From contig CP040678.1 of NCBI GenBank assembly GCA_005954745.1, forward strand, positions 372,001-436,000: DNA of 64,000 bases. The letters run 5' to 3'. Positions 1 to 64,000 of this stretch are shown one piece after another. The position numbers and the translations under genes were made by a program. Source of the DNA: Halostella pelagica (GTDB lineage: Archaea > Halobacteriota > Halobacteria > Halobacteriales > Natronoarchaeaceae). Each line of letters starts with the position of its first letter. The first letter of the stretch is position 1. The notes under the pieces were generated by a model. The model searched no databases. It worked only from the letters and a program-made list of their open reading frames with translations, and had not been told where the DNA came from.

Positions 1-123
1 GACGTCCCGCATCTCGACGTCGTCGTCCTCTAGGATTCCCTCGACACGGTCGAGGAGGGCCGTCGTCTTCCCGCTCCCCGGACCACCGAACAGCCGGGTT
101 ACGGCCGTGTCGGACTGAGTCAT
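1..123 (-). CDS. UvrD/Rep-family DNA helicase, N-terminus only
   Basis: Only the first 41 codons lie in the window; the gene runs off the left edge. The translation begins MTQSDTAVTRLF and contains a Walker A P-loop, GGPGSGKTT, near residues 13-21. A P-loop this close to the N-terminus after a short acidic leader fits superfamily 1 UvrD/Rep ATP-dependent helicases of haloarchaea, which unwind DNA in repair. Other P-loop ATPases remain possible because no second motif is visible. Confidence 0.6.
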   Translation of the reverse strand, partial: MTQSDTAVTRLFGGPGSGKTTALLDRVEGILEDDDVEMRDV

Positions 124-213
124 TGTCACATTCCAGGCCCCCAACGACTATAAGGGTCGTGGGTTCGTCTTCGGACCGCTGATCGGCCATAGAACCGCGT
201 AAAACCAGCGAGG

Positions 214-372
214 TCAGTTGTTCCGGGGGGACCGGGCATCGCGCACGTCACTCCCGTCCCGTATCTTGTCTTTACAGTCCGGACAGACGCGCGGGTCGTC
301 GACGCCACGTGGCGTAAATACTCGAGCGTACGCTTCCGTGACAAACGCGCCGCAGTTCTGACATTCCGGCAT
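214..372 (-). CDS. small CxxC zinc-finger protein (52 aa)
   Basis: A 52-residue acidic protein starting MPECQNCGAF. Cysteines 4, 7, 30 and 33 form two CxxC knuckles, enough for one zinc site. Haloarchaea encode many such tiny zinc-finger proteins; this one matches a widespread type in my memory, but its partner and role are unknown. An A/T-rich box (reverse complement contains TTATAAGA) lies about 35-45 nt upstream. It is the first of three zinc-finger genes in a row on this strand. Confidence 0.75.
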   Translation of the reverse strand: MPECQNCGAFVTEAYARVFTPRGVDDPRVCPDCKDKIRDGSDVRDARSPRNN

Positions 373-405
373 TTCTCTCTCCACCGCTACCTGAGGAAAT
401 AATAT

Positions 406-417
406 CTTATAATTCTG
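406..417 (-). promoter_or_regulatory. TATA-like box for the 52-aa zinc-finger gene
   Basis: On the minus strand this reads AATTATAAGATA, about 35-45 nt before the ATG of the downstream small gene. The surrounding DNA is otherwise GC-rich. The spacing fits an archaeal TATA element with a short leader. Confidence 0.4.
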
Positions 418-555
418 TCGACGGATGGGTACTCTCCGGTCGCTGGTACGTTACTCGGCCCGAGAACCGGCCGACTCGCTGCTCGGACGGGACCATACTG
501 ACTCACGGCTGACAGCACACTGGACCGAGAAAAAACCGAGTCGCGTTTCGCCTGT

Positions 556-741
556 TCACTCCGACGGGCCCCATCCGCAAACGGTACACTCCGTCGCGGA
601 AGAGTCGTGGATCCCGCCGCACTCCGGACACTGCTTCTTGTTATACTCCGTCTCCCAGTCTACTCGCTCTGTCTCGTGGCCGCGCTGCGAGAGGAACTGG
701 TCGAAAACATCGTCGTCGCCGGTGTCGGGTGCGGAAGCCAT
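556..741 (-). CDS. small zinc-finger protein, HVO_0416-like
   Basis: A 61-residue protein with a helical acidic N-terminus (DVFDQFLSQRGHE) and a C-terminal zinc ribbon using C38/C41 (CPECG) and C52/C55 (CTVCGWG). I recall a similar haloarchaeal family, HVO_0416-like, with moderate certainty. The start is set by a TATA-like box about 30 nt upstream, giving a leaderless message. A longer reading frame continues upstream but lacks that support. Function is unknown; protein or nucleic-acid binding is an inference from the zinc ribbon. Confidence 0.75.
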   Translation of the reverse strand: MASAPDTGDDDVFDQFLSQRGHETERVDWETEYNKKQCPECGGIHDSSATECTVCGWGPSE

Positions 742-765
742 ACACGGTAAGGTATGGCACACCAC

Positions 766-775
766 GCATATAAAT
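766..775 (-). promoter_or_regulatory. TATA box for the 61-aa zinc-finger gene
   Basis: On the minus strand this reads ATTTATATGC, centred about 30 nt before the ATG. That spacing predicts transcription starting at or next to the start codon, the usual leaderless arrangement in haloarchaea. Confidence 0.6.
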
Positions 776-880
776 CGTGAGGGTCCGACAGACCTTGCCG
801 GGACGCGGGAACGAACAACTGATTGTGTGAGTGTCACCCCCGTCCCGCGATGCGAACGAGACCGGTTTCCCGGCGTCGCG

Positions 881-1129
881 TCACTCTTTGACGTTGCCGA
901 CCACGTAGTCGCCCGGACCGTCCTCGATGCGGACGAGGGCGTCTCCGCTGTCGAAGTCGGCGAGCGTCGGCGCACACCCCATATGGCCGACGGTGCCCCA
1001 CCCGCACGTTTCACAGACCGCGGTCTCCCGCCGGAGTTCGCCGTCGGCCGCGGATGCGTAGCCGCGTTCTATCGTCTCTCCGCATTCGGCGCAGGTGAGC
1101 GGGTCGGCCAGACCGTCGTAGGTCGTCAC
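881..1129 (-). CDS. small zinc-ribbon protein (82 aa)
   Basis: An 82-residue protein with CAEC (C13/C16) and CETCGWG (C39/C42), together a zinc ribbon, followed by an acidic tail. Its ATG overlaps the stop of the upstream rhodanese gene by 4 nt (ATGA), so the two are probably translationally coupled and co-transcribed. This suggests a role near sulfur or SAMP chemistry, but that is inference from position only; the protein family is not one I can name. Confidence 0.7.
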   Translation of the reverse strand: MTTYDGLADPLTCAECGETIERGYASAADGELRRETAVCETCGWGTVGHMGCAPTLADFDSGDALVRIEDGPGDYVVGNVKE

Positions 1130-1467
1130 GGTCGTTCGTCGTCCCCGCCCGCGCTTTCCAGTTCGTTATTCCACGCCTCGTAGCCGCCGGCGAGCGACGC
1201 CACCGTGGTGTCGGGGCCGACGGCCTCGTGGGACTCCAGCAAGCGGCCCGCCTGCACCGAACTCTCGCCGATCGGACAGGCGATCACGACGTCTTCGCCC
1301 CAGTCGCGCCCCTCGACGGCCGCCGTGAACTCGGGGAACGGAACGTTCTCCGCGCCCGGAATGTGTCCCGCTTCGAACGCCGCTTCCGGGCGGATGTCGA
1401 CGACCGACACGCTCCCGTCGGTGTCCAGTTTCGCTGCCAGTTCGTCCGGCGTGATCTCCTCGACCAT
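1126..1467 (-). CDS. single-domain rhodanese sulfurtransferase
   Basis: A 113-residue rhodanese domain: VVDIRPEAAFEAGHIPGAENVP (residues 22-43, broken here by description) is the CH2A-type region, and the active-site loop CPIGESS has the persulfide cysteine at residue 64. Rhodaneses carry sulfane sulfur to acceptors. It lies back to back with ubaA, about 120 nt away. In eukaryotic MOCS3/Uba4 the E1 and rhodanese are one protein; here they are separate neighbours, so sulfur relay to UbaA or to SAMP thiocarboxylates is a reasonable inference. A second paralogue lies at 44.1 kb. Confidence 0.85.
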   Translation of the reverse strand: MVEEITPDELAAKLDTDGSVSVVDIRPEAAFEAGHIPGAENVPFPEFTAAVEGRDWGEDVVIACPIGESSVQAGRLLESHEAVGPDTTVASLAGGYEAWNNELESAGGDDERP

Positions 1468-1588
1468 CGCGCGTTTCTAGGCCTCGTCGCGCTAAACGTC
1501 TTCGGGGCGCGGCCGGGTTCGGGCCGCTACCCCTTCGTCGACCCGTTCTGGCGGACGGTTTAAGCCCGCAGGCCCGCAACCGTCGGAC

Positions 1589-2413
1589 ATGACCGATCTG
1601 AATCTGGACGCGACGCAGCTCGACCGCTACTCCCGGCACATCATCATGGACGAAGTCGGGCCGGAGGGCCAGAAGCGCCTCCTCGACGCGTCCGTCCTCG
1701 TCGTCGGGGCTGGCGGACTCGGCTCGCCGGTCGTCCAGTATCTCGCGGCGGCGGGCGTCGGTCAGTTGGGCATCGCCGACGACGACGCCGTCGAGCGGAG
1801 CAACCTCCAGCGACAGATAATCCACGGCGACGACGATGTCGGCCGCCCGAAAGTCGACAGCGCAGTCGACTACGTCACCCAACTGAACCCGGACGTCGAC
1901 GCTGTCGCCCACGAGACGCGCGTCACCAGCGACACCGTCGCGGATCTCGTCGACGGCTACGACTACGTGGTCGACGCGAGTGACAACTTCCAGACGCGCT
2001 ATCTCGTCAACGACTACTGCACGCTCACGGACGTCCCGTTTTCCCACGGCGCTATCTTCCGGTTCGAGGGACAGGTGACGACGTTCCCCGGCGACGACGA
2101 CTCGCCGTGCTACCGCTGTCTGTTCCCCGAAGCGCCTGAGGAAGGGACGGTTCCTGACTGCGCCTCCACGGGCGTTCTCGGCGTTCTCCCTGGCACAGTC
2201 GGCTGCATCCAGGCGACCGAGATGGTCAAGCTTGTCATGGGAATCGGCGAGACGCTGGACGGACGTGTTTTGATGTACGACGCGATGGACATGTCGTTCG
2301 AGGAGGTGCCGCTCCGCAAGAACCCCGACTGTCCCGTCTGCGGGAACGACCCCGCCATCGAATCCGTTCGCGACGTGGAGTACGCCGAGACCTGCTCTAT
2401 TTCGGCGGACTGA
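1589..2413 (+). CDS. ubaA: E1-like SAMP-activating enzyme UbaA (MoeB/ThiF family)
   Basis: 274 residues, the usual length for archaeal UbaA. The Rossmann nucleotide loop GAGGLGSP is at residues 40-47. The zinc site is built from C174/C177 (CYRC) and C248/C251 (CPVC), and the adenylation-domain catalytic cysteine is C191 (PDCASTG). UbaA adenylates the C-terminal Gly-Gly of SAMP ubiquitin-like proteins for protein conjugation and for sulfur transfer to molybdopterin and tRNA thiolation. It lacks the C-terminal rhodanese domain of Uba4; the adjacent divergent gene encodes one. Confidence 0.92.
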   Translation: MTDLNLDATQLDRYSRHIIMDEVGPEGQKRLLDASVLVVGAGGLGSPVVQYLAAAGVGQLGIADDDAVERSNLQRQIIHGDDDVGRPKVDSAVDYVTQLNPDVDAVAHETRVTSDTVADLVDGYDYVVDASDNFQTRYLVNDYCTLTDVPFSHGAIFRFEGQVTTFPGDDDSPCYRCLFPEAPEEGTVPDCASTGVLGVLPGTVGCIQATEMVKLVMGIGETLDGRVLMYDAMDMSFEEVPLRKNPDCPVCGNDPAIESVRDVEYAETCSISAD

Positions 2414-2426
2414 TCCGGATCCGAGC

Positions 2427-3752
2427 TCACCGCTCTTCCGGCGGCTCGTCGGCCGCCGATACCTCTGTCTCCGGTTTCGTCACCCGCAGAACTCGAACCC
2501 GGGTGCCGTCCATCCGCTCGACCTCGATGCGGGTCCCGTCGTGTTCGACCGCGTCGCCTTCGTCGGGGACGCGGCCGAGACGGTCGTAGACGAAGCCCGC
2601 GACGGTTTCGAACTCCTCGCCCTCCGGGACCGAAACGCCGAGTTCCTCGTTCAGTTCGTGGACGTTGAGGTCTCCGCGGACGCGTACGGTCCGCTCGTCG
2701 AGTTCCTCGATCGCCGGGCGCTCCGTCTCCTCCAGGATGTCGCCGACTATCTCCTCGACGATGTCTTCAAGCGTGACGAGCCCCTGGGTCGTCCCGAACT
2801 CGTCGACCACGATCGCCAGATTCCGATGCGCTTCGCGCATCTCGATCAGTAGCTCGTCGACGTCTTTCGTCTCGGGGATGTGGAGTACCGGTTCGGCGAG
2901 GTCGACGGTTACGGTCGTCGTCCCGTCCCGCCCAGCGCGCACGAGATCGGGCAGTTCGACGACGCCGACGACGGTGTCGAGCGTCTCCTCGTACACCGGG
3001 AGCCTGTCGTGTCCCTCGTCGATACAGACGTCGATCGCTTCGGCGACGGTCGCGCCGGCCTCGACGGCGGTCACGTCCAGCCTGGACCGCATCACCTCCT
3101 TCGCGATGCGGTTCCTGAACTGGAATATCCCGAGCAGTAGCTCGCGCTCTTGCTCTTCGATGACGCCCTCTCGCTCTCCAGTTTCGATCAGTTGTTGGAG
3201 TTCGGTGCGGGTGATGTACGGGGTCTCGATCGCGGCCGTGGAGCCGGTCAGCCGGTTCACGATCCGGGTGAGGTAGTCGAAGAGGACGACCAGCGGATAC
3301 ATCAGGTACTGGGACAATTGCAGCGGACGCGCGATCCGGCGTGCCCACGATTCTGTGTGTTCGACGGCGTAGGACTTCGGCGCGCTCTCGCCGAACAACA
3401 GCACGAGCGCGGTGATCCCGAACGTGGATACCAGGACCGACTCGGCCGGCGAGAAGTGGAGCGCGAGGACAGTCGTCGAGATGGAGGCCATCGCGATGTT
3501 GACGACGTTGTTGCCGACGAGGATCGTCACGAGCAATCGGTGCGGGTCGGCCTTGAGATCGCTGACCAGCGCGGCCCCGGGGCGGTCATCGGCGACCATT
3601 GCCTCGACCTTGTGGTCCGCCAGCGAGAACATGGCGATCTCCGAGGAGGAGAAAAAGGCCGAGAGGGCGATGAGAACGGCGATGGCCCCGCTCCCGCCTA
3701 TCGTTATCGTTCGCGTCGTGAGTTCGACTCCGAACTGCAGCGGGACGGTCAT
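2427..3752 (-). CDS. CNNM/CorC (HlyC)-type membrane protein with CBS pair
   Basis: 441 residues. The N-terminal half is a DUF21 membrane domain with about four helices between residues 10 and 170, including IALSAFFSSSEIAMFS. It is followed by two CBS domains (about residues 205-325; SRLDVTAVEA and DELLIEMREAHRNLAIVVDE) and a C-terminal CorC/HlyC domain. The CNNM family is linked to Mg2+ or other divalent cation efflux with nucleotide sensing by the CBS pair. It converges on ubaA with a 13-nt gap. Substrate is not determined by the sequence. Confidence 0.88.
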   Translation of the reverse strand: MTVPLQFGVELTTRTITIGGSGAIAVLIALSAFFSSSEIAMFSLADHKVEAMVADDRPGAALVSDLKADPHRLLVTILVGNNVVNIAMASISTTVLALHFSPAESVLVSTFGITALVLLFGESAPKSYAVEHTESWARRIARPLQLSQYLMYPLVVLFDYLTRIVNRLTGSTAAIETPYITRTELQQLIETGEREGVIEEQERELLLGIFQFRNRIAKEVMRSRLDVTAVEAGATVAEAIDVCIDEGHDRLPVYEETLDTVVGVVELPDLVRAGRDGTTTVTVDLAEPVLHIPETKDVDELLIEMREAHRNLAIVVDEFGTTQGLVTLEDIVEEIVGDILEETERPAIEELDERTVRVRGDLNVHELNEELGVSVPEGEEFETVAGFVYDRLGRVPDEGDAVEHDGTRIEVERMDGTRVRVLRVTKPETEVSAADEPPEER

Positions 3753-3825
3753 GCCCGGGGCTACGAGGGTCAGCCCCGTAAGCGATGGTAGTTACGGCTA
3801 CCGCCGGTTTCCGGAGGTAAACGCT

Positions 3826-4302
3826 TCAGTCGCGCTCAACGCGAACCGCTTCCCGCCTGAACTCTTCGCCGGTCCAGCGCCACGCCCCGACGCGCTCGTC
3901 ACGCAGGTCGACGACGACGTAGGACGCGCCGGGCCAGGTCGCCTCCGCGCGGTCGGTCGGCGACGGTTCCGACGGCCCTTTCGGATGGGAGTGGTAGAAG
4001 CCGACTACGTCCCCGCCGTCTGCCTCTATCGACTCGATGCGATCCAGTTGTTCCGCCGGGTCCAGTTCGTACCGCGTTCGACGCATCTCGGCGACGTTCT
4101 CGACCGGCAGCGCGGTTTCGACGCGCCGGGGGCCGTCCGCGGCGCTCCCCCCGCCTTCCTCGCCGCCTCCGGTTCCGCCAAGCACGCCGCAGACCTCCTC
4201 GGGCGCGCCGTCGCGGGCGTGGTCGAGGACGGCGTCGTAGGCGTCGCCCGAGAAGACGAGGGCGGCGCTCGCGCCGCCGCTTTCCGCCTCGTCGTCACTC
4301 AT
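3826..4302 (-). CDS. JAMM/MPN+ metalloprotease, HvJAMM1-like desampylase
   Basis: 158 residues with a complete JAMM site: Glu36 in PEEVCG, then H104-x-H106, Ser114 and Asp117 in HSHPKGPSEPSPTD. HvJAMM1 of Haloferax removes SAMPs from conjugated proteins, so this is the deconjugating counterpart of UbaA 1.4 kb away. A Gly/Glu-rich insertion occupies about residues 42-55. The reading frame continues upstream, but the ATG used here overlaps the stop of the upstream cobalamin-binding gene by 4 nt and gives the family's usual length. Confidence 0.9.
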   Translation of the reverse strand: MSDDEAESGGASAALVFSGDAYDAVLDHARDGAPEEVCGVLGGTGGGEEGGGSAADGPRRVETALPVENVAEMRRTRYELDPAEQLDRIESIEADGGDVVGFYHSHPKGPSEPSPTDRAEATWPGASYVVVDLRDERVGAWRWTGEEFRREAVRVERD

Positions 4303-5222
4303 CGCTGCGTCGCCGCCGTCGCCGGGAACGCTGTCGCGACGTTCGCCGGGGGCGCGTCGAACAGGTCGGGGTGGACCAGACCGGCGAGGTGCTCCAGCGA
4401 ATCGACCAGTCGCGGTCCCGGACGGTTCAGGTAGTTGTGCCCGTCCATCGCGTACGTCCGCCCGTCTCGAACCGCCGTCAGGTCGCTCCACGCGTCCCGC
4501 TCCGCGAGTTCTTCGGCGTTCTCCGCCGTCTGGTCGAGGTCGAACCCGCAGGGCGCGGCCACGAGTACATCCGGATCGTACTCGCGCACCGCGGCGAACT
4601 CGCGGGGTCGCGAGCGGTCGCCGGGGTCAGCCATCTCGTAGTCGCCGCCCGCGATATCGACCAGTTCGGGCACCCAGTGGCCGGCCACCATCACCGGGTC
4701 CATCCAGTCGAGCACAGCGACGGCGGGCATCGACTCTGCCGCCTCCGCGCGTGTCTCGACGGACTCGACGCGTTCTCGCAGTTCGTCGACGAGCGCCGCG
4801 GCGCGGTCCGCCCGGTCCGTCGCCGCGCCGATCCTGCGAACGTCGTCGTACAGGTCCGCCAGACTGTGCGGGTCGCTCGTCAGTATCTCGGGGTTCGCGT
4901 CGATGGCTTCGACGGCGCGTTCGACGAGTATCTCGTCGACGGCGCAGACGTCGCAGATCCCCTGTGTGACGACCAGGTCCGGGTCCACGGCGTCCAGCGC
5001 GTCGACATCTATCTCGTAGACGCCGCCGTGGTCGTTCTCGGCCGCGACGACCTGCTCGTTTATCTCCTCGCTGCTCGCCTCCGGGTCCACCCGCGAGCGG
5101 TTCATCGACGGCTTCTCAGCGGCCGCAGGCGGGTGGTCGCACTCGTGCGAGACGCCGACCGGATCGACGCCGAGTGCGTACGCTATCTCGGTGGCCGAGG
5201 GGAGGAACGTGACGACGTTCAT
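4299..5222 (-). CDS. cobalamin-binding protein, BtuF-like
   Basis: 307 residues of the periplasmic-binding-protein fold (MNVVTFLPSATEIAYALG start, then VTQGICDVCAVDE). It matches the haloarchaeal cobalamin-binding BtuF-like family of ABC importers. No Sec, Tat or lipoprotein signal is visible, so it may be cytoplasmic or wrongly started; the ATG is preferred because upstream codons are poor and lie in a repeat. No BtuC/BtuD is adjacent. It shares a 4-nt stop/start overlap with the desampylase gene. Confidence 0.8.
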   Translation of the reverse strand: MNVVTFLPSATEIAYALGVDPVGVSHECDHPPAAAEKPSMNRSRVDPEASSEEINEQVVAAENDHGGVYEIDVDALDAVDPDLVVTQGICDVCAVDEILVERAVEAIDANPEILTSDPHSLADLYDDVRRIGAATDRADRAAALVDELRERVESVETRAEAAESMPAVAVLDWMDPVMVAGHWVPELVDIAGGDYEMADPGDRSRPREFAAVREYDPDVLVAAPCGFDLDQTAENAEELAERDAWSDLTAVRDGRTYAMDGHNYLNRPGPRLVDSLEHLAGLVHPDLFDAPPANVATAFPATAATQR

Positions 5223-5354
5223 ACCGGTGCGTTGGGAACGAACCCCGTTAAACCGTCCGCCGCGACGGGCCGGACTCTCACTGTCGGTCGGAACTCCGCG
5301 AGGAGATTCGTCTCCGAGATGGCGACATGCTTCGGCGGCCTCCGTCCGACAGTA

Positions 5355-5434
5355 TAGTAGCGGTTGCAAGTCATCACACGTTCAATCGCACGACGGCGTG
5401 CGATCGGATGTGTAAACAGTTGCAAGCGCTACTA
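5355..5434. repeat. MITE-like element, family 1 copy A (80 bp)
   Basis: The element is bounded by 15-bp inverted ends: TAGTAGCGGTTGCAA on the left and TTGCAAGCGCTACTA on the right, 14/15 matching. A second 80-bp copy lies near 10.2 kb and shares CAAGTCATCACACG and the right half. Copy A has an inner palindrome, ATCGCACG-n4-CGTGCGAT. It ends one base before the stop codon of the next gene. No transposase is nearby, so mobilisation in trans is inferred. Confidence 0.7.
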
Positions 5435-5435
5435 A

Positions 5436-5708
5436 TCAGAACTTCCGGGGGATCTCGATCCAGACGAGACACCAGAGGGCAGCGCCGAGAAACGCCAGTC
5501 CGAATTCCGGCAGGAGCACGTACTGCAGTCCTTCACTCCCACCGGGGACGAGCGCGCTCGCACTCGACACCGAGCGGGCCTTTCCCCAGGTGCTACCGAC
5601 TGCGATCCCGACGAGCGAGAGGCCGAGAAAGCTCGCCAGAAGCAACAGCGCCACCTTGGCTCGAATGGACCATACCTGGATCGTTGTGCGGACTTCGTTC
5701 GCGCCCAT
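5436..5708 (-). CDS. small membrane protein, unknown
   Basis: 90 residues with two hydrophobic helices, about residues 18-38 (VALLLLASFLGLSLVGIAVG) and 64-85 (LLPEFGLAFLGAALWCLVWI), separated by a Ser/Gly-rich loop that probably faces outside. No family recognised. The repeat element immediately after its stop codon may have altered the original 3' end. Two in-frame starts exist; this ATG is followed by a typical short cytoplasmic leader. Confidence 0.55.
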   Translation of the reverse strand: MGANEVRTTIQVWSIRAKVALLLLASFLGLSLVGIAVGSTWGKARSVSSASALVPGGSEGLQYVLLPEFGLAFLGAALWCLVWIEIPRKF

Positions 5709-6011
5709 ACTCCCCGTAACACCGCTATAGATGTTTGTTATGCGCCGTTTTCCACGTTCACAAACCGACAGGGGCCGTACAGATGCTCCGTCCCGTATGG
5801 CGGTATTCCCTGAAATATTCGTGAAAAGTCACCGCCGTCGCCGCTTCTCGGCGGTGCCGATGCGGTTTCCCGGCGGAGGACACCGGGAACACTCATACAC
5901 CTCTCTCAGTTCATACCGGGAAGAGTCCATACTCCATCTCTCAGTTCGTGCCGGGAATAGTCCCTTCCCCGTCTCTCAGCCCGAACCGAAGACAGCCGAC
6001 GCTGCGCGTCG
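5709..6011. other. gene-free gap between membrane protein and M32 peptidase
   Basis: A frame on the plus strand spans this gap, but its translation has no acidic bias and is full of Arg/Ser, so I do not call it. The gap holds the promoter area of the small membrane protein and an imperfect tandem repeat near its right end. Confidence 0.5.
5889..5990. repeat. three imperfect 33-35-bp tandem repeats
   Basis: Three successive units each carry the core CTCTCAG followed about 7 nt later by CCGGGAA or a variant (units 5889-5922, 5923-5957, 5958-5990). The first two share TCTCTCAGTTC and CCGGGAA; the third is more diverged. They lie directly downstream of the M32 carboxypeptidase stop codon, so they form its 3' untranslated region. 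Confidence 0.6.
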
Positions 6012-7535
6012 TTACTCCAGTTCGTACAGGTCGGTGTACTTCTCGGTGACGTAGTCGAGGAAGTAGTCGGCGGTGAAGCCCTCGCCCGTCGCCGCCTCGA
6101 TCAGGTCCGGCGTCGTGTACCGACTGCCGTGTCGGTGGACGTTCTCGGTCAGCCAGTCGTGGAGCGGACCGAACTCGCCCTCGCGGATCTTCCCCTCCAG
6201 GTCGTCGATGTCGTCCTCGGCGTTGGCGTACAGTTGCGCCGCGAGGACGCTCCCGAGCGAATAGGTCGGGAAGTAGCCGAAGCTCCCGTGGCTCCAGTGG
6301 ATGTCCTGCAGACAGCCCTCGGCGTCCGTCTCCGGGCGGATACCGAGGTACTGCTCGTACTTATCGTTCCAGACCTCGGGGACGTCCTCGACGTCAAGTT
6401 CGCCCTCGATCAGTTCGCGCTCTATTTCGAAGCGGATGACGATGTGCATGTGGTACGTCAACTCGTCCGCCTCGACGCGAATGAGGTTGTCCTCGTACAC
6501 CTCGTTTGCGGCCTCGCAGGCCTCCTGCGGCGTAACGTCGTCTATCTGCGGGAACCGCTCTTTCATCACCGGGAGGAACCGCTCCCAGAACGCTTCGGAG
6601 CGCCCGACGTGGTTCTCCCAGAGGCGCGACTGGGACTCGTGAACGGTGAGGTCGCGGGACTCGCCCAGCGGCGTGGCGTAGTCCTCGTCGGGCAGGCCGA
6701 GCGTGTAAGTGGCGTGGCCGAATTCGTGGACCGTGCTCGTCAGTGCGCCGAGCGCGTCGGACTCGTCGAACCGCGTCGTGACGCGGGCGTCGTACTGGGT
6801 CCCGGTCGAGAACGGGTGCGGTGCCGTGTCGAGGCGGCCGCGGTCCCAGTCGTAGCCGAGCGTGTCGAGCACGTCGCGGGCCAGTTCCTCCTGCGTGTCG
6901 ATGTCGAACTCGCCGTCGAACGCGTCGAACGCGAGGTCGGCGTCAGATTCGCGGATATCGTCGATCAGCGGGACGAGCTCCTCTCGCAAGCGCGTCAGCG
7001 TCTCCTCGGCCGTTTCGAGGTCGAGATACGGCTCGTACTCCGCGAACAGGACGGCGTACGGGTCCGCGTCCGGGTCGATCTGTTCGGCGTACTCGCGCTT
7101 GAGTTCGACGAGGTCCTCCAGGACCGGCGCGAAGAGCGAGAAATCGTCCTCTTCTTTCGCTTTCTCCCACTTCGGCAGCGCTTCGGAGGTGGTTCGGGAT
7201 ATCTCCTCGACCAGTTCCGTCGACACCTGCGTCGCGCGGTCGTACTCGCGTCGGACCTCGCGAACGACGGCGGCCTGCTCGTCGGACAGGTCCGCGGCCT
7301 CTAGTTCGTCCAGATACTCGCCCATCTCGTCGTCGGTGAGTAGTTCGTGGCTCACCGCGGAGAGCGCCGACAGCTGTTGGGACCTGGCCGGCGTGCCGTC
7401 CTCCGGCATCATCACTTCCTGGTCCCAGCTGAGGACCCCCCGGGCGTTGCCGATGTTGGAGATGCGTTTTACTTTCGCGAGGAACTGCTCGTACGTGTCC
7501 GAAACGTCGTCAGCGGCGGCTTCCGTTGCCATCAT
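6012..7535 (-). CDS. M32 metallocarboxypeptidase (Taq/Pfu type)
   Basis: 507 residues, full length for family M32. Zinc is bound by H270-E271-x-x-H274 (STVHEFGHATY) with E300 in HESQSRLWEN, both signature motifs of thermostable carboxypeptidase 1. The enzyme removes C-terminal residues from peptides in the cytoplasm; no signal peptide is present. The gene is monocistronic as far as spacing shows. The reading frame begins with two Met codons and either could be used. Confidence 0.93.
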   Translation of the reverse strand: MMATEAAADDVSDTYEQFLAKVKRISNIGNARGVLSWDQEVMMPEDGTPARSQQLSALSAVSHELLTDDEMGEYLDELEAADLSDEQAAVVREVRREYDRATQVSTELVEEISRTTSEALPKWEKAKEEDDFSLFAPVLEDLVELKREYAEQIDPDADPYAVLFAEYEPYLDLETAEETLTRLREELVPLIDDIRESDADLAFDAFDGEFDIDTQEELARDVLDTLGYDWDRGRLDTAPHPFSTGTQYDARVTTRFDESDALGALTSTVHEFGHATYTLGLPDEDYATPLGESRDLTVHESQSRLWENHVGRSEAFWERFLPVMKERFPQIDDVTPQEACEAANEVYEDNLIRVEADELTYHMHIVIRFEIERELIEGELDVEDVPEVWNDKYEQYLGIRPETDAEGCLQDIHWSHGSFGYFPTYSLGSVLAAQLYANAEDDIDDLEGKIREGEFGPLHDWLTENVHRHGSRYTTPDLIEAATGEGFTADYFLDYVTEKYTDLYELE

Positions 7536-7559
7536 CGATTCCTACCGCATCCTTCACTA

Positions 7560-8675
7560 TCAATCCCCTGTTTCAGGGTCTCGCGCGGGTTCCGCTCCGA
7601 ACTGCTCGACGACACCGCGGTAGATCCGGTAACAGCGATCCAGCGCCTCGACGGAGACGCTCTCGTCTTCCGTGTGCGCCTCACCCGGTTCGGCGGGACC
7701 GCAGACGACGCACTCGACGCCAGCTTGCGAGAGCCATCCCGCGTCGGTCGCGTGCGGTTTGACGACCCCGTCCGGCGTCTTGCTCTGGGACTCCCGGGCG
7801 GCCGCCAGCGCCCGGTCGACGAACCGTTCGTCGGCACAGCGCATCGGCGGCAGGTCCTGGTCTACCGTCCACTCGACGCCGTCGAGCGCTTCGACGCGCT
7901 CCAGGGGCGCTCGCTCGCCCGGCACGGTTCGCTCGTCCACGGTGACCTCGCAGGTCTCCGGAACGACGTTCCACGCCGTTCCGCCGTCTATCTCCGTGAC
8001 GACGACGCTTCCCTCGACGCGCTCGCCGGCGATATCGACCGCTGGTGCGTCCATCTCTTTGACCACGTCGACGGCGTCGCAGGAACGGTAGACGGCGTTT
8101 ACTCCCGCCTCGGCCTCGCTTGCGTGGGCCGCCTCCCCCCGAGCCGTGATCGTGGACCCCCGGCGGCCCTTGTGCGCGATGGCCACGTCGGTCACGTCCG
8201 GCGCGGAGTAGCCCGTCGACCCCTCGCCGACGATAGCGTAGTCCGGTGCGAACCCCTCGCCGATGGCGTGGCGCGCGCCCTCGCCGCCGATTTCCTCGCC
8301 GACGAAACTGGCGAAGACGAGTTCGAGGCCGTCGGGCGGGTCCGCGTCGCGGAACGCGCACATCGCCGCCGCGACCGCGCCCTTCATGTCCGCCGCGCCG
8401 CGGCCGTACAACCGGCCGTCGCGTTCCTCGACGACGTACGACCCGTCCTCGGCAACCTGATCGTCGTCCGGCGGCACCACGTCGTGGTGTCCTATCAGCG
8501 CCAGCGACGCGTCGCCCGCTCCCTTCCGGGCGATCACGTTGCCGGCGTCGTCGCGGCGCACGTCCGCGTCGGTCTCCTCGCGGAGCCAGTCCTCGATGGC
8601 GTCGCCGGCGGCCGTCTCGTCCTCGTGAGACGGGACCGCGACGAGACCGCGCGTCAGGTCCATGACCTCGTCCAT
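7560..8675 (-). CDS. M20-family peptidase/deacylase (ArgE/DapE type)
   Basis: 371 residues. Metal ligands are visible: H63-x-D65 in IGHHDVVP, D96 in GRGAADMKG, and the Glu pair E127/E128 in SFVGEEIGGEG. M20 enzymes hydrolyse N-acyl amino acids or dipeptides. The N-terminal sequence LVAVPSHEDETAAGD recurs almost exactly in a truncated fragment 1.4 kb upstream, so the start region has been duplicated. Which substrate (acetylornithine, succinyl-DAP or a dipeptide) cannot be read from sequence. Confidence 0.88.
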   Translation of the reverse strand: MDEVMDLTRGLVAVPSHEDETAAGDAIEDWLREETDADVRRDDAGNVIARKGAGDASLALIGHHDVVPPDDDQVAEDGSYVVEERDGRLYGRGAADMKGAVAAAMCAFRDADPPDGLELVFASFVGEEIGGEGARHAIGEGFAPDYAIVGEGSTGYSAPDVTDVAIAHKGRRGSTITARGEAAHASEAEAGVNAVYRSCDAVDVVKEMDAPAVDIAGERVEGSVVVTEIDGGTAWNVVPETCEVTVDERTVPGERAPLERVEALDGVEWTVDQDLPPMRCADERFVDRALAAARESQSKTPDGVVKPHATDAGWLSQAGVECVVCGPAEPGEAHTEDESVSVEALDRCYRIYRGVVEQFGAEPARDPETGD

Positions 8676-8717
8676 GGCCGTGTACTCGGTCGGACGCGGA
8701 ATGAGGGCTTCGCTCCC

Positions 8718-9995
8718 CTACGTCGCCCGCTCTCTCGCCAGCGCGCGCAGGCGTTCGACCCGGTCGTCGGTCTCCGGGTGCGCGACTGCGCCGACGGGGA
8801 CCGTACGGAGCAGTCGCTCTATCCACGGGCGCTCCGCGGCGACGTACTCGCGGATCGGCCCGACCTCGGTCTCGTCGCCGATCCCGCCCGGGAGCAGGCA
8901 CAGTTCTCCGAGTGCGCCCGCGCGCCGGTAATCCTCCTCGGGTCGGTCGCCCGGCGAGAGCGCCGCGAGCGCGCTCGCAAGCGCCGCAGGGTCACCCGTG
9001 ATCCGCGCCGCCGCGCGGTCGGCGGCGAACTCCCGATACCGCGCGAGGACCCGAGGAACCGGTCCCAGCAGGACGTAGTAGACCACCGCGGCGGCGAGCA
9101 GCGGGACGGCGAAGAGGGCGAGCAGGAGGAGGACGGTTCCAACGGCGATGATGCCGTCGAACACGGTTCCTGCGACGCCAAGCACCGCTGCGACGACCGG
9201 GTCACCGATTGCCGGAGGAACGACCCGTCCGGGACTGACGAGCGGAAGTGGGTGGGTCACGGCGTCGTAGACCGTCGTGAGAGCGCGATAGACCAGCAGT
9301 CCCAGCGTGCCTATCGTCACGAGCACCGTCCCGGACATGGTCACGACGAAGCAGGTCACGCCGGTCCAGAAGATCGCTCGGTCGAGTGCGACGCCGGCGG
9401 TGCGGGCGAGTCGCACCGGCGCGACGGCCATCGTCATCACCGTCGCGTCCCGGTTGGCCACGTGCGCGAGTTCGTGGGCCAGCACCGCGTCGAGTTCGTC
9501 GCCGTCGAGCGCCTCCAACAGCGGGCGTGTGACGACCACCGTCGCGTTCCCCTTCCGGCCGACGGTGTAGCTGTTGGGTCGCGGCCTGTCGGCGACCACT
9601 ACGTCAGGGGCCGGCACGCCGACCTGCTTCGCGAGTCGCGTGAGCCGTGCCCGCAGGTCACGGCGGGCCGTCGCCGACTGATCGGTCGCACGCGTCCCGA
9701 GCGGCCGTCGGCTGACGTACTCGTACTGGGCGAGCATGAACGCCGCTGTCAGGGGGATCACTGCGGGCAACCGCCAGAAGGGCGTCTCCCGCAGGAACGC
9801 CACGAACCGGACACCGTGGGGACCGACGCTCGTCCAGTCAGGGACGACGAGCAGTGCGACGATCACCGTTTCGAGAAAGAACGCGACGAGTTCGAGCACG
9901 AGCATCACGAACGCGAGGTTCGCGACGCAGACGAGGACGGCGGCGACCGCGGTCCGGAATCGGAGACCGGCGGATCCGGAGTGCAAGCGGCGCAT
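8718..9995 (-). CDS. M48 membrane zinc protease, HtpX-like
   Basis: 425 residues. Two N-terminal membrane helices (about residues 15-50 and 75-90), then the zinc site H174-E-L-A-H178 in VLAHELAHVANRD, followed by two or three hydrophobic segments (about 195-300) and a third-ligand region YREFAADRAAARITGDP. M48B proteases such as HtpX degrade misfolded membrane proteins. The C-terminal end RVERLRAL is typical of the family. It lies 42 nt upstream of the M20 gene on the same strand, so co-transcription is possible. Confidence 0.88.
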   Translation of the reverse strand: MRRLHSGSAGLRFRTAVAAVLVCVANLAFVMLVLELVAFFLETVIVALLVVPDWTSVGPHGVRFVAFLRETPFWRLPAVIPLTAAFMLAQYEYVSRRPLGTRATDQSATARRDLRARLTRLAKQVGVPAPDVVVADRPRPNSYTVGRKGNATVVVTRPLLEALDGDELDAVLAHELAHVANRDATVMTMAVAPVRLARTAGVALDRAIFWTGVTCFVVTMSGTVLVTIGTLGLLVYRALTTVYDAVTHPLPLVSPGRVVPPAIGDPVVAAVLGVAGTVFDGIIAVGTVLLLLALFAVPLLAAAVVYYVLLGPVPRVLARYREFAADRAAARITGDPAALASALAALSPGDRPEEDYRRAGALGELCLLPGGIGDETEVGPIREYVAAERPWIERLLRTVPVGAVAHPETDDRVERLRALARERAT

Positions 9996-10088
9996 GCGGC
10001 CGGCTTCGAACGATCTCCACTAAAACCTTCCCCGCCTCTGACGGCGACTCCGCGTTCGCCGTCGCCCGCTCTCGGAGCCGTACATCTC

Positions 10089-10184
10089 TCACCCCGCGTC
10101 GACGGCGTCGCCGGCTGCCGTCTCGTCCTCGTGGCTCGGTATCGACACGAGTTCGCGGAGTTCTCTCACGGTGTCTTGTTCGAG
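10089..10184 (-). pseudogene. truncated N-terminal fragment of an M20 peptidase gene
   Basis: About 31 codons reading RELRELVSIPSHEDETAAGD, then a stop. This aligns with the N-terminus of the intact M20 gene (RGLVAVPSHEDETAAGD) 1.4 kb downstream on the same strand, and the DNA is also similar. The rest of the gene is missing and no start codon is present, because a MITE-like element abuts the 5' end. I read it as the remains of a duplicated or deleted second M20 gene. Confidence 0.7.
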
Positions 10185-10202
10185 CGGCCGGCACAAGAAG
10201 CT

Positions 10203-10282
10203 ACAGTAGCGCGTCCAAGTCATCACACGCTGGGTCGTAGAACATGTGCGATCAGATGTGTAACAGTTACAAGCGCTACTGT
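10203..10282. repeat. MITE-like element, family 1 copy B (80 bp)
   Basis: Same length and structure as copy A at 5.4 kb. Terminal sequences are ACAGTAGCGC on the left and GCGCTACTGT on the right, imperfectly inverted. Shared blocks with copy A include CAAGTCATCACACG and TGCGATC-n-GATGTGTA. It lies just upstream of the truncated M20 fragment, so its insertion may have taken part in breaking that gene. Confidence 0.7.
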
Positions 10283-10324
10283 ACACCGTCGGCTGTAAGC
10301 CGTTGAACGATTTCGCTACCGCGG

Positions 10325-10702
10325 TCAGGTCTCTGACGCGGTAACCCAGTCGCGGCCGTCGATACGGCCCGCGGCAGTGTAGTCCTCGTGGGAGGAGTCT
10401 TCGAGAACGTCCGTGAACGTGGGCATCGCGTTGCTGAGTGGGGCGATCGACGCCTCTTCGGTCTCGGTTTCGAGCACGTCGCCGTCCTGACGAACAGCAC
10501 CGGCGATAGTTGGCTCGCCGATCGCGTCCCCGTTGTTTTCGACGCGAACGCTGACCTCGACGGCATTGGAGTCTGTTACGGACGTTTCGACGCTGGTAAC
10601 CTCCAGATCGCTCTGTTCGCCGGTGGTACAGCCGGCGAGGGCAGTCGGAAATGCAGCCGCGCCGACTACCGTTAGCAGTTCTCGGCGGTTCATATTATTC
10701 AT
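10325..10702 (-). CDS. Tat-exported lipoprotein with FxLyD-like domain
   Basis: 125 residues. The N-terminus has a twin-arginine motif (MNRRELL), a hydrophobic stretch and a lipobox LAGC, so the mature protein is a lipid-anchored surface protein exported folded by Tat. The rest is a single beta-rich domain (VTSVETSVTDSNAVEVSVRV, then VENNGDAIGEP) like the FxLyD or 'conserved extension' domains of haloarchaeal lipoproteins. Two nearby Met codons (MNNMNRR) could serve as start. Ligand and partner unknown. Confidence 0.75.
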   Translation of the reverse strand: MNNMNRRELLTVVGAAAFPTALAGCTTGEQSDLEVTSVETSVTDSNAVEVSVRVENNGDAIGEPTIAGAVRQDGDVLETETEEASIAPLSNAMPTFTDVLEDSSHEDYTAAGRIDGRDWVTASET

Positions 10703-10741
10703 ACGTCTATCATTCTACTACGTCCCATGGGTGGGAAATTA

Positions 10742-11434
10742 TCACGGATCGACGCTATCGTACGCGGCAAGATTGCTAACCGTTGCGGTCTTTGTCGTCT
10801 TGAATACTGTTCCCGAGACCCCACAGGGGCACTGTCCATTGATGTAATCGAGATATCCCCATTCGAATCGCGACCGCGTCTCGATATAGCGAGTGTAGCC
10901 CGCGGCGGAGCCGTTCTCGACTTTGAAACTGGCCGCGGCGACGTTAGTGGTGTGGTCCGGGAAATACTGATTTTCGCTGTCGTCCTGTTCGTGATCGCTG
11001 AGGGGCAGATCCCAATAGTACCGTTCTTGATCACCATTGTAGTCATCATTGTAACTTACATCGATATTTTCGGCGTTGCTACTGAGCGCATATCCAATAC
11101 CGTGGTGGCGACGCTACCGTAAACCCCGGATGCAGCGTTCACGATCTCAAAGACACGTCCTATGATGCCATCGTCCAGGTCCGAGTCATTGTCCCTCGTC
11201 GTTCGGCTGTAATTTCTCTAGGGACGCTGATGAGACGTCCACGTCAACACCGGCGAAAGCCACCGTCGCGCCAGCGACGCATGGCTCTCGCCGCATCGAG
11301 GGATCTCAAAAGACAAACACACGCCGTATCTCAGAGCGTTCCAACTTCGTTACCGAATCCTTCGCAAACCAGGATGAGAAACTCTCATAGAAATCGTTCA
11401 ATCCATCCTCTGACTCACCAACAACGTGCTTCAT
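10742..11434 (-). pseudogene. decayed gene of unknown family, three frameshifts
   Basis: Translation runs through four segments in changing frames. It begins MKHVVGESEDGLNDFYESF..., then shifts near 11.31 kb into a hydrophobic stretch VAGATVAFAGVDVDVSSASL, then near 11.2 kb into DNDSDLDDGIIGRVFEIVNA, then near 11.09 kb into GYALSSNAENIDVSYNDDY, and ends at INGQCPCGVSGTVFK...SVDP. Each segment has acidic haloarchaeal composition. The frame joins coincide with in-frame stops, so no full protein can be made. It looks like a former exported or membrane-attached protein; no family recognised. Confidence 0.7.
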
Positions 11435-11729
11435 ATGTGATTAATATATTATATAAATTAAATTATATATGTGGCTGATTTCACTGCTAACAGTCCCTTA
11501 TCCAGGGCAAGAAGTTCGAAAACAGAAAATTCCCAATCCCGTATCTTGACTGGGCCGAAGTGGATGCTTTTTGGAATGCAAAAAGTATCGTGGGTGGTTC
11601 TCTACACACTTCAAGCATCTGTATATCACTTAGTTTAATTAAAAATCCATTATGGTATTCTTCTATGGAATACTATTAAGCAAAGATAGCAGTAAATTTA
11701 ATAACAATGACTTACCAAATATAGTTTGC
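11435..11729. other. AT-rich intergenic region at edge of island
   Basis: About 300 bp of strongly AT-rich DNA, including a run of TTAATATAT/ATATAAATTAAATTATATAT type sequence near 11440-11470, in sharp contrast with the surrounding GC-rich genome. No convincing gene is seen. It separates the decayed minus-strand gene from the plus-strand protease operon and probably contains promoters for both. Confidence 0.55.
11697..11703 (+). promoter_or_regulatory. TATA-like box for the metzincin gene
   Basis: TTTAATA centred about 30 nt before the ATG at 11730, which would give a leaderless transcript. This is the main reason for preferring that start over an in-frame ATG 78 nt earlier. Confidence 0.4.
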
Positions 11730-12407
11730 ATGGCACGTGCAGATATAGCCGTCTTCCTGACAGAAGAGGCATACAACACAGATTCAATAATGGACGAAAA
11801 GGTCAAAAAGTACCTCTCAGACGCATTCGAAAGCGTTTCATACGACATCGGGCTCGTCAACACCACCCACAATCCCGACCCTCCCACTGAAGACGCGTCG
11901 GACAACACTCCAATAACCGACACAGTTTGTGGAAATGATGAAAGAGACTACAATGACTTACTTGAATGGTGGTATGACTATCACAGATGTAACGTCCTCC
12001 CAGATGCTGCAGACAGTAATATCCTGATCACCGACGGGACAAACCTCGCTGGCGAAGGATACGTAGGCGGCCAAATGGCCGTCGCGTCTGGACATCAGAT
12101 CAAAAACATTGATTTTGATGACCCAGTCCCGAATCGAGCAACTGGAACCAAGCATTTCGCCATGACCACAGCTATCCACGAGATTGGGCATAACCTCGGC
12201 TGCGTCCATAAGGATGGCTACCACGAGATCGTGAACAATAACACCGAGTACAACCAGACGCTCCTGATGCACGATTACTCAGAGAAACACCATCACAGCG
12301 ATAACAACTGTAATAATTACCTTGAGAACGTGGAGGATTCGATGGACAAGTACGTCAAATACGCCTTCTCTGACTGCGCGGAAAGCTCCATGGACATTTC
12401 AGCATGA
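11730..12407 (+). CDS. metzincin-like zinc protease, unknown subfamily
   Basis: 225 residues from the preferred ATG (MARADIAVFLTEE). The zinc signature HEIGHNLGCVH (H150, E151, H154, G157, H160) is the metzincin HExxHxxGxxH, and Met180 in LLMHDYS could be the Met-turn. No signal peptide is visible. Codon use is AT-richer than in neighbours and Asn is frequent, which suggests recent acquisition. Its stop overlaps the start of the next gene by 4 nt (ATGA), so the two are coupled. An in-frame ATG at 11652 would add 26 residues of doubtful coding character. Confidence 0.75.
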   Translation: MARADIAVFLTEEAYNTDSIMDEKVKKYLSDAFESVSYDIGLVNTTHNPDPPTEDASDNTPITDTVCGNDERDYNDLLEWWYDYHRCNVLPDAADSNILITDGTNLAGEGYVGGQMAVASGHQIKNIDFDDPVPNRATGTKHFAMTTAIHEIGHNLGCVHKDGYHEIVNNNTEYNQTLLMHDYSEKHHHSDNNCNNYLENVEDSMDKYVKYAFSDCAESSMDISA

Positions 12408-13009
12408 CACGAGATAATCCCAATCCGGGCCACACGCACCGTCGAACAATCCTCCAGGCCCTCGGCGGCCTTACCGTCACCGGTGCACTCGCCAGCACGA
12501 GTGCAGCATCGAGCGGAACGTCCACTGACCAGATCGGCTTTGAAGAGATGGATGCAGAATCCAAAACCATCTTCAAACAACTCCTGTCAGGTAAGGATGT
12601 GACCAAACAGGGGAGTCAGCTTCCCACCGACCTCCTCCTCTATGATCAAGTCCGCTACGACCAATCCGTCTACCGAATCCAACGCGTGTACAGCAAGGAG
12701 TCAAGGTATCACGTCACATTCGATAAGACGTCACGTGACGCCGTTGCAGAACAGGTGAACAATCAAATCGGCGCCACCGCTGACACCGCCGAACAGCATA
12801 TCAAAGCCGAAGGAAAGATCACCAAACGGGACCTCTCTACACCCGCGAAACAATCGCTTACGCTTGAACGGGACAGAACCAGCGTGAAGGAGCTCCCCTC
12901 AGAATTCATCGAGAACACCTTCCTCGAAGTCAACGAGACGATATACCGAATCCTCGCGGGGCACGCTGATGTCGCCGTGGTGACCTTCGCAGCTATCAAC
13001 AACCAGTAA
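12404..13009 (+). CDS. Tat-signal protein of unknown function
   Basis: 201 residues. The N-terminus carries a twin arginine (HRRTILQALGG) and a hydrophobic region ending ALASTSAASS, with no lipobox, so export as a soluble folded protein is likely. The body begins FEEMDAESKTIFKQLL and continues LLLYDQVRYDQSVYRIQRV, a pattern I have seen in small haloarchaeal domains of unknown role. Coupled to the metzincin gene, so it may be substrate, inhibitor or partner of that protease; this is inference from the overlap alone. Confidence 0.7.
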   Translation: MTRDNPNPGHTHRRTILQALGGLTVTGALASTSAASSGTSTDQIGFEEMDAESKTIFKQLLSGKDVTKQGSQLPTDLLLYDQVRYDQSVYRIQRVYSKESRYHVTFDKTSRDAVAEQVNNQIGATADTAEQHIKAEGKITKRDLSTPAKQSLTLERDRTSVKELPSEFIENTFLEVNETIYRILAGHADVAVVTFAAINNQ

Positions 13010-13071
13010 CGCAGATAAAAACATTTTTCAGCAATCATAGAATTTAACACTTACGAAATCAAAATCGACAT

Positions 13072-13554
13072 ATGCAGAACCGATACATCACGATAACGGT
13101 CCTGATGTGTTTGCTGGTTTCCGGGTGTCTCGTCAGTCCACAACCCCCCGCTGAATCGCCAACTACAGAACCAACCACGATGGCCGTCGATTATCCTGAC
13201 GTACCAGAATCAGACTCGAACAGCTCGCTACTGAACTTCTCGAAAGCAAACGAGCGTGCGCTGGCGACTGAACGGGCTCGAAACTCCACGTCCGGGGAGA
13301 TTCAAGCAGTAACGATCAGCATCAACAACGCTACGATCAGTGAACGGTCGGCGAATGGGACCGTCGTTCACCTGGAGTACAACGTCGGGCTTCGTGTTGA
13401 ATCGAACACCGGCGAAGTCTCGTCAGCTGATACCCAATACACGGTGAACTACTACGTGGCCAACGACAAGGAAGTCCATCGGGCAAGTACGAAAGGCCTC
13501 CACCGGCCAGGCCCTAACCCACGGACGAACGGGACGACCGTCACCGCAATTTAA
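13072..13554 (+). CDS. lipoprotein, unknown
   Basis: 160 residues. A Sec-type lipoprotein signal (TVLMCLLVSGC, lipobox LVSGC with Cys at residue 19) is followed by a Pro/Thr-rich linker and one beta-rich domain with several N-glycosylation sequons (NSS, NST, NAT, NGT). It follows the Tat-exported gene by 62 nt on the same strand and may belong to the same transcription unit. It would sit on the outer face of the membrane. No family recognised. Confidence 0.7.
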   Translation: MQNRYITITVLMCLLVSGCLVSPQPPAESPTTEPTTMAVDYPDVPESDSNSSLLNFSKANERALATERARNSTSGEIQAVTISINNATISERSANGTVVHLEYNVGLRVESNTGEVSSADTQYTVNYYVANDKEVHRASTKGLHRPGPNPRTNGTTVTAI

Positions 13555-13606
13555 CTCGTTTTCCCGGGCCAAGATAGACACGTCGGGCGGCCCGGGCGTA
13601 CCCGTA

Positions 13607-15238
13607 TCAGACCCGCTCGTACACCGGCTCCTGTTCGTCGATGGTTTCAGTCGACAGTTTCTCGACCGCCTTGGCGACGTGTCGCGCGCTTGCCGCTTGC
13701 TCCTCGCTCGCGCTCGCGACCGACTCTGCCTCAGTGGCGACCGCATCCGCGGCGTCCGCGAGGTCTTCGACCGTCTCCGAGAGCGCGGTAACGCTGCGGG
13801 CCTGCTGGTCGGCCGCCGCCGCGACCTCCTCCATACCGGCCGCGGAGTCCGCAACGATGTCCTCCAGGTCTTCGATGGAGTCGACAGCGGCCGCGACCTG
13901 TTCGCGTCCCGCCCCAACCCGCTCGTTTGCCGTCTCGATGGCAGTACGCGACTCCGTTGCTCCCACACGCACAGACTCGGCGGCGTCACTGACCGCTTCG
14001 AGGTCCTCCCGCGTCTGCGAAACGAACGTCTCCAGTTCTCCGGCGATGGTCTCTGCCGTTCCGTCTCCGGACGCGCGTTTGGCCTCCACCTTCGCGTTCG
14101 TCGCCAGCACTGCGGTCCGGTCGACGACGCTGTCGACGCTGTCGACGACGTCCTCGATATCCTTCGCGCGCTCTTCGACGGTCTCCGCCGCATTCAGTAA
14201 CTGCTCGGTCGTCTCTTCGACGGTCTCTAGCGCCTCTAACGCCCGCTCACCGGCGTCGACGCCGTCGGCAGCCACGTCGACCGCGCCCTCGCTCGTCTCC
14301 CGGACGTCGGCCGCGACTGACGCGACTTCTTCCGCGGCCGCGCTGACCTCCTCTAGGTCCGCGGCGGCATCGTTCACGCCGTCCGCCTGGTTCTCGGCGT
14401 GGTCGTAGATAGTCGATGCGCTCTCGGCGACCGAGGCGGACGACTGTTGTAACTGGAGGACCGGCGGTTGAACGTCGTTCTCGACCTCGCTGCCGAGCGC
14501 GCGCTGCTCTTCGAGTGCGCGCTCCAGTCGCTGGTTGTACGACTCGACGTACGTGTCGCTGGCCACCTGGAGGTCGAGGTTCAGGATGCGCAACACGGCG
14601 AGTACGTCCTCCATCCCGTCGTGTATCGCGTCGCGCACCGTCTCCTCCAGCGAGGCGTCCAACCCGTCGTCGCCGTTGCTCTCGCCGCTGATATCGCGGA
14701 GCGCCCCGACGACCCGGTCCAGTCCGCCGTCGGTTTCCTCGCGCTCTGTGGCCCACTCTTCGATCGCTTCGACGACCTGCGTCTGGACGCGCTCGTCGAC
14801 TCGCGAGAGTATGAGATCGTAGTACAGGCCGTACTGCCCCACGTAATGCTTGAGAGGCATGTCGAGTATCTCGTGGAGTTTCCCGATGCGCGCCCGGTTC
14901 GTGAAGTAGTCCTCGTCGTACTCGCCGCTCGCCAGCGACACCAGGTACGCCTTCTGGGTGCGCTTGAGGTCCTCGACGCCTTTCGGTGACCGCTCGAAGA
15001 TCGCCGTGGTCTGGTCGTACTCGGTCAGATTGTCGTAGAAGGCGTCCGCGATGGCGTCCTGATTCTCCCGGAGCAACGGTTCGAGGTCCGAGAGGCGCGC
15101 TACGTCTTCGTCGTCGAATCCGATGAACTCCTTTCGCCACCTGATCTCCTCCTCGTCCAGCCCGATCTGGTCCGTGAGCCCTGCCGATTGAACGAACCGA
15201 TTCAGTCCACCTAATCCGAACTCCTTCGACGGGTCCAT
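13607..15238 (-). CDS. hemAT: HemAT globin-coupled aerotaxis transducer
   Basis: 543 residues, no membrane segments. Residues about 30-185 form a protoglobin sensor, with the likely proximal haem ligand His122 in RIGKLHEILDMPLKHY. The C-terminal half is a coiled-coil methyl-accepting signalling domain rich in Ala/Glu, with hairpin-tip residues around AVVDRTAVLATNAKVEAKRA. In Halobacterium HemAT binds O2 and drives aerophobic movement through CheA. No che or fla genes are present in this window, so it must signal to a remote cluster. Confidence 0.92.
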   Translation of the reverse strand: MDPSKEFGLGGLNRFVQSAGLTDQIGLDEEEIRWRKEFIGFDDEDVARLSDLEPLLRENQDAIADAFYDNLTEYDQTTAIFERSPKGVEDLKRTQKAYLVSLASGEYDEDYFTNRARIGKLHEILDMPLKHYVGQYGLYYDLILSRVDERVQTQVVEAIEEWATEREETDGGLDRVVGALRDISGESNGDDGLDASLEETVRDAIHDGMEDVLAVLRILNLDLQVASDTYVESYNQRLERALEEQRALGSEVENDVQPPVLQLQQSSASVAESASTIYDHAENQADGVNDAAADLEEVSAAAEEVASVAADVRETSEGAVDVAADGVDAGERALEALETVEETTEQLLNAAETVEERAKDIEDVVDSVDSVVDRTAVLATNAKVEAKRASGDGTAETIAGELETFVSQTREDLEAVSDAAESVRVGATESRTAIETANERVGAGREQVAAAVDSIEDLEDIVADSAAGMEEVAAAADQQARSVTALSETVEDLADAADAVATEAESVASASEEQAASARHVAKAVEKLSTETIDEQEPVYERV

Positions 15239-15438
15239 GACAGCGTGAAATCAGTTCGAGTACGAAAATGTTCGACGGCGTTCCCAAAAAGTGAGAACGA
15301 GGTGACAGTATACCTGTACCGCCTATCGCCGCTCTTCGAACTGATGCTATACTGCTTTCGTAGCGCGACCGCCTTGGCGTACCAACACGCCGCTACGGGT
15401 CCGTGCCCTTATGAACCACGGCGACCGTATTTACTCTC

Positions 15439-17307
15439 ATGAACGTTGTTCCGGACACGAGCGTGGTCATCGACGGCCGCGTGTCCGAGCGAGTAGAAGA
15501 CGGCGACTTCGAGGGCGCGACGATACAGGTCCCCGAGGCGGTCGTGGCCGAACTGGAGGCGCAGGCCAACGACGGCATCGACAGCGGCTGGGACGGCCTC
15601 TCTGAACTGCAGCGACTCGCGGAACTGGCCGACGACGGGACCGTCGACCTGGAGTACATCGGGACTCGGCCGGACGCCGTCGAGCGCGGCCACGCCTCCG
15701 AGGGGGAGATCGACGCGTTGATCCGCGAACTGGCCGCCGAACACGAGGCCACGTTCGTCACGAGCGACGTCGTCCAGAGCGAGGTCGCACAGGCCAAGGG
15801 GTTAGACGTCGAGTACATCACGCCCCGGACCCGCGACGTCGGAACCCTCTCGATCGAGGAGATGGTCGACGACCAGACGATGAGTCTCCACCTTCGCTCC
15901 GGGGCAGTTCCGATGGCGAAACGCGGCGAGATCGGCGAGATGCAGTTCGAGGAGATCGGAGACGAACCCACCTCCGAGGAGGAGATGAAGGAACACTCCC
16001 AGGAGATAATCGAGAGCGCGAAGCAGTCAAACGAGGGGTTCGTCGAGCTTTCGGACGACGGTATGACCATCGTCCAGTTCCGGGACTACCGCATCGCGGT
16101 CGCCGAACCGCCGTTCGCCGACGGCTACGAGATCACCGCTGTCCGGCCCATCGTCAAAACCGATATCGAGGACTACGAGTTCGCCGACGAACTCAAAGAG
16201 CGCCTGCTCGAATCGAAACGCGGCGTCCTCATCTCCGGCGCGCCCGGGGCCGGGAAGTCGACGTTCGCCCAGGCCGTCGCTGAGTACATCGCCGACCACG
16301 ATTTCGCGGTCAAGACGATGGAGAAACCCCGCGACCTGCAGGTCGGCCCGGAGATCACCCAGTACACGGAACTCGGGGGCGAGATGGAGGCGACCGCCGA
16401 CTCCCTGCTGATGGTCCGCCCCGACTACACCATCTACGACGAGGTGCGCAAGACAGACGACTTCGAGGTGTTCGCGGACATGCGCCTGGCCGGCGTGGGC
16501 ATGATCGGCGTCGTCCACGCGACCCGCGCTATCGACGCGCTCCAGCGACTCGTCGGCCGCGTCGAACTTGGCATGATCCCGCAGATAGTCGACACGGTCG
16601 TCTACATCGAGGCCGGCGAGGTGTCGAAGGTGTACGACGTGACCACCGAGGTGAAGGTTCCCGAGGGCCTCACCGAGGAGGACCTCACCCGCCCGGTCAT
16701 CATGATCCGCGACTTCGAGACGGGTCAACCGGAGTACGAGATCTACACGTTCAACCGCCAGGTCGTTACCGTCCCCATCGGTGAGGGCGAGGAGGACGAA
16801 AGCGGCGTCGACCGCATCGCACGGCAGGAGATAGAACGCGAGATCCGCTCCATCGCTCGCGGCCACGTCGACGTCGAACTCCAGAGCCAGAACACCGCCG
16901 TCGTCTACGTCGAGGAAGATGACATCTCCACCGTCATCGGCAAGGGCGGCGGCCGCATCACGGACGTGGAGAACCGTCTCGGGATCGACATCGACGTCCG
17001 GACCCACGACGAGAAACCCGGCGGGCGGAGTTCGGGCGCTGGCGGTAGCGGCGGAAGCGGCGGTACCAGTAGCGCCGGCGGCCGTGCCGGCGACATCGTC
17101 GAACCCGAGGTCACGTCGCGGCACATCGTCATCCCGGTCGACGGTCACGCTGGCGAAACCGTCGAAGTTCAGGCCGACGGCGAGTACCTGTTCACAGCCA
17201 CCGTGGGTCGAGGCGGCGACGTACAGGTCACTCGAGGGAGCGCTATCGCCGAGGAACTCGAACGGGCGATCGACGAGCGCCGGAGTATCAGCGTCATCTC
17301 ACAGTAA
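15439..17307 (+). CDS. PIN-ATPase-KH domain protein
   Basis: 622 residues with three parts. An N-terminal PIN domain has acidic residues D6, E40, D110 of the nuclease type. The central PilT/VirB11-like ATPase has Walker A GAPGAGKST at 267-275. A type-I KH domain (STVIGKGGGRITDVENRLGI) follows, then a Gly/Ser-rich linker and a small beta domain. This architecture is conserved in archaea; an RNA-related role is inferred from PIN and KH, but no function is proven. A weak TATA-like ATTTACTC lies upstream. Confidence 0.85.
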   Translation: MNVVPDTSVVIDGRVSERVEDGDFEGATIQVPEAVVAELEAQANDGIDSGWDGLSELQRLAELADDGTVDLEYIGTRPDAVERGHASEGEIDALIRELAAEHEATFVTSDVVQSEVAQAKGLDVEYITPRTRDVGTLSIEEMVDDQTMSLHLRSGAVPMAKRGEIGEMQFEEIGDEPTSEEEMKEHSQEIIESAKQSNEGFVELSDDGMTIVQFRDYRIAVAEPPFADGYEITAVRPIVKTDIEDYEFADELKERLLESKRGVLISGAPGAGKSTFAQAVAEYIADHDFAVKTMEKPRDLQVGPEITQYTELGGEMEATADSLLMVRPDYTIYDEVRKTDDFEVFADMRLAGVGMIGVVHATRAIDALQRLVGRVELGMIPQIVDTVVYIEAGEVSKVYDVTTEVKVPEGLTEEDLTRPVIMIRDFETGQPEYEIYTFNRQVVTVPIGEGEEDESGVDRIARQEIEREIRSIARGHVDVELQSQNTAVVYVEEDDISTVIGKGGGRITDVENRLGIDIDVRTHDEKPGGRSSGAGGSGGSGGTSSAGGRAGDIVEPEVTSRHIVIPVDGHAGETVEVQADGEYLFTATVGRGGDVQVTRGSAIAEELERAIDERRSISVISQ

Positions 17308-17342
17308 GCGAGAAAGCGGCGGAAGAAGGCGTCAGAAACGAA

Positions 17343-17654
17343 TTATTCGGCACATCGGCAGGGCTCGGCGTCGTCGGACGAGTCCGACCCCTTCGCGTCC
17401 GGTCCGCCGTCGGCTTCGACCGCCTGTTCCTCCGTGAGTTCGTAGAGGCTCTGCCGAGCGTCGGCGAAGTAGACGTCTTCGTCGACGATACCGATATCCT
17501 GGAGTCGTTCGAGGGCGTACCGAACCGTCCGCGCCGATAGCATCGATTCCTGAACGATCTGTTTCTGCGTGAGCGGCCCGTCGTATTCGAGCACTTTGAA
17601 AACTAACTTCGCACTCGGCGGAAGGTCTTCGAGCTCCTCGTCTGTACCAGCCAT
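17343..17654 (-). CDS. winged-helix transcriptional regulator (MarR-like)
   Basis: 103 residues. A single winged helix occupies about residues 12-72 (SAKLVFKVLEYDGPLTQKQI, then SARTVRYALERLQDIGIVDE). The C-terminus is acidic and ends CRCAE, a possible redox or metal pair. Haloarchaeal proteins of this size bind DNA as dimers. It converges on the PIN-ATPase-KH gene with a 35-nt gap. Target genes are not evident from sequence. Confidence 0.8.
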   Translation of the reverse strand: MAGTDEELEDLPPSAKLVFKVLEYDGPLTQKQIVQESMLSARTVRYALERLQDIGIVDEDVYFADARQSLYELTEEQAVEADGGPDAKGSDSSDDAEPCRCAE

Positions 17655-17806
17655 CGTTACGATTCGAAAGGACCCAGAAGCATAAAGATTGCCGCATCGG
17701 TCTCTCGAACCCCTCGATCACACGGTTTCCCGGTTATCGAGACAGTACTATCTGTCGGAACGTCGGTGCCGTTTGGAGCTGTTTATCCGCAGGATAGTCA
17801 GTCAGA

Positions 17807-17846
17807 TCTGCCGTTGCCCGGTGGAGCTCTGCCGTTGCCCGGTGGT
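17807..17846. repeat. 18-bp perfect direct repeat
   Basis: TCTGCCGTTGCCCGGTGG occurs twice with a period of 22 bp, ending about 60 nt before the EMC6-like start. The spacing of two helical turns could suit an operator for a dimeric regulator, but a chance local duplication is also possible. Confidence 0.5.
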
Positions 17847-17906
17847 GACGTCCGTCGAGCGCCCGCAAGCGAACTGTTTTTCACCGCGGGTCCCCGACCG
17901 TTTCGT

Positions 17907-18242
17907 ATGGCGACCGAACAAGCCGAATCTGAGGAGATGGATTCTCATCTCCGTTCTATCACGGTCACGTCGCTCGCGTCCATCGGCGGGATCGCGGCGG
18001 CGCTGGTCTCTTCCGCGATGACGGCAGACATGGCCCCGGCGGACGCGGCTATGCACCAACCCGCACAGGCCATCGTCCTCGTGGTCGTCCTCGTACAGAT
18101 CCCTCTCTACCGGGCCATAGGGGCGTACGGCGAGGAGGGTCCCGGAATAAAGGACTACCTCTTCATCGCCTTCATGACGTTTGCCCTCTGGTTCGTGACG
18201 TGGGGAATCATGCTCGAAACCGGATTCGGGATCTCGTTCTAA
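17907..18242 (+). CDS. EMC6-like membrane protein
   Basis: 111 residues with three predicted membrane helices (about residues 19-38, 54-72 and 86-106), the usual topology of the EMC6-like family known from haloarchaea (ITVTSLASIGGIAAALV start of helix 1, ending YLFIAFMTFALWFVTWGI). Eukaryotic EMC6 is part of a membrane-protein insertase. It lies 1 nt upstream of the ABCE1 gene, so both are likely co-transcribed. Start chosen at the first Met followed by an acidic leader. Confidence 0.75.
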   Translation: MATEQAESEEMDSHLRSITVTSLASIGGIAAALVSSAMTADMAPADAAMHQPAQAIVLVVVLVQIPLYRAIGAYGEEGPGIKDYLFIAFMTFALWFVTWGIMLETGFGISF

Positions 18243-18243
18243 C

Positions 18244-20058
18244 ATGGCGAGCGACAGTATCGCCGTCGTCGACCTCGACAGATGTCAGCCCGACCGGTGC
18301 AACTACGAGTGTAAGAACTTCTGTCCGCCGAACCGCACCGGGAAAGAGTGCATCACGCTGCGGGGCGAAGACACCCGCGAGGGCGACCCCGACCAGATCC
18401 ACATCAGCGAAGAGATCTGCCTGGGCGAGACCTGCGGCATCTGCGTCGAGAAGTGCCCGTTCGACGCTATCGAGATCATCAACTTGCCACAGGAGCTTCA
18501 GGACGACCCGGCTCACCGCTACGGCGAGAACGCCTTCTCCCTGTACGGCCTGCCCGTTCCGCAGGAAGGCCAAGTGACGGGTATTCTGGGTCCGAACGGC
18601 ATCGGGAAGACGACGGCCGTCCGCATCCTCGCCGGCGAACTCGTTCCCAACCTCGGCCAGCACGAAACGGAACCGGACTGGGACGACGCTCTGGACGCTT
18701 ACCGCGGAACCGAACTGCAGGATTACATCGCGTCCGTCAGGGACGGCGACGTAACCGTCGCGCGAAAGCCCCAGTACGTCGACCAGATCCCCGGCCAGTT
18801 CGACGGCAACACGCGCGAACTGCTCGAACAGACCGACGAGCGCGGCGACCTCGACTACCTGATCGACCGTCTCTCGATCCGCCCCGTGATGGACCAGAAC
18901 ATCGACAATCTCTCCGGCGGCGAACTCCAGCGAGTCGCCATCACGGCCTGTCTCGCGCGGGAAGCCGACTTCTACTTCCTCGACGAGATCACACCCTATC
19001 TCGACATCGGCCAGCGCGTCACCGTCGCCCGCCTGATCCAGGAACTCGCCGAGGAGGGCGACAAGTCGATGCTCGTCGTCGAACACGACCTCGCGATTCT
19101 CGACCTGCTGGCCGACAACCTCCACGTCGCGTACGGTGAACCCGGCGCGTACGGTGTCATCACGTCGCCTAAATCCGTCCGCAACGGCATCAACGAGTAT
19201 CTCGCCGGCTATCTCGACAACGAGAACATGCGTATCCGGCCGGAGGCCATCGAGTTCGAGCAGCACGCTCCGCGACCTGTCTCCTCCGCCGACACGCTCG
19301 TCGAGTATCCGGACCTCTCGATGAGCTACGGCGAGGGCGAGTTCTCGCTCGACGTCGAGGGCGGAGAGGTCCGCGAGAACGAGGTTCTCGGCATCGTCGG
19401 CCCGAACGGTATCGGGAAATCGACGTTCGCCCAGATGCTCACCGGCGACCTCCAGCCCGACGAGGGCGATGTCGATTTCGCGCTCGATATCTCCTACAAG
19501 CCCCAGTACATCGAGATCGACCAGCCGATGCGGGTCGACGCGTTCCTCTCCTCTATCACCGACCAGTTCGGCTCGTCGTACTGGAACACCGAGATAGCCC
19601 AACCGCTCCAGCTAGAGCGGATCATGGAGCAGAACCTGAACGACCTCTCCGGCGGCGAGCGCCAGCGGGTCGCTATCGCGGCGTGTCTGTCCGAAGACGC
19701 CGACATCTACCTGCTCGACGAACCGAGCGCTCACCTGGACGTCGAACAGCGCGTCCAGGCGACCCGCGCGATCCGGCGGTACGCCGAGAGCCAGGATGCG
19801 ACGGTGCTGGTCATCGACCACGACATCTACATGATCGACTTGCTGGCGGACCGCCTGATGGTGTTCGACGGCGAACCCGCCGAGCGCGGCCGCGCCGGGA
19901 AACCGCAGGACATGCGTTCTGGAATGAACGACTTCCTCGCGAATCTGGAGATCACCTTCCGACGCGACGAGCGCGTCGGCCGTCCGCGGATCAACAAGCC
20001 CGGCAGTCAACTCGACAGCGAGCAGAAAGACAAGGGCGAGTACTACTACGCGCCCTGA
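18244..20058 (+). CDS. ribosome recycling ATPase ABCE1 (RNase L inhibitor homologue)
   Basis: 604 residues. The N-terminal ferredoxin-like domain binds two 4Fe-4S clusters through C14, C19, C23, C27 and C59, C64, C67, C71. Two ABC domains follow: Walker A GPNGIGKTT at 116-124 with signature LSGGELQRV, and GPNGIGKST near residue 386 with LSGGERQRV. ABCE1 splits ribosomes after termination together with aRF1/Pelota. All functional motifs are intact. Essential archaeal gene. Confidence 0.96.
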   Translation: MASDSIAVVDLDRCQPDRCNYECKNFCPPNRTGKECITLRGEDTREGDPDQIHISEEICLGETCGICVEKCPFDAIEIINLPQELQDDPAHRYGENAFSLYGLPVPQEGQVTGILGPNGIGKTTAVRILAGELVPNLGQHETEPDWDDALDAYRGTELQDYIASVRDGDVTVARKPQYVDQIPGQFDGNTRELLEQTDERGDLDYLIDRLSIRPVMDQNIDNLSGGELQRVAITACLAREADFYFLDEITPYLDIGQRVTVARLIQELAEEGDKSMLVVEHDLAILDLLADNLHVAYGEPGAYGVITSPKSVRNGINEYLAGYLDNENMRIRPEAIEFEQHAPRPVSSADTLVEYPDLSMSYGEGEFSLDVEGGEVRENEVLGIVGPNGIGKSTFAQMLTGDLQPDEGDVDFALDISYKPQYIEIDQPMRVDAFLSSITDQFGSSYWNTEIAQPLQLERIMEQNLNDLSGGERQRVAIAACLSEDADIYLLDEPSAHLDVEQRVQATRAIRRYAESQDATVLVIDHDIYMIDLLADRLMVFDGEPAERGRAGKPQDMRSGMNDFLANLEITFRRDERVGRPRINKPGSQLDSEQKDKGEYYYAP

Positions 20059-20076
20059 GGTCCGTCGCGGACGCTG

Positions 20077-20328
20077 TCAGTTCGCAGCCGCCGGTTCCGG
20101 CTGTCGGCCGTCGCAACTGTACTTCCCGTTTTTCGAGAGTTCGTCCGCTAGCTGTGACGACAGCGTCAGCACGGCTTCCCTGTGGTCGCCTTTCGGCCGG
20201 TGGACTTGCGTCGGACTGACGCCCAGCGACTCGTACTCCTCGAACGTCTCGTCGTCTATTTCCGCCGCGTATCGCACCCGGCGGAGTCGAAGGAGCGAGT
20301 GGAGATGGATCAGTTCGGTCTTTCGCAA
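20077..20328 (-). CDS. UPF0058-family protein
   Basis: 83 residues if translation starts at the TTG codon giving MRKTELIHLHSLL, which is where the family normally begins. A longer frame continues 36 codons upstream, but that part is Arg/Pro-rich and lacks the family pattern. The sequence is mainly helical with a conserved KTELIHLH start and HRPKGDHREAVL. UPF0058 is a haloarchaeal family of unknown function, thought to bind metal. It lies between abce1 and archaemetzincin. Confidence 0.75.
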   Translation of the reverse strand: MRKTELIHLHSLLRLRRVRYAAEIDDETFEEYESLGVSPTQVHRPKGDHREAVLTLSSQLADELSKNGKYSCDGRQPEPAAAN

Positions 20329-20407
20329 GGTGTCCAAGTTAGGGATTCGAGGAGGAAAACGAGGTGGGGCATCTCTGCCGAGATCGCAGGTACAAACCGC
20401 GACGGCG

Positions 20408-20929
20408 TCAGAGAACCTGCCGCTGACAGGAGCCACACAGCGTCTGCTCTTTCACGTCGACTTCCCGGACGGTCGGCGAGAAGTTCATGACGCAGCGCTT
20501 GTTGTCGCAGTGTTCCAGACCGAGCGTGTGGCCGACCTCGTGGACGATCTCCTTGCGAACGCGGTCGCCGAATATCTCGCCGGCGTCCTTGTTCGAGAAG
20601 CCGCCGTCGCTGGATGTCTGGAGACGATACGTCGAAACGACGCTGCCGTTGCCGTCGAGATAGGCGAGGCCGAAGACGTAGTTTCGACGCCGGTAGAAGA
20701 GGTCCTTCGTCGTGACGGCGATGTTCTTCTCGCCGCTTCCGACGCGGCTGGCAAGTTTGATGAACTCCTCCGCGCCGTACTGGTTGCGGTTGCTGTCGTA
20801 CGCGCCGTTGGGGATAGATTGCGACTGCTGGACAGTAACTTCGCAGTCGTAGACGCTCCGCAGCCCGGCGGACGCCTGCCGTTTGACCCTGGCGGGCACT
20901 TCCCCGACCGGCACGATGTCAACGAGCAT
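20408..20929 (-). CDS. amzA: archaemetzincin zinc protease
   Basis: 173 residues with the archaemetzincin signature: zinc ligands H130, H134, H140 and base E131 in HEVGHTLGLEHC, followed by structural-zinc cysteines C141, C146 (with M148) and C165, C168 in CGSC. The family is a compact metallopeptidase without pro-domain or signal, found in archaea and vertebrates; its natural substrate is unknown. It is a relative at fold level of the AT-rich island protease but has the extra cysteines that one lacks. Confidence 0.93.
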   Translation of the reverse strand: MLVDIVPVGEVPARVKRQASAGLRSVYDCEVTVQQSQSIPNGAYDSNRNQYGAEEFIKLASRVGSGEKNIAVTTKDLFYRRRNYVFGLAYLDGNGSVVSTYRLQTSSDGGFSNKDAGEIFGDRVRKEIVHEVGHTLGLEHCDNKRCVMNFSPTVREVDVKEQTLCGSCQRQVL

Positions 20930-20969
20930 GCACAGTAATTAGGGCGCGCCGGCAATAAACATCCCGCCT

Positions 20970-21380
20970 GTGTCCCGCCCTTCGACCGACGCGCTCGCCG
21001 ACCACCTCGCTCGATACGAACACGTGGTGGAAGTCGGAATCGGCCGGCGAACCGACGTGGCGCGAACGCTCGCCGACCGCGGCGTTACCGTCACCGCGAC
21101 GGATGTCCGCGACCGTTCTGTCCCCGACTGCGTCTCCTTCGTCGTGGACGACGTGACCGATCCGGACCCGGCCGTTTACGCCGATGCCGACGCGGTCTAC
21201 GCGCTGAACGCGCCGCCGGAACTCCACCGGCCGCTCCGCGATGTCGCCGACGCGGCCGACGCCGCCTTGTTCTTTACCACTCTGGGCGGCGACCCGCCGT
21301 CGGTTCCCGTCGACAGGGAGACGGTGCCCGGCGACACGCTGTACCGTGCGCGGGGGACTGGCCCGGGTGCTCCGCCGTAA
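20970..21380 (+). CDS. UPF0146 family protein
   Basis: 136 residues with a GTG start. The Rossmann-like pattern [20 protein letters not shown] and [12 protein letters not shown] resembles SAM-dependent methyltransferase folds and matches UPF0146. No catalytic assignment is possible. It lies 38 nt before the HAD hydrolase gene on the same strand, an order I recall from other haloarchaea, so they may share an operon. Confidence 0.8.
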
Positions 21381-21417
21381 CGACACGCCCTTATCCCAGT
21401 CCCGCCTCCGCCCGGAC

Positions 21418-22284
21418 ATGAACGCCGACGCAGTCGTTCTGGACGTCGACGGCGTCCTCGTCGACGTGGAGGACTCGTACCGCCGCGCGATCGTCGAGTC
21501 GATCGAACGCGTCTACGACCGCACGATCCGCAAGGCAGACATTCAGCAGTTCAAGGACGCCGGCGGGTTCAACAACGACTGGGAACTCACCGACGCCGCC
21601 GCGCTGTACGTCCTCGCCGCCGGGGAAGGGTACGGCGAGAGCATCGGAGCGTACACCGACGCTATCGCGGCCCGCGGCGGTGGCGTCGACGCCGCGGAGG
21701 CGGTCATAACCGACGCGCTCGGCGCGAACGCGACCGAACGCGTCCGCGAGGCGTGGGACCGCGAGCGACTCCGCGAGGTGTTCCAGCAGCTCTATCTCGG
21801 TGCCGACCTCTACCGCGCTATCGAGGGCGGCGACCCCGACACCGAGACGGACGGGTTCATTCACGACGAGCCGGTCATCGCCGACGAGTCGACGATAGCC
21901 GCGCTCACCGACCGCTACGACGTGGGGGTGCTCACCGGACGGCCGGAAGCGGAGGCAAGCATCGCGCTGGAACGCGTCGGTCTGGACGTCCCCGCCTCGC
22001 ATCGGTTCACGATGGACGACTGGGAGGCGGGCAAACCTGACCCGCACGCGCTCGTCACTCTCGCCGAGCGCTTCGACGCGGGGACCGTCGTCTTCGTCGG
22101 CGACACGTTAGACGACGTGCGGACGGCGGTCAACGCGGCCGAAACGGACCCGTCCCGCGACTACCGCGGCGTCGGCGTCCTCACCGGCGGTCTCACCGGG
22201 GAAGAGGGACGAGAGAAGTACGAGGAAGCGGGCGCGTCAGCCGTCGTCGACTCCGTCAACGATCTTCCGGACCATCTCGGATGA
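21418..22284 (+). CDS. HAD-superfamily hydrolase, TIGR01548-like
   Basis: 288 residues. HAD motif I is VVLDVDGVL with nucleophile D9 and acid/base D11; motif II lies in [10 protein letters not shown], and motif III/IV in GKPDPHALV and [13 protein letters not shown]. The haloarchaeal TIGR01548 subfamily has been placed near histidine biosynthesis by annotation, without proof. The ATG chosen is the one after the UPF0146 stop; an in-frame extension overlaps that gene. Its 3' end overlaps the next, convergent gene by 29 nt. Confidence 0.85.
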
Positions 22285-22678
22285 GGACGCCGAGGACGAG
22301 ACCGTAGACCAGATGGTGCCACAGCGTCTCCAGGGACGCTTCTCGGGACAGGTCCCGGCCGAACGGCCCCCAGCCGACGAACGGGAAGAAGACGGTCTGT
22401 TGTATTACCCACAGAAACGCCCCCCAGGCAGCGCCGCGGACGGCCCCGCCGCGCGGTTGGAGGAGCGCGAACGCCGCGCCCATCGTCCCGCCGTAACCGA
22501 GGTGCGAGACGGTGGCCGCCAGTAACTTCGGTCCCTCCGGCGCGTCCTCGCCGACGATCCGTTCAGTCAGCGCCCGCGGAAACGGCGTCGGGAGCGCAGT
22601 CAGTCCCTGTCGCCGGCCGGTGATCGCGGCGGCTGTCTTCCAGACTGTCGCGACGACGCCCGCAGCGAATCCTTTCAT
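22256..22678 (-). CDS. small integral membrane protein
   Basis: 140 residues, three or four hydrophobic segments (about 5-20, 58-75, 82-104, 120-134), with a conserved-looking loop [20 protein letters not shown] and a basic N-terminal half that includes [14 protein letters not shown]. It resembles the DUF1440/DUF6789 group of small membrane proteins, but I am not certain. Its last codons lie inside the HAD gene on the other strand. Confidence 0.65.
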
Positions 22679-22716
22679 ATGTACTCCCGCCTCGAACGCC
22701 GTACCACGGCCAGCCT

Positions 22717-22800
22717 GATAGAGACTGTTGTGGGTTAGCTCGGTAGTTCGCCGCCACGGGGTCGGAGAATACCGTGAATCAGTTACAACAGTCCCTATGA
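22717..22800. repeat. MITE-like element, family 2 copy C (about 84 bp)
   Basis: Imperfect terminal inverted repeats: GATAGAGACTGTTGT on the left and ACAACAGTCCCTATGA on the right. The inner left part, CGGTAGTTC, also occurs next to a matching end at 29.03-29.07 kb, so the two belong to one family. No transposase is present in the window. Confidence 0.6.
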
Positions 22801-22847
22801 AAGCCGCTCGACCGAGCGCTTTTCCCTCTCGCCGTGGCAGGTCGCCC

Positions 22848-23111
22848 GTGACAGATCCCGACCTCGACGCGGTGCAGTCGAAACTGGAGCGCGCGACCGG
22901 TGTGACGGCCGACGAGGCGGCCCGTCTGCTCGCCGACGCTCAGGACGATATCGACGACTTGCGCGGTGCGGCGGACGTCGACGAGGACCGCCTCGATGCC
23001 CTGGCGGCGGCGGTGTCCCAGCGGTTGCGGGAACGCTCCGAGCGCGACGCGTACGACGGCGGCGCTCCCGACGGTGCCGCGATGAACCCCGAGGACGAAG
23101 ACGCTCCCTGA
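22848..23111 (+). CDS. small acidic helical protein, unknown
   Basis: 87 residues from a GTG start. It is almost entirely alpha-helical and acidic (LDAVQSKLERATGVTADEAA, then DDIDDLRGAADVDEDRLDAL) with a disordered tail ending EDEDAP. The frame extends further upstream into the repeat element, but only the part from this GTG has haloarchaeal composition. No family recognised. Confidence 0.55.
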   Translation: MTDPDLDAVQSKLERATGVTADEAARLLADAQDDIDDLRGAADVDEDRLDALAAAVSQRLRERSERDAYDGGAPDGAAMNPEDEDAP

Positions 23112-23143
23112 CACTTATCCCGGCCGCGGACCGAGTGGCCGGT

Positions 23144-23524
23144 ATGGACCGCGCTACGCTCGAACATCGCGCCTGGACGGTCGGCCTCTCAGCTCTCGTC
23201 GGAGTGGTCGTTGGGGGCTCCGTCGCGGCCGATCCCGCCTCCTTCCTGCTGGTCGCCGCCGTTGCCTTCCTCATCGGCCTGCCGATAGTCTCTCGGGTAC
23301 TCGACCGCTCTATCGGTCCCGACAGCGACCAGCCCGGTCGCCTGACGCTGTTCTGGGGAACCATCGTTCTCGCCATGCCGCTGTTCTGGGTCATGGACGC
23401 CGTTGCACCCGGGGGGACGGTGACGCTCGCTCTCCGAGGTGTTGGAATCGCGCTCGTGTTCCTGTTCGCGACGTGGCTGGCGTACTACGGCGGATACGAC
23501 CGCATTCGGGAGGACGTGTCCTGA
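23144..23524 (+). CDS. four-helix membrane protein, unknown
   Basis: 126 residues with four hydrophobic segments (about 13-30, 34-50, 72-90, 98-117) and a terminal motif WLAYYGGYDRIREDVS. The next gene ends its fourth helix with a very similar AFYGGADRL, so the two may be diverged paralogues. Their stop and start overlap by one base (TGATG). A GTG three codons earlier is an alternative start. Confidence 0.65.
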   Translation: MDRATLEHRAWTVGLSALVGVVVGGSVAADPASFLLVAAVAFLIGLPIVSRVLDRSIGPDSDQPGRLTLFWGTIVLAMPLFWVMDAVAPGGTVTLALRGVGIALVFLFATWLAYYGGYDRIREDVS

Positions 23525-24084
23525 TGGCGGACTGGGGCTGGCTTTCGACGTTCGCGAGCGGCGCCTACCTCGTCGCGGTCTTTTCCTCGCCCGTCGCGGA
23601 CCGCGTCGGGACCACGGGCACACCGGCTGTCGCCTTCGCCGCTCTGGCGTTCGTCGCGCTGTGGCGCTTGTCGACCTGGCTCGACAACGGCGGGTACGAG
23701 CGCCTCGGCGCTGCTTCCGACGGCGCGGGAACGTTCTTCTGGCTGGTGGTTCTGTATCTCCCCTGGGGGTTCCTGCCGACGCTCGCCGCGGTCGACCGTC
23801 TCGTCGTTCTCCCGTACGATATCTTCTTACCCGCGACCGTCGCTTCGTTCTCGCCCGTCGCGGCCTGGCTCGCGTTCTACGGCGGTGCCGACCGCCTCGG
23901 AGTCGACAGCAGCACGTTCGACAGACTGATCGGCGGCTGGCTGGCTACGCTCGTCGTTGGGGCGAGCGCCGCTCTGTTGCTCGACGTGTCGATCGCTGAG
24001 AACGCTGTGGCCGTCGCGTTCCTCGCCGCGCAAGCCGTCGGCTTTGCTGTCGCGTTGGCCGGTAGAATGCGCGTCGCCGCCTGA
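23524..24084 (+). CDS. six-helix membrane protein, paralogue of preceding gene
   Basis: 186 residues, about six hydrophobic segments. The middle part (WLAFYGGADRLGVDSSTFD) resembles the end of the preceding protein. Translational coupling by TGATG is likely. No charged channel residues or known domain can be seen, and no family is recognised; a paired membrane complex is an inference from the overlap. Confidence 0.65.
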   Translation: MADWGWLSTFASGAYLVAVFSSPVADRVGTTGTPAVAFAALAFVALWRLSTWLDNGGYERLGAASDGAGTFFWLVVLYLPWGFLPTLAAVDRLVVLPYDIFLPATVASFSPVAAWLAFYGGADRLGVDSSTFDRLIGGWLATLVVGASAALLLDVSIAENAVAVAFLAAQAVGFAVALAGRMRVAA

Positions 24085-24123
24085 ACACCCAACGCTTAAT
24101 CTCCGAGGGGCTAACCAACGGGT

Positions 24124-24792
24124 ATGCGAATCGCTCTACTCGGCGGTACCGGCGATATCGGTCAGGGACTGGCGCTCCGTCTGGCGTACGACACTGCCCA
24201 CGAGATACTGATCGGGTCGCGCGACCCCGAGAAGGCACGCACCAAAGCCGAGGAGTACGAGACGGAACTCGACAGCCGCGGCGTCGACCCCGACGTCAAG
24301 GGCTTCGAAAACGGCATGGCCGCCGACCGCTCGGACGTGGTCGTCGTGGCCGTTCCGCCCTATCACGTCTCCGACACCATCGAGGACGTGGCGGACAGGC
24401 TCGACGACGACGCCGTCCTCGTCACGCCCGCGGTCGGCATGAAAAGCGACGAAGACGGCATGCACTATCATCGCCCCGGCGCGGGGAGCGTGACGGCCGT
24501 CGCCGCCGCCGCCGCGCCCGATTCCGTGTCCGTCGTCGGCGCGTTCCACAACCTCGCCGCCGACCGCCTCGCCAACCTCGACATCGACCTCGACGTCGAC
24601 ACTCTCGTCGTCGGCGACGACGACGACGCGAAGGAGACGGTGACGATGATCGCCGAGCAGATAGACGGCCTCCGCGCCTTGGACGCCGGGCCCATCGCAA
24701 ACGCGGCCGAAGTCGAGAGCGTGACGCCGTTGGTCATCAACATCGCCCGGTACAACGAGGGCATGCACGACGTGGGGACAACGTTCCACTGA
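24124..24792 (+). CDS. npdG: NADPH-dependent F420 reductase
   Basis: 222 residues with an N-terminal Rossmann nucleotide loop GGTGDIGQGLALRLA (residues 6-20) and GSRDPEKART for NADP phosphate recognition. The F420-binding part contains AVGMKSDEDGMHYHRPG and GAFHNLAADRLANL. This enzyme exchanges hydride between NADP and coenzyme F420. The genes for CofE and Mer lie 12-13 kb away, also linked to F420. Confidence 0.88.
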   Translation: MRIALLGGTGDIGQGLALRLAYDTAHEILIGSRDPEKARTKAEEYETELDSRGVDPDVKGFENGMAADRSDVVVVAVPPYHVSDTIEDVADRLDDDAVLVTPAVGMKSDEDGMHYHRPGAGSVTAVAAAAAPDSVSVVGAFHNLAADRLANLDIDLDVDTLVVGDDDDAKETVTMIAEQIDGLRALDAGPIANAAEVESVTPLVINIARYNEGMHDVGTTFH

Positions 24793-25173
24793 AAGCCCTT
24801 GCTCGACCCTGGCGGGTCTCGCTGCGCCCTTTCACTGTCCTCCACGACGCGCGAGCGGAGAGCGCGTCGGTCCAGGCAGCTAGTTCGCGCGGCGCTGACG
24901 GCCGTCAGCGCACGCTTCGAGTGCCTGCCTTTCCCCGCACGCTGGCGATAAAACGCCAGCGCGGCCGGTCGGCTGTGTGGCGGGTGGTAACACACACCGG
25001 GAAGCCGCCGCTTCACCGTCAGAGAGTCGCTCTGGCGAGTCTCTGCTCACTCTGATAGCGGAGAGTCCGTAATCGAACGGAGAGGCTGCGGCCCTTTTGG
25101 CCGAGCTTTTTACCGGGAGAGTGCCCGCAGCGCCTTCGGGGCGAGGACACCCCACCCGAAAAAGGTCGTCGTT
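24793..25173. other. gene-free GC-rich region with stem-loops
   Basis: About 380 bp with no acceptable frame. It contains a strong stem-loop, GCTGGCG-ATAAAA-CGCCAGC at 24941-24960, several shorter palindromes, and near its right end TTTTGGCCGAGCTTTTT, which recurs inverted after engB. GC-rich intergenic blocks of this style are common in haloarchaea; a non-coding RNA is possible but not supported beyond the hairpins. Confidence 0.45.
24941..24960. repeat. perfect 7-bp stem-loop
   Basis: GCTGGCG and CGCCAGC are separated by ATAAAA. The stem is six G/C pairs and one T/A. It sits inside the long gap between npdG and the thioredoxin gene, too far from either stop to be an obvious terminator. Confidence 0.45.
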
Positions 25174-25443
25174 CTAGGCCCCGGCGTTCTCCAGTGCGGT
25201 TTCGATGTCGTCGCGCTGGGTAACGCCGACGAATCGTTCGACGATTCCGTCGTCGTTTTCGACGATGAGTGTCGGCAGGGAACGGACCTGGTACTCGTTG
25301 GCCACATCCTGGTTCTCGTCGACGTTTATCTTCTCGACCTCGAAGCGGTCCTCCCAATCTTCTTCAAGTTCTTCGAGGATCGGGTCCTGCGTCTTGCACG
25401 GACCACACCAGTCTGCATGGAAATCCTTCAGTGTTACAGTCAT
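25174..25443 (-). CDS. thioredoxin
   Basis: 89 residues, a short classical thioredoxin fold. The redox motif WCGPC has Cys13 and Cys16, and the cis-proline loop is VRSLPTLIV. It begins MTVTLKDFHADWCGPC; an in-frame extension upstream is basic and Cys-rich in an un-thioredoxin way, so the internal ATG is used. It reduces disulfides in the cytoplasm. Confidence 0.9.
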   Translation of the reverse strand: MTVTLKDFHADWCGPCKTQDPILEELEEDWEDRFEVEKINVDENQDVANEYQVRSLPTLIVENDDGIVERFVGVTQRDDIETALENAGA

Positions 25444-25588
25444 ACTGCGCTCGGCGGAAATACCCGCGCGTCGCGCATAAGGGTTTCCCACTCTTGTACA
25501 ACCGTGGCACAATCAGTTGGACGCACTCGGTTGCTGACCGATATCCGACCGATATCTACCTGACAGTAGTGGCGGTACCGGTGCGAAA

Positions 25589-25597
25589 GGTTTACCC
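25589..25597 (+). promoter_or_regulatory. TATA-like box for Sec61beta
   Basis: GGTTTACCC, centred about 29 nt before the ATG of the Sec61beta gene. The position fits a leaderless start. Confidence 0.4.
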
Positions 25598-25621
25598 TGT
25601 CCCATTGCGGACTACTCGAAC

Positions 25622-25783
25622 ATGAGCAGCGGCGAAAACAGCGGCGGGCTAATGTCCAGTGCGGGACTAGTCCGCTACTTCGACGCGGAAGACCGAAACG
25701 CGATCACCATCAACCCGAAAACAGTCGTCGCCTTCGGCGTACTGTTCGGCGTCCTGATTCAGGTCCTGTCTCTCATCGGATAA
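25622..25783 (+). CDS. preprotein translocase subunit Sec61beta
   Basis: 53 residues. A Gly/Ser-rich cytoplasmic tail ([20 protein letters not shown]) is followed by [16 protein letters not shown] and a single C-terminal membrane helix (about 34-52). This is the archaeal SecG/Sec61beta, a tail-anchored subunit of the SecYE channel. It is followed after 43 nt by pdxT, with which it shows no functional link. Confidence 0.9.
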
Positions 25784-25826
25784 CGAGTCCGTGCGGGTTT
25801 TTTAGCCGCGGCACGTAGTAGGCGCA

Positions 25827-26465
25827 ATGACCTTTACAGCCGGAGTCGTCGCCGTACAGGGCGACGTGAGCGAACACGCCGCTGCGATCGAACACGCCGC
25901 CGAGCGCCGCGGCCGGACCGCCGAGGTGGTGGAGATACGTGACGCCGGGATAGTTCCCGACTGCGACGCCCTCCTTATGCCGGGCGGGGAGTCGACGACC
26001 ATCTCGCGCCTGCTCCACGACGAGGGGATAGCCGCCGAGATAGTCGACCACGTCGACGACGGCAAACCGGTCCTGGCGACGTGTGCGGGGCTCATCGTCG
26101 CCTCGCGAGACGCCGGTGACGAGCGCGTCGAAACGCTCGACCTGATCGACGTTACCGTCGAACGCAACGCGTTCGGCCGTCAGAAAGACAGCTTCGAGGC
26201 CCCGCTCGACGTGGACGGTCTCGACGACCCGTTCCCGGGCGTGTTCATCCGCGCGCCGGTTATCAGCGAGGTCGGCGGGGACTCCGGCCGTGACTCGGAG
26301 ACGGGCGGCGAATCGGCTGGTGTAGCGGTCCTCGCCGAGTGGGACGGCCGCCCCGTCGCCGTCCGCGACGGCCCCGTCATCGGGACTTCGTTCCATCCGG
26401 AACTGACCGACGACGACAGGATCCACGAACTCGCCTTCTTCGCCGAGACGCCGGCGACCCAGTAG
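25827..26465 (+). CDS. pdxT: PdxT glutaminase subunit of pyridoxal phosphate synthase
   Basis: 212 residues of class-I glutaminase. The oxyanion region is MPGGESTTISRLL (51-63), the nucleophile is Cys86 in LATCAGLI, and the His/Glu pair is in GTSFHPELTDD near the C-terminus. It supplies ammonia to PdxS for direct synthesis of pyridoxal 5'-phosphate. pdxS is not in this window. A disordered-looking Gly/Ser/Glu stretch near residues 150-165 is longer than in bacterial PdxT. Confidence 0.92.
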   Translation: MTFTAGVVAVQGDVSEHAAAIEHAAERRGRTAEVVEIRDAGIVPDCDALLMPGGESTTISRLLHDEGIAAEIVDHVDDGKPVLATCAGLIVASRDAGDERVETLDLIDVTVERNAFGRQKDSFEAPLDVDGLDDPFPGVFIRAPVISEVGGDSGRDSETGGESAGVAVLAEWDGRPVAVRDGPVIGTSFHPELTDDDRIHELAFFAETPATQ

Positions 26466-26500
26466 GGGAGACTTTTCTCCCTGGGGTCCGAGGTTCGTGT

Positions 26501-26950
26501 ATGGACGCGACTATCGACGCGGTACGCGTCGCCGGGACGCCCGACGGCCCCGTTCCTGTTGCCGTCCTCGCCGTCGAGGAGGAATCGGACGTTCTCCCTA
26601 TCTTCATCGGGTTCGACGAGGCGGCGAGCATCGCGCGGGGCTTAGATGCCGAGGACATCGGGCGACCGCTGACTCACGACCTCCTGCTCGACGTGATCGA
26701 GGAACTCGGCGGGCGGGTGACCGAAGTCGTCGTCAGCGGCGTCGAAGACGGCACGTACATCGCCGACCTGCACGTCGAGACCCCCCGCGACGAGGCAATC
26801 ATCGACGCCCGTCCAAGCGATTCGCTGGCGCTCGCTGCGCGGACGAACACCCCCGTTGAGGTCGACGAGTCCGTCTTCGAGAGCGGACGGCAACCGCGGG
26901 ATGAGTTCGACGCGCTCGACGACATCCGGGAGGTGGCAGACCTCGCATGA
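26501..26950 (+). CDS. bifunctional nuclease-family protein (DUF151)
   Basis: 149 residues. It has the DUF151 core: VLPIFIGFDEAASIARGL, then RPLTHDLLLDVIEELGGRV and ARPSDSLALAART. Characterised members in plants and bacteria have been reported as nucleases or folding helpers. It overlaps hisE by 4 nt (ATGA), so it is coupled to a histidine gene; the reason is not known. The ATG chosen follows the pdxT stop by 35 nt. Confidence 0.85.
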   Translation: MDATIDAVRVAGTPDGPVPVAVLAVEEESDVLPIFIGFDEAASIARGLDAEDIGRPLTHDLLLDVIEELGGRVTEVVVSGVEDGTYIADLHVETPRDEAIIDARPSDSLALAARTNTPVEVDESVFESGRQPRDEFDALDDIREVADLA

Positions 26951-27246
26951 CCCAAGAGAGCACCGCGGAGATACTGGACGACCTGTTCGCCGTCATCGAG
27001 GACCGCAAGGAGACGCTGCCGGAGGACTCCTACACCGCCTCGCTGTTCACCAGCGAGAAAGGCGAAAACGAGGTGCTGGAGAAACTCGGCGAGGAGTCGA
27101 CGGAACTGGTACTCGCCGCGAAAGACGACGACTACGATGAAATAGCCCACGAGAGTGCCGACATCGTCTATCACCTGCTCGTCCTGCTGTCGATGAAAGG
27201 GATGGACATCGAGGACCTGCGTGCGGAACTGGCCGAACGGCGGTGA
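26947..27246 (+). CDS. hisE: phosphoribosyl-ATP pyrophosphatase HisE
   Basis: 99 residues, all-alpha NTP-PPase fold. Metal-binding acidic residues are in EKGENEVLEKLGEESTELVL and DEIAHESADIVYHLLVLL. HisE removes pyrophosphate from phosphoribosyl-ATP, the second step of histidine synthesis. It is not fused to HisI. No other his genes occur in the window. Confidence 0.92.
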   Translation: MTQESTAEILDDLFAVIEDRKETLPEDSYTASLFTSEKGENEVLEKLGEESTELVLAAKDDDYDEIAHESADIVYHLLVLLSMKGMDIEDLRAELAERR

Positions 27247-27262
27247 CGGAGAGTCGCTGAAC

Positions 27263-27664
27263 TCAGTAGCGTCGGTCGGCGCGGATGCGTTCCTTTTTCG
27301 CACCTGAGTCCCCGAGTACGCCACCGACCGCCCCGGCCAGCGCGCTATCCAGCGCCATCAGCACGGCGATGGCAAGGGCGACGAAAAAGACCGCGCCGCC
27401 GACGAACGGCCCGAGCGGCCCGAGGCCGATGGTGCCGACGACGGTCGCGCCGAACCCGAACGTGATCGCCAGAACGATGCCGCCGAGCGACCCGGCGAGC
27501 AGGCCGTGCCACGCGCCGCTGAGCAGTCCCCCACCGGCCATGTAGCCGGCGATGAACCCGCCGACCAGGCCGGCCGCTGCGTGGCCAACTCCGGGAGCGG
27601 CCAACGCGAACAGTCCGGCAACGATCTCGACCAGAAACCCGGTTATGACTGCGCGCCAGTTCAT
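27263..27664 (-). CDS. DUF5518-type Gly-rich membrane protein
   Basis: 133 residues with four hydrophobic, Gly/Ala-rich segments (about 5-23, 27-45, 52-76, 82-110), then a basic tail ending KKERIRADRRY. This matches my memory of DUF5518 haloarchaeal proteins. A start 7 codons upstream is possible but the internal MNWRAVI is typical. It converges with hisE across 16 nt. Function unknown. Confidence 0.75.
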   Translation of the reverse strand: MNWRAVITGFLVEIVAGLFALAAPGVGHAAAGLVGGFIAGYMAGGGLLSGAWHGLLAGSLGGIVLAITFGFGATVVGTIGLGPLGPFVGGAVFFVALAIAVLMALDSALAGAVGGVLGDSGAKKERIRADRRY

Positions 27665-27860
27665 GTCTGGACGTAGGCGGTTCACGAATAAAGCCTTCTC
27701 GGCGTTACGGTTCCGTCAAGGGCGAGAACCGCGCGACGCGAACGCCGTTCGTCCCGCGCACGAGTGGTTCAGACCCGATAGGTAGACAGCCGACCCACTC
27801 CGCCGCCGCTCAGACGCGTGAATCCGCGCGCTTTTACGCTCCGGAGACGTATTCACGCCC

Positions 27861-28871
27861 ATGATTTTCGAGGACCTTCCGACGACGCCCACGTCGGAGG
27901 AACTTATCGACAAGGCGTTTTCGCGGGCGTCGCGGTCGGGGCGGGCCAAGAGCGGATTCCAGGCCCAGCAGTCGATGCTTCAGACGGCGGCGAATATCCT
28001 TTCGGACAACTTGGAAAACGTGGTGACCGCGTGGCCGGACTTCGAGGACATCGACCCGTTCTACTACGAACTCGCCGACGCGATGGTGGATGCCTCCGAG
28101 TCGCACTCGGATGCCGCGGGAGACGCTGACGCGCCTTCCGGCGTCGACGAACTCCGTAAGAGCCTCTCCGAGGTTACCTGGGCGAGTCGCAAGACCGACG
28201 AACTCCGCGAGGAGTATCAGGGCCGTATGCGCGGCGACGTAGACACGGCTCGAAAGGTGCGAAAGCAAGCGTTCGCCCGCCTCGCCGACGTGGTCGAGGA
28301 AGTCGAGGACGACCTGCTTCGCCTCAACGAAGCGCGCGAACAGTTGCGGAAGCTTCCGGACATCGACCCCGACGCCCCCACTATCGTCGTCGCGGGCTAC
28401 CCTAACGTCGGGAAATCGTCGTTCGTCAACGAGGTGACAAACGCCCGCGGCGAGACGGCGTCGTACCCGTTCACGACGAGAGGAATCGGCGTTGGTCACT
28501 TCGACCGGGACCACATCCGCTATCAGATAGTCGACACTCCGGGACTCCTCGACCGACCGCCGGAGGACCGGAACGATATCGAGTCACAGGCGGTCAGCGC
28601 ACTGGAACACCTCGCGGACTGCGTCCTCTTCCTCGTCGACGCGAGCCTCGACTGCGGCTATCCGCTTGACGTCCAACTGGAACTCAGAAACGCGGTCGAA
28701 GCGCAGTTCGAGGACGTCCCCGTTCTCACTGTGTGTAACAAGTCCGACCGTTCGCGTGACGTCGACGCGGACTACTACATGAGCGTCGCAGACGGCGAGA
28801 ACGTAGAGGGCGTCCTCGACGCCGCCGTCGAGGAGATCGGTTACGAACTAGAACTACCGTTCGACGAGTAG
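27861..28871 (+). CDS. NOG1/Obg-family GTPase
   Basis: 336 residues. A helical N-terminal domain (1-170) precedes the GTPase with G1 GYPNVGKSS at 179-187, G3 DTPG in IVDTPGLLD and G4 NKSD. This matches archaeal NOG1, a ribosome-assembly GTPase; eukaryotic Nog1 acts on the 60S subunit. The archaeal form is shorter than the eukaryotic one. It is followed by a block of stem-loops. Confidence 0.9.
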   Translation: MIFEDLPTTPTSEELIDKAFSRASRSGRAKSGFQAQQSMLQTAANILSDNLENVVTAWPDFEDIDPFYYELADAMVDASESHSDAAGDADAPSGVDELRKSLSEVTWASRKTDELREEYQGRMRGDVDTARKVRKQAFARLADVVEEVEDDLLRLNEAREQLRKLPDIDPDAPTIVVAGYPNVGKSSFVNEVTNARGETASYPFTTRGIGVGHFDRDHIRYQIVDTPGLLDRPPEDRNDIESQAVSALEHLADCVLFLVDASLDCGYPLDVQLELRNAVEAQFEDVPVLTVCNKSDRSRDVDADYYMSVADGENVEGVLDAAVEEIGYELELPFDE

Positions 28872-28872
28872 C

Positions 28873-29067
28873 GCCGGTCGGTTACTTCTACAGACGAACA
28901 AGGCGATCGGGGTCGTACGGAAGACGAAGTCTTCCGTGATGACGAGAGTCTCGAACTACTTGACTCCGAGGCGGTTCACGATCCCTCGTTGGGATCGTTG
29001 CAGCTTTGTGCCGGTTTTCACCGGCCCGACATGGGAACTACCGGACTGGCCTACAACAGTCCCTATC
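28873..29067. other. cluster of four stem-loops between NOG1 and SIMPL genes
   Basis: Within 110 bp lie four stem-loops: ACGGAAGAC-GAA-GTCTTCCGT (28917-28937), CGAGA-G-TCTCG (28943-28953), CGATCCC-TCGTT-GGGATCG (28979-28997) and GCCGGT-TTTC-ACCGGC (29010-29025). No ORF is present. The right end is a partial family-2 MITE. The block could be a structured RNA, a nested mobile-element remnant, or both; orientation is not determined. Confidence 0.55.
29033..29067 (-). repeat. family 2 MITE end, copy D (partial)
   Basis: On the minus strand this reads GATAGGGACTGTTGTAGG, then CCGGTAGTTCCC. The first 15 bases and CGGTAGTTC match the left side of copy C near 22.7 kb. No matching right end is found between the NOG1 stop and here. 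The element begins inside the stop codon of the SIMPL gene (TGATAG). Confidence 0.55.
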
Positions 29068-29839
29068 AGGCGTCCGTCGCGTTGTAGGTCACCTGGACCT
29101 GCGCGCTGACGCTGACGGGGCCGGACTCGATGCTCGTCGAAGCGTCGCCGCTCGCCGCGGTCTGTGCCTCGGCGTAGTACGGCCGAACGTCGACGTGACC
29201 GGTCGAGGCCGAGGTGACGCCCGTGATCGTCAGATTGGCGTTCTTCGCCAGCACCTCGGCGTCACTTCGCGCGTTGTCCATGGCGTTCGAGAGTGCTTCC
29301 TCTCGGAGTTCGTCGCGCGTCTCCTCGGAGAGAGTGAACGACACCTGACCGACGTTCGTCCCGCCGTTGTTGACGGCCGTTTCGATGACCGTGCCGACCG
29401 CGTCGGTGTCGTTGATCTCGATCTCGAAGGAGTGGGTGCCGATGTATCTGGTCGGACCCTCGGACCGTCGCGATTCGTGGTCCTCCCGGATGATATACCG
29501 GCTGGTCTCTATCTGGTCGTCAGTGATACCGATCTCTTCGAGCGCCGCCCGCATCTCGGAGACGTTCTCGGAAAGTCGCTGACGCACTGTCTCGGCGTCG
29601 CTAGCGCTCGCCTCGACGCCGATATCCAACACGGCACGGTCGGGGTCCGCTGTCACCTCACCGCTCGCGGACACGCTCACCGACTTCGCCGGTTGTTGTT
29701 GTTGCTGTTGGGCGCTTGCTGCTGGTGACGTATCTCCCTCCGGAGAGGCATCGTTACTACTGCCGATCGTCCCCGCACAGCCCGCGGTGACGAGCATTGC
29801 CACCACTGCGAGCGTCGCGAGGAGACGTTTTCGGGTCAT
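29066..29839 (-). CDS. SIMPL-domain (DUF541) lipoprotein
   Basis: 257 residues. A lipoprotein signal (RLLATLAVVAMLVTAGC, Cys about residue 20), a Ser/Pro linker with a run of six Gln, then a SIMPL/DUF541 domain (SVSASGEVTADPDRAVLDIG; DDQIETSRYIIREDHESR; DARSDAEVLAKNANLTITG). SIMPL proteins form large ring assemblies in the envelope, including BP26 of Brucella; the role in archaea is unknown. A family-2 MITE end supplies its stop codon. Confidence 0.85.
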   Translation of the reverse strand: MTRKRLLATLAVVAMLVTAGCAGTIGSSNDASPEGDTSPAASAQQQQQQPAKSVSVSASGEVTADPDRAVLDIGVEASASDAETVRQRLSENVSEMRAALEEIGITDDQIETSRYIIREDHESRRSEGPTRYIGTHSFEIEINDTDAVGTVIETAVNNGGTNVGQVSFTLSEETRDELREEALSNAMDNARSDAEVLAKNANLTITGVTSASTGHVDVRPYYAEAQTAASGDASTSIESGPVSVSAQVQVTYNATDA

Positions 29840-29873
29840 ACGATCTTCACTGCGACCCACCTAACAAAGTAGT

Positions 29874-31262
29874 TCACGGAGGGTGAAATGGGTGTTTGAG
29901 CCACGGGCCTTGGGTCGTGGATGCGGTCGGTCTCGCCGCCACCGACGACGGTTGATCGTCATCCGTTCCGTTCGTCACGTTGCCGGTAGACGAAGTCTGG
30001 TACGTCTGGAACTGCACGTGAACGGTGACGTTCTCCCCCGTCTCTTCGGCGATGGCCGCTTTCAAGTCGTTCGCCAGTTCCGGATACTCAGTGCCCTGTG
30101 GATGACTGATGCTGACCGTAACGTTCTCCGGCGCGTTGAACGGTTTGACACCGGTGTACTCGACGCCGACGGAGACGATACTGGCCCGGTCGTACTGGTC
30201 CGAATCGACGACGTCGTGTGCCGCCTGATTGACCGATCGCTGGAACGTGATCTGCTGGCCGGTCCCGACCGCCGTCACGCCGACGACTGCGATGAGTAAG
30301 ACCGCGGTCAGGCCGAGTGCAACCGTCTTCCGCCGCGTCTCGCCCGAGAGGAACGCCCGCCACTGCACACGCTGGTAGCCGAGCGCCCAGAGCGTGACGA
30401 ACACGGCGACGTTGATCGCGATCAGCGTGGCGACGAGGAGAAACAGCGTCCCGAAGGCAATGACGTTGTACTCCCAGACGAGGGCGATACCGGTGGTAGC
30501 CGCCGTCGGAATAAGCGCCGCGGCGATCATCACGCCGATGAGCGACGTCGGTCCCTTCGTCGTCAGGCCGAACGCGGCGGCAGCACCCGACGCCAGTCCG
30601 ACGACCACCGAGAACACGCTCGGGGAGATCCTGAGCGCGATCGGCTGGATCGACGCGATGTCGAGTTCCGCCGGGACGAACCCGCCGGCCCTGAGCAACC
30701 AGGCGAACAGGAACGCGCCGCCGACAGCGACGACGACGCCGAGCCCCTGGAGCCAGATGCTCTCCCGGAACATCTTCTCGTCGCCGGTCACCCCCCCGAC
30801 GCCGGTCGTCAGCACCGGGCCGACGATGGGGGCGATGACCATCGACCCGACGACCACCGCCGGCGACCCGACGAGGAGACCGGCAGTCGCGATGATGGCG
30901 CTGAAGAAGATCATCGCCACGAACGACGTCGGGTCCCGGCTCATGTCCTGGGCCTTCGATTTGAGTTCCGGTCGCGTCAGCGGGTCGAAATCGGAGGCGA
31001 ACCGGTCCTGCAGTTCCTCGGAGTGGGGTGTCGTCGCAGTCTCCGCGTTGCCGAGGACGGTGTACCCGTCTTCGGGGAAGCCGGCTTGCTCCAGCGTGTC
31101 CCGGATGGTCCCGACGGCGTCCGTGGGCAACGGGAACTCCACGATCCAACCGCCGGCGTCGCTCTCGTTACGACTGATGACGTAGTCGACGTTTTCCGAC
31201 TCCAGCGCGGCGGTGACGGCGTCACGTTGCTCGTCGGAAACGAGGATCTGGATGAGACGCAC
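29874..31262 (-). CDS. DUF389 membrane protein, copy 1
   Basis: 462 residues. Residues 1-80 form a soluble ferredoxin-like domain (MRLIQILVSDEQRDAVTAAL), then about five membrane helices hold the DUF389 core ([40 protein letters not shown]). A short extracellular domain and a Ser/Thr-rich tail end the protein. DUF389/TIGR00341 is conserved but its substrate is unproven. A second copy lies 99 nt upstream on the same strand. Confidence 0.85.
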   Translation of the reverse strand: MRLIQILVSDEQRDAVTAALESENVDYVISRNESDAGGWIVEFPLPTDAVGTIRDTLEQAGFPEDGYTVLGNAETATTPHSEELQDRFASDFDPLTRPELKSKAQDMSRDPTSFVAMIFFSAIIATAGLLVGSPAVVVGSMVIAPIVGPVLTTGVGGVTGDEKMFRESIWLQGLGVVVAVGGAFLFAWLLRAGGFVPAELDIASIQPIALRISPSVFSVVVGLASGAAAAFGLTTKGPTSLIGVMIAAALIPTAATTGIALVWEYNVIAFGTLFLLVATLIAINVAVFVTLWALGYQRVQWRAFLSGETRRKTVALGLTAVLLIAVVGVTAVGTGQQITFQRSVNQAAHDVVDSDQYDRASIVSVGVEYTGVKPFNAPENVTVSISHPQGTEYPELANDLKAAIAEETGENVTVHVQFQTYQTSSTGNVTNGTDDDQPSSVAARPTASTTQGPWLKHPFHPP

Positions 31263-31360
31263 AGCAGGCCAACGCCGCCCGGTCGAAAAAGGACCGGGGG
31301 TCGTTGTGTGCGTCCGGGTCGCGGAAGCAGTCGGTTACCGCCCCGAACAACCGGCTAAGG

Positions 31361-32773
31361 TCACGTTACGGTCTGCCCCGGGACCGCAGAACTGTGCGCT
31401 CCGCCGTGTTTGTCGCGCGCCCGGGCGAACGGAGAGCGCTCGGCGGCCCGGACTGGTTCGGCGACTCGCTCGGACGACCCGCCCGCGGTCTGGACCGTAA
31501 CCAACTGCACCTGAACGCTGACGTTCTGTCCGGTCGTGTCCCTGACGCGTTCGACGATCCGACTCGCCAGTTCCGGGTGGTTCTCGTCGCCCGGGCGACC
31601 GACGGTGATAACCACTTGGTCCGTTTGGGACCCGAGCGGGCCGCCTTCGCGGGTTATCTCGACGTCGATGAGAGAGAGATTCGCGTACTCCTCGTCGCTG
31701 AGGACGGCGTTTACCTCGTCCCGGACCGCCTGGTCGCTGGTCGCCGTCTGGAACGACGTGAGAGTGACGCCCGCCAGAAAGCCCGACAGGAGGAGCAGGC
31801 CGACGAGAAGCATCCCGATGCGCCGGACCGTCTTGGACCGAGCCTCGTCCGCCTCGAACCACTTTCCGGGACGATACCCCATGTACCAGAGCACGACGAG
31901 CGCCGCGAGGTTGATGGAAAAGAGGTTGACGAGAACCAGTACACCGGCCCCGAGAACGACGTCCGAGAGGCCCCACGCGATACCGATCCCGACGGCAGCG
32001 ACGGGGGGGATGAGTGCCGCGGCGATCATCACGCCGACGAGCGCCGCCGAGACGCCGCCGGAGAGGCTCATCGCCCCGGCTATCCCGCCGCCGAGAGCCA
32101 CCGCGAGCGAGAGCAAGTCCGGCGAGAGGCGTCCCTGCACCTGGCCGAGTTCGAGGACGTCCAGCCCCGGCGGCACCAGATACAGCGACTTGACCAGCAA
32201 CGCGAACACCGTCGCGGCGATAGTCGCCGCTGTGAATCCGACGACCTGGAACTTCACGCCCTGTCGGAACAGGTCGTTGTCGTTGATGACGGTCCCGACG
32301 CTGGTCGCCATCGCCGGGCCGAGCACCGGCGCGATGACCATCGACCCGACGACCACCGCCGGCGAATCGAGCAGTAGGCCCGCCGTCGCGACGACGGCGC
32401 TTACGATAGCCAGCGTCAGATAGGTCCGGACGTTCGGCATGAGGTCCGCCGCTTCCGACTGTATCTCCTCGCGAGCGATCCGCTGGTCCGATTCGTTTGT
32501 GTCGTTATACTGCTCTTGCAGTTCGTCGAACCGCCGCGAAATGACTGTCTGAGCGTCGATAACGATCGTGTAACTGTCCTCGTCGATCCCGATCTCGCGG
32601 AGCCGTTCCAGTATCGGTTCGACCGCGTTCCGCGGTAGCGGGAACGAGACGACGGCGGTGTACTCCCGGCCGCTCGTTTCGTCCGTGAGGGCGTAGTCGA
32701 TACCCTCGTCGTCGAGGGTTTTCAGAACCGCCTCACGCTTTCCCGCCGGGATCATGACCTCTACGAGACGCAC
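31361..32773 (-). CDS. DUF389 membrane protein, copy 2
   Basis: 470 residues from a GTG start that yields [17 protein letters not shown], matching the start of copy 1. It has the same order: soluble domain, membrane core ([40 protein letters not shown]) and an outer domain. The Ser/Arg tail differs from copy 1. The two genes are tandem duplicates that have diverged strongly; both face the SIMPL gene direction. An upstream ATG would add nine residues. Confidence 0.85.
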
Positions 32774-32865
32774 GTGCGCCGGTTTGGGGGCCGTCGGCAA
32801 ATAATCCCGGGAAGGGAGATGACCGAGACAGCAGTCTTAACCGCCAGCGCGCGCTACCTGCGGCC

Positions 32866-33483
32866 ATGTTTGATGACCGACCGGACCGTGACGCCGAAGT
32901 CGTGTTCGCCGGCCGGTCGAACGTCGGCAAGTCGACGCTGATGCGCGAGTTGACGGGCCACACGTTCGACACCGGCCAGAAACCCGGCGTCACCCGTTCG
33001 CCCAATCACTACGACTGGGCTCCCGAGGACTTCGTCCTGACTGACCTCCCCGGGTTCGGATTCATGTCCGGCGTCGACGAGGACCACCGGGAGGCGATCA
33101 AAGACGGCATCGTGGAGTACATCGAGGACCGCGCCGACAACGTTCTCGTCGCCGTGATAGTCCTCGACGGCAAGAGCGCCGTCGACATCATCGACCGTCA
33201 CTCAGGTGAGGACGACGTCCCCTACGTGCTCGATATGTACTACTTCTTTCAGGACCTCGGGATCCCGACGGTCATCGCCGTCAACAAGATGGACAAGGTC
33301 GACGACGAGGACGAGCGACTCGACGAGATCTGCGACCGCTTCGGTCTCTACCCGCCGTGGCAGCAGTGGCAGGAGACGGTCGCCCCGATCACCGCAAAGA
33401 CCGGAAGCATCGAACCGCTGGAGGAGGCGATCCGCCACCACCTCCACGAACAGGAGCGGGACGACCTGTTCAAGTTCTTCTGA
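32866..33483 (+). CDS. engB: EngB-type GTPase (YihA)
   Basis: 205 residues. G1 GRSNVGKST is at 16-24, G2/G3 include [12 protein letters not shown] and DLPGFGFM, G4 is NKMD in [10 protein letters not shown]. EngB assists assembly of the large ribosomal subunit in bacteria; archaeal versions are shorter in the switch region. It is divergent from the DUF389 pair. A hairpin and T-run follow the stop codon. Confidence 0.92.
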
Positions 33484-33488
33484 GCGAC

Positions 33489-33521
33489 CTTTTTTTCCCG
33501 TTCGGGTGGCCTTCGGCCACC
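33489..33521 (+). terminator. T-run and stem-loop after engB
   Basis: A run of T (CCTTTTTTTCCC) starts about 6 nt after the stop, followed by GGTGGCC-TTC-GGCCACC at 33505-33521. Archaeal termination relies mainly on T-runs, so the run alone is sufficient. Just after it lies AAAAAGCTCGGCCAAAA, shared inverted with 25.1 kb. Confidence 0.5.
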
Positions 33522-33700
33522 TCTCACGCAAAAAAGCTCGGCCAAAAACCCCGCTCGCGCCTGACGGCACTCGCGGATCTATCGCTAGCCCGACGCCCTG
33601 CCCTCCCCCGTACCTGGACACGCGCCGCGTCGCGGAGCGGTCCAGCCCGGCCGCCGCAATCCAGCCCGGCCGACACACGCCAACCCGGCCGCGGCGAGCG

Positions 33701-34633
33701 CTAAACGACGCGGTTGTGGAACTCCTCGTCGGCCCCGATCCGGTCGACGTTCTCTCGGACCAGTTCGGCGATATTGCGGAAGTAGTCGCGAGTCTGGGCG
33801 GCGGCGTGGGGCGTGACGATGACGTCGTCCATCTCCCACAGCGGCGAGCGCTCCGGGAGGGGTTCCGTCTCGAACACGTCCAGCGCGGCACCGGCGAGGC
33901 GGTCCTCGCGGAGCGCTTCCACGAGCGCGTTCTGACGGACGACCCCGCCGCGCGCGACGTTGATCAGGAACGCGTCGTCCCGCATCGCGTCGAGTTCGTC
34001 GGGGCCGATCAGCCCCTCGGTTTCGTCGTTCAGCGGGACCGCGAGGGCGACGAACGTCGCATCAGCGATCGTCTCGCGTAACTCGTCGGCCGGTCGGACG
34101 TGGGAGACCCCCGGCACGTCCTCCGGCGTTCGCTTGACGCCGGTGACCTCCATCCCCAGAGCGTCCGCGCGTTCGGCGATGCCGCGGCCGAGCGTCCCGA
34201 GGCCGACGACGCAGAGCGACTCGCCGCGGACGGTGAACGGGCCGTCCCAGTCCGGATGTCGCCACTCCGTGCGTTCCTGCTGTGCGACGTAGTCGTGTAG
34301 CTGACGGGCGAACATCAGCACGTAGCCCGTCACCGTCTCGCCGACGGCGTCGCCGTGAATGCCCGTGCTGTTGGTCAGAGCGATGCCGCGCGCCTCGAAC
34401 TCCTCCAGCGGGAAGCGGTCGATTCCTGCCTGTACCGAATGCACCCAGTCGACGGTGTCGAGGTAGGCATCGCGGTGCGCGAACGTGACGACGCCGTCGC
34501 ACTCGGCGAGTTCCTTGCGGTCGTCGCCGACGACGGCCACCTCGGCGTCGATGTCGGCGAGTGCGTCTGCCAACCGCTCAGGCGGGAAAATGACGCTCAC
34601 GGTCTCGTTGATGCCCAGTCGACGGAGTTGCAT
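33701..34633 (-). CDS. D-2-hydroxyacid dehydrogenase
   Basis: 310 residues. The NAD-binding loop is VVGLGTLGRGIA, the substrate-facing Arg is in INVARGGVV, and the catalytic His is in TPHAAAQT. The family includes phosphoglycerate, glyoxylate and lactate dehydrogenases; the substrate cannot be picked from motifs. An in-frame Met ten codons upstream is less likely because the family usually begins at about this ATG. Confidence 0.87.
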   Translation of the reverse strand: MQLRRLGINETVSVIFPPERLADALADIDAEVAVVGDDRKELAECDGVVTFAHRDAYLDTVDWVHSVQAGIDRFPLEEFEARGIALTNSTGIHGDAVGETVTGYVLMFARQLHDYVAQQERTEWRHPDWDGPFTVRGESLCVVGLGTLGRGIAERADALGMEVTGVKRTPEDVPGVSHVRPADELRETIADATFVALAVPLNDETEGLIGPDELDAMRDDAFLINVARGGVVRQNALVEALREDRLAGAALDVFETEPLPERSPLWEMDDVIVTPHAAAQTRDYFRNIAELVRENVDRIGADEEFHNRVV

Positions 34634-34704
34634 GCGTCGGTGTTCGCGGAAAGCGCCGTTCAATCTTGCGGCGACGCGGCTGACCGCTTCAGCCGGGAGA
34701 CGCG

Positions 34705-34738
34705 GAGCCGCCGCTCAGAGGGCGAGGAACGGCGGCTC
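34705..34738. repeat. inverted repeat between dehydrogenase and eIF2B-like genes
   Basis: GAGCCGCCG and CGGCGGCTC form a 9-bp perfect stem with a 16-nt loop. It lies between the start of the dehydrogenase gene and the end of the eIF2B-like gene, both on the minus strand, so it may act in the 3' untranslated region of the latter. Confidence 0.4.
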
Positions 34739-34819
34739 GGGAAAAGGCCTCGTCACAAGGGGCTCGGTGGGGGTAACCCTCGTCACTGCCGCCGACGGTC
34801 AGTAGCCGGTCGACGAGTT

Positions 34820-36247
34820 TCACTCTTGCGCTCGCGCCGCCAGGTCGCGGAGTTCGTCGGCCACCTCGCCAACCTCGTCTGGCGTCAGCGTGCCGCGTTC
34901 GGTTACGACGCCGTCGACCAGGTCCGGTGGCGTCACGTCGAACGTCGGATTTCGCACGTCGAGCGGCGCGTCGCCGTCGTACACCGCGGCCCGGTCGCCC
35001 GATTCCAGCGGGACCGTCTCCGCCGTCGCCACCTTGTCGCTGGCGGCGACGGCGAGAAACGGCACGCCCTCGCGGTCGGCGGCGAGCGCCGCGACTCGCG
35101 TCCCCGTCTTGTTCACCACGCCCCCGTCCGGTCGCACCGTGTCGGCACCGACGAGAACGGCGTCGACAGGTTCCTCACGTAGTACGTGCGCTATCGCGGC
35201 GTCGGTGTGCAGCGTCACGGGGCAACTCTCCGCCAGCGACTCGGCCACGCCGACGCCCTCGTTGCCAGGCCGGGACTCCGCGACGAACAGCGCCCGCGCG
35301 TCGGCCTCGCGGAGCGCCGACAGGACGGTGCGGGAGCGCGAGAGCGTCAACACCGCCGCGTCGTCCGCGCGCTGGGCGGCCCCGCTCGCGGCGTCCGCGT
35401 CGGCGCGGAGCGCGCGGTCTATCCCCTCGGTGGCGGCCGCCTCGATCCCTTCGGGCGTCCCGTCGCTCTCGGCGATAGCGCGGTTAACGCGGTTGTGTAG
35501 CGCCGCCATGCTCGGACGAGCGCGGCGAAGTCGCGCCGCGAGGTCGACGAGTTCGCCGGAGCCGTCCTCGCTCTCATCGGCGACTATCGCCGCCCGGTCG
35601 CGGAGCACTTCCAGCCCCCGCAGTGAGATGTACGCGGACCCGTGTTCGTCGTCCGCCGCGACCGAGCGAACCGTCGGCGCGACGACCTCGTAGGCGCGCC
35701 AGCGGCCGGGCGGCGTCTCCCGGCGGAGCAGTTCCGTCGGCGCGGCCCACTCCGTCCCCTCGAACGCGTCGCTGGCGACCGTCCCGCCGAGGGTCGATTC
35801 GCTGTCGGCCGAACGCTCGCTCGCGTCCTCTTTCAGTAGCGGGACGCTCACGTCGAACAGGAACGGGTGGACTGCGGTGTCGTCGTCGGGATAAACCGGC
35901 TGTCCAGTCCGGACGAGCGTCGCGTCGGCGAGCCGTTCGACGGCGTCGACGGCCGTGGTTTCCGGGTCTGCGCCGGCCGTTTCGTGAACGATGTCCCAGA
36001 CATCGCCCGCACCGTGCTCCGAGCCCTGTCGCCCCGCGGCGTCTCCTCCGTCTTCTGTGCCCTCTCCCTCTCTTGTGTCCTCTCCCTCTCTTGTGTCCTC
36101 TCCCTCTCTTGTGTCCTCAACCTTCTCCGTGCCCTCTCCGTCTCCTGTGCCCCCGGCTTTTCCGGCTCCGGTCGCGCCGCTGTCGGTCCGCCGTCCGAGC
36201 AGAATCTCGCTTCCCCTCCGGACGAAACACGCGACGTACTCTGTCAT
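34820..36247 (-). CDS. eIF2B-like protein with degenerate Nudix-like N-terminus
   Basis: 475 residues. Residues 1-190 start like a Nudix hydrolase (MTEYVACFVRRGSEILLGRR), but the region where the Nudix box should be reads TAVDAVERLADATLVRTG and lacks REUxEE, so catalysis is unlikely. Inside it is an acidic repeat (EDTREG three times) encoded by perfect 18-bp tandem repeats. Residues 210-475 are an eIF2B alpha/beta/delta-like fold with ALFVAESRPGNEG, DAVLVGADTVRPDGGVVNK. Related enzymes include ribose-1,5-bisphosphate isomerase; its own reaction is not known. Confidence 0.8.
   Translation of the reverse strand: MTEYVACFVRRGSEILLGRRTDSGATGAGKAGGTGDGEGTEKVEDTREGEDTREGEDTREGEGTEDGGDAAGRQGSEHGAGDVWDIVHETAGADPETTAVDAVERLADATLVRTGQPVYPDDDTAVHPFLFDVSVPLLKEDASERSADSESTLGGTVASDAFEGTEWAAPTELLRRETPPGRWRAYEVVAPTVRSVAADDEHGSAYISLRGLEVLRDRAAIVADESEDGSGELVDLAARLRRARPSMAALHNRVNRAIAESDGTPEGIEAAATEGIDRALRADADAASGAAQRADDAAVLTLSRSRTVLSALREADARALFVAESRPGNEGVGVAESLAESCPVTLHTDAAIAHVLREEPVDAVLVGADTVRPDGGVVNKTGTRVAALAADREGVPFLAVAASDKVATAETVPLESGDRAAVYDGDAPLDVRNPTFDVTPPDLVDGVVTERGTLTPDEVGEVADELRDLAARAQE
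36063..36116. repeat. three perfect 18-bp tandem repeats in coding sequence
   Basis: TCTCCCTCTCTTGTGTCC is repeated three times in direct succession, with degenerate copies on each side. Because the unit is a multiple of three it keeps frame and encodes repeated Glu-Asp-Thr-Arg-Glu-Gly in the N-terminal domain of the eIF2B-like protein. Copy number may vary between strains. Confidence 0.75.
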
Positions 36248-36306
36248 ATCGCGGCGTACTCGCTCCACCGGGAACTTCTTTCGGGGTGCGGGCCGAAAGA
36301 CCGGAT

Positions 36307-36825
36307 ATGCCGACCGTTGCTATCGTCAGCGACACCCACGTACCGACCCGCGCCGACGAGGTGCCGGAGTGGGTCGAAGACCGTGTCCGCGAGGCGGACC
36401 ACGTCATCCACGCCGGCGATTTCGACGCGGTCGATGCGTACGACGAGTTCCGCGACCTCGCCGCCGACCTCACCGCCGTCCGCGGCAACATGGACCCCGT
36501 CGACTTGGACTTACCGGAGACGGCCGCGGTCGAACTCGGGGGCGTCACGTTCGTCGTCGTCCACGGCACCGGCGCGATGCGGAACTACCGCGAGCGCGTC
36601 GCCGGCATCGTGGCGGACGAGGCGGCGAACGTCGCGGGGCCCGTCGTCGGCGTCGCCGGGCACACGCACGAGCTGATGGACGAACCCGTCGACCCCCCGG
36701 AGGGCGGGCCTGTCCGCTTGCTCAACCCCGGTAGCGCGACGGGGGCGGACCCGGCTGACGAGGCGACCGTGATGACGGCCGAGGTGGCGGACGGCGACGT
36801 GGACGTGACGGTGCGAGAGAAGTGA
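36307..36825 (+). CDS. MJ0936/YfcE-type phosphodiesterase
   Basis: 172 residues of the calcineurin-like fold. Metal motifs are SDTHVP (8-13), HAGDFD, RGNMD, VVHGTG and GHTHELMDEP. Archaeal MJ0936 hydrolyses bis(p-nitrophenyl) phosphate; the physiological substrate is unknown. A long frame runs far upstream but overlaps the opposite gene, and this ATG lies 59 nt from the divergent eIF2B-like start. Confidence 0.88.
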   Translation: MPTVAIVSDTHVPTRADEVPEWVEDRVREADHVIHAGDFDAVDAYDEFRDLAADLTAVRGNMDPVDLDLPETAAVELGGVTFVVVHGTGAMRNYRERVAGIVADEAANVAGPVVGVAGHTHELMDEPVDPPEGGPVRLLNPGSATGADPADEATVMTAEVADGDVDVTVREK

Positions 36826-36907
36826 CGGCCGGGGCCGTCCGTCACTATCGCCGGGGGAACCTGCCCCCATCCGCGCGCTTTTTATCACGTCGCGCCGATT
36901 TCCGCGC

Positions 36908-37666
36908 ATGGAAGTGTTCGCTGTCCCGGGTCTCCCAGAAGTGCGCCCGGGCGACGACGTCGCGACTCTCATCGAGAACCGGACGGACATCCGGGACGAC
37001 GACATCGTACTGGTAGCCAGTACGATAGTCTCGAAAGCCGAGGACCGTGCCGCCGACCTCTCGGCGTTCCCGCCGAGCGAGCGTGCGGAAGCCATCGCCG
37101 AGCGGATCGGTGATCTCACCGACGAGGAGAAAGACCCCCGGTTCGCGCAGGCCGTTCTGGAGGAGAGCGACGAACTGCTGCTGGAGTCGCCGTTTCTCCT
37201 CGCGAAAACGCGGTTCGGACACGTCGGCGTCAACGCCGGCATCGACCGGTCGAATGTACCGGGCAACGACCTGTTGCTCCTGCCGGAGGCCCCGACCGAA
37301 AGCGCCGAGCGGATCCGGGAGAACCTCTCCGTCGACGCGTCAGTCGTCGTAACGGACACGAGCGGACGGCCGTTCCGGAACGGCCAGCGCGGCGTCGCCA
37401 TCGGCTGGGCGGGGATGCCGGCGAGCCGAGACTGGCGAGGCGAGGTCGACCGCGACGGTCACGAACTCGAAGCAACGGTCGAGAGCGTCGTCGACGAACT
37501 CTCGGCGGCGGCGAACCTCGTTACCGGCGAGGGCGGCGGCGGAACGCCGGTCGCGGTCGTCCGCGACTGGGAGTTCGGCGACCACGGCGGGAGCGACGAA
37601 CTGTTCCGCGACCACGAGAGCGACCTCGTCAGGCAGGCGCTGGCCGCGTGGGAGTACGAGGGATGA
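36908..37666 (+). CDS. cofE: coenzyme F420-0:L-glutamate ligase
   Basis: 252 residues matching archaeal CofE in length and pattern: VFAVPGLPEVRPGDDVATLI, VVASTIVSKAEDRAADLS, then VNAGIDRSNVPGNDLLLLPE and TDTSGRPFRNGQRGVAIGWA. It uses GTP to add glutamates to F420-0. The next gene, mer, follows after 22 nt on the same strand, so the two probably form an F420 operon. Confidence 0.93.
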   Translation: MEVFAVPGLPEVRPGDDVATLIENRTDIRDDDIVLVASTIVSKAEDRAADLSAFPPSERAEAIAERIGDLTDEEKDPRFAQAVLEESDELLLESPFLLAKTRFGHVGVNAGIDRSNVPGNDLLLLPEAPTESAERIRENLSVDASVVVTDTSGRPFRNGQRGVAIGWAGMPASRDWRGEVDRDGHELEATVESVVDELSAAANLVTGEGGGGTPVAVVRDWEFGDHGGSDELFRDHESDLVRQALAAWEYEG

Positions 37667-37688
37667 CCGGGTTGCGAGAGGGCAAACT

Positions 37689-38669
37689 ATGAAAGGGATC
37701 GAACTCACGCCGGAACATCCGACAGACCGAACCGTCGACCTTGCGGAGCGCGCCGAAGCGGCCGGTTTCGACGCCGTGCTGGCGAGTTGTCATTACAACA
37801 ACCGGGACCCGCTCGTGACGCTGACGCGGATAGCGGACGCCACCGACGGGGTCCGTCTCGGCCCGGCGGCCGCGAACCCGTACGACGTCCACCCGGTCAA
37901 ACTGGCCTCGCAGATGGCCACGCTCGACGAGGTGAGCGACGGCCGCGCGCTCTACGGCATCGCGGCCGGCGACCGCTCGACGATAGCCAACCTCGGATAC
38001 GACCACGACGACGCACTGCGGCGCGTGCTGGAGGCGTTTACGGTGGCCAGAGACCTCTGGGACGGGCAGACAGTGTCTCACGACGGGACGTTCACCGCTC
38101 GCGACGCCTCGCTGAACTACGACGCGGAAGCAATACCGGTGTACGTCGGGGCGCAGGGACCGCACATGATTCGTATGAGCGCGAAACACGCCGACGGCGT
38201 CCTGTTGAACGCCTCACACCCCGCCGATTTCGAGTGGGCATCGGAGCGCGTCGCGGAGGGTTTCGCGGAGCGGCCGGACGACCGCGGCGAGTTCGACGTG
38301 GGCGCACACGTAAGCGTCAGCGTCGCAGCGGACGCCGACGCCGCACGCGAGGCGGCGCGGCCGCCCGTCGCCTTCATCGTCGGCGGGGCCGCGCCGCCGG
38401 TGCTCGACCGCCACGGCGTCGACGACGACCTGGCCGCGGAGATCGGCGAGTCCATCGAGGCCGGGGAGTTCTCGGACGCCTTCGCCGCCGTGACGCCGGA
38501 GATGATCGACTCCTTCGCCGTCGCCGGTACGGAGGAAACGGTGGCCGAGCGGCTATCGGATATCGCAGAGTACGCGGACAGTATCGTCGCGAGCGCCCCG
38601 CTCGGCCCGGACTTAGACACCGCAGTCAGCCTTGCTGGGGCGGCGATCGACCGAGCGACTCGGGAATGA
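37689..38669 (+). CDS. mer: F420-dependent methylenetetrahydromethanopterin reductase-like protein
   Basis: 326 residues, a luciferase-like TIM barrel. Typical Mer stretches include ERAEAAGFDAVLASCHYNNR, RLGPAAANPYDVHPVKLASQ and IPVYVGAQGPHMIRMSAKHADG. Haloarchaea lack methanogenesis; in them Mer is thought to make methyl-tetrahydrofolate with F420H2. Its last 44 nt overlap a convergent small membrane gene. Confidence 0.85.
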   Translation: MKGIELTPEHPTDRTVDLAERAEAAGFDAVLASCHYNNRDPLVTLTRIADATDGVRLGPAAANPYDVHPVKLASQMATLDEVSDGRALYGIAAGDRSTIANLGYDHDDALRRVLEAFTVARDLWDGQTVSHDGTFTARDASLNYDAEAIPVYVGAQGPHMIRMSAKHADGVLLNASHPADFEWASERVAEGFAERPDDRGEFDVGAHVSVSVAADADAAREAARPPVAFIVGGAAPPVLDRHGVDDDLAAEIGESIEAGEFSDAFAAVTPEMIDSFAVAGTEETVAERLSDIAEYADSIVASAPLGPDLDTAVSLAGAAIDRATRE

Positions 38670-38832
38670 GTAGGTCGACGAACGCGCCGGCCGTGAGGTA
38701 GCCCAGAACGGCGCTCGACCCGATAATCAGGAGCGCGCCGATAGCGAGCAACACGGCGGATGCCGGACCGAACGTCGCGACGTTCCCGAAGAGATCGACC
38801 ATCTCGGTGACGTTCTCGATAATCGAGACCAT
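38626..38832 (-). CDS. small membrane protein, unknown
   Basis: 68 residues with one or two hydrophobic segments (about 23-52: FGPASAVLLAIGALLIIGSS). The last 14 codons lie inside mer on the opposite strand. Codon use and the short acidic N-terminus support it as real; no family recognised. Confidence 0.5.
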   Translation of the reverse strand: MVSIIENVTEMVDLFGNVATFGPASAVLLAIGALLIIGSSAVLGYLTAGAFVDLLIPESLGRSPPQQG

Positions 38833-38888
38833 ACCGGCCGTTCGGAGTCCTGGTATTTGTGTCGTTCGTCTCCCGATCCCACAGTCCT

Positions 38889-39206
38889 ATGAACACCCGC
38901 TTCGTACGGCGACCCGTGCCAGAGGACGCGTCCCTGAACGATTTCGAGGACGGTTCGGGTTCGGACACCTCAGACGACGGTTCGGGTTCGGACACCGCGG
39001 ACGACGGTTCGAATCCCGCTACCGACGAAGCTATTGACGACGCCGACGCTGATCCGGCCGCCTCGACTGCCCGGTCACGAGACCCGGCGACTGCGACGTA
39101 CCGCTGGTCGCCGAACGGTGCCGAGTGTCCTGATTGTGGAGCGGTTACCGAGCGGCGGTGGCACGACGGCGAGCGGTTCGTCTGTCCCGCCTGCAAGGAC
39201 TGGTGA
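38889..39206 (+). CDS. zinc-ribbon protein with acidic repeat linker
   Basis: 105 residues. An N-terminal segment contains two copies of DGSGSDTxDDGS and runs of Asp, likely disordered. The C-terminal zinc ribbon has C80/C83 (CPDCG) and C99/C102 (CPACKDW). The ATG used gives MNTRFVRRPVPEDASL; ten codons upstream are in frame but lack acidic bias. One of five small CxxC proteins in the window. Confidence 0.7.
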   Translation: MNTRFVRRPVPEDASLNDFEDGSGSDTSDDGSGSDTADDGSNPATDEAIDDADADPAASTARSRDPATATYRWSPNGAECPDCGAVTERRWHDGERFVCPACKDW

Positions 39207-39370
39207 CGGCCGGGGACCCCCGATGTCGTGTCGCCCTTATACTACATTATTAATCGCCAGGAACGGCAACGTTACATGCCTCGGCCCGTTAGTGATGCCC
39301 ACACGAAGGCGGCGGTCGGGGCGAGCGTACGGGAGGTTGCGCCCGTCTCGACCGTCCCCGCTCTCAACGC

Positions 39371-40357
39371 ATGACCGACGCAAATGGACCTGAGACGACG
39401 GCCCAGCGGAACCGGGAGGACGACCTCGACCCGCTCTCGGTCGACGACGCGGCGCGAGCGAGTAACGCTGTGATCGACAACGTCGAGGAGGTGATCGTCG
39501 GCCATCACGAGGAGATCGAACACGTCCTCACCGCCGTTCTCGCCGACGGCCACGTACTCGTAGAGGACGTACCCGGCGTCGGCAAGACGATGCTCGCTCG
39601 GGCGCTCTCTCGGTCGATCGACTGCTCGTTCAACCGGGTCCAGTTCACACCCGATCTCCTCCCCTCCGACGTTACCGGCGTCAACGTGTTCAACCAGAAA
39701 ACGCGCGAGTTCGAGTTCCAGCGCGGACCGGTGTTCGCTAACCTCGTTCTCACCGACGAGATAAACCGCGCGCCGCCGAAGACCCAGAGCGCGCTGCTGG
39801 AGGCGATGGAGGAGGGGCAGGTGACCGTCGACGGGAAGACACGACCGCTCCCGGACCCGTTTACCGTCGTCGCCACGCAAAACACCGTCGAGCAAAACCG
39901 CACTTACGAACTCCCACTGGCCGAAGTCGACCGCTTCATGAAGAAGATAAACCTCGGCTACCCCGACCACGAGGAGGAGACGACGATGTTAGACCGCGTC
40001 GTCGGCGGCCACCCCATCGACGACCTGTCGGCCGTCACCGATGTCCAGACGGTCCGCCGCGCGCGGGCGACGGTGTCGGGAGTGACGGTCAACGGCCCGA
40101 TCCGGGAGTACGGAAGCCGCCTCGCCGGCTACACCCGCGAGAACGCGGCACTGGGCGTGAGCCCCCGCGGAACCATCGCGCTGCTTCGCGCCGCTCAGGC
40201 CCGGGCCGTACTCGGCGGGCGTGATTACGTCATTCCGGACGACGTTCAGGCCGAGGCCCCCTCGGTGCTCGCACACCGCGTTCGGACGGAAGGCGGAAGC
40301 GCTCGCGACGGCGGACGTATCGTCTCGGAAGCACTCGACAACGTCTCGGTCGAATGA
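39371..40357 (+). CDS. MoxR-family AAA+ ATPase
   Basis: 328 residues. Walker A is in VEDVPGVGKTMLARAL, Walker B in LVLTDEINRAPPKTQSALLE, sensor 1 in VATQNTVEQN. MoxR ATPases act as chaperones with DUF58 and von Willebrand partners. Its stop overlaps the DUF58 start by 4 nt (ATGA), which in turn overlaps the transglutaminase, so all three are co-transcribed. Confidence 0.93.
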   Translation: MTDANGPETTAQRNREDDLDPLSVDDAARASNAVIDNVEEVIVGHHEEIEHVLTAVLADGHVLVEDVPGVGKTMLARALSRSIDCSFNRVQFTPDLLPSDVTGVNVFNQKTREFEFQRGPVFANLVLTDEINRAPPKTQSALLEAMEEGQVTVDGKTRPLPDPFTVVATQNTVEQNRTYELPLAEVDRFMKKINLGYPDHEEETTMLDRVVGGHPIDDLSAVTDVQTVRRARATVSGVTVNGPIREYGSRLAGYTRENAALGVSPRGTIALLRAAQARAVLGGRDYVIPDDVQAEAPSVLAHRVRTEGGSARDGGRIVSEALDNVSVE

Positions 40358-41388
40358 ACCTCACACGACGCGGCCGGGGACTGCTCGGTCTCGTGGTCGT
40401 CGCCCTCTGGATGGCGATAGCCTACGGCGCGCGCTCGCTCAACGCCGTCATGGTCCCCGCTCTAGTCGCTCTGGCCGGCGCGGCCATCCAGGTTCGACGC
40501 GTCGACCGCCCGTCGTTCGAACGCGACGCGCCGTCCGACGGATTCGTCGACGAAACGCACACCGTGGCCCTCGATATCGACGCCGGAACGCCGATCTCCG
40601 GCGTGGTCACGGACGCGGTCGACGACGGCATCTGGGCACCGGAGACCAGCCAGGAGACGACGCTCGGGGCGACAGACGTCTCCTACGACGTGACGCTGAC
40701 GCGCCGAGGCCCGCAACGTCTCGGCCCCGCGACCGTCACCGTCACCGACGTGCTCGGACTCGTCGAGCGGACCTTCCAGTACCGGGAAACCGATACGATA
40801 CTCGCGTATCCGGAGGTGTTCGAGGTCGGGGGCGAGGGGTTCCTGTTCGACACTGACGACGCCGGCTTAAACCGCGACGAGTTCGACTCCGTTCGGGAGT
40901 ACGCTCGCGGGGACTCGCTGCGCGACGTTCACTGGAAATCCAGCGCCAAGCGCCCCGACGTGGACCTGCTCGTCAGGGAGTACCACGGAAACGACCGACC
41001 GGACACGGTCCACGTCGTCGCGGAGGCGGCAGACGCCGTCCACGACCACGCCAGCGCGATGGCGACCGCGGCGGCGAGTGTCTCACTCGCGCTCCTCGAC
41101 GCGGGCGTCCCGGTCGCGCTCGACGCTCCCGACGGGTCGGTGGATGCGGGCATTGGCCGGGCCCAACGAGAGGCGGTGCTTTCGCTGCTCGCACGGACGG
41201 GTGCCGGCGTCGTCCCGCCGGAGCGACGCACTCCCGCCGATGTCGTCATCACCGCCCCGGAGGAGGGAGAGGTCACTGTCGAGGCCGACGGCCGGAGCGT
41301 TCCGTTCGACGACCTCGCGGTGGTGTCCGGGAACGCGACGCCGTCGGCCGCGCGGACTCGAACACCGCGACAGGAGGTGTCGCCGTGA
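40354..41388 (+). CDS. DUF58 domain membrane protein
   Basis: 344 residues. Two N-terminal membrane helices (about 8-24, 29-44), a beta-rich domain, and the DUF58 signature REYARGDSLRDVHWKSSAKR near residues 178-197, followed by a vWA-like fold. Partner of MoxR in the family's conserved operon; proposed role is maturation of envelope proteins. Confidence 0.9.
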   Translation: MNLTRRGRGLLGLVVVALWMAIAYGARSLNAVMVPALVALAGAAIQVRRVDRPSFERDAPSDGFVDETHTVALDIDAGTPISGVVTDAVDDGIWAPETSQETTLGATDVSYDVTLTRRGPQRLGPATVTVTDVLGLVERTFQYRETDTILAYPEVFEVGGEGFLFDTDDAGLNRDEFDSVREYARGDSLRDVHWKSSAKRPDVDLLVREYHGNDRPDTVHVVAEAADAVHDHASAMATAAASVSLALLDAGVPVALDAPDGSVDAGIGRAQREAVLSLLARTGAGVVPPERRTPADVVITAPEEGEVTVEADGRSVPFDDLAVVSGNATPSAARTRTPRQEVSP

Positions 41389-43673
41389 GCGCCCGGACTA
41401 TCCGCGATAGGATGACGACAACATCCACGAGCGGGGGCGTGTACCGTGCGGTCGCAGTCGGCGGGCTTCTCGCGCTGACTGCGTCGTACGTCGTTGTCCT
41501 CCACGACCTGGCGACGGTCGTCGGCGACAGTGGACTGCTCTTCCCGGTCGTGGTGGCGTCGCTGGTCAGCGGCGTCGCGCTCTCCCGGGTCGTCGGCGAG
41601 CGCACCGCGGTGTTACTCGGTGCCGGACTGGCGGCCGGCGGGTACGCGTACTACCTCGTCGTGACGCCCGGTGGACTCGACGTACTGATCACGGCGACGG
41701 ACCGCATCGTCTCCGACGCGATAGCGATGCTGACGGGATACTCTATCCTCCGCATGACGAAAGCGCACGTCTGGTCGCTCGGGTTCGCGCCGGCCCCGGT
41801 CTTTCTCTCGTGGTTTCTCCTCGCCCGCCGTCGGTACGTCCTCTCCGTGACGGCGGGCGGAATCGCGTTGCTCGTTCTGGTGCTGACCGGCGACGCCGGG
41901 ACGATACCGACGCTCGTGGGCGTCGTCGGAGCCGTCGCCGTCGTCGGGTTCGGCGAACTCGAACGCCGCGGCGGGACGTTGATCCAGGCGGACGTACTTA
42001 TCGTTCTGGTCGTTCTCATGGCCGTCTCGTCGCTGTGGCTCCCAGCCGTCGGCGGGGACGGAAACAAGCCGCTCTTTCTCGTTCCCGGTGGCGGCGGCGG
42101 CGCTGGCGGCCTCGCCGAGTCCACGGACCGCATGACTATCCAGGGTGAAACGGAACTGTCGACCGAGGTCAGATTCACCGTCGAGAGCGACCGCTCCGAG
42201 TACTGGCGCGTCGCCACGTACGACCGCTTCACCGGTCGGGAGTGGATCCGGTCCGGAACGTCGGCCGACCTGGACGGCCAACTCAGCGGGCCGCCCGGTG
42301 AATCCGTCACCGTCGAACAGCGCGTCGAGGTCAAGACGGCGATGCGGGCGATACCGGCGGCGGCCGAACCTGTCTCGCTCCGCGGCAATGCGAGATCCCC
42401 CGCGAGAGTCACCGCTCAGGGCGGCCTCATGACCAACTCGCCGCTCTCTCCGGGAGACTCCTACATGGTGCAAAGCGAGGTGGTCACTGCGTCGCCGGGC
42501 GAACTCCGAAACGCCGGCACTGACTACCCCAACCGGATCTCCAGTCGTGATTACACCCAACTCCCGGACGACACGCCCGACCGCGTCGGAGAGCGAACGT
42601 CGGAGATTGTCGAGGGACTCGACAACCCGTACGACAAGGCCATCGCTATCGAGCGGTATCTGGAACGGAACAACGAGTACTCGCTCGAAATCGAGCGGCC
42701 GGACGGTAACATCGCCGACAAGTTCCTCTTCGAGATGGACGAAGGGTACTGTACCTACTACGCGACGACGATGACGGTGATGCTTCGCGAGGAGGGTATC
42801 CCCGCGCGGATGGTAACCGGATACACGCCGGGTCAGCAGGTCGAGGACGACACGTACGTCGTCCGCGGCGTCGACGCTCACGCCTGGGTCGAGGTGTACT
42901 TCCCCGACCACGGGTGGGTCCGGTTCGACCCGACGCCGAGCGCCGAGCGCTCGGATGCCGAACGCGACACGGTCCAGGAGGCCCGCGAGAACGACGCCGA
43001 CGGCGTCGACACCGAACAGAGCCAGGGCGAACCGCTCCGGCAGACGACCACTACCGACACCCCCAGTACCGCCTCGTCGATCGAACGCGCGAACCGGTCG
43101 CGGTACGCCGTCTCTCCGGACTCGGCCCGGGACGAAAACCTGCCGCAACTCGGCGGCATCGACGGAACGACCGGCAACTCGGTAAACCGCACAGACGCCT
43201 CGTCGAGCGAGTCGACGACCGCCGACCCGTCCGCGAGCGGCGACGACGACGGGTCGCCGGTCCCGGAACTGCCGCCCCCGGAAACGATGGCGTGGAGCCT
43301 GTTTCTCGGTCTCGGTCTCGTCGCCGGAGCGCACCGAACGGGGCTGACCGAGAAGGCGTACGGCGTCGTCCGCCTCTACTGGCAGGGGTCTCGGGGTACC
43401 CCCGAGGAAGATGTCGAACGCGCAGTCGAACGGCTCGACGCGCTACTCGCCGACGAGTATCGGCCCCGCCGACCCGGGGAGACGCGACGGGAGTATATCG
43501 ATGCGCTCTCGCTCGCCGGTCTGGACGACCGCGCCGAGCGAGTCGTCCGGATCCACGAGCGCGCCCGGTACGCCGACGGCGTCCAACGAGACGAGGCCGA
43601 GACGGCGATCCGGTTGGTCGACAGTCTGGTCAGGGAGCGAACACGCGTCGTCGGCAAGTACGTCCGCTCGTGA
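41385..43673 (+). CDS. transglutaminase-like membrane protein with C-terminal DUF4129
   Basis: 762 residues from a GTG start. About six N-terminal membrane helices (residues 20-245), an extracellular transglutaminase-like domain with Cys456 (EGYCTYYATTMTVML), His499 (VDAHAWVEVYFPDHGW) and an Asp near 515 (RFDPTP), a Ser/Thr-rich linker, one helix near 640-655, and a cytoplasmic DUF4129. The Cys-His-Asp triad is intact, so peptide cross-linking or cleavage at the surface is plausible. Last gene of the MoxR operon. Confidence 0.9.
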   Translation: MSARTIRDRMTTTSTSGGVYRAVAVGGLLALTASYVVVLHDLATVVGDSGLLFPVVVASLVSGVALSRVVGERTAVLLGAGLAAGGYAYYLVVTPGGLDVLITATDRIVSDAIAMLTGYSILRMTKAHVWSLGFAPAPVFLSWFLLARRRYVLSVTAGGIALLVLVLTGDAGTIPTLVGVVGAVAVVGFGELERRGGTLIQADVLIVLVVLMAVSSLWLPAVGGDGNKPLFLVPGGGGGAGGLAESTDRMTIQGETELSTEVRFTVESDRSEYWRVATYDRFTGREWIRSGTSADLDGQLSGPPGESVTVEQRVEVKTAMRAIPAAAEPVSLRGNARSPARVTAQGGLMTNSPLSPGDSYMVQSEVVTASPGELRNAGTDYPNRISSRDYTQLPDDTPDRVGERTSEIVEGLDNPYDKAIAIERYLERNNEYSLEIERPDGNIADKFLFEMDEGYCTYYATTMTVMLREEGIPARMVTGYTPGQQVEDDTYVVRGVDAHAWVEVYFPDHGWVRFDPTPSAERSDAERDTVQEARENDADGVDTEQSQGEPLRQTTTTDTPSTASSIERANRSRYAVSPDSARDENLPQLGGIDGTTGNSVNRTDASSSESTTADPSASGDDDGSPVPELPPPETMAWSLFLGLGLVAGAHRTGLTEKAYGVVRLYWQGSRGTPEEDVERAVERLDALLADEYRPRRPGETRREYIDALSLAGLDDRAERVVRIHERARYADGVQRDEAETAIRLVDSLVRERTRVVGKYVRS

Positions 43674-43707
43674 GCGGTTTCCGTCGAGGGACGAGTTCCC
43701 GACAGTG

Positions 43708-43714
43708 TTTAATA
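43708..43714 (+). promoter_or_regulatory. TATA box for aIF1 gene
   Basis: TTTAATA centred about 29 nt before the ATG of the SUI1 gene, which fits a leaderless start. Confidence 0.55.
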
Positions 43715-43715
43715 G

Positions 43716-44033
<318 letters not shown>

Positions 44034-44084
44034 CACTCCTTCGGTGATCGGCCTGCGAGCCTGTTCATCCAGAACGACGTAGTA

Positions 44085-44441
44085 TTAGAACGGCGCGTCG
44101 GGCCCCTCGGTTTCGTCTCCATTCGTTTTTTCGTCGAGTTCGTACTCCCACGCGTCGAGGCCACCAGCCATGCTTTCGACGGATGTCGCGTCGACCCCCT
44201 CGTGTGATGCGACCAGGCGGGCGGCCTGAACGCTCGACTTCCCGTGGGGACAGACCGTTACGATGCGTTCGGCATCGGCCAGTCGGTTCACCTCGTTCGG
44301 GAGTCGCTGGAACGGGACGTTGACGCTTCCCGGGATGTGGCCCCGCCGGAACCCCGCCGGCGAGCGGATGTCGACGACCGTGACATCGGCGTCGTCGGAG
44401 AGCAGCGTCTGTACCTCGTCGGGAGAGATCTCGCCGTCCAT
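44085..44441 (-). CDS. rhodanese-domain sulfurtransferase, second copy
   Basis: 118 residues. VVDIRSPAGFRRGHIPGSVN is followed by the active-site loop CPHGKSS with Cys64, then an acidic tail. It shares the domain plan and spacing of the copy next to ubaA, so the two are paralogues. The frame extends 37 codons upstream, but that part has no rhodanese character; MDGEISPDEV is the usual type of start. Partner unknown. Confidence 0.82.
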   Translation of the reverse strand: MDGEISPDEVQTLLSDDADVTVVDIRSPAGFRRGHIPGSVNVPFQRLPNEVNRLADAERIVTVCPHGKSSVQAARLVASHEGVDATSVESMAGGLDAWEYELDEKTNGDETEGPDAPF

Positions 44442-44581
44442 GTCCGCCCGTCTGAGAGCGCCGTGAATAAGACCACCGATATCGCCCCTCGTGTGGTACT
44501 CTCTAACGCGAATTTCCGGCGGTACAGGCCTCGTACCGTTCGAAACGCTCAAATAGGCTCTGGCGGCTAGCTAGGATCACC

Positions 44582-44698
44582 ATGGCAACGAAACAAACCG
44601 ATTCACGTCTGGCGCTGCTTCACCCTTTCATAGCTACCGAACCGAAAGACTACGAAGAGGACCGAGACGTTCCGGCCTTCCACTGGCCTCTAGAGTAA
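44582..44698 (+). CDS. possible 38-aa peptide
   Basis: A short frame reading MATKQTDSRLALLHPF and ending PAFHWPLE. The composition is mildly acidic and codon use is acceptable, but no family is recognised and the last 9 nt overlap the end of the Nudix gene. It may be a real short protein or chance; I keep it as a low-confidence call. Confidence 0.3.
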   Translation: MATKQTDSRLALLHPFIATEPKDYEEDRDVPAFHWPLE

Positions 44699-45271
44699 CC
44701 CGTCTTCTTTTGCGAGTAACAGCCCTTCGACAGTCGCATCGTTCGTCGGCAGCGTCCGCGCGACGGCGAGCGCCTCGTCGACTGGGACGCGCTCAACCGA
44801 GAGGAACTCGCTCTCGTCGAGTTCTCGACCGACCTCGGTGAGTCCGTCTGCGAAGACGATGCCTCGTTCGTGTCGTAGTATGCCGGTCGCGACGTCGTAG
44901 CGCTGTAGTAGCGTCGTCTCGTCGGCGGCGTATCCGGTCTCTTCGCGGAGTTCCCGGGCGGCCGCGCTCTCGTAGCTCTCTCCGTTCTCGCGGGGAACGG
45001 TCCCGTCGGAGTGTGCGTCGCCGTCGGTGTGGGCCTCGACGATCCCCGCCGGCAGTTCGAGTTGCGTCTCCCGGACGGTCGGTCGGTACTGGTCGACGAA
45101 CACGACATCCCCGTCGGTCACCGCGACGACGACCACAGCGGGCGGTAGCTCGGCCCAGTAGTAGCGTTTCTCGGTCCCGTCGGGTTGCTCGACGAGGTCG
45201 TATCCCCCGGTGTACCACGGCGTCTCGTACTCGACGCGCGACTCGATGACGGGCCAGTCGTGGTCGTCCAT
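44690..45271 (-). CDS. Nudix hydrolase (ADP-ribose pyrophosphatase-like)
   Basis: 193 residues. The Nudix box is ENGESYESAAARELREETGY (about 98-117), with REUxEE intact. The N-terminal half (GGYDLVEQPDGTEKRYYWAE; VVFVDQYRPTVRETQLELPA) fits ADP-ribose pyrophosphatase-type enzymes. Unlike the eIF2B fusion protein, the catalytic Glu residues are all present. Upstream frames in other phases are Arg-rich shadows. Confidence 0.88.
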   Translation of the reverse strand: MDDHDWPVIESRVEYETPWYTGGYDLVEQPDGTEKRYYWAELPPAVVVVAVTDGDVVFVDQYRPTVRETQLELPAGIVEAHTDGDAHSDGTVPRENGESYESAAARELREETGYAADETTLLQRYDVATGILRHERGIVFADGLTEVGRELDESEFLSVERVPVDEALAVARTLPTNDATVEGLLLAKEDGLL

Positions 45272-45391
45272 GGTCGTGTCTGGCCGCGGACGGAAAAGGT
45301 AGTTTCGCCCTCGTACTGACGCATGTGACCGTTTCAGCTGTTTCGCGGGGACGCACTCGCCGGAGCCTTCACTGTCGCACGGCCGTCGGTT

Positions 45392-45805
45392 TCAGAGCCA
45401 CTCGGCGTAGATACGGCCGAACGCTTGCCGCCGCAGGGTCGCGACGGCGGCTTGCTCCTCGTTCTGGAACGTCGCGGCGACAGCCATGTCCGCGAACTCG
45501 GCGGCGTGCCACGCGACGTTGTCGACGTTGTCGCTTCCCGTTTCCACCACCTCGCCGTCGAACGACTCGGACCACTCGTCGAACTCCGCGCGCGAACCGA
45601 CGTGTACCTCCAGTAGCGACGCGAACAGCGCGTCACGTGCCGTCTGAACCACGTCGGTTGTCACTCGCTCGTCGTACTCGGCCGCGTCGAACTCCATTGC
45701 TTTCGCCACCTCCTTGACTAACACCTGTGCCGTCGGCCCGAGAACGTCGCTCAACTGGTCGACCTCGTTTTCGCTCTTCGGCGAGAGAAACCCGGTAGTT
45801 TGCAT
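45392..45805 (-). CDS. DUF5809 family protein
   Basis: 137 residues, mainly helical, starting MQTTGFLSPKSENEVDQL and ending FGRIYAEWL. It matches DUF5809, a haloarchaeal family usually beside the DUF5810 gene, as here. No known motif or signal is visible. It is separated from the DUF5810 gene by 25 nt on the same strand. Confidence 0.78.
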   Translation of the reverse strand: MQTTGFLSPKSENEVDQLSDVLGPTAQVLVKEVAKAMEFDAAEYDERVTTDVVQTARDALFASLLEVHVGSRAEFDEWSESFDGEVVETGSDNVDNVAWHAAEFADMAVAATFQNEEQAAVATLRRQAFGRIYAEWL

Positions 45806-45830
45806 ATCTGCGACTCTCTCGGGGTCGTAG

Positions 45831-46253
45831 TTACTCCTTTCCTTCGCCGTCGTCGTTGCTGGTTTCGCCGTCCGCGTCCTCCTCTGAATACATGCGCTCC
45901 GTCATCGCCCGTGCCTCGGCGAGGGCCTCCTGTGCGTCGCCGGTCAGGTCGCCGCGACCCGCTCCGCTCCGCCCGCCGCCGACCTGCCGTTCCAGTTCCT
46001 CCTCGAAGGTCGCGCCCCCGTGATCGTGGTCATGTGTCGTGTCCTCGAACACCTCGTTGTACTCCGCCGCTTCGGCGTGTTCCGCGACGCGGTCGCCGAG
46101 CGTCTCCGGGTCGTCCTCGTCCCACCCCGGCGCGTGGTCGTCCAGCCACGTCTCGTGGTCCTCGCGGCCGAGCATGGCGGTGAACGCGAGGTGGTTCGCG
46201 AGGTGTTCGGCGTCTGCCTGAGGCGTCTCGCAGACCGGACAGGCGTATCCCAT
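45831..46253 (-). CDS. DUF5810 family protein with N-terminal zinc finger
   Basis: 140 residues. The start MGYACPVCETPQADAEHLAN gives a C2H2-like finger (C5, C8, H17, H21), followed by HETWLDDHAPGWDEDDPETL and an acidic tail. DUF5810 and DUF5809 are neighbours in many haloarchaea; joint function is inferred. A Met nine codons upstream is in frame but the Cys motif is normally at the very N-terminus. Confidence 0.78.
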   Translation of the reverse strand: MGYACPVCETPQADAEHLANHLAFTAMLGREDHETWLDDHAPGWDEDDPETLGDRVAEHAEAAEYNEVFEDTTHDHDHGGATFEEELERQVGGGRSGAGRGDLTGDAQEALAEARAMTERMYSEEDADGETSNDDGEGKE

Positions 46254-46395
46254 AGTCGGACGCAGCGCCTCCAGCGGCAAAACGGGTTCGGGTAGTCGAC
46301 GACGGAAGGCCGCCGGACGCTTTCAGCACTCTCAGCGTCTTCAGCGCACACGTGTTACGTTTTTCCGGACCGGTGTTGTACGTCTCGGGCGACCC

Positions 46396-46623
46396 ATGCG
46401 TGTCGTCACTACTCGGGAAGCCGAGTCGGGGAACACGGGCTGTTATCACATCGTAGACGAGGAAAACGACCAGAGCCTCTGTGGGGCGGTCAAGGAAGAC
46501 CAGTTTTTCGGGGGCGACGCACACGAAGTCTTCCCGCGAGACGTGGCCGAAAAGCGGGACCTCAGGCCGTGCGAGAAATGTCTCTCCCTTCTGGAGAGAG
46601 CCGACACTGCCGGTCGGAGTTGA
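46396..46623 (+). CDS. small Cys-containing protein, unknown
   Basis: 75 residues with Cys16, Cys29, Cys59 and Cys62 (RPCEKCLSLL), enough for one zinc site. Starts MRVVTTREAESGNTGCYHIV. The pattern resembles other small haloarchaeal zinc-finger proteins. Flanking genes are unrelated. Confidence 0.6.
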   Translation: MRVVTTREAESGNTGCYHIVDEENDQSLCGAVKEDQFFGGDAHEVFPRDVAEKRDLRPCEKCLSLLERADTAGRS

Positions 46624-46662
46624 CACCGCCGGTTGCCCCTACCGGACAGTGCCGTCGAACCC

Positions 46663-47172
46663 CTAGGAGAGTTCGCGGACGAGGATCAACGCGTCCTCGC
46701 CGTCGTCGTAGTACCGTGGCACGCGCCGCAGCGGCTCGAACCCGAACTTCTCGTACAGTTCCCGGGCGCGGTCGTTGGTCTCTCGCACCTCCAGCTTGAC
46801 CGTTTCCGCGGACTGACCGGCGAGCGTCCGCAGCGCCGCTGTCAGAAGCGTCTCGCCGACGCCCTCGCCCCGCCTGTCGGGGTGGACAGCCAGGTCTTTG
46901 ACGTGGCCCAGCCCTCGGCCGTGGTTCGGAACGAAGTCGGCGACGACGAAGCCGATGACCTCGCCAGTGTCTATCACGGTGTCACCGTCGCCGTTGTCGG
47001 TCGCTCGGTCGGTCGCGACGAGAAACCCCGGCGCGTCGAGATAGCGAGCGAACGCGTCGTACGGCCACGGCTTCGAGAACGACGCCTTCTCTATCCGCAC
47101 GACGGCGAGCAGGTCCGCGTGTTCCGCCTCGCGGATGCTGACGTTGTCCTGGTCGTCGGGGACGGTCGTCAC
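46663..47172 (-). CDS. rimI: ribosomal protein S18-alanine N-acetyltransferase RimI-like
   Basis: 169 residues, GNAT fold. The acetyl-CoA pyrophosphate loop is RRGEGVGETLL, and the C-terminal part VKLEVRETNDRARELYEKFG matches RimI-type enzymes. Archaeal homologues acetylate protein N-termini more broadly (Ard1-like), so the substrate may not be S18. Confidence 0.82.
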   Translation of the reverse strand: MTTVPDDQDNVSIREAEHADLLAVVRIEKASFSKPWPYDAFARYLDAPGFLVATDRATDNGDGDTVIDTGEVIGFVVADFVPNHGRGLGHVKDLAVHPDRRGEGVGETLLTAALRTLAGQSAETVKLEVRETNDRARELYEKFGFEPLRRVPRYYDDGEDALILVRELS

Positions 47173-47362
47173 GGCTCGCCGTACGTGACCGTCCGTAATT
47201 AGTCTCTCGGCATTTCGGTGGGACTGCGTGCGATGCCGGCGTCTTCGGTGGACAGCGGCGCACCTGTGCGAGCGATCCGGGAGTGCGACGACCAGTTGGT
47301 TGCAGTCCGTGTTCGAGGTTCTCGAGAGACTATCGAGTCACTCACCTGTTTGACAGCGTGTA

Positions 47363-47372
47363 GAAAAAAAAC
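47363..47372 (-). terminator. T-run after aconitase
   Basis: A run of eight T (on the minus strand, GGTTTTTTTTC) lies about 55 nt after the aconitase stop codon. Archaeal RNA polymerase terminates at such runs. Confidence 0.5.
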
Positions 47373-47424
47373 CGCCGACCACAGACATGGCAGGCGCTCG
47401 GCCCTTGCGGGCACTCGCAACCGT

Positions 47425-49398
47425 TTAGTCGTCGGCAGGAGCCGCACCGCTTCCGCCTTCCGCCTGCTCTTTCGTCCAGGCCAGCTTGCCGCCGGCCGAG
47501 AGGATGGCACGCTCGCGCTCGGAGGCGTCGAGACGTGCGGTGGCCTCCCAGTCGTCGTTCACGCGAACCGTGAACTCCTCCTGGCCGCTGTCGACGGCCT
47601 CGCGGACGTCGTCGACGATCTCGATGTCGTCGCCCTGCTCGATCTGCTCGTAGTCGTCCGCGTCGATCTCCAGGGGAATGAGACCGAAGTTGAAGAGGTT
47701 CGCCTTGTGGATCCGGGCGAAGCTCTGTGCGAGGACGCCCTCGACGCCGAGGTACATCGGACACAGCGCCGCGTGTTCGCGCGAGGAGCCCTGTCCGTAG
47801 TTCTCGCCGGCGACGAGGAAGCCGCCGTCAGCCTCCAGCGCGCGGTCAGCGAACGTCTCGTCGACGCGGCTGAGCGTGTACTCGGAGAGCTTCGGCACGT
47901 TCGAACGGAACTTGAGGATGTCCGACGTGGCCGGAATGATGTGGTCCGTCGTGATGTTGTCCTCCATCTTCAGGAGGGCCTCGCCCTTGAGGTTCTCGCT
48001 GAGCGGGTCCTTCAGCGGCACGTCGCCGATGTTCGGGCCCTTGATGAGCTCGTCGTCGATGGCCTCGTCGGGGCTGATGAGGTCGGCGTCGCTCTTGCCG
48101 TACTTGTCGCCCATCTCGAAGCCGGGGTCCTCGAGGTCGCCGAGTTCGTCGGCCAGGTCGCGCGGGTCGACGATCTCGCCTTTGATCGCCGCGGCGGTGG
48201 CGACCTCGGGCGAGCAGAGGTAAACGGAGTCGTCCTCGATGCCGGAGCGACCCTCGAAGTTGCGGTTGAACGTCCGCAGCGAGACGGAGTCGCTGGCGGG
48301 GACGTGACCGATGCCGATACAGGCACCGCAGGTCGCCTCGGAGAAGTTGACGCCGGCGGCCATCATCTCGGCCGTCCAGCCCTCGCGAGCGAGCATCTCG
48401 GATGCCTGCTTGCTACCGGGCGCGACGATCATCTCGGTGTGCTTTGCGGTTTCGCGGCCCTCCAGCATCTTCGCGGAGGGGAGGATGTCCTCGTAGCCGC
48501 CGTTCGTACAGGAGCCGATGATGACCTGCTCGACCTCTTCGCCCTCGACCTCGCGGACGGGGACGACGTTGTCGGGCATCGACGGCGTCGCGATGAGCGG
48601 TTCGAGGTCCGAGAGGTCGACGACGATCTCGTCGGCGTAGTCGGCGTCCTCGTCGGGGCCGATCTCGACGTACTCGTCTTCGCGGCCGAGGATGCCGAGG
48701 AACTCCTCGGTCTTCTCGTCGGTCGGGAAGATCGAGGTGGTCGCGCCGAGTTCCGTCCCCATGTTGGTGATGGTGGTACGCTCTGGAACGGTGAGCGTCT
48801 CGACGCCGGGGCCGGTGTACTCCAGCACCTTGCCGACGCCGCCTTTCACGGAGAGGCGACGGAGGAGTTCGAGGATGACGTCTTTGGCGGTCGCCCACTC
48901 GGGCAGTTCGCCTTCGAGGCGGACGTTGACGACCTCGGGCATCTCGATGTAGTACGGTGCCCCGCCCATCGCGACGGCGACGTCGATGCCGCCGCTCCCG
49001 ATGGCGAGTTCGCCCAGGCCGCCGGGCGTCGGGGTGTGAGAGTCGCTCCCGAGCATCGTCTTGCCGGGCGCGGCGAAGTTCTCCTTGTGCACCTGGTGGC
49101 AGATACCGTTACCGGGTCGGGAGAAGTGAGCGCCGTAGGTGCCGGCGGCAGAGCGAAGGAAGCGGTGGTCGTCCGTGTTCTTGAAGTCGAACTGGTACGT
49201 CTGGTGATCGCAGTACTGCGCTGCGATCTCGGTCTGGACCTCGTCCAGCCCCATCGCTTCGAACTGCAGCCACACCATCGTCCCCGTCGTGTCCTGCGTG
49301 AGGACCTGGTCGATCTCGATGCCGATCTCCTCGCCGGGCGTCAGCTCGCCCTCGACGAGGTGGTCATCGAGAATTTTCTCTGTAAGGGTTTGTCCCAT
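47425..49398 (-). CDS. acn: aconitate hydratase, Aquifex type
   Basis: 657 residues, close to the shorter aconitase type (TIGR01342). The 4Fe-4S ligands are in IIGSCTNGGYEDI and ATCGACIGIGHV, and substrate Ser/Arg residues are in NFEGRSG and AGENYGQGSSREHAAL. It interconverts citrate and isocitrate in the TCA cycle. A TATA box lies about 30 nt upstream. The 796-aa frame on the other strand is a shadow of this gene. Confidence 0.95.
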   Translation of the reverse strand: MGQTLTEKILDDHLVEGELTPGEEIGIEIDQVLTQDTTGTMVWLQFEAMGLDEVQTEIAAQYCDHQTYQFDFKNTDDHRFLRSAAGTYGAHFSRPGNGICHQVHKENFAAPGKTMLGSDSHTPTPGGLGELAIGSGGIDVAVAMGGAPYYIEMPEVVNVRLEGELPEWATAKDVILELLRRLSVKGGVGKVLEYTGPGVETLTVPERTTITNMGTELGATTSIFPTDEKTEEFLGILGREDEYVEIGPDEDADYADEIVVDLSDLEPLIATPSMPDNVVPVREVEGEEVEQVIIGSCTNGGYEDILPSAKMLEGRETAKHTEMIVAPGSKQASEMLAREGWTAEMMAAGVNFSEATCGACIGIGHVPASDSVSLRTFNRNFEGRSGIEDDSVYLCSPEVATAAAIKGEIVDPRDLADELGDLEDPGFEMGDKYGKSDADLISPDEAIDDELIKGPNIGDVPLKDPLSENLKGEALLKMEDNITTDHIIPATSDILKFRSNVPKLSEYTLSRVDETFADRALEADGGFLVAGENYGQGSSREHAALCPMYLGVEGVLAQSFARIHKANLFNFGLIPLEIDADDYEQIEQGDDIEIVDDVREAVDSGQEEFTVRVNDDWEATARLDASERERAILSAGGKLAWTKEQAEGGSGAAPADD

Positions 49399-49423
49399 AG
49401 CGGCCGAATATCATCCTTCCACG

Positions 49424-49432
49424 GATATAAAT
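49424..49432 (-). promoter_or_regulatory. TATA box for aconitase
   Basis: On the minus strand this reads ATTTATATC, centred about 30 nt before the ATG, which predicts a leaderless transcript. Confidence 0.6.
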
Positions 49433-49579
49433 CCCGCGAGTTTCCGTGCATTCATCCGTGTAGGATCCGCCGTAAGGAGGCAATTTTCTCGAAAGGGGCG
49501 ATTCAAATATTACGTCCGATCACTTTGGTTCGGGGTAAATCCGTGACCGTTTTGTGTCTCTCCAGACCGTGTTCTCTCT

Positions 49580-50041
49580 ATGTTCCGTTCCGGAGCCTTC
49601 GTCGCTGAGCATATCGGTCCAGTCGACGACGAACAGATACAGCCAAACGGCGTAGACCTGACGGTCGATGCGGTGTTCGAACAGGTCGAACCCGGCCGCA
49701 TCGGCCGAGACGGCAAGACTGTGGGTGACCGTGAGGACGTGGACCCTGCCGGCGACGCGTTCGTTCTCTCGCCGGGCGGCTACGTTCTCCGCTACGGGGA
49801 GACGGTCAAAATACCGTCAGACCACGTCGGATTTATCTATCCGCGGTCGTCGCTGTTGCGTAACTCCTGTATGCTGAACACTGCAGTGTGGGACGCCGGC
49901 TACGAGGGCCGCGGCGAAGGGCTGCTCCAGGTCCACCACGAGATCGCCCTCGAACGGGACGCTCGGGTCGCACAGATCGTGTTCGCACGGGCGAACCACG
50001 AACACACCTACGACGGTTCGTATCAAGGCGAGAACCGCTAA
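49580..50041 (+). CDS. dCTP deaminase/dUTPase family protein
   Basis: 153 residues, trimeric dUTPase/Dcd fold. Conserved parts are IQPNGVDLTVDAVFEQ, IYPRSSLLRNSCMLNTAVWD and GYEGRGEGLLQVHHE. Haloarchaeal members are annotated either as dUTP diphosphatase or dCTP deaminase; motif content does not settle which. It keeps uracil out of DNA in either case. Confidence 0.85.
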   Translation: MFRSGAFVAEHIGPVDDEQIQPNGVDLTVDAVFEQVEPGRIGRDGKTVGDREDVDPAGDAFVLSPGGYVLRYGETVKIPSDHVGFIYPRSSLLRNSCMLNTAVWDAGYEGRGEGLLQVHHEIALERDARVAQIVFARANHEHTYDGSYQGENR

Positions 50042-50096
50042 TATATGTGTTCTAGTTAATAGGTTTCTTGAGGACGGGAGTATAACATGAACATTG

Positions 50097-51155
50097 ATGA
50101 AAGAGAGGGCGCTCATTGATCACCTTCGGCGGTTCGGTTTCTCCGAAACGGAGATCGAGACGTATCTGACTATCCTCGAACACGGATCGGCGAAGGCGAG
50201 CACGATAGCGGAGGACGCAGACGTTTCGAACCGGTACGTGTACAACGTGGTCGAACGGTTCGAAGACCGCGGCTTCGTCGAGGTCAACGACCACGTTACA
50301 CCGTCGACGATCGTCGCCAGACCGCCGTCCGAGGTGGTAACCGTCCTCCGCGAGGACCTAGGGCGCATCGAATCCGAACTCGAGGACCGATTCAACGCTC
50401 CGACAGAACTGCAACAGGACGTTCAGGTCATCAAATCACGCTCGACGGCCTACAACCGAACCGTCGTTCTGATCGACGGCGCTACGGAGGTGCTGACTCT
50501 CTCGCTTCCCGCGTCGGTCGTCCCGAAGGTGCGCGACGCCCTGCTGGCGGCGGTCGACCGCGGCGTTCTGACGTTGGTGCTCGTCACTGGCGTTGACGAT
50601 TCGGTCGACGAGACTGCGTTCGACGGGATCGGCAACGTCGTTCGCGTCTGGAGCGAGACGGCACCGATGCTGCTTACGGTCGACCAGCAGTCCGCTCTGT
50701 TCATGCCGAGCGAACTGATATCGGGAGAACAGACAGATAACGGCGCTATATCCCTCGTACAGGACCAGTTAGTCCCGGTCCTCACCAGTTCTATTCTCGG
50801 AAACTACTGGCAGATATCGGACGAAACGTGGGTCGCTGAACCGTCGGAACTCCCTCGGACGTACTCGATGTTCCGGCACGCAGTCCTCGATGCGGCGCTC
50901 CATCTCCGTGACGGCGGACCTATCGACGCTCGCATCGAAACGAGGGACGGAGAAACCATAGACGGCCGTATCGTCGACGTGCGACAGGGTCTGGCCGAAC
51001 GGACGACGAGCAGGTTCCCGATAGAGAACACGATAGTGGTCGAAACTCCGTCGGGGCGAGTTACGGTCGGCGGACACAACGCGTTCGTCGAGGAGTATCA
51101 GGCGGCGGAAACCGTCCTCTCTCAGGGCGACACTCGAAAAAATGGGGCCAGCTAG
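50097..51155 (+). CDS. TrmB-family transcriptional regulator
   Basis: 352 residues. An N-terminal winged helix (FGFSETEIETYLTILEHGSA; SNRYVYNVVERFEDRGFVEV) precedes a TrmB ligand-binding region (about 110-250) and a C-terminal beta domain. TrmB proteins sense sugars and control sugar uptake and central metabolism. No sugar transporter is adjacent. Its stop overlaps the convergent lipoprotein gene by 4 nt. A TTG one codon earlier is possible. Confidence 0.87.
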   Translation: MKERALIDHLRRFGFSETEIETYLTILEHGSAKASTIAEDADVSNRYVYNVVERFEDRGFVEVNDHVTPSTIVARPPSEVVTVLREDLGRIESELEDRFNAPTELQQDVQVIKSRSTAYNRTVVLIDGATEVLTLSLPASVVPKVRDALLAAVDRGVLTLVLVTGVDDSVDETAFDGIGNVVRVWSETAPMLLTVDQQSALFMPSELISGEQTDNGAISLVQDQLVPVLTSSILGNYWQISDETWVAEPSELPRTYSMFRHAVLDAALHLRDGGPIDARIETRDGETIDGRIVDVRQGLAERTTSRFPIENTIVVETPSGRVTVGGHNAFVEEYQAAETVLSQGDTRKNGAS

Positions 51156-51979
51156 ACTGCCGACTCGTTCGTCTCGACCGGCGGTTCGATAGTCACGTTC
51201 TCGTTGAAGTTGTCGAACGTCATAACCATCTCCTGGTGCATCGTGCGGCCGTCCATAGTCATATCGATGGTCATCTCAGTCTTGACGATACGCATGCTGT
51301 CTGTCGCGACGTACTGGGTCGCGGAGATGTTGCCGTACTGGATCCCGGACCGGCTCATCTGCTGTTGCATCTGGCTATCCATCTCCTGCATCGTCGCGTT
51401 CATCAGTGCCTCGCCGTCGATTTCGAGGACGATGACGTACACTTCCTGCCCGTCTATCGTCGTCGTCTTCTCGTCTCCGAAACTCACGTTCGACGCGTTC
51501 AGAAGTTGCCGCTGCTGACGCACCTGCGAGCTCTGGTTCCACATAGTATCGGCGTCCATCGGGCCCGCCATCTCCGAGAGATTCCTCGTCTCCCACGACT
51601 GGCCCTCGGTGGATATGTACATGGTATCACCGATGAGATACGAGGAACTGTTCAGTGTGATGTTCTGACCCTGTGCACTCGTCATCACTACCGACTGGTT
51701 CTGTCGGAGTCGTTGTTGCTCGATGTCGGCACTACCGTTGCTCTGTGATGCCATCGTGATGTTATCGGCCTCCATCGTCATCTCCATCGAGAAGGTGTAG
51801 GTGTCGACGTCGGCCATCGCCTCGGCGGCGGCCTGCTGGACGGCCGTCGCGTTGTCGTACTCTTCGGCTGGGGTCGTGGTGTCCGCGACGCTGTCGCTGG
51901 CACCCTGCCCGATGCATCCCGCACCGGTGACGAGGAGGGCCAAAAGGGCGACGAGCGCTACTCGTTTTCTAAGTTCCAT
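51152..51979 (-). CDS. DUF6612/LppX-like lipoprotein
   Basis: 275 residues. Lipoprotein signal with lipobox TGAGC (Cys22), then a LolA/LppX-like beta fold (DVDTYTFSMEMTMEADNITM; MTMDGRTMHQEMVMTFDNFN) rich in Met and Gln. Such proteins may shuttle lipids or hydrophobic compounds at the outer surface. Start supported by a TATA-like box about 30 nt upstream. Sequons (NGS, NQS, NSS) suggest glycosylation. Confidence 0.8.
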   Translation of the reverse strand: MELRKRVALVALLALLVTGAGCIGQGASDSVADTTTPAEEYDNATAVQQAAAEAMADVDTYTFSMEMTMEADNITMASQSNGSADIEQQRLRQNQSVVMTSAQGQNITLNSSSYLIGDTMYISTEGQSWETRNLSEMAGPMDADTMWNQSSQVRQQRQLLNASNVSFGDEKTTTIDGQEVYVIVLEIDGEALMNATMQEMDSQMQQQMSRSGIQYGNISATQYVATDSMRIVKTEMTIDMTMDGRTMHQEMVMTFDNFNENVTIEPPVETNESAV

Positions 51980-52005
51980 TCCCTCTGATTATTCTCGGCT
52001 AGAAC

Positions 52006-52015
52006 GCTTAAAATT
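52006..52015 (-). promoter_or_regulatory. TATA box for the DUF6612/LppX-like lipoprotein
   Basis: On the minus strand AAATTTTAAG, centred about 31 nt before the ATG. Confidence 0.5.
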
Positions 52016-52253
52016 TCCTCCGTCGGGAGTTTGAAGTCATTCCACGGTCCCTGGAACCGTCCTGTTTCTCAGGAATCTCTCAGTACGTACTGTCCACTCG
52101 ACACGACTGAAAGTCCAAACGAGAGCCACGTTCGCGTCGTTTCTCGTTCTCAGCGATGCCAATTACCGTCGGGTGCGACTGTCACAGTGAAACGACCGGG
52201 CTCGTCAGACCCCTCTGGTTTCTGTGCGAAACCCTCAAACGTCAGTCACCACA

Positions 52254-52262
52254 ACATATTTG
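52254..52262 (+). promoter_or_regulatory. TATA box for the repeat/HTH protein
   Basis: ACATATTTG, centred 29 nt before the GTG at 52287. This spacing supports the GTG as the start codon instead of an in-frame ATG 63 nt upstream. Confidence 0.5.
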
Positions 52263-52286
52263 TCCCTCGACAAACGGACTAACACC

Positions 52287-54305
52287 GTGCAAACGGACGA
52301 CGGGTCGGCGACGGCCAGGGTGAGTGCGGTTCTCGTCATCGTGGTCGTCGTGTTGCTGTGTGTGACCCCGGCCGCGGCAGCGGCCGCTCCGGGCGAAGGA
52401 GGTGGCGGTCCGCCGGAGGAAAACGGCGGTGGTCAACCAGACGAAAACGGCGGCGGTCCGCCGAACGACGATGGCGGCGGTCCGCCGAATGAGACTCCTG
52501 CGAACGGCACGGCAGAGGCTACTGGAAACACGGCAGAGAACGCTTCGCCGGACGCGAACGGTTCTGCCGGCCCGGCCGACGATTCTAGTTCACCGCGAGA
52601 CACTGGTTCCGCGGGCAACCAAACCGGGGGCAGTTCGGGATCGACCGGGAACGACACCGCTCCGGAAGCCAGTAACGGGACACCGGGCCACTCGACCGCC
52701 GCCGGTACAGACGAGAACTCCACTGGCGAAACTAACGGGTCCAACGCTCGCAGCGGAGAGTCCGGAAGCTCTCCCGGTTCGTCCGGGGATGCGCCGGAGC
52801 AACAGGGACAGTCCGGGACGAACGAGCCAGCACCCGGACAGAGCGGCGAATCGACGACCAATTCGTCTCCGCCGGGACAGAGCGGAGATGCTCCGACCGG
52901 TAATACGTCGCCGCCCGGGCACGCTGGTGATAGCTCGGCCAGTAACGGTACACCGCCGGGCCAGAGCGGAGAAAACAAGGGAGAAGACACGTCTTCGCCG
53001 GGCCAGAGCGGGGAGACACCCGCCGACGATACGTCGCCGCCCGGCCACGCTGGTGATACCCCGGCCAGTAACGGTACGCCGCCGGGACAGAGCGGAGAGA
53101 CTCCCGCCGGCGATACGTCGCCGCCCGGCCACGCTGGTGATTCTCCGGGTACTAACGGTACGCAGCCGGGCCAGAGCGGGGAGACACCTGCCGACGATAC
53201 GTCACCGCCCGGTCAGACTGACGACGCTCCGCCGGATCACGCTAACTCGACGCCGTCGGACGACAATGCGCCGTCCGACGACAACGCCACTCAGGACGAC
53301 GATGTGCCGCAGAACAGCACGCCGTCGGATGACGATACGCCGTCAGACGACGACCCGCCTTCGGACGACGCCCCGACACCCCCGAACCCGAAGAACGAAA
53401 CGGACGACGCTGTGCCTGACGAGTCCGGGCATACTGCGAACGAAACGGGCTCGTCCGACGCGAACGACACCGTCGACGAGACACCCGGAGGAGTCGCAGT
53501 GTCGGACGACGTTGCTTCTGACGGCGAATCGACAGACGATACGACGGACGCGGACTCCGCGGAGACCGAAACTGACGACGAGAACTCCACGAACGGATCC
53601 TCGTCGGCGAACTCCGACACCCCGAAGCCGTCCTCGCCCTCGGACGAGCCCGCTCCGGCCGGCTACGGGGCCGGTGTGATCGCTGTCGGGGCGGCGGTTC
53701 GACATGGTAACAGTGCGGTGGTCCATCTCTCGACGACGTCGACGGCCACGACGACGCTCGCGCCGGAGCAACACTGGGCCGTCCGCGGCATGGCGGGCCT
53801 GTACAGCAAGTACGACGATTCGGACCCGCTGGACCACGACGCTCGCGGCCGCCTTCACGAGACTATCGTCGAAGCGCCGGGGACGCACCTCTCGGCGCTG
53901 TGTGAGCGCACCGACGTATCGCTGTCGACGGCGCGGTATCACCTCCGCGTGCTGGAGGGCGAGGGGCTGGTGTCGAGCGTCAAAAACCGGGGCAAGCGTC
54001 GCTACTTCCCGGCTGACTCGACCGAGCGGGAACTCGCCGCCGCGATGGCCGACGACGCCGCCGCGTCGGTGCTGGAGACGCTCGCACACACCGGTCCCGC
54101 GACGGTGTCGACGCTCGCGGAGGAACTCGACCGGGACCCGAGTACGGTCACCCATCACCTCAAGCGTCTCGACGAGGACGGACTGGTCGCCAGAGAACGG
54201 GACGGTCGGGCCGTTGTTAACCGCCTCGCATCCGACGTAGCCCCCGTCATCCAGTCGCCCGCGGCCGACGTTGATTCGCCGCGCCAGCCCGGTAGCGCGG
54301 ACTGA
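52287..54305 (+). CDS. exported repeat protein with C-terminal winged-helix domains
   Basis: 672 residues from a GTG start. A hydrophobic signal segment (about 10-30, SAVLVIVVVVLLCV) is followed by a Gly/Pro/Glu repeat, then about ten 14-residue repeats (PPGQSGETPADDTS and PPGHAGDTPASNGT types) rich in NGT sequons, then an Asp/Ser-rich stretch. After a weak hydrophobic segment (GYGAGVIAVGAAVR) come two winged-helix domains (LSTARYHLRVLEGEGLVSS; DPSTVTHHLKRLDEDGLVAR). This predicts a surface sensor or stalk joined to a cytoplasmic DNA-binding module. Topology is inferred; ligand and target are unknown. Confidence 0.78.
   Translation: MQTDDGSATARVSAVLVIVVVVLLCVTPAAAAAAPGEGGGGPPEENGGGQPDENGGGPPNDDGGGPPNETPANGTAEATGNTAENASPDANGSAGPADDSSSPRDTGSAGNQTGGSSGSTGNDTAPEASNGTPGHSTAAGTDENSTGETNGSNARSGESGSSPGSSGDAPEQQGQSGTNEPAPGQSGESTTNSSPPGQSGDAPTGNTSPPGHAGDSSASNGTPPGQSGENKGEDTSSPGQSGETPADDTSPPGHAGDTPASNGTPPGQSGETPAGDTSPPGHAGDSPGTNGTQPGQSGETPADDTSPPGQTDDAPPDHANSTPSDDNAPSDDNATQDDDVPQNSTPSDDDTPSDDDPPSDDAPTPPNPKNETDDAVPDESGHTANETGSSDANDTVDETPGGVAVSDDVASDGESTDDTTDADSAETETDDENSTNGSSSANSDTPKPSSPSDEPAPAGYGAGVIAVGAAVRHGNSAVVHLSTTSTATTTLAPEQHWAVRGMAGLYSKYDDSDPLDHDARGRLHETIVEAPGTHLSALCERTDVSLSTARYHLRVLEGEGLVSSVKNRGKRRYFPADSTERELAAAMADDAAASVLETLAHTGPATVSTLAEELDRDPSTVTHHLKRLDEDGLVARERDGRAVVNRLASDVAPVIQSPAADVDSPRQPGSAD
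52838..53235. repeat. 42-bp tandem repeats in coding sequence
   Basis: About nine imperfect units of 42 bp (14 codons) encode PPGQSG/PPGHAG-type repeats in two alternating versions. The nucleotide units are more alike in the middle of the array, as expected if it expands and contracts by recombination. Copy number may vary between strains. Confidence 0.7.
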
Positions 54306-54346
54306 CCGGGTCGCCCCTTTTGTCGCTGCTGGTCGTACTGGACGCC

Positions 54347-55189
54347 ATGTGGGACCGGTTCCGGCGTTTGCTGGCGGTCGTCGTCGCCGTCGTCAGAGTC
54401 GTTCGCCGGAAGAACATCACGTTCATGGCCGGGAGCATCGCGTACAACGCGTTCGTCTCGTTGCTGCCGCTCCTTCTCATTCTGTTTCTCGTCGTCGCGG
54501 CCGTCGGTAACGACCCGCTGGCCCTCTACGTCGTCGAACTGACCGAGCGGTATCTGACGCCGAACGCGCAACTGTTACTGGCGAGCGCGCTGACCGACAG
54601 GACCGGGCAGGCGGGCCTCTCTGCTATCAGCGTCGTGACACTGTTGTGGGGGACGCTGAAGATATTTCGAGGACTCGACACGGCGTTCGCCGAACTGTAC
54701 GCGTCGGAGGCGGAGTCGACGCTGCTCGACCAGTTGCGGGACGGCTTCGTCGTGCTGTTCGCGGTGCTTTTCGCCATCCTCGCCGCGGGTGTCGCGGGCG
54801 CGGCGTTCGCGCTGTTCCCGGCGGTTCCGTACGTCGGGTTTCTGAGTCCGCTAGTCCTCGTTGTCGGACTCTCGCTCGCTTTCCTCCCCATGTACTACGT
54901 CTTTCCTGACGCCGACGTGACCGTGCGAGAGGTGCTTCCGGGAACCGTCGTCGCGTCCGTCGGATGGGCGCTGTTAGAGGCGCTCTTCCAGGTGTACGCC
55001 GCCGCGGCGAGTACGTACGAGGTGTACGGTACGATCGGTGCCGTCCTCCTCCTGTTGACGTGGCTGTACTTCGGCGGCCTCGTACTGATGACCGGGGCCG
55101 CCGTCAACGTCGTTCTCGCCGGCCGCGTCGACGAGACTGTCGACACCGAGGACATCGCGAACGCCGACGTCCGAGATATCGCCCCGTGA
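54347..55189 (+). CDS. YihY/BrkB-family membrane protein
   Basis: 280 residues, about six membrane helices. The family signature FMAGSIAYNAFVSLLPLLLI lies near residues 25-45, and IGAVLLLLTWLYFGGLVLMT near 230-250. Once called RNase BN, the family has no demonstrated nuclease activity and is thought to act in envelope function or transport. The ATG used is 41 nt after the upstream stop. Confidence 0.85.
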   Translation: MWDRFRRLLAVVVAVVRVVRRKNITFMAGSIAYNAFVSLLPLLLILFLVVAAVGNDPLALYVVELTERYLTPNAQLLLASALTDRTGQAGLSAISVVTLLWGTLKIFRGLDTAFAELYASEAESTLLDQLRDGFVVLFAVLFAILAAGVAGAAFALFPAVPYVGFLSPLVLVVGLSLAFLPMYYVFPDADVTVREVLPGTVVASVGWALLEALFQVYAAAASTYEVYGTIGAVLLLLTWLYFGGLVLMTGAAVNVVLAGRVDETVDTEDIANADVRDIAP

Positions 55190-55259
55190 CGTATCGAATC
55201 CATTACCATACTCGGCGATACCGACAAACCTACAAGTCGTACTACCAGTTCGCCGACTA

Positions 55260-55748
55260 ATGAGTGCGATACTGGCACAGTGGGTGGTCCCCCTCGCCGC
55301 CATCGTCGCGACGTCTATCACGGTGTATAAGTTCTGGATACAGCGGCCGTCGCTGATCGTCGACGCCGAGGTGACCGGTGCGGTTCGAACCACCGACGGC
55401 GTCGCTCTCGACCTGGAACTGTACGTCGCCAACGTCGGCCGCGATTTCGCGGAGGACGGGTACGTCTCCGTCACTGCCGGCGACTGGGTGCTCGACGCGG
55501 CGCCGGTCGACGGGCTCTCGACGACGACCTGCGACGACGAGACGACCGCCCGGGACGGTGAGTGGAAGGCGTTCCTCGACGATATCGTGTACCGGGACAC
55601 AGGATTCAAACTGTACGAGGGGAGCGCGACGCTTCCGGACGACGGCCGGTACCGTCTCTCCTACACGACTGCCTGTCAGTCCCAGCGCCCCCGAACCGGT
55701 ACGCTGGACGTGGTCGTCGAGGGGGGTTCGGCGACCGTTCGGGACTGA
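55260..55748 (+). CDS. membrane-anchored protein, unknown
   Basis: 162 residues. One N-terminal helix (about 5-24, WVVPLAAIVATSITVYKFWI) anchors a beta-rich domain with two short cysteine-containing regions (TTTCDDET; SYTTACQSQ). The cysteines could form a disulfide if the domain is outside. No family recognised. It converges on the Gfo/Idh/MocA gene. Confidence 0.6.
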   Translation: MSAILAQWVVPLAAIVATSITVYKFWIQRPSLIVDAEVTGAVRTTDGVALDLELYVANVGRDFAEDGYVSVTAGDWVLDAAPVDGLSTTTCDDETTARDGEWKAFLDDIVYRDTGFKLYEGSATLPDDGRYRLSYTTACQSQRPRTGTLDVVVEGGSATVRD

Positions 55749-55763
55749 CAGTCACGGAGCGTC

Positions 55764-56768
55764 TCACTCCGCGTTCACGTCTACCCATCCACCCTCACGA
55801 GCGGACTCGTAGGCCGCCTCCGTCACGGCCGTCACGCGCAGGGCGTCGCGGGCGGTCGCCGGTGGGTCGTCGCCGGTCCGTACGGCCTCGACGAACGCCG
55901 CGGCGCGAGTCGTCAGGTTCTCGCGGTCGATGTACGGTTTGTGTTCCGTGTTCTCGGCGTCGACAGTACGCAACTGGCGCGTCTCCCACTGCCGACCATC
56001 CAAGTACACTGCACCCTCGTCGTCCCAGACGTGGACGTGTTCGCGTGTGCAGGGGGCGTCGCCGTTGACCGAAACTGTCGCGGTCGCGCCTTCCTCGAAC
56101 GCTATCTCCAGCGTCGCGCGAGTGTCGACTCGCTGGTCGTCGTCAGCGAACGTCATGTCCGCTCGAACCCTCGACGGGGTCAGGTCGGTAATCCACAGTA
56201 ACCCATCTAGCAGATGGCTCCCCGTGTCGTAGAGGTAGCCGCCGCCGGAGAGGTCGGGGTTCATCCGCCACGTGTCATCGAACCGTTCGGCCCAGTCCTG
56301 CGTGATCTCGGCGGTCATCCACTGCGGTTCCAGTTCGTCGGCCCAGCGCCGTCGAGCGGTCCGGAACGCGGTGTTGAGGTGGCGCTGGTAGCCGACCATC
56401 AGCGTCCGGTCCGACTCGTCCATGCGGTCGGCCAGTTCCCGGGCGTCTGACAGCGACGTGGTCAGTGGCTTATCGCAGTAGACGTGAAGGTTTCGCTCTA
56501 GCGCACGGACGACCTGGTCGTAGTGCAGGGTGTGTGGCGTTCCGACGAGGACGGCGTCTAACGCCTCGTTCTCTAGCATCCGCTCGTATTCGGCGTAGCG
56601 CGCGTCTGTCGGCACGTCGAACTCGTCGCCGATCTCCGACAGCGTCTCTTCGGCGATATCAGCGACCGCCGCGACAGTCGCTCCGCCGTGGCGGTGGAAC
56701 TGTCCACCGACTGTCCGTCCGATGTATCCGAGCCCGACAATGCCGACCCGAAGCGTCCGTTCGTCCAT
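55764..56768 (-). CDS. Gfo/Idh/MocA-family oxidoreductase
   Basis: 334 residues. NAD(P)-binding loop GIVGLGYIGRTVGG near residue 9 and catalytic Lys in HVYCDKPLTTS (EKP motif variant, DKP). The C-terminal alpha/beta domain includes YDTGSHLLDGLLW. Members oxidise sugars or inositols. The gene starts 1 nt before the stop of the small membrane gene's neighbour, so the two are probably co-transcribed. Confidence 0.87.
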   Translation of the reverse strand: MDERTLRVGIVGLGYIGRTVGGQFHRHGGATVAAVADIAEETLSEIGDEFDVPTDARYAEYERMLENEALDAVLVGTPHTLHYDQVVRALERNLHVYCDKPLTTSLSDARELADRMDESDRTLMVGYQRHLNTAFRTARRRWADELEPQWMTAEITQDWAERFDDTWRMNPDLSGGGYLYDTGSHLLDGLLWITDLTPSRVRADMTFADDDQRVDTRATLEIAFEEGATATVSVNGDAPCTREHVHVWDDEGAVYLDGRQWETRQLRTVDAENTEHKPYIDRENLTTRAAAFVEAVRTGDDPPATARDALRVTAVTEAAYESAREGGWVDVNAE

Positions 56769-56769
56769 C

Positions 56770-57018
56770 TCACTCGGTGTGCTGGGGTTCGCCGGTCTTT
56801 TCTTCCTTTGCGATCGTCCGCCCCGCGATCCAGGTGAGGAGTGCCAGCAAGAGGAAGTGCCACGCGATCAGCGCCAGTGCGAGCGTGGTGAACAGCGGCT
56901 CCCACCCCCACGGGTCGAACGCGATAAAGAGGACGAAGAAAAACGCCAGTATCCCCAGTGGAATGAAGTTCACCGTCAGGTCCAGCATCGTTTCGCGGTC
57001 GATGTAGCGCTCCGTCAC
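56770..57018 (-). CDS. DUF6684-type small membrane protein
   Basis: 82 residues, two membrane helices (about 17-37 and 42-66) with a short amphipathic start MTERYIDRETMLDLTVNFIP. I recall DUF6684 proteins near haem-copper oxidase genes in haloarchaea, but none is here. It ends 1 nt before the oxidoreductase gene begins. Confidence 0.7.
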   Translation of the reverse strand: MTERYIDRETMLDLTVNFIPLGILAFFFVLFIAFDPWGWEPLFTTLALALIAWHFLLLALLTWIAGRTIAKEEKTGEPQHTE

Positions 57019-57499
57019 ACTCCTCTAATCTACGAGAGCGAAAAAAGGCTTAGTTCACAATTCACTGCCGGATACTTGCGTATTCTGCCTGATATGAGCG
57101 GTCACTCTCTGTCGGACGACTGCATGGTTACCGTCCCGGTGTAGCCACTCTCGTACGTCGTATGAGTGCAAAATGTGTGAGGGGTGGGGGGGGGTGGGGA
57201 ACGAGGGTCTGGAATGTACCCTCTACCCGATCTATTGGGTGGGTGGTATATATGTTATTTGGCCAATGGTTTGCGAACGAGTAACGCGGTCCAGTCCGAA
57301 GAAATGGGCGGTTTTTGTCGGTTTGTCTCGGTCTCAGCCGTCCAGCAGACATAGCGCTGGAGTGATACAAACGGAGTATCCGCGACTGCTAAGTTTCGCG
57401 AAAACTGCTCGGTGGGAAGCAATCGCCGTTCTCCGCACGCTACCGGACGCGCCGATACTCGCCGTGCGGTTCTTGACGCTTCGTATCGCAGACGTACGT
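57019..57499. other. gene-free region with G-tract
   Basis: About 480 bp upstream of the sulfite-oxidase-type gene. It holds a G-tract (separate entry) and an AT-rich stretch GGTATATATG at about 57245-57254. The long frame that crosses this region has no haloarchaeal composition before the chosen start. A regulatory role for the downstream gene is possible. Confidence 0.45.
57181..57207 (+). promoter_or_regulatory. possible G-quadruplex motif
   Basis: Four G-runs of 4, 9, 4 and 3 with loops of one, one and five bases. The sequence fulfils the usual G4 pattern on the plus strand. Position is about 300 bp upstream of the sulfite-oxidase-type gene. Such homopurine runs are rare in this window. 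Confidence 0.45.
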
Positions 57500-58591
57500 A
57501 TGGACGGCGATAGTCGGGGATCGGTGGCGGCCGCGCTCCGTCGGTTACGGCCCCGTCCGCGGACGGTCGACTGGTCGCTTTTCCTCGTGGTCGTGGTCGA
57601 AGTAGTCACTGGACTGGTCTCGTTTACCGTCGCCAGTACTACCTGGTGGCCGCTGTTCTGGCTCCACCGCGCCGTCGGGCTATCGCTGATCGTCCTCCTG
57701 ACATTCAAGTTCTCCCGAGTCGCGTACCGACTGACCGACAGCGACGAGTGGCGTCCATCGACGGCGCTATCGCTGTTGACCGCCGTCGCGGCGCTGGGCG
57801 CGATAACGACCGGCATCGTCTGGGTGTTCGGCCTCGACGTGCGCCTCTCGTACTGGACGCTGCTGTCCGTCCACGTCGGGTTCGGACTGGCGCTTGTACC
57901 GCTCGTTCTCCTGCACGTCCGGACACGGTTTCGACCGCCACGCCGGGCCGACTTCGAGGGCCGACGCACCGCGCTCCAGTACTCGGCGATGCTCGTCGGC
58001 GGTGCGGTCGTCTACCGCGGCCAGCAGGCGATCAACCGCGCGCTGAAGACGCCGGGTTCGGACCGCCGGTTCACGGGGTCCCAACCCCGCGACGGCGACG
58101 GGAACGAGGGGTTCCCCGTCACCTCGTGGGTCGCCGACGACCCCGCCCCGGTCGACAGGAACGCCTGGTCGCTGTCGGTCCGCGGCGAAGTCGAGGAAGC
58201 GGCCGATCTGTCGTACGCCGACCTCACGCCCGACGCCGAGCGCGAGGCGCTGCTGGACTGCACAAGCGGGTGGTACACCGTGCAGGACTGGCGGGGGATC
58301 CGAGTCGGCGATCTGCTGGGCGACGCCGGTCCGACTGACGACGCCGAATACGTCCGCTTCGTCTCGGTGACGGGGTATCGGTGGAGTCTCCCGCTCGCAG
58401 AGGCGCGGGATGCTCTGCTGGCGACACACGTCGGCGGTGAGCGCCTGAGCCACGGCCACGGCGGGCCACTGCGTCTCGTCGCGCCAGGTCACCGGGGGTT
58501 CCAGTGGGTGAAGTGGGTCGAGCGGGTCGAGGTCCGCCAGTCGGGTGACCCGGCGCAATGGATCGTGACGCTGATCAGCGGGCTCGACTGA
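57500..58591 (+). CDS. sulfite-oxidase-type molybdopterin protein fused to cytochrome-b-like membrane domain
   Basis: 363 residues. Residues 20-150 form four membrane helices with His residues (FWLHRAVGLSLIVLL; LLSVHVGFGLALVPLVLLHV) like cytochrome b561/FdnI-type domains. The second half is a sulfite-oxidase-type domain with the molybdenum cysteine C254 in LLDCTSGWYTVQDWRGI. It resembles MsrP and MsrQ joined in reverse order. A surface reductase or oxidase fed from the membrane quinone pool is the inference. Confidence 0.8.
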   Translation: MDGDSRGSVAAALRRLRPRPRTVDWSLFLVVVVEVVTGLVSFTVASTTWWPLFWLHRAVGLSLIVLLTFKFSRVAYRLTDSDEWRPSTALSLLTAVAALGAITTGIVWVFGLDVRLSYWTLLSVHVGFGLALVPLVLLHVRTRFRPPRRADFEGRRTALQYSAMLVGGAVVYRGQQAINRALKTPGSDRRFTGSQPRDGDGNEGFPVTSWVADDPAPVDRNAWSLSVRGEVEEAADLSYADLTPDAEREALLDCTSGWYTVQDWRGIRVGDLLGDAGPTDDAEYVRFVSVTGYRWSLPLAEARDALLATHVGGERLSHGHGGPLRLVAPGHRGFQWVKWVERVEVRQSGDPAQWIVTLISGLD

Positions 58592-58702
58592 ACTCACAGA
58601 CTGAGTATCTCGGGGACGGCGCTCTCTGGCCTACGCTGCAGCCAGTGACCGGCCGGGTCCCGTTACTTGGTCCGGCACGTCCGCGGGCTGCTCAAGCTCA
58701 GC

Positions 58703-58780
58703 GCGTTCGCGGACCGTTTAAGTTCGACGTGTTCGTGGACCGTTTAAGATCGGCGTGTTCGGGCCGTTCGAGATCCCGAT
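58703..58780. repeat. 26-bp tandem repeats upstream of MFS gene
   Basis: Two clear copies of GTTCG(C/T)GGACCGTTTAAG followed by TTCGAC or ATCGGC, then a third degenerate copy (GTGTTCGGGCCGTTCGAGATC). Units begin at 58703, 58729 and 58755. They end about 95 nt before the MFS start and could be operator sites. Confidence 0.6.
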
Positions 58781-58806
58781 CAACCCGGTCCGGGACCCGC
58801 CCCCGA

Positions 58807-58821
58807 TAATATAAAAAATAG
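58807..58821 (+). promoter_or_regulatory. AT-rich promoter element before MFS gene
   Basis: TAATATAAAAAATAG in otherwise GC-rich DNA, about 60 nt upstream of the MFS ATG. It probably includes the TATA box and would give a leader of about 30 nt. Confidence 0.45.
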
Positions 58822-58876
58822 TACAAAACCGAATTTCCGGAAAACACCATTACACTGACCGTACAACGTTCAGTCG

Positions 58877-60091
58877 ATGGCAGAGTCACGGCGGCTCATC
58901 TGGAAGTACTACGCCTATCGCGCCAGCAGCGCCGCCGGATTCTACCTCCCCGTTAGCATCCTCTACCTGAAGGACCAGGGTTACAGCCTGGCGTTCATCG
59001 GTCTCGCGCAGGCGGTGTTTTCGTTCGCGCTTCTGGCCGCGGAGATCCCATCGGGCTACCTCGGCGACCGTATCGGTCGGCGGGGTAGCCTCGCGCTCGG
59101 GAACGCCCTCCGGGCGACCGCGATGGTCGCGTACGTCTTCGCGGGGTCGGCGCTCGGAATTCTCGTCGTGAAAGCGGTCTGGGCGATGGGGTGGGCGTTC
59201 CGTTCGGGCACTCAGAGCGCGTGGCTCTACGAGATGCTCTCCTCGCGCTTCGACGAGTCCGAGTACGCCCGAATCGACGGCCGCGGTAGCACTGTCCTCC
59301 TGATCACCTCCGGCGTCGGTGCCGTCGTTGGTGGACTGCTCTACACCGTCGGAACCGGCCTCCCGTTTCTCGTGAATGCGGGGCTGGCGACCGCCGGCAT
59401 CGTCGTCCTGGCCACGTTCCCCTGCGTCGAGTGCGAGAACGACGCCGACGACGTGTTCACCGTCCGCGAGGCGACGCAGATGCTCCGCGTCCAAGTCGGC
59501 CGCTCCGAGGTCCGGTGGTTCGTCGCCTACGCCGCGCTGTTTGCCGGCCTCTTCGGCGTGACCCGCACGTTCGAGCAACCGGCGCTCGACGCCGCCGGCG
59601 TCCCCGTGGTCGGTATCGGACTCCTGTACGCCGGGTTCAAGGCCGTCTCGGCGGTCGCGGCCTCCGCGACCGGATGGCTGGACGATACCCTCGGGATCCG
59701 CTCGACGTTCGCGCTGCTCGTTCCAGCGTTCGCCGTTACCTACGCCAGTGTCGCTCTCACGCCGCTCATGCTGGTTCCGACGCTGGTGCTGTACCGCGCA
59801 ACCCAGACCGTTCTCCGTCCGCTACAGAATCAGTACCTCAACGACCGCCTGGGCGACCTCGGTCGGGCGACGGTGCTTTCTGGCGTGTCGATGGCGCTGT
59901 CGCTAGCCAGCGGAGTTGCGAAGCTTCTCGGGGGAGCAGTTGCCGGGTCGGTCGGTGCGGTCGGCGTCCTCCCCTGGGCCGGCCTGACCGTCGCGAGTCT
60001 CGCCGGCCTGCTCTGGTTGGCGACCTCACCGGTTCGGGACGGCGGGACCAAGGCGGGTGCGACGGCCACCGCCCCCGCGGACTCCGACTGA
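58877..60091 (+). CDS. major facilitator superfamily transporter
   Basis: 404 residues with about twelve membrane helices. The MFS loop motif GYLGDRIGRRGSLALGNALR lies near residues 60-79. The substrate is not identifiable; multidrug or metabolite export is typical of this size. It is preceded by tandem repeats that could bind a regulator. Confidence 0.85.
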   Translation: MAESRRLIWKYYAYRASSAAGFYLPVSILYLKDQGYSLAFIGLAQAVFSFALLAAEIPSGYLGDRIGRRGSLALGNALRATAMVAYVFAGSALGILVVKAVWAMGWAFRSGTQSAWLYEMLSSRFDESEYARIDGRGSTVLLITSGVGAVVGGLLYTVGTGLPFLVNAGLATAGIVVLATFPCVECENDADDVFTVREATQMLRVQVGRSEVRWFVAYAALFAGLFGVTRTFEQPALDAAGVPVVGIGLLYAGFKAVSAVAASATGWLDDTLGIRSTFALLVPAFAVTYASVALTPLMLVPTLVLYRATQTVLRPLQNQYLNDRLGDLGRATVLSGVSMALSLASGVAKLLGGAVAGSVGAVGVLPWAGLTVASLAGLLWLATSPVRDGGTKAGATATAPADSD

Positions 60092-60258
60092 GATCTTCGG
60101 CCGCTACCGACTGCTGTCGCGTACCGTTTGGCGGTATACTGTCAGCTGTAATTCCTTGCAGAGTATCGGACTCTCGGGGGTCTGAGTATCGTTCCGAAGG
60201 TACAGCAGACAGTATTAGAACGCGTGAGACCGGTCGCACTCGCGTCCGTCAGTATGAC

Positions 60259-60316
60259 GGTAGTTCCGTTGGACTCCGGATATCAGTCGGTAGTCCCTTG
60301 ACTCCGGATATCAGTC
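60259..60316. repeat. tandem duplication at the GNAT stop codon
   Basis: GGTAGT(T)CC...GACTCCGGATATCAGTC is present twice in tandem, 30 and 28 nt long. The second copy contains the stop codon and last bases of the GNAT gene (TGATATCCGG on the minus strand), the first lies just beyond. A local duplication or slipped repair event is likely. Confidence 0.6.
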
Positions 60317-60841
60317 CAACCACTCGTGCGAGAGCAGGCTGTACTGATAGGCATCGACCCACTCCCCGTCGTAGAAATTGTCTTCACGGAAGTGGCCTTC
60401 GCGTTCGAACCCGATCGATTCGAGCGTCTGGATCGAGGCGTCGTTCGTGACGAGTACTCGGGCAGTCACCTTGTGGAAGCCACACTCGCGAAACACGTAG
60501 TCGAGGACCAGTTCGACGGCCTCGGAGACGTACCCCTCGCGGCGGTGTTCGGAGGCTATCCAGTACATCAGACTCCCCGAATCCCCGTCACTCACCCACG
60601 GGAACGCGACGACGCCGACGGGTTCGGGTTCCTCCTTGTCCCCGTCAGCGCAGACGAGAAAGTGATACTCCGTGTCGTCGTCGAACAACTCTTCGACGTC
60701 GCTGCGACTGCGAATCGTCGTGTCTGTCAGCGGGACGCGCGTACTCGGCTCGTTCCGTCCGCGCTGGATGAACTCGTAGTCCTCTTCTTCGACCGGATGG
60801 AGAGAGACAGTATCCCCCCTCGCGAACGCTGGTCCTGGCAT
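60311..60841 (-). CDS. GNAT acetyltransferase, RimJ-like
   Basis: 176 residues. VSLHPVEEEDYEFIQRGRNE, then the acetyl-CoA loop EHRREGYVSEAVELVLDYVF, and VTNDASIQTLESIGFEREGH place it in the RimJ/RimL group that acetylates protein N-termini or small amines. Substrate unknown. Its stop codon lies in a duplicated sequence. Confidence 0.85.
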   Translation of the reverse strand: MPGPAFARGDTVSLHPVEEEDYEFIQRGRNEPSTRVPLTDTTIRSRSDVEELFDDDTEYHFLVCADGDKEEPEPVGVVAFPWVSDGDSGSLMYWIASEHRREGYVSEAVELVLDYVFRECGFHKVTARVLVTNDASIQTLESIGFEREGHFREDNFYDGEWVDAYQYSLLSHEWLD

Positions 60842-60979
60842 ATCCTGTGGTTAGGCTGTATCCGAATTATATGTTCGCTGAAATCTATTTCCGTAGTCGA
60901 ACTGTCATACGGGAGCACGGCGGGGCTCCGCCGAGTGATCGGGTCCGCTTCTCGGATCGGCGCTTCGTGAATCGGTTCG

Positions 60980-60990
60980 GTTAAGGTATA
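60980..60990 (+). promoter_or_regulatory. TATA-like box for tRNA-Arg
   Basis: GTTAAGGTATA, centred about 27 nt before the tRNA 5' end. This is the normal archaeal position for a stable-RNA promoter. Confidence 0.55.
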
Positions 60991-61011
60991 TGCGACACAA
61001 GCGGGAGGCGT

Positions 61012-61086
61012 GGGCGGATAGCCTAGCTCGGACAAGGCATTGGCTTCCGGAGCCAAAGATCGCGGGTTCGAATCCCGTTCCGCCCG
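61012..61086 (+). tRNA. tRNA-Arg (anticodon CCG)
   Basis: 75 nt. Acceptor stem GGGCGGA pairs with TCCGCCC, followed by discriminator G. Anticodon arm TTGGC-TTCCGGA-GCCAA gives anticodon CCG, which reads CGG. The T arm has GGTTCGAAT. No intron and no encoded CCA end are seen. The ORF overlapping it is spurious. Confidence 0.93.
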
Positions 61087-61264
61087 CTCACTGTTTGTAC
61101 TACCGGCCTGATCGGTTCTACTCCGTCGCGGACCGTCCCGGCGTGATTCTTCGACGACGTACGTCTGTCGCTCTGGGGGTCACCTCCCCGGCTGTTGCAG
61201 TAAGTGCGTCTCCGTAGGATGACGTAGTGAGGTCTATCGTTCATCTGTCGCCGGTTTCCGGACG

Positions 61265-62695
61265 CTAATCCTCCGCGCTCGCAGCGGGAGCCGACACCGT
61301 CTCGTCCTCGTCGACGACGCGCTCTTTCCACGTGCCGCGCGTGAACCACAGCCCGGCGGCGAGCGCGCCGACGATGTTGCCGAGCGCCATGCCGACCCAG
61401 ACGCCTGTCGCGCCCCATCCGGCGACGAACGCGAGATAGTACACCGTGGGGACGCGGCCGATCCAGAGTGCAACCATCGAGAACGCGAGCGCGGTCTTGG
61501 TGTTGCCAGCGCCGCGGTACGCGCCGAGTAATACCTGTGTCACGGCGATAAAGGCGAATTCGATGCTGCGGATCCGGAGGTATTCGCTGCCGAGGCGGAC
61601 CGTCTCCGCCGCGCTGTCGGTGTCGGCTCCGATGAAGACGCTGACGATGGGTTCCGGGACGGCGGCGGCGATGACGCCGGCGACCAACAGTACGCCGGCA
61701 CCGGTTTTCACGGCCAGCCACACCGCCCGCTCGGCGCGGTCTTCCTTCTGTGCGCCGAGGTTCTGGCCGACCATCGTGTTCGTCGCTCGGCCGAGTCCCA
61801 TCGCGGGGAGAAACACCAGCGAGACGAGGCGGTTGCCGAGGCCGTAGGCAGCGACGACGGGCGGCTCGAACGTGACGACCATCGCCGTCAGCGTGATCAT
61901 CGCGAGCGCGCTCGTCGACTGTTCGAGCGCGCTCGGCGTGCCGATGCGAACGATCTCCCAGACGATGGAGAGGTCGGGGAGCAGGTCCCCGACGGCGACG
62001 TCCGGCCCGGCCGACGTGAAAAAGAGAACGTACAGTCCTAGGACCGACCCGACGCCGCGTGAGAAGATGGTCGCGACCGCTGCGCCGACGATGCCGAGTT
62101 GGGGCGCTGGACCCCAACCGAAGATGAGCACGGGGTCGATGACGACGTTCACTGCGACGGAGACGAGCATCACGCGCATCGGCGTCTTGGTGTCGCCGTA
62201 GCCGCGTAACAGCGCCGAGAAGACGAAAAAGACGAACAGGAAGGGTAGACCGAGGAAGAACACTTCCATGTAGTCGGCTGCGAGCGGGACGATCCGGGCG
62301 GTCGTGTCGGTCTGGCTGGGTAGCAGTGCGAGTAGGTCCCGCGTCGCCAGATAGCCCAGCGCGCTCAGACCGATAGCGAGGAGCGTCACGAACGAGAGCG
62401 TCTGGCCCGCGACGGTGCCGGCGGACCGCTCGCTGTCGGCACCGGTGTACTGGGCGACGAGGATGCTGCCGGCGGTCGTGAACCCGCCCGCGACCGAGAT
62501 GAGGAGAAAGATGAGCGGGAACGCGAGGCTCATCGCTCCGACCGCGTCGGCCGACAACTGTCCCAGCCAGAACGTGTCGGTGACGTTGTAGGCGACTTGC
62601 AGGAGCTGGATCACTACGATCGGCCAGGCCAACCGGAACAGCGGCCGAACGAGTCCGCCCTCGGTAATCGATCCGTCGTGTTCGTCGACGCTCAC
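61265..62695 (-). CDS. MATE-family efflux transporter
   Basis: 476 residues, about twelve membrane helices in two symmetric halves. Typical MATE positions include LFRLAWPIVVIQLLQVAYNV near the start, and PAMGLGRATNTMVGQNLGAQ near the second half. It exports cationic drugs or metabolites using Na+ or H+. The 622-aa frame on the same strand but a different phase is a shadow. Confidence 0.9.
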   Translation of the reverse strand: MSVDEHDGSITEGGLVRPLFRLAWPIVVIQLLQVAYNVTDTFWLGQLSADAVGAMSLAFPLIFLLISVAGGFTTAGSILVAQYTGADSERSAGTVAGQTLSFVTLLAIGLSALGYLATRDLLALLPSQTDTTARIVPLAADYMEVFFLGLPFLFVFFVFSALLRGYGDTKTPMRVMLVSVAVNVVIDPVLIFGWGPAPQLGIVGAAVATIFSRGVGSVLGLYVLFFTSAGPDVAVGDLLPDLSIVWEIVRIGTPSALEQSTSALAMITLTAMVVTFEPPVVAAYGLGNRLVSLVFLPAMGLGRATNTMVGQNLGAQKEDRAERAVWLAVKTGAGVLLVAGVIAAAVPEPIVSVFIGADTDSAAETVRLGSEYLRIRSIEFAFIAVTQVLLGAYRGAGNTKTALAFSMVALWIGRVPTVYYLAFVAGWGATGVWVGMALGNIVGALAAGLWFTRGTWKERVVDEDETVSAPAASAED

Positions 62696-62887
62696 TGTAT
62701 TTCGAAACGAAACCCCCGTAGTTGAACCCTTTGATCCGGCGAACGATGCCGATCAGAGAAGACCGGTCGGTATCTCTACTCGAGGCGTCGGCAGTTCGAC
62801 AGACTGGTTCATCTCCCGAGAGCGAACCTGAATGCCGACCGATTCCGGCGAGTCCGTGACGGTTGCTGCGACTCGAATATCGCCCCC

Positions 62888-64000
62888 TCAATCAACTGCT
62901 TCGGGTGTCGATACCGTCGACTCGTCCCCGACGACCGTCCGGTCCGGTAACTCGGGATTCGGTTCCCGACCCAGGGTGAGAAGACGCTCGGTCAGGGTGA
63001 GTTCCTCCGCGCTCGGGTTGGATTTCTCGATCGATTCGTACTCGACCGCTACGCCCTCGGACTCGGCGGCGATGCGGACGGCGCACAGCTGATAGGACGG
63101 GAAGAAAACCGGCGGCAGGACCCCGATAATCCCGTCGCGGCGGTGGAGGCGCTTGAGCCACGTCCCGCTGTTGACGAGCAGACCGCCGTCTGTCTCCCGC
63201 GTCGTCGGGCGGTGAGTGTGGCCGTAACAGAATATTGCAGTGTCCGGGCGCTCGGCGAAGACGTCGCGGGCGGCCTCGACGTAGGGTGCCTCGGCGTCGA
63301 CTGTCAACGCCGTCTCGAAAACGCCGAACCGCTGGATCGTTTTGCGAACGTCTCGTCGGATGAAATACAGCGGGATCCCGACGAGTACGAGCAGTCCGGC
63401 GATGGCCACGTTGACCGATAGCAGGAACCAGACGGCCGTCCCTGCGGTGCCGAACTGGCCGAGAAACGAAACGGTTCGGTCGACCGGCATCGACCAGACG
63501 CCGGCCAGGTCCAGTCCCGCCAGCACCGAAAGGAGCGCGCTGATGTTGAACAGGAGGAGAAACGGCACCAGAGCGTACCGGAGGAGAGGGTTCATCTCGC
63601 GGTAGAAGTACTTCGAGATCAACCAGACCGGCATTCGCTCGGTAGGGGTGACGGCTTGTACGTCCTTCAGCCAGTTGTACCGTCCCCGGTGGGAGAGCTT
63701 GCCGGCCCGGCTAGTCACGAGCGTGTTGTAGAAGTATCCCAGCGGGGACGCGTGGGGGTTCCCCCAGTCCTCGATCCGGTTGTTGGGGTCCCGCTGGTGG
63801 CCGTGCTCGAAGTGGATCGCTTGGTCGCCGACCTCCCGGGTGATCGACTCGTCCTGAACCAGATTGACGTTGTACTCGGCGAACCGCTCGACGTACTCGT
63901 CGTAGGCGGCCAGTTCGTGGTCGTGGTTGCCCGGCAGGAGCGTGATCGGCACGCTGTCGCCAGTTGCTCGGAACTGATCGAACAGCTTCGGGTACGTCTC
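62888..64000 (-). CDS. membrane-inserted metallophosphoesterase, 5' end beyond window
   Basis: The frame remains open to the right edge (reading ETYPKLFDQFR before VPITLLPGNHDHE), so the first residues are missing. Calcineurin-like motifs are LLPGNHDHE and, near the C-terminus, CYGHTHRP; between them lie two or three membrane helices (ALVPFLLLFNISALLSVLAG; FLLSVNVAIAGLLVLVGIPL) inserted in the catalytic domain. This split arrangement places the active site on one side of the membrane. Substrate unknown. Confidence 0.82.
   Translation of the reverse strand, partial: ETYPKLFDQFRATGDSVPITLLPGNHDHELAAYDEYVERFAEYNVNLVQDESITREVGDQAIHFEHGHQRDPNNRIEDWGNPHASPLGYFYNTLVTSRAGKLSHRGRYNWLKDVQAVTPTERMPVWLISKYFYREMNPLLRYALVPFLLLFNISALLSVLAGLDLAGVWSMPVDRTVSFLGQFGTAGTAVWFLLSVNVAIAGLLVLVGIPLYFIRRDVRKTIQRFGVFETALTVDAEAPYVEAARDVFAERPDTAIFCYGHTHRPTTRETDGGLLVNSGTWLKRLHRRDGIIGVLPPVFFPSYQLCAVRIAAESEGVAVEYESIEKSNPSAEELTLTERLLTLGREPNPELPDRTVVGDESTVSTPEAVD

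Follow-up and report, generated by a model that had tools for sequence, protein, structure and literature searches.

A haloarchaeal family of predicted membrane-bound regulators that joins sequon-rich, low-complexity stalks to tandem winged helices

Membrane-bound one-component regulators with HTH domains are known in archaea from ArnR and ArnR1 of Sulfolobus acidocaldarius (PMC6396743). These carry an N-terminal HTH, a HAMP-like and a sensor domain and two C-terminal transmembrane segments, and no glycosylated stalk is described for them (PMC6396743). Haloferax volcanii has two proteins, HVO_1944 and HVO_0306, that bear the annotation "probable transmembrane glycoprotein/HTH domain protein"; HVO_1944 is N-glycosylated in vivo via AglB, and HVO_0306 is a candidate for O-glycosylation (PMC8241124). 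Two more distant systems also bear comparison. Yeast sensors of the Wsc1 type read wall stress through a Ser/Thr-rich, glycosylated and disordered nanospring stalk on a single transmembrane segment (PMC7915640), and transmembrane anti-sigma factors of the RsgI type pass an extracytoplasmic signal to transcription via one transmembrane segment and intramembrane cleavage (PMC12203970).

We analyzed a stretch of 64,000 nucleotides of the Halostella pelagica genome (GenBank assembly GCA_005954745.1, contig CP040678.1, positions 372,001 to 436,000; hereafter, the window). An initial annotation of this DNA had described one chain with a signal segment, sequon-bearing repeats, an Asp-rich stretch, a weak hydrophobic segment and two winged-helix (wHTH) domains, and the open reading frame at 52287-54305 bears this out (Table 1). 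Its domain order is the inverse of that of ArnR, and no HAMP match was found in it. HVO_1944 and HVO_0306 resemble the window protein by annotation alone (Sec, SPI signal peptide, transmembrane glycoprotein, HTH); compared by description only, they may be of the DUF7343 type, with another ectodomain and a single wHTH. The genome that contains the window encodes at least three further proteins of this general layout, of the DUF7343 type (PF24034; L131-L133). They share with the window protein a signal peptide, an ectodomain, a transmembrane segment, an acidic linker and a C-terminal wHTH, but the ectodomain is no low-complexity stalk and the one wHTH belongs to another family. L134 resembles these three, with a less certain signal peptide. 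PF24034 is absent from the window protein among the best 25 of its 34 Pfam matches, and a search of the genome with PF24034 lists no match there. Regulators with a membrane-tethered wHTH seem to be numerous in haloarchaea.

Soluble regulators of the HVO_0163 type (PF24266; for example, L003/L139 in the same genome) also have a tandem wHTH, the first wHTH being homologous to that of the window protein. These are about 205 aa long and lack the signal peptide, stalk and transmembrane segment that the 672-aa window protein has. A literature search on HVO_0163 gave only a mention of its abundance under oxidative stress. The likeness to Wsc1 may be one of working principle, with no homology: Wsc1 has an N-terminal WSC domain and signals through the cell wall integrity pathway, with no DNA-binding tail. 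The likeness to RsgI would be of the same kind; RsgI is bacterial, acts through a sigma factor and has the opposite topology, with its N terminus inside. The layout had been called unfamiliar, and our search of the open-access literature (subscription papers lie outside that scope) found no description of a family with a low-complexity stalk and tandem wHTHs. The claim needs narrowing, as the HVO_1944 and HVO_0306 annotations and the DUF7343-type proteins encoded in the same genome speak against it: together with ArnR, the Haloferax transmembrane glycoprotein/HTH proteins make the general kind already known, and it is the low-complexity-stalk, tandem-wHTH family that is new.

Architecture, distribution and topology

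The GTG start codon of the window gene and the adjacent upstream DNA are conserved as a block in four congeneric loci, and the protein of congener L068 has an identical VQxD start. Strong matches to a profile of the C-terminal part occur in 97 of 392 Halobacteria genomes and in 35 of 86 genera; outside the haloarchaea, a 148-genome sample of the phylum contained only weaker matches. We compared 62 loci: the window gene, L034 and 60 others picked from the top full-length matches, a choice that under-counts soluble members. The order signal peptide, low-complexity stalk, Gly/Ala-rich segment and tandem wHTH was found in 59 of these loci, from several haloarchaeal families, although much of the sample comes from one family (f4), which leaves the counts biased and not independent. 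The exceptions are L082, L098 and L123. The window member has the signal peptide, the sequon-rich stalk and the Gly/Ala-rich segment before the first winged helix (wHTH1), the segment being weak.

Table 1. Coordinates of features at the regulator locus (window positions)
Feature	Position	Strand	Remarks
TATA-like box ACATATTTG, probably leaderless promoter	52254..52262	+	presumed TATA assignment
Palindrome TTTGT-N6-ACAAA overlapping promoter, candidate operator	52259..52274	.	ends 12 bp before start codon
Whole gene: signal peptide, stalk, hydrophobic (TM) segment, tandem wHTH	52287..54305	+	GTG start, 672 aa
Signal peptide hydrophobic core, residues 12-31	52320..52379	+	Kyte-Doolittle mean hydropathy 2.87 (19-residue window); Ala-rich AxA-type cleavage-like site directly after; equivalent in 59/62 loci
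Low-complexity stalk, about residues 35-455	52389..53651	+	22 N-x-S/T sequons, no Cys
24-bp tandem repeat, GGGPPxxN type	52404..52487	+	3.5 copies
Nine in-phase 42-bp (14-aa) repeats, PGQ and PGH types, partly 84-bp pairs	52872..53249	+	residues 196-321
Asp/Ser/Thr-rich membrane-proximal stalk part, about residues 315-455	53229..53651	+	18-bp repeats at 53251-53375
Weak Gly/Ala-rich hydrophobic segment APAGYGAGVIAVGAAV, then Arg; presumed transmembrane helix	53652..53699	+	residues 456-471
Juxtamembrane helix (predicted), model residues 43-58	53766..53813	+	AlphaFold2 helix, pLDDT about 55
Winged helix 1, after YSKYDDSDPLDHDAR	53826..54011	+	Pfam HTH_HVO_0163_N
Winged helix 2, ArsR-like	54027..54227	+	
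C-terminal Ser-Ala-Asp	54294..54302	+	kept as ...AD or ADD in most homologues

In a tree, members from the window genus group in a well-supported clade of their own, set off by a long stem. A scan of genome contigs gave three loci, one of which was set aside as a spurious bacterial wHTH. Contig C4 carries a paralogue of the window gene (L066). The congener G003, a draft genome, had no strong match to the C-terminal profile. In the genome of QS_9_68_17 (G004), the copy at L033:4809-6086 (= L009) has its signal peptide fused to wHTH1, without stalk and segment; the start of wHTH1 is lost, and the 3' end is disrupted, with the frame running into the next gene. As both genomes are drafts, the latter a metagenome-assembled genome (MAG), the missing match and the stalkless copy may be assembly effects, and the QS_9_68_17 copy may reflect natural decay or MAG misassembly. 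The paralogue L123, a frame of 188 codons that encodes wHTHs alone, lies about 5 kb from the full-length stalk regulator L074 (G356) and is possibly its soluble partner or competitor. Since some members lack the signal peptide or the stalk (L123; the G004 copy), the stalk is not always required.

The distribution of N-x-S/T sequons bears on topology. The window ectodomain contains 22, compared to 7.1 in composition shuffles (z 6.7) and seven of the reversed motif S/T-x-N, a control of equal composition. The ectodomain had been described as full of NGT sequons; it is indeed rich in sequons, only five of which are NGT. Across 59 family stalks we counted 469 forward and 172 reversed motifs, with the forward motif higher in 55 stalks and lower in two, and z exceeded 2 against composition shuffles in 50; in the C-terminal parts, the counts were 15 and 9. 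The 30 residues before the hydrophobic segment average 0.9 Lys+Arg and 6.0 Asp+Glu, compared to 2.4 and 0.8 in the 30 residues after it. As the sequences are related and f4 dominates, these sequon and charge counts overstate independence. The restriction of the sequon excess to the stalk assigns it to the same side as AglB, and the charge asymmetry is as the positive-inside rule predicts and fits a stalk outside and wHTHs in the cytoplasm. Genes of the STT3/AglB oligosaccharyltransferase family are present in the genome, and the outer stalk is probably N-glycosylated.

The membrane segment itself is less clear-cut in the window member. Its mean hydropathy of 1.10 (0.82 in the sister L068) is below the usual transmembrane cut-off of 1.6; most relatives are clearly higher, up to 2.03. 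The position of the segment is conserved, usually about 40-70 residues ahead of wHTH1. AlphaFold2 gave a pLDDT of about 45-58 over the window segment and did not model it as a helix, so a transmembrane helix there stays a presumption. The segments of the family contain 22% Gly and 31% Ala, compared to 8% and 23% in the signal peptides of the same proteins. The enrichment of GxxxG/A (114, compared to 101 in shuffles) is too slight to support a glycine zipper. Where the window protein has its predicted juxtamembrane helix, homologues have a basic and hydrophobic stretch.

We also recorded the neighboring genes. A gene for a YihY/BrkB-type membrane protein (54320-55189) follows the window gene within about 15-45 bp, and a homologue lies downstream in L067, in L068 (after a TnpB-like gene) and, according to the ORF list, in L009. 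A dCTP deaminase-like gene is upstream of the regulator in seven loci from several families (window, 49580-50041; L075, L076, L078, L080, L082, and L090). In many f4 genomes, the 3' side of the regulator faces gas-vesicle genes (for example, L085:5578-6993 and L092:5304-5876), recognized by Pfam matches to Gas_vesicle and GvpO and, for a GvpN-like AAA ATPase, by position; the corresponding gene clusters comprise 14, 19 and 13 of 61 loci. A link of the f4 regulator to buoyancy control is possible. The neighboring genes do not decide the signal of the regulator.

A stalk that changes sequence and keeps its chemistry

The initial annotation spoke of a tandem-repeat ectodomain of about 400 residues. 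The nine 14-aa units are real, but the true tandem array accounts for only about 126 of roughly 420 ectodomain residues; the remainder is of low complexity, with only short further arrays. Differences among the nine 42-bp copies number 25, 24 and 64 at codon positions 1, 2 and 3, a bias that fits a repeat which is translated and constrained. No ectodomain family came up when the stalks or whole proteins of four members were scanned with Pfam.

Using Tandem Repeats Finder, we detected tandem repeats in 51 of 59 family stalks, most commonly with units of 33, 21 or 18 bp, and in only two wHTH parts. Stalk lengths range from 136 to 1269 residues with a median of 231, the window member being the fifth longest at 425. 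The stalks of three congeners have 425, 391 and 307 residues, each with different repeats, and a change of stalk length through recombination between repeats, as the initial annotation had proposed, is plausible from these sequences.

The stalks also differ in physical type. Hydrophobic residues in the family stalks have a spectral peak at 3.60-3.70 residues, with a mean power of 3.0-3.3 compared to 1.0 in shuffles. Together with the 11-residue repeats, this periodicity suggests that in much of the family the stalk is an amphipathic helix or of hendecad type. The periodicity, a frequent trait that does not strictly define the family, is absent in the window member. In the window clade, Val, Ile, Leu, Met and Phe make up 1-2% of stalk residues, compared to a family median of 14%, and Pro and Gly make up 30-36%, compared to at most 22% elsewhere in the family. 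This composition points to a different physical stalk type in the window clade, while the acidic, sequon-rich character is shared. Stalks in this family evolve quickly and keep their chemistry: acidic, rich in Ser and Thr and rich in sequons. With sequence and repeat type wholly replaced and the acidic, sequon-rich character retained, the family offers a natural experiment on disordered stalks.

The winged helices and the promoter

The wHTH1 domain matches Pfam PF24266 at residues 518-582 with 51.3 bits (gathering cut-off 31). The second (wHTH2) matches HTH_20/ArsR at residues 587-636 and the ArsR/SmtB model NF033788 with 75.3 bits (cut-off 55), a family match by score that carries no claim of metal sensing. 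AlphaFold2 modeled both winged helices mostly with pLDDT of 92-98, and comparison of single-domain folds found ArsR-type neighbors in the PDB, in agreement with the sequence comparison. Foldseek matches of the whole model to RPC62, ESCRT-II, ScpB and SelB (query TM-scores about 0.23-0.33) were disregarded as generic likeness among tandem wHTHs. The module typical of the family, a YSRYDDSDPLEH tandem wHTH, is present in homologous form in the window member with its YSxYDxSDPLExxxR start. Conservation is highest in the recognition helices and wings, the wHTHs being far more conserved than the stalks, and a flexible linker separates the module from the hydrophobic segment.

Upstream of the gene, the TATA-like box lies within a block, CACCAyAAyAyrTTTG, that is conserved in four congeneric loci amid diverged upstream DNA. 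The overlapping palindrome is exact in the congeners L068 and L033 (the latter read from the alignment) and degenerate in L067. The perfect palindrome occurs once in the 3.94-Mb genome; since a control pattern, the same motif read backwards, has two sites, this uniqueness alone proves little. The palindrome was not found upstream of members from other clades. It is a candidate autoregulatory operator and no more. In five f4 members (L081, L084, L094, L103, and L121), the upstream regions share a conserved GACTGTCA followed by GAAACGG-like and CGTATTACG blocks, which look like a promoter footprint specific to the f4 clade. A sigma-70 promoter scan was set aside as not meaningful for archaea.

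A possible envelope sensor and its alternatives

We propose that the window protein is a membrane-bound one-component transcription regulator of type I topology with an outer stalk, a reading to which we assign a probability of roughly 0.66. The initial annotation had reached the same view, and it is supported by an architecture shared across the family, by an excess of sequons in the stalk only and by the uneven charges on the two sides of the segment. The conserved recognition helices and wings, the confidently modeled wHTH folds, the palindrome at the promoter and the N-glycosylation of HVO_1944, similar in general layout by annotation (PMC8241124), also speak for it. The sequences themselves show the architecture, how widely it is conserved, the surplus of sequons and the charge difference, whereas topology, glycosylation, DNA binding and autoregulation are inferences. 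In the proposed mechanism, the signal peptide would send the N-terminal stalk across the membrane, AglB-type N-glycosylation would decorate it, and the Gly/Ala-rich segment would span the membrane or anchor in it. The two winged helices would remain cytoplasmic and bind DNA, perhaps with the gene's own promoter among their sites. As the stalk lacks a recognizable binding domain and evolves quickly with its chemistry kept, we infer a role as glycan-carrying spacer or spring, which might report the physical state of the envelope, such as S-layer spacing, glycosylation, or osmotic or surface stress. That state would alter the dimer state of the wHTH module or its release from the membrane; envelope state as the signal is a guess. 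The weak segment of the window member and of L068, where AlphaFold2 models no helix in the window protein, the lack of the palindrome upstream of other clades' members and the occurrence of members that have no signal peptide or stalk count against the regulator reading.

The main rival, regulated intramembrane proteolysis, shares all but the last step with this mechanism, and both could hold together. The protein would be a precursor stored in the membrane; under stress, or once the stalk is lost, cleavage of the segment by a rhomboid or a site-2 protease would release the tandem wHTH to the chromosome, and the stalk would control protease access with no conformational sensing. Small, helix-weakening residues abound in the segment, although such Gly/Ala-rich segments equally suit ordinary helix packing, for which the GxxxG/A count, barely above shuffles, offers little sign. 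There are three rhomboid-family matches in the genome, the linker between segment and wHTHs is flexible, and L123, a wHTH-only protein encoded near full-length L074, suggests that a soluble module can act alone. Bacterial RsgI anti-sigma factors work by this logic (PMC12203970). The rival presupposes a cleavage site and a protease partner, and the haloarchaeal rhomboid RhoII has only putative substrates, with none of this kind named in the literature examined. We regard proteolytic release as possible, while leaning against it.

It is unlikely that the protein is a surface glycoprotein first, its stalk an anti-adhesive or protective sugar coat and its wHTH pair merely autoregulating production. 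Stalks that change fast yet keep their composition and sequons would fit such a coat, as would the lack of a recognizable sensor domain in the four members scanned and a candidate operator only at the protein's own promoter. However, the wHTHs are far more conserved than the stalks across the class, and we know of no coat protein of this sort with its own DNA-binding tail. Far less probable still, and rejected on the evidence of homologues, is export of the whole chain after the signal peptide, with the HTHs outside the cell and no role in transcription. The low hydropathy of the window segment would allow a non-spanning segment, but its position is conserved, most relatives are clearly more hydrophobic there, charges are asymmetric around it, the sequon excess ends at it, and the strongly conserved DNA-recognition residues would be pointless outside the cell. 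Finally, an artefact of assembly or gene calling, in which a frameshift joins a secreted low-complexity ORF to an unrelated regulator, is scarcely credible. GC-rich repeats are error-prone and the MAG copy from QS_9_68_17 has no stalk and a disrupted 3' end, but the same one-frame fusion in two congeners and dozens of other genomes and the codon-position bias between repeat copies contradict it.

Within the reading as a membrane-bound regulator with an outer stalk, a bolder form holds that the family consists of single-protein mechanosensors, in which a glycosylated nanospring stalk, reaching through or into the S-layer, would act via one membrane segment on the DNA-binding pair. Envelope tension or the state of glycosylation would then set transcription without kinases or proteolytic relays. 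Lineages would have exchanged the spring type, helical repeat or Pro/Gly-rich random coil, and kept the coupling. We consider this version doubtful.

Bacteria and yeast have dedicated envelope sensors. To our knowledge, how archaea sense the state of the S-layer and envelope is largely open. A widespread haloarchaeal family whose members combine, in a single chain, a sequon-rich and presumably outer stalk with a DNA-binding pair is a testable candidate for an envelope sensor, and it could couple gene expression directly to the condition of the cell surface.
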